NCBI GenBank assembly: GCA_018623785.1
Contig: JAAZVD010000013.1
Span: 1-14,433 of the forward strand
Direction: 5' to 3'
Origin: Bacteroidota bacterium
Lineage (GTDB): Bacteria; Bacteroidota; Rhodothermia; Rhodothermales; UBA10348
Length of the DNA stretch: 14,433 bases
Below, in pieces: positions 1-14,433 of the stretch (within the stretch, counting starts at the first letter, position 1; each line of letters starts with the position of its first letter). A model generated the notes under the pieces. That model saw only the letters and a program-made list of their open reading frames with translations. It was not told the DNA's origin and searched no databases. The position numbers and the translations under genes were made by a program.

Positions 1-425
1 ACTTTCTCAACGAAATGATGCTTCCGGGCGCCGGAGAGCTGACCGTGTTTGCCGCTGCCCTGGCTGCCTCGTGTTTCGGATTCCTGTGGTATAACGGATA
101 TCCGGCCTCTGTTTTCATGGGGGACACCGGGGCCCTGTCCCTTGGCGCCGCTGTGGGCACCATGACACTCATGATCAGAAAAGAGCTGCTGCTGCCATTG
201 CTGTGTGCCGTCTTTTTCTGGGAGACCCTCTCGGTCATCATTCAGACATCCTATTTCAAGTATACCAAGCGCAGGACGGGGGTAGGAAAACGTGTCTTCA
301 AGATGGCCCCGATCCATCACCATTATGAAGCCGAAGGATGGCATGAAGCCAAGATCGTACTCAGGTTCTGGCTGATTACGGCGGCGACGGTTATAGCGAC
401 CCTATTGGTCCTTCGCATACGATGA
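1..425 (+). CDS. mraY: MraY, phospho-N-acetylmuramoyl-pentapeptide transferase (3' part)
   Basis: MraY transfers phospho-MurNAc-pentapeptide from the UDP precursor to undecaprenyl phosphate in the inner membrane, making lipid I. Only the last 140 codons are present, reading from position 3; the start lies before the window. The family's late signatures are visible: the aspartate motif FMGDTGALSLG, the IRKELLLP segment, SYFKYTKRRTGVGKRVFKMAP and the histidine motif APIHHHYEAEGW, followed by the last transmembrane segment (about FWLITAATVIATLLVL). The C-terminus has the usual length and ends at TGA 423-425. An ATG overlaps this stop (422-424), the normal position for a coupled murD start. Here that frame closes after about 31 codons, so the expected murD reading frame is missing. 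Confidence 0.96.
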   Translation, partial: FLNEMMLPGAGELTVFAAALAASCFGFLWYNGYPASVFMGDTGALSLGAAVGTMTLMIRKELLLPLLCAVFFWETLSVIIQTSYFKYTKRRTGVGKRVFKMAPIHHHYEAEGWHEAKIVLRFWLITAATVIATLLVLRIR

Positions 426-501
426 TGTCCAAACATCCATACACGCCTCGCAGGGCCCGGATCATTCCCCTTTCGGAGATCCGGTTCCCTCAATTGATTC
501 C

Positions 502-1065
502 ATGGAGGAAATGCTGATGCAACCAAACGACCTGGTTCTGAGAGCCCGACACAATGTCTACAATTCGCTCGCGGCAGCGGTGGCGGCACGTGTCGTGGAA
601 GTCAGGAGCGACGTCATGAGGGAAAGCCTTCGATCCTTCGAAGGCATTCCACACCGCCTGGAGTATGTGCGCGACGTTGATGGGGTTCGCTATGTGAATG
701 ATGCAAAAGCGACCAATGTGAATGCGCTCTGGTACGCGTTGGAGCGATTCAGCGAGCCGGTGGTGCTGATTGTCGGAGATCCGGATACCGGCAGTGACTA
801 TCGAAAGTTGATCCCGCTCATCCGGGATCGGGTACGTGCCTTGATCCTGATCGGGGAGGCTGCAGACATGCTTCATGCCGAGCTCGGACCCCATGTAGCC
901 GATGCCGTTATCGCGGAGACGCTCACCGATGCGGTTCATTTGAGCCATCTGCTGGCACAGACCGGCGATGTCGTTCTCCTGTCGCCTGCCTGCTCATCGA
1001 TAGGCCAGTACAGCTGCTTCGAGGAGGTGGGAGAGCGGTTCAAACAACTCGTATCCAATCTTTGA
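502..1065 (+). CDS. murD: MurD remnant: C-terminal Mur ligase domain only
   Basis: Intact MurD (about 450 residues) adds D-Glu to UDP-MurNAc-L-Ala. This ORF has 187 codons and begins just before the C-terminal domain (LRARHNVYNSLAAAV, then GIPHRLEYVRDVDGVRYVN). The UDP-binding N-terminal domain and the central ATPase domain with its GTNGKT loop are absent, and only about 75 nt separate it from mraY. Motifs that remain have drifted: NDAKATN for the usual NDSKATN, GDPDTGSDY where GGxDKGxDY is typical (losing the lysine that contacts D-Glu in E. coli MurD, Lys348), and SPACSSIGQYSCFEEVG where SPACASFDxFxxFExRG is typical. It cannot be a working MurD alone. It may still be translated: GGAGG at 504-508 sits 8 nt before ATG 517, a better placed start than 502 or 511. 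It is either a pseudogene, a repurposed domain or an assembly deletion. Confidence 0.8.
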   Translation: MEEMLMQPNDLVLRARHNVYNSLAAAVAARVVEVRSDVMRESLRSFEGIPHRLEYVRDVDGVRYVNDAKATNVNALWYALERFSEPVVLIVGDPDTGSDYRKLIPLIRDRVRALILIGEAADMLHAELGPHVADAVIAETLTDAVHLSHLLAQTGDVVLLSPACSSIGQYSCFEEVGERFKQLVSNL

Positions 1066-1090
1066 CACGAACCTCTGAAACGTTGCACGC

Positions 1091-2239
1091 ATGCAGGTCC
1101 TGACGTTACGTGGTCCCAATTTCGGCGCGGTGGATAAATACATCCTCTGGGCTATTCTGGTGTTGTGTGCCATGGGAATCGTGGCGGTTTACAGCGCTAT
1201 CGGATATCTGGCGGAAACCAAAGGCGGCGGCGATACCGAGGCCCTGCTGTTCAAGCACCTTTTTCGGGTGGTCCTTGCCCTGGGCATGATGGGTCTGTTT
1301 TCGATCATCAATTACCGGGTCCTGGCCCATTTCAGCCGGTACCTGCTCATTGGATCCATCGGCCTTTTGCTGGCGGTGCAGGTCATGGGTGTGGTAAGCG
1401 GCGGAGCGGCCCGGTGGCTGAATCTGGCCGGGGTCATGTTTCAGCCATCGGATCTGGCTAAAGTCTCCCTGGTCTTTTATGTGGCAACCCTGCTGGCCCA
1501 GAAGCAGGTCTACATTACGTCCTTTGCGCGGTCCTTTGCTCCCATCTTTCTGTGGATCATGATCACGGTAGCCGCTATCGGGATTTCGGATCTGTCCACC
1601 TCGGCTGTGGTACTGTGCGCGGTTCTGGTAATGTGTTTCGTAGCTCGAGTCAGCATGGTTCAGCTACTCATGGTGGGTCTGCTGGGCGCTGTTCTAGGCT
1701 ACGGCATGCTGGCCACCTCTCCGCAGCGAGCCGCCCGTCTCGAGGCCTACGTGGGTGTAAAGCTGTTTCCGCACACGGATGCTGCTTCCGTGTTCTCTTC
1801 CTCGGACGAGCAGTTCCAGGCCGAACAGGCCCGACTGGCTATTGCGCAGGGAGGCTTGCTGGGAGTCGGACCCGGGAAAAGTACCCAGAGGGACTGGCTG
1901 CCAGCCCCCTATAATGATTTCATTTTCGCCATCATTGCAGAGGAATACGGGATTCTCGGCGCCTTTGTGCTGCTTTTCCTGTTCGTGGTCATCCTCTACC
2001 GAGGCCTTCTGAAAGTAGCCCGAAGGGCACCCGATCCACTCGCCCTGTTCATGACGGTGGGTATCGTCGTGATGCTCACGCTCTACGGATTTGTGCATGC
2101 CGGCGTATCGGCCAATCTCCTGCCGGTAACGGGTCTGCCGTTGCCTTTTGTCTCCTACGGGGGTACATCGCTGCTTGCCAACGGCATCATGGCGGGCATT
2201 CTGCTCAATATTTCCCGTCAGGTGGATCCGATCGCATGA
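1091..2239 (+). CDS. ftsW: FtsW, septal peptidoglycan glycosyltransferase (SEDS family)
   Basis: FtsW is the SEDS-family polymerase that makes septal glycan strands from lipid II with its partner class B PBP. The 382-residue length is normal and the protein is almost entirely hydrophobic, with about ten transmembrane segments. SEDS signatures appear in order: GGAARWLNLAGVMFQPSDLAK, ISDLSTSAVVL (the usual xPDLGT region), GLLGVGPGKSTQRDWLPAP, YNDFIFAIIAEEYGILGAF with the conserved Asp region, and LPLPFVSYGGTSLLAN near the end. The first ATG after the murD remnant (1091, 25 nt downstream) gives a short cytoplasmic N-terminus before helix 1; no clear Shine-Dalgarno precedes it. It overlaps murG by ATGA. 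Placement between murD and murG supports FtsW rather than RodA. Confidence 0.96.
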   Translation: MQVLTLRGPNFGAVDKYILWAILVLCAMGIVAVYSAIGYLAETKGGGDTEALLFKHLFRVVLALGMMGLFSIINYRVLAHFSRYLLIGSIGLLLAVQVMGVVSGGAARWLNLAGVMFQPSDLAKVSLVFYVATLLAQKQVYITSFARSFAPIFLWIMITVAAIGISDLSTSAVVLCAVLVMCFVARVSMVQLLMVGLLGAVLGYGMLATSPQRAARLEAYVGVKLFPHTDAASVFSSSDEQFQAEQARLAIAQGGLLGVGPGKSTQRDWLPAPYNDFIFAIIAEEYGILGAFVLLFLFVVILYRGLLKVARRAPDPLALFMTVGIVVMLTLYGFVHAGVSANLLPVTGLPLPFVSYGGTSLLANGIMAGILLNISRQVDPIA

Positions 2240-3366
2240 CTCGTCAGGGCCACTCTATACGAACCGATGCCCCACGCATTCTAATGGTGGGTGGTGGGAC
2301 AGGAGGACATGCCTACCCCGCCATCGCCATCGCTGATGCTATCCGCGAGCTCTCTCCCATGGCGGTCATCGAGTTTGCCGGTTCTCGCAATGGCATCGAG
2401 TGGCGTATTGTGCCAGAGGCTGGCTATCCGATTCATCCGGTAGCGGTACGAGGTCTGCAGCGCCGACTGACATGGCGGAATGTGACCATGCCCCTCGTGG
2501 TTGCTCGGGGTCTTTTTCAAGCCCATGCCCTGATTCGCCACTTTGATGCCCATGTCGTGGTGGGAACGGGCGGATATGTGGCTTTGCCGCTGATCATGGC
2601 GGCTCGTTCCCTAAGCCGCCCCATTGTCTTGCAGGAGCAGAATGCGTTCATGGGACTCACAAACCGGATCGGGTTGCGATTCGCGGACCGCGTGCATGTG
2701 GCCTTCCAAGAAGCGATTCCCGCGGGTATGGGATCTCGGTGTCGGCTCACGGGCAATCCTGTTCGTGCATCACTGACTGTACCCAGCAGGGAGGAGGCTT
2801 TGGCTCATTTCAACCTGCATCAGGTGCAGCAGGTGGTCTTGATGACCGGCGGAAGCCTGGGTAGCCAGGCAATGAACGAGGCTATGGCTGCGGCTGTAGA
2901 CACCCTATTGGCCCGGGCTGGTACGGCCGTGATTTGGCAAACCGGAGATCGGTATTACGATCGCTTTGAAGAGAGCATACCCAAGCACGAGAATCTGCGT
3001 CTGATGCGGTATGTGAGCCGCATGGATATGGCCTACAATGCGGCCGATCTGGTGGTCTGTCGTGCCGGTGCGTCCACGTGCTCGGAGTTGATGCTTACAG
3101 GCAGGCCATCGCTACTGGTCCCATCGCCCAATGTGGCAGAAGATCATCAGACCAGTAATGCGCGCAGTATGCAAACGGCCGGCGCAGCGCAGCTGCTGCC
3201 GGAGACGCACTTGGCGGAGCACTTCGGGTCGACGGTCATGGGTCTGCTCGCGGACAAGCAACGCCTTGAAGACATGGGCCGCGAAGCCCGGCGGTTGGCT
3301 CGACCCGATGCCGCAGCTGATATCGGCCGGGATGTGCTATCGATGATCGAGCATCACGCGGAATGA
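2236..3366 (+). CDS. murG: MurG, lipid II synthase (UDP-GlcNAc transferase)
   Basis: MurG is a peripheral GT-B glycosyltransferase on the inner face of the membrane that adds GlcNAc to lipid I to give lipid II. The 376 residues match the family length. The N-terminal glycine loop GGGTGGHAYPAIAIA lies at residues 19-33, followed by FAGSRNGIEWRIVPEAGY, VVGTGGYVALP and QEQNAFMGLTNR. The C-terminal donor domain has GNPVR, MTGGSLGSQAMNEA and VCRAGASTCSELMLTGRPS around residue 276-291, then PSPNVAEDHQTSNA. Nothing essential appears missing. The start ATG overlaps the ftsW stop as ATGA, implying translational coupling. In relatives murC (sometimes with murB) usually follows; here ftsQ begins 4 nt after the stop. 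Confidence 0.97.
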   Translation: MTRQGHSIRTDAPRILMVGGGTGGHAYPAIAIADAIRELSPMAVIEFAGSRNGIEWRIVPEAGYPIHPVAVRGLQRRLTWRNVTMPLVVARGLFQAHALIRHFDAHVVVGTGGYVALPLIMAARSLSRPIVLQEQNAFMGLTNRIGLRFADRVHVAFQEAIPAGMGSRCRLTGNPVRASLTVPSREEALAHFNLHQVQQVVLMTGGSLGSQAMNEAMAAAVDTLLARAGTAVIWQTGDRYYDRFEESIPKHENLRLMRYVSRMDMAYNAADLVVCRAGASTCSELMLTGRPSLLVPSPNVAEDHQTSNARSMQTAGAAQLLPETHLAEHFGSTVMGLLADKQRLEDMGREARRLARPDAAADIGRDVLSMIEHHAE

Positions 3367-3370
3367 TCCC

Positions 3371-4159
3371 ATGAAGAAAGGCGATACCAACATCGGAATG
3401 CTGCTCATGGGGACGCTGCTCCTCCTTCTTCTTACGGCAGGGGGATGGTTGGCGTGGCAATGGGCCGGTCAGGTAACGGTTCGGGACGTACGCATAGACG
3501 GTCAGGTGAATGTTACCGTGCAGGAGGTCAGGGAATTATTGCGTGTGGACACGGGAGCCGTAATGCTCGAGATGAATGCGGCGCTGCTCGAGGACCGCGT
3601 GGTGCGCCATCCTTGGGTGGAGCAGGTGGACGTGGCTCGCCTGCCCTCGGGTGTGCTGAACGTACGCATCGAAGAGCGGACCCCCGTGGCGCTCTTGATG
3701 ACGCCCGACGGCCGCATGGACTACTGGGCCGATAGCGAAGGCTGGCGACTGCCCCTTACCGATCGTGCCCGCTACGACGTGCCCCTGGTGTTCGCCGTGC
3801 GGGAAGCATGGCACCCCATGCGCCCCGTGCAGCACGAGCCCACCCGCCGACTGTTGCATGCGCTTGGATCGACGAGTGCACGCCTTGACGCCCTGTTTTC
3901 AGAATTCGTGTGGACCGACGAGGGCTGGACTGTTCAGGTGACGCCAGTTCCGCCACATGGGAGCATTCCCGTGGTGCTCGGACAGGATGGGTTCGCCTCC
4001 AAATTCGACCTGTTGCTGGCCTTCTGGGATCAAGAAGTCCTGCAGCATGCCAACACCGTGTATGACCGTGTAGATCTCCGTTTTGACAGCCAAGTCGTCG
4101 TAGAGGAGCGCCCCAGGGAGGGGTATGCCATCGACACAACCAACAACAACAATGAGTGA
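3371..4159 (+). CDS. ftsQ: FtsQ/DivIB-like division protein
   Basis: FtsQ is a bitopic inner membrane divisome protein that links early and late division proteins and recruits FtsB/FtsL in well studied bacteria. The 262-residue product has a short cytoplasmic tail, one transmembrane helix (about residues 10-32, rich in Leu) and a POTRA domain at about residues 35-110, starting VTVRDVRIDGQVNVTVQEV and containing HPWVEQVDVARLPSGVLNV then IEERTPVALL. This arrangement is the FtsQ hallmark; the C-terminal beta domain is more divergent, as is usual. The gene follows murG by 4 nt and its 3' end, a CAA/AAC-rich stretch coding for TTNNNNE, overlaps the ftsA start. Identity rests on the POTRA pattern plus position before ftsA. 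Confidence 0.92.
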   Translation: MKKGDTNIGMLLMGTLLLLLLTAGGWLAWQWAGQVTVRDVRIDGQVNVTVQEVRELLRVDTGAVMLEMNAALLEDRVVRHPWVEQVDVARLPSGVLNVRIEERTPVALLMTPDGRMDYWADSEGWRLPLTDRARYDVPLVFAVREAWHPMRPVQHEPTRRLLHALGSTSARLDALFSEFVWTDEGWTVQVTPVPPHGSIPVVLGQDGFASKFDLLLAFWDQEVLQHANTVYDRVDLRFDSQVVVEERPREGYAIDTTNNNNE

Positions 4160-5414
4160 CAAAATCGTCGTCGGACTTGACATCGGAACCACCAAGGTGT
4201 GTGCCGTTGTCGCGACATCAGATGAGCTGGATCGTGTCCAGGTCCTCGGGGTCGGCGTAGCTGAATCCGAGGGGCTCAACCGGGGCGTGGTGGTCAATAT
4301 CGACAAGACGGTGGCTGCCGTGCGTGAAGCCATCGAAGAAGCCGAGCGCATGGCTGGGGTAACCGTGCGCAATGTCATTGTGGGCATTGCAGGCGATCAC
4401 GTTCAAAGCTTCCAATCGCGGGGCGTCATCACTATCTCGGGTCGGGATGGGGAGATTACGGAAGCCGACGTACAGCGGCTCCTCGAGGACACGACACATG
4501 TAGCCATGCCGGCCGATCGTGAGATCCTGCACGTCATCCCGCAGGAATTCATCGTCGATGGGCAGGATGGCGTGGCCGACCCCATCGGGATGAGCGGGGT
4601 ACGGCTCGAGGCCAATGTGCACATCATCACGGGCTTGGTGTCGGCTGCTAAAAACATCTACCGATGTGTGGAGAAGGCAGGGTACGAAGTAGCGGACATT
4701 GTCCTTGAGCCGCTCGGATCATCGTTTGCCGTGCTGCATCAGGACGAGAAGGAAGTCGGTGTAGCGCTGATCGACATTGGCGGCGGCACAACCGACATTG
4801 CCGTCTTCGAGGATAACACCATCCGTCATACCGCCGTCGTAGCCGTGGCTGGCAACAAGGTCACGGACGATATCCGTAAAGGCCTCGGCGTCATGCGGGA
4901 TCAGGCCGAGGCGCTCAAGTGCGAGTTCGGCGTGGCCCTGGCCGAGATGGCTCCCGAGGAGGAGATTGCCATCCCGGGCGTGGGCGGTCGTAACGAAAAA
5001 CGGGTCGGCCGCTCGACGCTGGCCCAGATCATCCAACCGCGGCTCGAGGAGATCCTCGAAATTGCCGCCATTGAAATCAAACGAAGTGGATTCTCCCGTC
5101 ATCTCTCCGCAGGAGCGGTGCTGACAGGTGGAGGATCCATGACAACAGGAACGGCCGAACTGGCCGCCGAAATTTTGGGAATGGATGCCAGGATCGGAAG
5201 GCCGATGGGTCTGACTGCCGGGTTGGTCCAGGAAGTATCTGATCCCAAATATGCTACCGGTGTGGGGCTCGTGCTCTATGGACTCCGCCCGGAAATGATA
5301 GGAAACACCCCATTTCGCACAAATCATCTGGACGCCTCGGATCCCACCATGGGTGGGGATAACGTGGTCCGGAAGATCAAGAATGCCATGATGGGGTGGT
5401 TCAATGAACTCTAA
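4152..5414 (+). CDS. ftsA: FtsA, actin-like Z-ring membrane anchor
   Basis: FtsA is an actin-fold ATPase that tethers FtsZ filaments to the inner membrane and helps activate septal synthesis. Visible signatures: phosphate-1 motif GLDIGTTKVCAVV near the N-terminus, the FtsA-specific 1C/SHS2 region (about residues 85-165, including HVIPQEFIVDG and GLVSAAKNIYRCVEKAGYE), phosphate-2 motif DIGGGTTD at 208-215, an adenosine-type motif AVLTGGGSMTTG, and a C-terminal amphipathic helix VRKIKNAMMGWFNEL for membrane binding. I chose ATG 4152 because family members start directly at xDKIVVGLDIGTTK; it overlaps the ftsQ stop by 8 nt and follows a CAA-rich leader. An in-frame ATG at 4125 preceded by a purine-rich AGGGAGG (4115-4121) would add nine residues and is a real alternative. 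Confidence 0.97.
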   Translation: MSDKIVVGLDIGTTKVCAVVATSDELDRVQVLGVGVAESEGLNRGVVVNIDKTVAAVREAIEEAERMAGVTVRNVIVGIAGDHVQSFQSRGVITISGRDGEITEADVQRLLEDTTHVAMPADREILHVIPQEFIVDGQDGVADPIGMSGVRLEANVHIITGLVSAAKNIYRCVEKAGYEVADIVLEPLGSSFAVLHQDEKEVGVALIDIGGGTTDIAVFEDNTIRHTAVVAVAGNKVTDDIRKGLGVMRDQAEALKCEFGVALAEMAPEEEIAIPGVGGRNEKRVGRSTLAQIIQPRLEEILEIAAIEIKRSGFSRHLSAGAVLTGGGSMTTGTAELAAEILGMDARIGRPMGLTAGLVQEVSDPKYATGVGLVLYGLRPEMIGNTPFRTNHLDASDPTMGGDNVVRKIKNAMMGWFNEL

Positions 5415-5563
5415 CGGGATGGTTGACTACCGGGGCATGACATTGCGCCGTCGCACCATGGTGTGCTCAGGTGGTCCTGCATCCTTGAACCCGTGCACTG
5501 CGCTGACTCCGTCGCTCAACGGGATCAGCCATCATACAGCCAATACGTTCTTCGGAGGAACTC

Positions 5564-6829
5564 ATGGATAAGAATCTATTCAGCAGCCATTTCGCGTTTG
5601 ACGACGCTGAAAATGAAGAGGCCAAAATCTGCGTCGTAGGCGTGGGTGGCGGCGGCGGTAATGCCGTCAACAATATGATCAGCAAGGGAATTACCGGCGT
5701 TGACTTCTACGCCATCAACACCGATTCCCAAGCCTTGGATGCCAACCTGGCGCCTTTCAAGATTCAGGCCGGACGCGGTTTGACGAAGGGATTGGGTGCA
5801 GGTGCACGTCCCGGTGTTGGTGCCGAGGCCATCGAGGAGAGCCGGCATGAACTGGAAGAAGCCCTGCGTGGCTTCGACATGGTCTTCATCACTGCCGGCA
5901 TGGGTGGAGGTACTGGAACAGGGGGCGCACCCATCGTGGCGGCCATCTGCAAGGACCTGGGAATCCTGTCCGTTGCCATTGTCACCAAACCATTCATGTG
6001 CGAGGGTCCACGGCGTTCCAAGTCGGCTGATGCGGGCATCGAACTTCTGAAGCAGAACGTCGATACCCTGATCATCATTCCCAACGAGCGCCTGCTCGAC
6101 ATTGCAGGCGAGGACACGTCCATGCTGGAAGCCTTCGGCAAGGCTGACGACGTGCTCTACAATGCCACACGAGGGATTTCCGACCTGATTACGGTTCATG
6201 GTCTGATCAACCTGGACTTTGCCGACGTGAAGACTACGATGCGCAGTGGGGGCACGGCGCTCATGGGCGCAGCTACTGCCGCTGGCGAAAATCGGGCCGA
6301 GCGCGCTGCGCGCGAGGCCCTCTCGAGTCCGCTCCTGGATGGCTTGACCATCCTTGGCGCCCGCAACGTGCTGGTCAATATTACGGCCGGTCCGAGCCTG
6401 GGTATCCGCGAGGCCACACAAGCTACCGCCATCATTCAGGAGGAGGCCGGCGACGATGTCGAGGTCATCTTCGGTACGGTCATTGACGATGCCATGGGGG
6501 AGGAACTGCGTATCACGGTTATTGCCACGGGGTTCGACAAGGCTGCGGCCTCCAAGCCACCGCGCAAGCCCCGGGTTGAACTCGAGGTTCCTACCTACAC
6601 CCAGAACCCGATTCCCTACAAGGGCGAAGAAGGGCTCAAAACGCTGGATACACCAGCCTACGAGCGCCGAGGCTCCTCGCTGCTGGTCGGTTCGGGCGAC
6701 GGCGATGGCGAGTCCCCGGAATCATCGACCCGGGTACGACTCCTCAAGCGTGACGATATATCGCGTCATGACGAGGACGCAGGATCGGATTCCGAAGTGC
6801 CGGCTTTCCTTCGAAAAATGATGGACTGA
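5564..6829 (+). CDS. ftsZ: FtsZ, tubulin-like Z-ring GTPase
   Basis: FtsZ polymerises with GTP into the cytokinetic ring. The 421-residue product contains the nucleotide loop GGGGGNAVNNM (28-38), the tubulin signature GGGTGTG (114-120), RGISDLITVHGLINLDFADV with the catalytic T7 loop NLDFADVK (216-223), then a charged variable linker (about 330-405) and a conserved C-terminal peptide VPAFLRKMMD that would bind FtsA. The T6-T7 segment reads ITVHG where many bacteria have ITxPG. A strong GGAGGAA at 5554-5560 fixes the start. The 149-nt gap after ftsA, unlike the tight spacing upstream, leaves room for extra regulation; it contains a perfect 10-bp palindrome CACCATGGTG (5454-5463), but I see no convincing promoter there. 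It is the last dcw gene before the terminator. Confidence 0.98.
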   Translation: MDKNLFSSHFAFDDAENEEAKICVVGVGGGGGNAVNNMISKGITGVDFYAINTDSQALDANLAPFKIQAGRGLTKGLGAGARPGVGAEAIEESRHELEEALRGFDMVFITAGMGGGTGTGGAPIVAAICKDLGILSVAIVTKPFMCEGPRRSKSADAGIELLKQNVDTLIIIPNERLLDIAGEDTSMLEAFGKADDVLYNATRGISDLITVHGLINLDFADVKTTMRSGGTALMGAATAAGENRAERAAREALSSPLLDGLTILGARNVLVNITAGPSLGIREATQATAIIQEEAGDDVEVIFGTVIDDAMGEELRITVIATGFDKAAASKPPRKPRVELEVPTYTQNPIPYKGEEGLKTLDTPAYERRGSSLLVGSGDGDGESPESSTRVRLLKRDDISRHDEDAGSDSEVPAFLRKMMD

Positions 6830-6841
6830 CCAACTCGAACA

Positions 6842-6899
6842 TTCAGGGCCCTGCTCCCCTCTGCACCTCCGAAGGCAGATGGGGCGGCTATGCCCTGAT
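6842..6899 (+). other. Imperfect long hairpin just after ftsZ
   Basis: An outer stem TCAGGGC (6843-6849) pairs with GCCCTGA (6892-6898). An inner stem CCCCTCTGC (6856-6864) pairs with GCAGATGGGG (6875-6884) with one bulged T. No U-run follows, so it is not a standard terminator. It could be a 3'-end stabiliser or part of an untranslated structured element between ftsZ and the terminator. The rest of the 6830-7213 spacer holds the terminator at 7014 and a candidate promoter near 7138; I found no gene in it. Confidence 0.4.
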
Positions 6900-7013
6900 G
6901 GAGATCGAACCTTCCACAGACGGCTTCGTGCCACCGACCCCTGAGCAAGGTCGGCTTGATGATGATGCTCGCAGGCTGTAGGGGTATCATGAGTGGCTGG
7001 TTCGGTATGGAGC

Positions 7014-7050
7014 GCGCGGGCCCCCTCGAGAGGGGGCCCGCGCCATTTTT
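7014..7050 (+). terminator. Strong intrinsic terminator after the ftsZ operon
   Basis: A perfect 13-bp GC-rich stem (7014-7026 with 7031-7043) closes a CGAG tetraloop and is followed by CA and five T (7046-7050). The U-run is on the + side only, so it ends transcription coming from ftsZ, whose stop lies 185 nt upstream. It separates the dcw cluster from the next + strand gene. Confidence 0.9.
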
Positions 7051-7137
7051 CATCCCCCTCTGCACCCGGCGATATTGTCCCGGCACCGGCATGCGTACTA
7101 CGATGCACCGGTATACGCGCTGCGCTGCACTGAGCTC

Positions 7138-7165
7138 TTGCGGCAAGCAGAAATAGCCTATTTTG
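7138..7165 (+). promoter_or_regulatory. Candidate promoter for the glycosidase-like membrane gene
   Basis: TTG at 7138-7140 and TATTTTG at 7159-7165 resemble the Bacteroidota -33 TTG and -7 TAnnTTTG elements, though the -7 box is one T short. The pair lies after the terminator and about 50 nt before ATG 7214. It would place the transcription start downstream of the alternative TTG start codon at 7163, favouring ATG 7214. This is pattern matching only. Confidence 0.3.
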
Positions 7166-7213
7166 CGGAATGGCCATCGCCCTTTCCTTCTTCGCCTTTT
7201 GACACCTCGAGGC

Positions 7214-8875
7214 ATGACTCCTGTGGGATTTCCCCATCGCTTCATCGTGATCCTTCTGATGGGCTGGCTGTGTGCGTACCCGGCCATGGCCCAATCGAAG
7301 GAGGGCCCCGTTATCGGTGTGGACTGGGCGGCACCCGATGATTTCAGAGATGCCGCCAGCGATCTCGTGGAAATAGCCGAAGTCGGCTTTTCTGCCGTTC
7401 GCATGCCTCCGGTATTCGACGAAGAATTCTATACCCTTGCCGACAGGCTGGGTCTGACCCTGTATATCGAACTTCCGCTCGTTCAGCGTTCTGTGCGGGA
7501 ATTGCGCACCGATGTGGCCGGCATTGATTCGTTGTTGGGATTGGTTCTTGATGCCGGTCGCGGACATGTCGCAGCCGGTCCCATCGGCATTACCCGCCTC
7601 TCGGATACGCGATCGCCGGGAGGGTGTGACGCCATACGGCAGGTCGCACAGCGCATCCAGGCTGCCGGCCGTCAGGCCTACTATACATCGTCTTTCTCCC
7701 ATTCTGATCGCTGTCGTAATACCGTCGACTTCGTTTTGCTCGATGTCCTGACTCCGTATGGTACGTCGCAGACCGTGGTGTCCTCGGTCGATTTGGCAGC
7801 GCAATCGGGGTCCGGACGCATGGGCATCACGGGCCTTGGCGCGGCGGTGTCGCAACCGCAGGCGCAAGGCTGGCTCCACGAGGGCAGTGCAACGGCGCAG
7901 GCACGCTTCATGGAATCGTCCCTCAACCAGGTCGCCTACTCTAACCTGTCCCATGTATTCGTGCACCGGTGGCGTGACCAACTCCTGGATACCTCCGTGT
8001 TGCCCGATCCGTGGGGTCGCAACTACGGACTTTACACGTCAGAATCCGACCCCCGTCCCGCACTCCAGGTCGTACGGGGCATACTCCGTGGTCTTCAGGA
8101 TACGTTTGCTTTCGACGCGGGGCAGCCCGCCGATCCGGGACGCCCGTGGTTTCCGGCACTGGGCTGGCTCATGATTACACTGACTGCGTTTCTCTACGCT
8201 GGAAGTCCCCGTTTTCGGACCATGATTCCACGGTATTTCTTTGCCCATGGGTTTTTCCGGAATGCGGTGCGAGAGGCACGCGAGGTCTTGCCACTGACGT
8301 CGACGGCCATCCTTACGGTCATTGGTCTCTCGGTCGGTCTGATCGCAACGCTTGTCATAACGGGGCTCAAGGATCTGCCCCTTAGTATCCATTGGTATCG
8401 GTTACTCAGCCCTGGATCGCGCACTTCCTTGACGGCCATCATGAATGAGCCCTTGATCCTTACCGTCCTGATTGGCAGTACAACGCTTCTTTTTACTTCC
8501 CTCTGGATGGGGTGCTGGATGGTCGCAGCGAGCCGCCGAGCGCGCTTGCTCCCGAGTCAGGCCCTCATGCTTGCCTCATGGCCCCGTTGGCAGGTCCTGC
8601 TGCTCTTATTGATCGCAATGACGCTGGAGGCTACTCCGGGCGTGCCACTCTGGGCGCTGCTGTGCTTGAGCAGTGTCTGGTTTGGAACCGCCTTGTGGGC
8701 AACCTTTCGTACATCGTACGATCTCTACAAGGTCACCGGAATATCTCCCTTGGCGGCAAGTCTGGTTTGGCTGATGCACCCCCTCGTCATGGCAGTCTTC
8801 CTGCTCGTTGGCTGGAGCTTGATGCACTGGGACGAGGTCCGCTTTGCATGGCATTTGTTGATGGCAGCCTGGTAG
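7214..8875 (+). CDS. Secreted glycosidase-like TIM barrel fused to a multi-pass membrane domain
   Basis: Not a recognised named gene. The 553-residue product starts with a signal peptide (hydrophobic FIVILLMGWLCAYPAMA, cleavage near AMA|QS). Residues about 30-290 resemble the TIM barrel of GH2-type glycosidases: GFSAVRMPPVFDEEFYTLAD, then ADRLGLTLYIELPL (76-89), and near the end YGLYTSESDPRPALQVVRG, the usual barrel end. The strand that normally carries the nucleophile (ITEYGA type) reads ITGLGA at 205-210, and I see no NE acid/base motif, so catalysis is doubtful. From about residue 312 to 540 there are roughly six transmembrane segments, recalling a Yip1-like domain. The barrel would be periplasmic and the helices in the inner membrane. 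An upstream in-frame TTG (7163) would add 17 residues ahead of the signal peptide and is less likely. It converges on the next gene with an 18-nt gap. Confidence 0.8.
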   Translation: MTPVGFPHRFIVILLMGWLCAYPAMAQSKEGPVIGVDWAAPDDFRDAASDLVEIAEVGFSAVRMPPVFDEEFYTLADRLGLTLYIELPLVQRSVRELRTDVAGIDSLLGLVLDAGRGHVAAGPIGITRLSDTRSPGGCDAIRQVAQRIQAAGRQAYYTSSFSHSDRCRNTVDFVLLDVLTPYGTSQTVVSSVDLAAQSGSGRMGITGLGAAVSQPQAQGWLHEGSATAQARFMESSLNQVAYSNLSHVFVHRWRDQLLDTSVLPDPWGRNYGLYTSESDPRPALQVVRGILRGLQDTFAFDAGQPADPGRPWFPALGWLMITLTAFLYAGSPRFRTMIPRYFFAHGFFRNAVREAREVLPLTSTAILTVIGLSVGLIATLVITGLKDLPLSIHWYRLLSPGSRTSLTAIMNEPLILTVLIGSTTLLFTSLWMGCWMVAASRRARLLPSQALMLASWPRWQVLLLLLIAMTLEATPGVPLWALLCLSSVWFGTALWATFRTSYDLYKVTGISPLAASLVWLMHPLVMAVFLLVGWSLMHWDEVRFAWHLLMAAW

Positions 8876-8909
8876 GCAGGCTACACTTACCGGTCAGCGG
8901 GAGCCTACC
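8871..8909. other. Inverted repeat at the convergent gene ends
   Basis: GGTAGGC (8871-8877) and GCCTACC (8903-8909) form a 7-bp stem around a 25-nt loop that spans both stop codons of the convergent genes. No T-run follows on either strand. It might act as a weak bidirectional transcription end; that is inference. Confidence 0.25.
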
Positions 8910-9889
8910 GAAAGGTCCACGCCTGCCTTCTGCCCATCCCCACCGGCCTCGTTTCGGCGGCGTTCCGTATCCCAGAGTCGATCAGCCAGGTCGTAGAAGG
9001 GCTGCTTGTGGTGCATCCATCCAAAATGCAGGGCATACGGGGTGACCCACATGAAATCCCCCTTGCCTGGAAGCCGGGTAAAAAAGCGTACGAGAGTATC
9101 CCGGATCGCATCAAAAGGCAATCCGCGAAGGCCGTGTACGAAGTCGTCTGCATAGTGACGACACCGGACCGTGTGGAAGTCCCGGTCATGGTCCACAAAG
9201 CCCTCGATGAAGTCCAGCTGCGGACTGTCCTGCCCCTGGAACCAATCGAATACAGGAAGATCCAGATAACTCATGGCCATAGCCATGCTCCATTCGCAGC
9301 TCTCCTCGGTGCGTCCCTCGTCAAGCCGACTCCGGAAGTGCGTTTCGTGCCGACGCGCCAGGAAGTCGCGTGCAGCTGTCATGGCCTCGCCGACCATGCG
9401 TTCACCAGCACTATAGATCATACCCGCCTGAACGCGCGGCAAATAGGTCAACCCGAACCGCTGCATCGTCCGCCGCCGGCGATCCAGCAGGCGATCCAGC
9501 AGGATACCAGCACCTTTGGGCCCACCGAACCAGAAATCAGCCTTATGCAGCCCAGTGGCAGTAAAGTCATACCCAACCAGGCGGGCCCACAAGGGGTCAG
9601 GATTTCGGCACCAGACGATGTCCGAATCCACGTATAAGTTGCGTTCAAACGGCCGAAACCTGTCCAGGTGGTGTTTGAAACCTACGATGGACTGATGTGC
9701 TTCGGGTAGCTCTTCGAGCACCGCAAACAGGGAATCCAGACCCAACTCTTTCAGTCGGTCAATCTGGGATCGATCGGCATAGAGCGCTACCGGCCGCCGG
9801 GTATCATGACGCCTGAGCGTCAGGACCGAGGCTACGGCGTGACGCAAATACTTCTCTGATCCGTACGTGTGGAGTACGTAGCCTTCCAC
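8894..9889 (-). CDS. GT-A-fold glycosyltransferase, GT8-like
   Basis: The 331-residue cytoplasmic protein has no signal peptide or membrane segment. Its N-terminus (YVLHTYGSEKYLRHAVASV) and the following PVALYAD look like the nucleotide-binding half of a GT-A fold. RNLYVDSDIVW places a DxD-type metal and sugar-nucleotide motif at D88-S89-D90, the hallmark of GT8 and related nucleotide-diphospho-sugar transferases. A QAGMIYSAGER segment around the middle and FGWMHHKQPFYDLADRLW near the C-terminus fit the acceptor half and a late His-containing motif. Donor and acceptor cannot be named. The frame has no ATG; it starts with GTG at 9889, and no SD is visible. It is the last gene of the minus-strand cluster, 88 nt after the MlaC-like gene. 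The fold call is fairly secure; the exact family is not. Confidence 0.78.
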   Translation of the reverse strand: MEGYVLHTYGSEKYLRHAVASVLTLRRHDTRRPVALYADRSQIDRLKELGLDSLFAVLEELPEAHQSIVGFKHHLDRFRPFERNLYVDSDIVWCRNPDPLWARLVGYDFTATGLHKADFWFGGPKGAGILLDRLLDRRRRTMQRFGLTYLPRVQAGMIYSAGERMVGEAMTAARDFLARRHETHFRSRLDEGRTEESCEWSMAMAMSYLDLPVFDWFQGQDSPQLDFIEGFVDHDRDFHTVRCRHYADDFVHGLRGLPFDAIRDTLVRFFTRLPGKGDFMWVTPYALHFGWMHHKQPFYDLADRLWDTERRRNEAGGDGQKAGVDLSVGSR

Positions 9890-9977
9890 GTGAGGCGACC
9901 GCGTTGAACAACATGATTCCGTGATCGCAAGCGAACGCAGGCTGTCTATGATTGTTCGTCTGTCGTGCTTTTCGACG

Positions 9978-10613
9978 TCAGGACTGGGAACGGTTCTGTT
10001 CGAGGCGCTTGTTCAAATTGTCCATGAGTGCGTCAAAGCCACGCTTTCGAATGTAGGACTGGAAGGAGCGGCTGTAGCCTTCTACTGTGCTGACCTCATC
10101 AAGTATGACATCGGTGGCAAGCCAGGTTTTGTCGGCCCGCTGGAGTTTGTATTCGACGGTGGTCGGGACCTCCTTGTAAACGGTCGTCGTCATCACGTGC
10201 GCCTCGTTGCCCGAGACCGTAATGTCCTCGTAGGTAACCGCCGCGCGGTAGATGTCTACATCGCCCAGGCTCTGGTAGCGCACGATTTCAGAGAAAACCG
10301 CTACGAACTCCTGCTGACGCGCCTCAGAGAGCTCATCCCAGTGCCGCCCAAGCGCGGCACGGCCCATCGCGCCGAAGTCGAACATGCTATTGACGGCCTC
10401 CCGGAGCGCATCCATCTGCGCTTCGCTCAACTCGTCGTCCTGTCCCAGGATAGCCTTGATCTCGGTCTCGCGCTCTTCGAGCATATCCCGTATGGCTTCG
10501 CTCTCGGTAGCCTGACGCGCCATGGCCGCAGGGACGATAGCCGATGGGACCACGGCACTGACGAAAAGAAGCGTCAACAGGACGGTATGAGTGTGTAGTC
10601 GGATGGACATCAT
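9978..10613 (-). CDS. MlaC/Ttg2D-like periplasmic phospholipid-binding protein
   Basis: MlaC proteins ferry phospholipid between the outer membrane and an inner membrane MlaFEDB-type ABC complex. This 211-residue product has a signal peptide (hydrophobic stretch to about residue 31, AMA|RQ), then an acidic helix and the family core: FDFGAMGRAALGRHWDEL, QQEFVAVFSEIV, a beta-sheet part ending in ADKTWLATDVILDEVS, and the closing segment GYSRSFQSYIRKRGFDALMD followed by NLNKRL. This matches the usual MlaC layout and length. No MlaE, MlaF or MlaD gene lies in this window, so any transporter partner must be encoded elsewhere. It follows the TolC-type gene by 57 nt, suggesting co-transcription. Two ATG codons are adjacent at the start (10613 and 10610). 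Confidence 0.85.
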   Translation of the reverse strand: MMSIRLHTHTVLLTLLFVSAVVPSAIVPAAMARQATESEAIRDMLEERETEIKAILGQDDELSEAQMDALREAVNSMFDFGAMGRAALGRHWDELSEARQQEFVAVFSEIVRYQSLGDVDIYRAAVTYEDITVSGNEAHVMTTTVYKEVPTTVEYKLQRADKTWLATDVILDEVSTVEGYSRSFQSYIRKRGFDALMDNLNKRLEQNRSQS

Positions 10614-10670
10614 GGTCAGTCGGTCAGGGCTATTTCGCCCATTGAGGTGGTAGTGACAGGTACTGCCTCT
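10614..10670 (-). other. Paired hairpins between tolC-type and mlaC-type genes
   Basis: Read on the minus strand, the 57-nt intercistronic stretch can form two stems. The first pairs GAGGCAGTA with a TACCACCTC-like arm using G-U pairs. The second is GGGC with GCCC around a GAAATA loop. Neither is followed by a U-run, so they look like mRNA processing or stability elements rather than terminators. Confidence is low. Confidence 0.25.
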
Positions 10671-12071
10671 TTATAATCCAAGGAGCATGCCATTCTGCAT
10701 GGCAGTGCGCAGCTGTCCGGCTTTTTTCAACAGGCGAATGACGGCTTTGTTGAAGTCGAATACGGCCTGCTCCCTTTCGGCCTGCAAGCTCAGGTTGTCT
10801 CGCACGGCACGGACCAGATTTTCTGTATCTCCCAGGTCCAGGTCGAAATTGATCTGCTCATCCCGCAGCCACCGTTTCGAAATGAGGAGCGCTTCCTCTC
10901 GAGCCGAGACCGCTGCCCGGGCAATGAGCACACGACGGTAGGCCTCTTCCACCTCAAAGAGCACCAGCTGCCGCAGGCCCTCCGCTTGGCTTCGAACCTC
11001 GGCATGTTCAGCTTCAGCCTGCTGCACAGTAGCCCGCGTCTGCGAGAAATTCAGATTCTGCCGTAGGGCAAATCCAGCCTGTAGGCCCCGAGAAAGAAAG
11101 GGATCACCGACGAAGGGGTTACGCTGCCGCTCCCTACCGGGTGCGTAGGCCCACTTGCCGGATAGCCCCAGAAACAGTTTTGGATAGTAGTCTGACCGGG
11201 CTACCTCGACCAAGGATTCCCGGGCCAGCACACCCGCTTGTACACCGGCCAGTTCAGGTCGGTCTGCGATCGCCATCGTCTGCCATTCTTCCAAGGGTCC
11301 CAGCTCCATGTCGATAGGCTCAAGAGCTAGAGCATCGGCCTCGACCGTCTGGCCCTCCGGGAGGAAGAGCTGTCGGGCCAAGGCTGTACGAGCCAGTTTG
11401 CGGCTCTCGTTGACTTCAATCACGCGTTGCAGGAACTCCTGCTCGGTAATCTCGACCTGGAACAGGTCGGCGTAATCCACATCGGAGGCGCCTTCTTCAA
11501 GGAGTCGGTCGATTTCCTGCCTGGCCTGCTCCACGATATCGCCGGCCTCCCGGGTAAGCCTTCCGAGGGCGTCGGCCAGCTGCAGGCTGTAGTACAGCTC
11601 GGCGGTTCGTTCCAGCACGTCGTTCTCCGTCATCCGGACACCGGCTGCTCCTACGTCCACACCGGCACGGGCCGCATCGATCGAGGAACCAAGCTGCCCC
11701 CACGTCCACAAAGGCTGGACGGCTTCGAACTCGATGCGATTGAAGGGAGAGAGATCATCCCAGTCATTGCGTACATCCGGGTCCAAGTAGAGACGATCAG
11801 CCGGCGTATTGTTGGGATTGTCGATGGCCGGTGCGACCGAGTGGGCCGACGTAGCTGAAAACTCGGTCAGGAACCGGGAGGCACGTGCCAGGGACAGGCG
11901 CGCATGCGCATACGCCTGTTTTGCTTCGGAAGCGTCCACTTCCGGGCTGGCTTCAAGGGAACGCTCGAGGGCGCCCTCCAGAGTGACCCGCAGCGTGTCT
12001 AAAGCCTGCCCCGCGGCACGATGGGGGAGCATGATCAGAGCGAGAAACAGAAGAATGAACGGCGTGCGCAC
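10671..12071 (-). CDS. TolC-family outer membrane efflux channel
   Basis: TolC proteins form trimeric outer membrane channels with a long periplasmic alpha-helical barrel, used by RND or ABC exporters and type I secretion. The 466-residue product has a signal peptide (FILLFLALIMLPHRAAG|QA), then the internally duplicated OEP pattern. The first half has LEGALERSLEASPEVDASEA and VQPLWTWGQLGSSIDAARAG with the helix ERTAELYYSLQLAD. The second half has DRPELAGVQAGVLARESLVE, DYYPKLFLGLSG, ALRQNLNFSQTRATVQQA and a final long helix with EEAYRRVLIARAAV and NLSLQAEREQAVFDFNKAVIRL. The start is GTG at 12071, chosen because it opens directly into the signal peptide. No adaptor or inner membrane pump gene is adjacent. 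The neighbouring MlaC-like gene suggests a role in envelope lipid handling or efflux, which is inference. Confidence 0.9.
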   Translation of the reverse strand: MRTPFILLFLALIMLPHRAAGQALDTLRVTLEGALERSLEASPEVDASEAKQAYAHARLSLARASRFLTEFSATSAHSVAPAIDNPNNTPADRLYLDPDVRNDWDDLSPFNRIEFEAVQPLWTWGQLGSSIDAARAGVDVGAAGVRMTENDVLERTAELYYSLQLADALGRLTREAGDIVEQARQEIDRLLEEGASDVDYADLFQVEITEQEFLQRVIEVNESRKLARTALARQLFLPEGQTVEADALALEPIDMELGPLEEWQTMAIADRPELAGVQAGVLARESLVEVARSDYYPKLFLGLSGKWAYAPGRERQRNPFVGDPFLSRGLQAGFALRQNLNFSQTRATVQQAEAEHAEVRSQAEGLRQLVLFEVEEAYRRVLIARAAVSAREEALLISKRWLRDEQINFDLDLGDTENLVRAVRDNLSLQAEREQAVFDFNKAVIRLLKKAGQLRTAMQNGMLLGL

Positions 12072-12134
12072 AGGCGTTTTGGGTATGGATCGGGGCAGCT
12101 ATGGGGATAAACGTCTTCGACGGGGTTCATGTTC

Positions 12135-12165
12135 TTGACGCGGACAGGCTCAGTGGGGTAACTTG
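12135..12165 (+). promoter_or_regulatory. Candidate promoter for the riboswitch-receptor transcript
   Basis: TTGACG (12135-12140) and TAACTT(G) (12159-12165) are separated by 18 nt, close to a sigma70-type -35/-10 pair. Transcription would begin near 12172, about 60 nt before the riboswitch closing stem. The sequence is in the right place and orientation, but I cannot score it. Confidence 0.35.
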
Positions 12166-12183
12166 TCGTTCGCTCTTTGTCAA
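12156..12183 (-). promoter_or_regulatory. Candidate divergent promoter for the tolC-type operon
   Basis: On the minus strand a perfect TTGACA (12183-12178) is followed 16 nt later by TTACCC (12161-12156), a poor -10 element. It overlaps the candidate plus-strand -10 box. It is weak evidence, listed because it is the only such match upstream of the minus-strand cluster. Confidence 0.2.
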
Positions 12184-12234
12184 TCGTTCGACGGACGCGA
12201 TGCCCGGGAGAGGCTCCCGGCACCGCAGGGAATC

Positions 12235-12439
12235 CGGACCGAAACCGCGCTTTACGGTATTTTTTACGCCGTATGAAGGTGTTTCGGAGTAGCCGGAGCT
12301 GTGCCCGCAACTGTACCTAACGGGTCATGCCTCACGGATCGATTCTACCACTGATGTTTTGTGTTGCCATCGGGGCGCATCGGGAAGGTAGTTCGAGAGG
12401 GGACATGGCATAACCGTTATAAGCCAGGAGACCGGTCCG
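12235..12439 (+). promoter_or_regulatory. Cobalamin (B12) riboswitch aptamer
   Basis: The RNA binds adenosyl- or other cobalamins and usually switches off B12 uptake genes when cobalamin is plentiful. The conserved core CCGGAGCTG with GCCCGCAACTGTA, a CACTGATG segment, the ATCGGGAAGG stretch and the B12 box AAGCCAGGAGACC appear in the canonical order. CGGACCG (12235-12241) is exactly complementary to CGGTCCG (12433-12439) and closes the domain as stem P1. The 205-nt size is typical. It lies upstream of a BtuB-like receptor, the classic target, and a terminator hairpin follows at 12554, giving an expression platform. Confidence 0.95.
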
Positions 12440-12455
12440 ACGAATGGTGTCCACT

Positions 12456-12473
12456 ACCTCCGGGAACAGAGGT
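12456..12473 (+). other. Candidate antiterminator element after the aptamer
   Basis: ACCTC (12456-12460) pairs with GAGGT (12469-12473) in a small hairpin. The same GAGGT could instead pair with ACCTC at 12562-12566 inside the terminator 5' arm. AGACC of the B12 box (12429-12433) could likewise pair with GGTCT at 12555-12559. These are candidate alternative pairings only, five base pairs each. Confidence 0.25.
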
Positions 12474-12532
12474 GCCGGCATCGAAACGCTGCATGTGTCG
12501 TGCCTCACTGTCTCCGTAGTTCAGCAGGGAGC

Positions 12533-12592
12533 ATGGGTCTTTTGTGGTTGATCGGGTCTGTACCTCGCAGAGGAACAGGCCCTTTTTTGTGA
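12533..12592 (+). CDS. Possible 19-codon leader ORF coupled to the receptor
   Basis: ATG 12533 opens a 19-codon frame (MGLLWLIGSVPRRGTGPFL) that reads through the terminator hairpin and stops at TGA 12590-12592. That stop overlaps the receptor's GTG start as GTGA, the usual geometry of translational coupling. A purine-rich GGGAG sits immediately before the ATG, probably too close to be a good SD. A ribosome here would melt the hairpin. The ORF is too short to be supported by coding statistics and may be chance. Confidence 0.2.
   Translation: MGLLWLIGSVPRRGTGPFL
12554..12588 (+). terminator. Riboswitch expression-platform terminator, also covering the SD
   Basis: GGGTCTGT (12554-12561) pairs with ACAGGCCC (12575-12582), with one G-U pair. 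Above an A-A mismatch, CCTC (12563-12566) pairs with GAGG (12570-12573) around a GCA loop. Six T (12583-12588) follow, and the receptor GTG begins at the very next base. The purine-rich AGAGGAA (12569-12575), the likeliest SD, is locked in the 3' arm, so folding could block both transcription and translation. Confidence 0.85.
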
Positions 12593-14433
12593 ATCGTATT
12601 TCTCTCGGATTGGCTGCCGGCCTCGCTACCGCGATGGCGTCCATTTTCGCACTGCCGAGCCGCGCCCAAGAGGCGGACTCGGTACGCGTCCTGGATGCCA
12701 TAGTGATCGAGGAGCAGCGCGATCATGAGCGTGCCTTCCCAGGCGCACTCACGCTGCGTCTGGACGCCCTCTCGGCGCAGGCTGCACCCGATGCCGCCCG
12801 GCTTTTGGACCACGTTCCGGGAATGTATGTTCGTCGCTCGGGGACAACAGGCGCCGCGTTGGCTTCGTTTCGAGGCCTTGGGGCGGCATCAACCCGGATA
12901 GAGTTCGAGGGCATACGGCTGGTTGATCCCGCCACAGGCTCCTTCGATCTTTCTCTCTTCCCACCGGCCCTCATCGGTTCGCTCTCCGTCATGTCCGGCA
13001 CCGCTGCCGGTTCGGTTCCCGGTGGCCGTATTGCGCTCGGAGTCCAGGAGGTATCTTCGGCCCGCGCATCGTTTCGAGGAGGAGCATTCGGATACCGTGA
13101 GGTGGCAGCCCGGGCGGGTCAGGCCGGCACGCATTCATCCATCTCGGCGCTTGTCTCGGTTTCTGATTCTGATGGCTCGTTTCGATACCGACATCCGGTA
13201 TGGATGGGGCATCCTGTCGTTCGGCGAGAAGGAGCTGATCGCAGACATGCCGCAGCTCTTGTTCATGTGCGTCGTGAGACACGGCCTGCTGCATCGCCCG
13301 GAAGCAGCCAGCGCGGAGCAGGGGCCGTATTTCGCGCCATGGTGCTTGCTACCCACGTTGACCGCTCTCTGCCGCCACTTTCCATTTCCTCGGCGGCGCC
13401 CGCTTCGCAGCAAGATGACTTGCTGCTGGCAGGCGTTCAAGTTCAGACGCAGTGGTCGGGTATGCCGGTTCGCGCTAGCCTCTCCACGACCCATAGCCGC
13501 TTTCAATACCGGCATCCTTCCCGGGATACCACGCGGGTAGTATTGGGGCAAATAGCGTTGCGCGGTCGCATCGACCGGGTGCTCTCCGCCCGCTGGACGG
13601 CGGCTGTCGAGCCTTCGCTGGCCCTCAGTCGTACGGCCACGGAGCAGGAGCATGACATCATTGATGGGGCGCTACGCATATCCATGGGTCATGTCCGGGA
13701 AGCGTGGATGGTAGGGGCCTTTCTCGACGCCCGGCATCGATCAACCCGTACATCGGCGCGCCCTTTATCCGAGACGGCTGCCACCCTGGCACCCGGTCTG
13801 TGGTGGACCCATGCGCTGCGTCCCGGACTGGAGTCCCGGGTAGCCGTTGCCCGGGTTCTGCGACTCCCGACCCTCAATGAGCGCTACTGGGTACCCGGAG
13901 GGAATCCTGCGTTGCGAGCCGAACGCGGCATGCAAGCCGAGTGGATGCTCTCCTACAGCCCCGGGGAAGCCGTCCACCTCCGCGTGGTCGCATTTCTGAG
14001 CCGCCTCAAGGAGCGCATCGTATGGCGACCCATCTATCTGGACGCATCCCGTCAAATCTGGACACCGGACAATGTTGCCCTGGTTGAAGGCCGCGGTCTC
14101 GAGGCCTACGTGCATTGGTCGCCTTTCCCGTCAACCAACGTGACGATCTCCGGAACGCGGCGGACGCAGCGGGATCGCTCCAACCCTTCGGCAGCCTCGT
14201 ACGGTCATCAGCTTCGTTTTGTAGCACCGTGGTCCATCCGTGGGACGCTCGAGTGGCAACACGAGTCTATGGGATTTTTCGGGTCATGGCATCACACTGC
14301 GCGTCGCTACACGGCAACCGATGGCTCTCTGTGGATGCCGGCATACCGGGTAGTCGATGCCGGTATGGTATGGCACGCCGCTGAGGATCGCTTTGGGCTG
14401 GATATCCGGCTGACAGCCTCGAATCTGTTCAAC
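12589..14433 (+). CDS. btuB: TonB-dependent outer membrane receptor, BtuB-like (3' end missing)
   Basis: This would take up cobalamin across the outer membrane using TonB energy. The frame is open for 615 codons from GTG 12589 to the last base with no stop, so the C-terminus is outside the window. It begins with a signal peptide (ISLGLAAGLATAMASIFA, cleavage near SRA|QE), a possible TonB box DAIVIEE, then a plug domain: LLDHVPGMYVRRSG, ASFRGLGAASTRIEFEGIRL and LFPPALIGSLSVMSG. The remainder is beta-barrel with LRLPTLNERYWVPGGNPAL, a signature of BtuB-like receptors, and it breaks off in a typical late strand ending TASNLFN. The upstream cobalamin riboswitch supports B12 as substrate. GTG was chosen because it opens the signal peptide and directly follows the terminator; ATG 12634 would cut into that signal. 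Shorter ORFs in other frames are shadows. Confidence 0.9.
   Translation, partial: MNRISLGLAAGLATAMASIFALPSRAQEADSVRVLDAIVIEEQRDHERAFPGALTLRLDALSAQAAPDAARLLDHVPGMYVRRSGTTGAALASFRGLGAASTRIEFEGIRLVDPATGSFDLSLFPPALIGSLSVMSGTAAGSVPGGRIALGVQEVSSARASFRGGAFGYREVAARAGQAGTHSSISALVSVSDSDGSFRYRHPVWMGHPVVRREGADRRHAAALVHVRRETRPAASPGSSQRGAGAVFRAMVLATHVDRSLPPLSISSAAPASQQDDLLLAGVQVQTQWSGMPVRASLSTTHSRFQYRHPSRDTTRVVLGQIALRGRIDRVLSARWTAAVEPSLALSRTATEQEHDIIDGALRISMGHVREAWMVGAFLDARHRSTRTSARPLSETAATLAPGLWWTHALRPGLESRVAVARVLRLPTLNERYWVPGGNPALRAERGMQAEWMLSYSPGEAVHLRVVAFLSRLKERIVWRPIYLDASRQIWTPDNVALVEGRGLEAYVHWSPFPSTNVTISGTRRTQRDRSNPSAASYGHQLRFVAPWSIRGTLEWQHESMGFFGSWHHTARRYTATDGSLWMPAYRVVDAGMVWHAAEDRFGLDIRLTASNLFN

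Follow-up and report, generated by a model that had tools for sequence, protein, structure and literature searches.

We found that two draft genomes of one Rhodothermales genus lack all three Mur ligase genes of the dcw cluster in working form: murC is gone, murE survives as a stub, and murD is cut down to its C-terminal domain (hereafter murDc), which evolves under strong purifying selection except in two relaxed loops of the former active site. MurC, MurD and MurE are regarded as essential and are antibiotic targets. The initial annotation of this DNA described a truncated murD in an otherwise intact dcw cluster, which is not the case, and what looked like one broken gene becomes a lost three-step pathway. 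The truncation is real, occurs in two species and is part of a wider loss than was noted at first; salvage of murein fragments, although unproven, is our best guess as to how the wall might still be made.

The window, i.e., the whole 14,433-nucleotide stretch analysed (G000:C302:1-14433), belongs to a draft genome of 1.87 Mb that is 62.6% complete (hereafter G000). In order, it holds a partial mraY, a 187-codon ORF (502-1065), ftsW, murG, ftsQ, ftsA and ftsZ:

3..425, + strand: mraY, C-terminal 140 codons, the contig beginning within the gene (TIGR00445, E 9.6e-50, profile positions 194-321 of 321)
426..501, + strand: 76-nt spacer at the former murD start, barely alignable with the spacer of the relative G004 (alignment; tblastn)
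502..1065, + strand: murDc, a stand-alone protein made up of the last stretch of the MurD central domain and the C-terminal domain; start at ATG 502, or else at ATG 517
502..651, + strand: murDc codons 1-50, from the end of the MurD central domain; compared with G004, 21 silent differences and a single amino-acid-changing one
778..795, + strand: relaxed loop of the D-Glu site, codons 93-98 (DPDTGS), with Thr at the position of E. coli Lys348
1000..1041, + strand: second relaxed loop of the D-Glu site, codons 167-180, after SPACSS
1091..2239, + strand: ftsW (top match TIGR02614, 280 bits, under its cut-off of 337.5)
2236..3366, + strand: murG (TIGR01133, 270 bits, above cut-off)
3367..3370, + strand: murG-ftsQ junction, the site of murC in relatives; no murC trace
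3371..4159, + strand: ftsQ (POTRA_1, E 1e-10)
4125..5414, + strand: ftsA (TIGR01174, 421 bits)
5564..6829, + strand: ftsZ (TIGR00065, 401 bits)

Beyond ftsZ, a 570-aa ORF (7163-8875) had no Pfam or NCBIfam match, and large frames also lie 3' of ftsZ in L049, L054 and L056. Further along, a Cobalamin riboswitch (RF00174, 58.9 bits; 12176-12454) is located just 5' of a TonB-dependent receptor frame (12544-14433).

Truncation of murD and loss of murC and murE

murDc (187 aa) matches the murD model TIGR01087 only at profile positions 259-440 of 441 and begins 76 nt after the mraY stop (425), confirming the initial claim that murD is cut to its C-terminal domain 3' of mraY. It also matches Pfam Mur_ligase_C (PF02875; 58.5 bits, cut-off 28.4), and a Foldseek search with its predicted structure returned MurD crystal structures as the best matches (E 5.4e-13). 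The remnant, which comprises the C-terminal domain and ~45 residues from the end of the central domain, is thus predicted to keep the Rossmann-like fold of the Mur ligase C-terminal domain. A tblastn search with the complete MurDs of G001 and G005 detected nothing of the lost portion between mraY and position 490. Some 270-280 codons are gone, close to the ~270 estimated initially, as complete MurDs of the genus carry 272-282 codons 5' of the remnant point (counted by taking the last Met before the VLGAARSG-type motif as the start). The three-domain architecture of a functional MurD is therefore lacking at this locus, with the first domain and the greater part of the second absent nearby. Translation may start at ATG 502, where the similarity to G004 starts and with which the 187-aa length of the two closest protein clusters agrees, rather than at ATG 517; the Shine-Dalgarno-like GGAGG (504-508) cited initially in favour of ATG 517 is present, and the only such motif precedes that codon.

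The nearest relative found, a "Rhodothermales bacterium" (G004; JAFMNH010000018.1; L015, locus G004:C157; 81% identical in the murDc ORF), carries the same truncation, with similarity beginning at the same methionine and a DNA identity of 77%. Additionally, the best two matches among ~5.8 billion clustered proteins were stand-alone 187-aa proteins, P0001 (97% identical; 16 members, of which the window's own protein is probably one) and P0002 (81%; 26 members). The next three clusters (P0003, P0004 and P0005) have the usual MurD motifs and seem to stem from complete murD genes that were cut short or broken in frame. A truncation common to two separate species and to clusters of 16 and 26 members is not a sequencing gap, as the initial annotation had argued. 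A collapsed or chimeric contig might be suspected in any draft metagenome assembly, but we give it almost no credence here, because the same breakpoint region recurs in a separate species, the protein clusters repeat it, and murC and most of murE are lost in both species as well. MurD scored above cut-off in 38 of the 41 genomes searched, G000, G004 and G006 being the exceptions. In a tree of four dcw proteins, the window's species and G004 were separated from the four other genus members with full support; S68A, S82R, D178E, Q179R and the loss of Lys348 are common to the two, which share murDc by descent.

The loss extends to both other ligases of the cluster. No trace of murC was found in the window's genome between murG (stop 3366) and ftsQ (3371), and the gene is missing from the same junction in G004; G001, G002, G003 and G005 all have MurC above cut-off there (4/4, 494-516 bits), as well as MurD and MurE above cut-off. 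On contig C217 of G000 (L061), ftsI is followed by ~76 codons that are 45% identical to the start of G001 MurE, and then by mraY; a stub in the same place in G004 is 38% identical. Of the 27 family genomes, 23 had MurE above cut-off; the exceptions were G000, G004, G006 and G010, the last of which has murE split across two contig ends. Stops or a lost frame in the murE stub were ruled out, the frame being open in both species (120 and 163 codons); it is the amino-acid constraint that was lost instead. We also discounted G006 as a further case of the loss, since its absences fall at a contig break: its ftsZ contig begins inside an apparent murC end (86 aa, too short for a family-model match at E 1e-12). 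The ligase loss therefore rests on two species, both represented by draft MAGs, of which G000 is 62.6% complete and G004, at 96%, can miss about 4%, a gap that could be larger for a moved copy on a plasmid or on an island of odd composition.

Selection on the murD remnant and its neighbours

The unusual residues pointed out initially in three conserved motifs are real: murDc has NDAKATN, GDPDTGSDY and SPACSSIGQY, and all four complete MurDs of the same genus have NDSKATN, GGRDKGNDY and SPAC(S/A)S(F/L)DMF. A complete murD with the remnant's residues, which had been named as the counter-case, is absent among these four. In E. coli MurD, Lys348, Phe422, Thr321 and Ser415 grip the carboxylates of D-Glu-like inhibitors, according to a published account (PMC3527612). 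By alignment to the E. coli numbering, Lys348 is lost from the second motif (Thr in the window, Ser in G004), Thr321 and Ser415 are retained in both, and Phe422 is retained in the window and replaced by Ser in G004. The set of ligand residues expected of a MurD is thus incomplete.

Between G000 and G004, murDc has 85 silent differences over 139.2 sites and 46 amino-acid-changing differences over 421.8 sites (Fisher p = 1.3e-30, omega 0.093), without any indel or stop. By segment, omega was 0.008 for codons 1-50, 0.124 for codons 51-187 (64 silent differences over 103.2 sites, 45 changing over 307.8) and 0.103 for codons 99-166, compared with 0.061 (51-187) and 0.112 (99-166) in the intact pair G001-G005. 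In contrast, the two loops that cover the positions of E. coli Lys348 and Phe422 gave 1.38 (codons 93-98) and 0.76 (codons 167-180), values that are rough because the loops are short; in the intact pair, no amino acid differs in the first loop and 2 differ in the second. Among 136 positions invariant in the four intact MurDs, 14 are altered in both species, and the two loops account for 9 of these. The loss of constraint proposed initially consequently holds for the two active-site loops only, strong purifying selection acting on the rest of murDc.

Since the murE stub is open too, an intact frame is little proof by itself, and it is the slow amino-acid change of murDc that makes the case. As a control, the 53 stub codons 5' of a conserved block (see below) gave pS 0.61, pN 0.51 and 23% amino-acid identity; at equal silent divergence, murDc has pN 0.11 and 81% identity. 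The stub has lost its protein-level constraint. Judging from these rates, murDc is a selected protein and not junk, its enzyme site apparently given up and the remainder of the domain kept; the contrast with the decaying stub, together with the relaxed loops, points to retention as a non-catalytic protein. Residues 1-50 are the most conserved and yet were modelled with low confidence on their own (pLDDT block means of 43-49, against 69-95 for residues 51-160 and 171-187, and 51 for 161-170), which suggests that they may contact a partner protein.

The same two genomes gave omega values of 0.027 for mraY, 0.057 for ftsW, 0.104 for murG, 0.191 for ftsQ, 0.013 for ftsA and 0.045 for ftsZ, all rough because silent sites are near saturation (G002 was excluded from the mraY comparison, where a contig end left just 58-61 mismatched codons aligned). 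Low omega across the cluster and the retained wall genes suggest that wall synthesis continues. A lineage losing murein altogether, with the cluster in early decay, would account for three missing ligases and for the drifted D-Glu-site residues of murDc; we consider this very unlikely, since mraY, murG, ftsW, ftsA and ftsZ are constrained at a silent divergence of ~0.7 to 1.5, MurB and Mpl are present in both drafts, and MurF is present in G004.

A conserved block and hairpin in murE

The highest silent-site conservation in murE over 28 genomes (z 3.1) falls on a block at the codons for HLFIDKAVxNGA, where silent-site pair identity was 0.68 against 0.39 expected. G010 and G042 were left out of the codon alignment as partial, and the 28-genome profile excludes seven genomes without the block, which show no peak at this place when run apart. 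The TTGACAARGCTGTTNNNAACGGAGC pattern occurs once each in 20 of 99 loci, from at least 16 genomes (four loci being second genome copies), and all of the loci inspected lie in murE. As for a phage link, viral_contigs yielded a single exact match to the block, located in a coding frame other than murE.

Directly 3' of the block is a hairpin; block and hairpin together occupy L061:3141-3243 (C217 of G000) and L056:17733-17835, and are found in murE of 23 of the 35 Rhodothermales genomes tested, the hairpin letters varying while the pairing stays. Relative to protein-preserving codon shuffles, the mean fold z was -4.16 in the 23 genomes with the block (20/23 below -2.5), with no clear signal despite the block in G011 (0.2), G036 (-1.1) and G032 (-1.9), and 0.21 in the 12 genomes without it. 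Rfam gave no match at the element (sources L061, L053 and the window). RNAalifold found no shared hairpin on the element (alignment A2, which omits L075, L078, L092 and L095, i.e., 4 of 27 element sequences), a result attributable to arms that vary in length and are out of register; hairpins were therefore tested genome by genome.

The murE element outlived murE itself. A 40-nt stretch of the block, chosen from the G000/G004 alignment for its identity, is identical between these two species, in which murE is dead, and is matched by the intact relatives G001, G005, G002 and G003 at 38, 38, 36 and 35 of 40 positions. The hairpin is long and near perfect in the two dead-murE species (z -9.0 and -10.3 versus dinucleotide shuffles). 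These patterns are good evidence that block and hairpin form a nucleic-acid element, which would explain the survival of the stub; a promoter or a processing site for mraY and downstream genes are candidate roles and the obvious ones to test.

By analogy, murDc might be kept for a DNA or RNA control element of ftsW-murG, much as the stub seems to be kept for mraY. The strongest silent-site conservation in murD over 33 genomes (z 3.3) is indeed at LALGRHNYNSLA, in the 5' part of the remnant (window 502-560). However, no excess of RNA structure was detected in 11 windows around the murDc start (mean z -0.8 to 1.0), and codons 51-187 combine ordinary silent divergence with few amino-acid changes, indicating that the protein is selected there, which makes a control element a rather improbable reason for the retention of murDc as a whole.

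Remaining wall pathway and comparison with known systems

No MurC, MurD or MurE was found anywhere in the drafts of G004 (96% complete) or G000 (62.6%). In G004, the three Mur_ligase_M proteins are MurF, Mpl and FolC (3/3). The central Mur ligase domain occurs once in G000 (Mpl), three times in G006 (MurF, Mpl and FolC), and in 5, 6, 6 and 8 copies in G001, G002, G003 and G005, with MurF and Mpl also being best models in G002 and G003. MurF was not found in the 62.6% complete draft of G000. The assignment of Mpl relies on TIGR01081, which scored 376.5 bits in G000 and 380 bits in G004 (cut-off 388.7) compared with 331.9 and 325.4 bits for the MurC model; it is the best model, yet just below cut-off, for Mpl of G006, G003 and G002 too. 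Mpl has not undergone a burst of change, with 4 positions altered in both species among those invariant in three other genomes compared.

MurB was above cut-off in all seven genus genomes and Ddl in five of seven, G000 falling just under (241.5 vs 245.65 bits) and G004 having only a 63-bit fragment at positions 109-345, close to where its contig begins. An AmpG-like permease, a candidate for the uptake of muropeptides that is far under the family cut-off (177.5 bits vs 350 in G004), was matched in 6/7 genus genomes, with no match in the 62.6% complete draft of G000. An Asp/Glu-family racemase is retained in G004, and D-Glu need not be dispensable there. We considered MurI loss as an independent sign of tripeptide dependence and rejected it as uninformative, since MurI (TIGR00067) is under cut-off in 7/7 genus genomes, even where the set of Mur ligases is complete; the weak matches in five of the seven were read as the Asp/Glu-type racemase. 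MurF of this genus carries ~200 partly hydrophobic residues before the MurF match (L042:737-2410, L045:2229-3923, L048:1066-2739), as if it were membrane-tethered. Because MurF sits outside the dcw cluster in this genus, losing exactly the three ligases that Mpl could replace is the same as losing exactly the ligases of the dcw cluster.

Mpl is described as joining the whole tripeptide to UDP-MurNAc and as favouring it strongly, at 260 per min versus 0.7 for L-Ala (PMC3060825). Attaching the whole tripeptide would replace just the MurC, MurD and MurE steps, given free tripeptide; with its weak activity on L-Ala, Mpl could not stand in for MurD and MurE. We therefore propose that, in the ancestor of G000 and G004, three separate deletions would have taken MurC, MurD and MurE from the dcw cluster and left mraY, ftsW and murG, situated between the lost genes. 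UDP-MurNAc would come from the ordinary route (MurB being present), Mpl may add ready-made L-Ala-gamma-D-Glu-mDAP tripeptide in one step, as predicted from its sequence, and MurF would then add D-Ala-D-Ala, with MraY and MurG completing the remainder. The tripeptide would derive from recycled and scavenged murein, net growth needing an outside supply as well as recycling. murDc, if translated, would be poor at binding D-glutamate and kept in a non-catalytic role, most likely as a subunit on which MurG and the membrane-side machinery dock or assemble. In Thermotoga, MurG has MurD, MurE and MurF as binding partners (PMC6420597), and a MurG-linked scaffold is perhaps a fair guess, but no more. 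Taken as a whole, from the deletions to the scaffold, this account is our preferred one, although we hold it slightly short of an even chance.

The main rival holds that MurC, MurD and MurE were replaced by copies outside the bins, on a plasmid, an island or a horizontally acquired cassette, and that the dcw copies then decayed, with a side role for murDc. In its favour, neither draft is complete, binning frequently drops contigs that are mobile or of odd composition, the wall pathway otherwise seems functional, and G001, G002, G003 and G005 retain the three ligases. Nevertheless, the 96% complete G004 has no Mur_ligase_M proteins beyond MurF, Mpl and FolC, and the absence would have to recur in two species; unbinned copies thus appear unlikely to us, if still deserving serious attention. 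As to Mpl-based salvage, no report combining loss of MurC, MurD and MurE with retention of Mpl and MurF was found among the matches listed in searches of the open-access literature (most subscription papers lying outside this scope). The size of G004 (~2.6 Mb) is ordinary, and it is therefore probably not a host-bound symbiont. It is possible, although we lean towards doubt, that a lineage with an ordinary-size genome gave up stem peptide synthesis for Mpl and MurF salvage and that the D-Glu domain of MurD is now a separate non-catalytic assembly protein. If this is true, it would show that Mpl, a recycling enzyme, is able to support net wall synthesis in nature; the lineage would define a dependence on the murein fragments of neighbours, and the retained dead domain would offer a natural test of a non-enzymatic MurD role.

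Compared with known systems, murDc resembles the MurD C-terminal domain in sequence (TIGR01087 259-440) and predicted fold (Foldseek, MurD structures). It differs from MurD in having neither the UDP-MurNAc nor the ATP domain, in the loss of Lys348, and in standing alone at 187 aa. Mpl recycling in E. coli and Psychrobacter (PMC3060825) is alike in that Mpl loads the tripeptide before MurF acts; in those bacteria it is a dispensable side route beside MurC, MurD and MurE, whereas our two species may have no other. In some aphids, the Buchnera symbionts have no murC, murE and/or murF, and a D-Ala wall label is still taken up by one strain of this kind (PMC9116674; PMC10591338). The Aphidini-aphid Buchnera (PMC9116674) likewise lost Mur ligases and still makes a D-Ala-labelled wall. 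Buchnera, however, is an insect endosymbiont, with MurF among its losses and MurD not named; our lineage keeps MurF and Mpl, and G004 has a genome of ~2.6 Mb. Tannerella forsythia has no sugar steps (murA, murB) and needs outside MurNAc (PMC5790795). It is similar as a member of the Bacteroidetes relying on external murein parts, but it lacks the murA and murB sugar steps, whereas our lineage keeps MurB and has lost the peptide steps.
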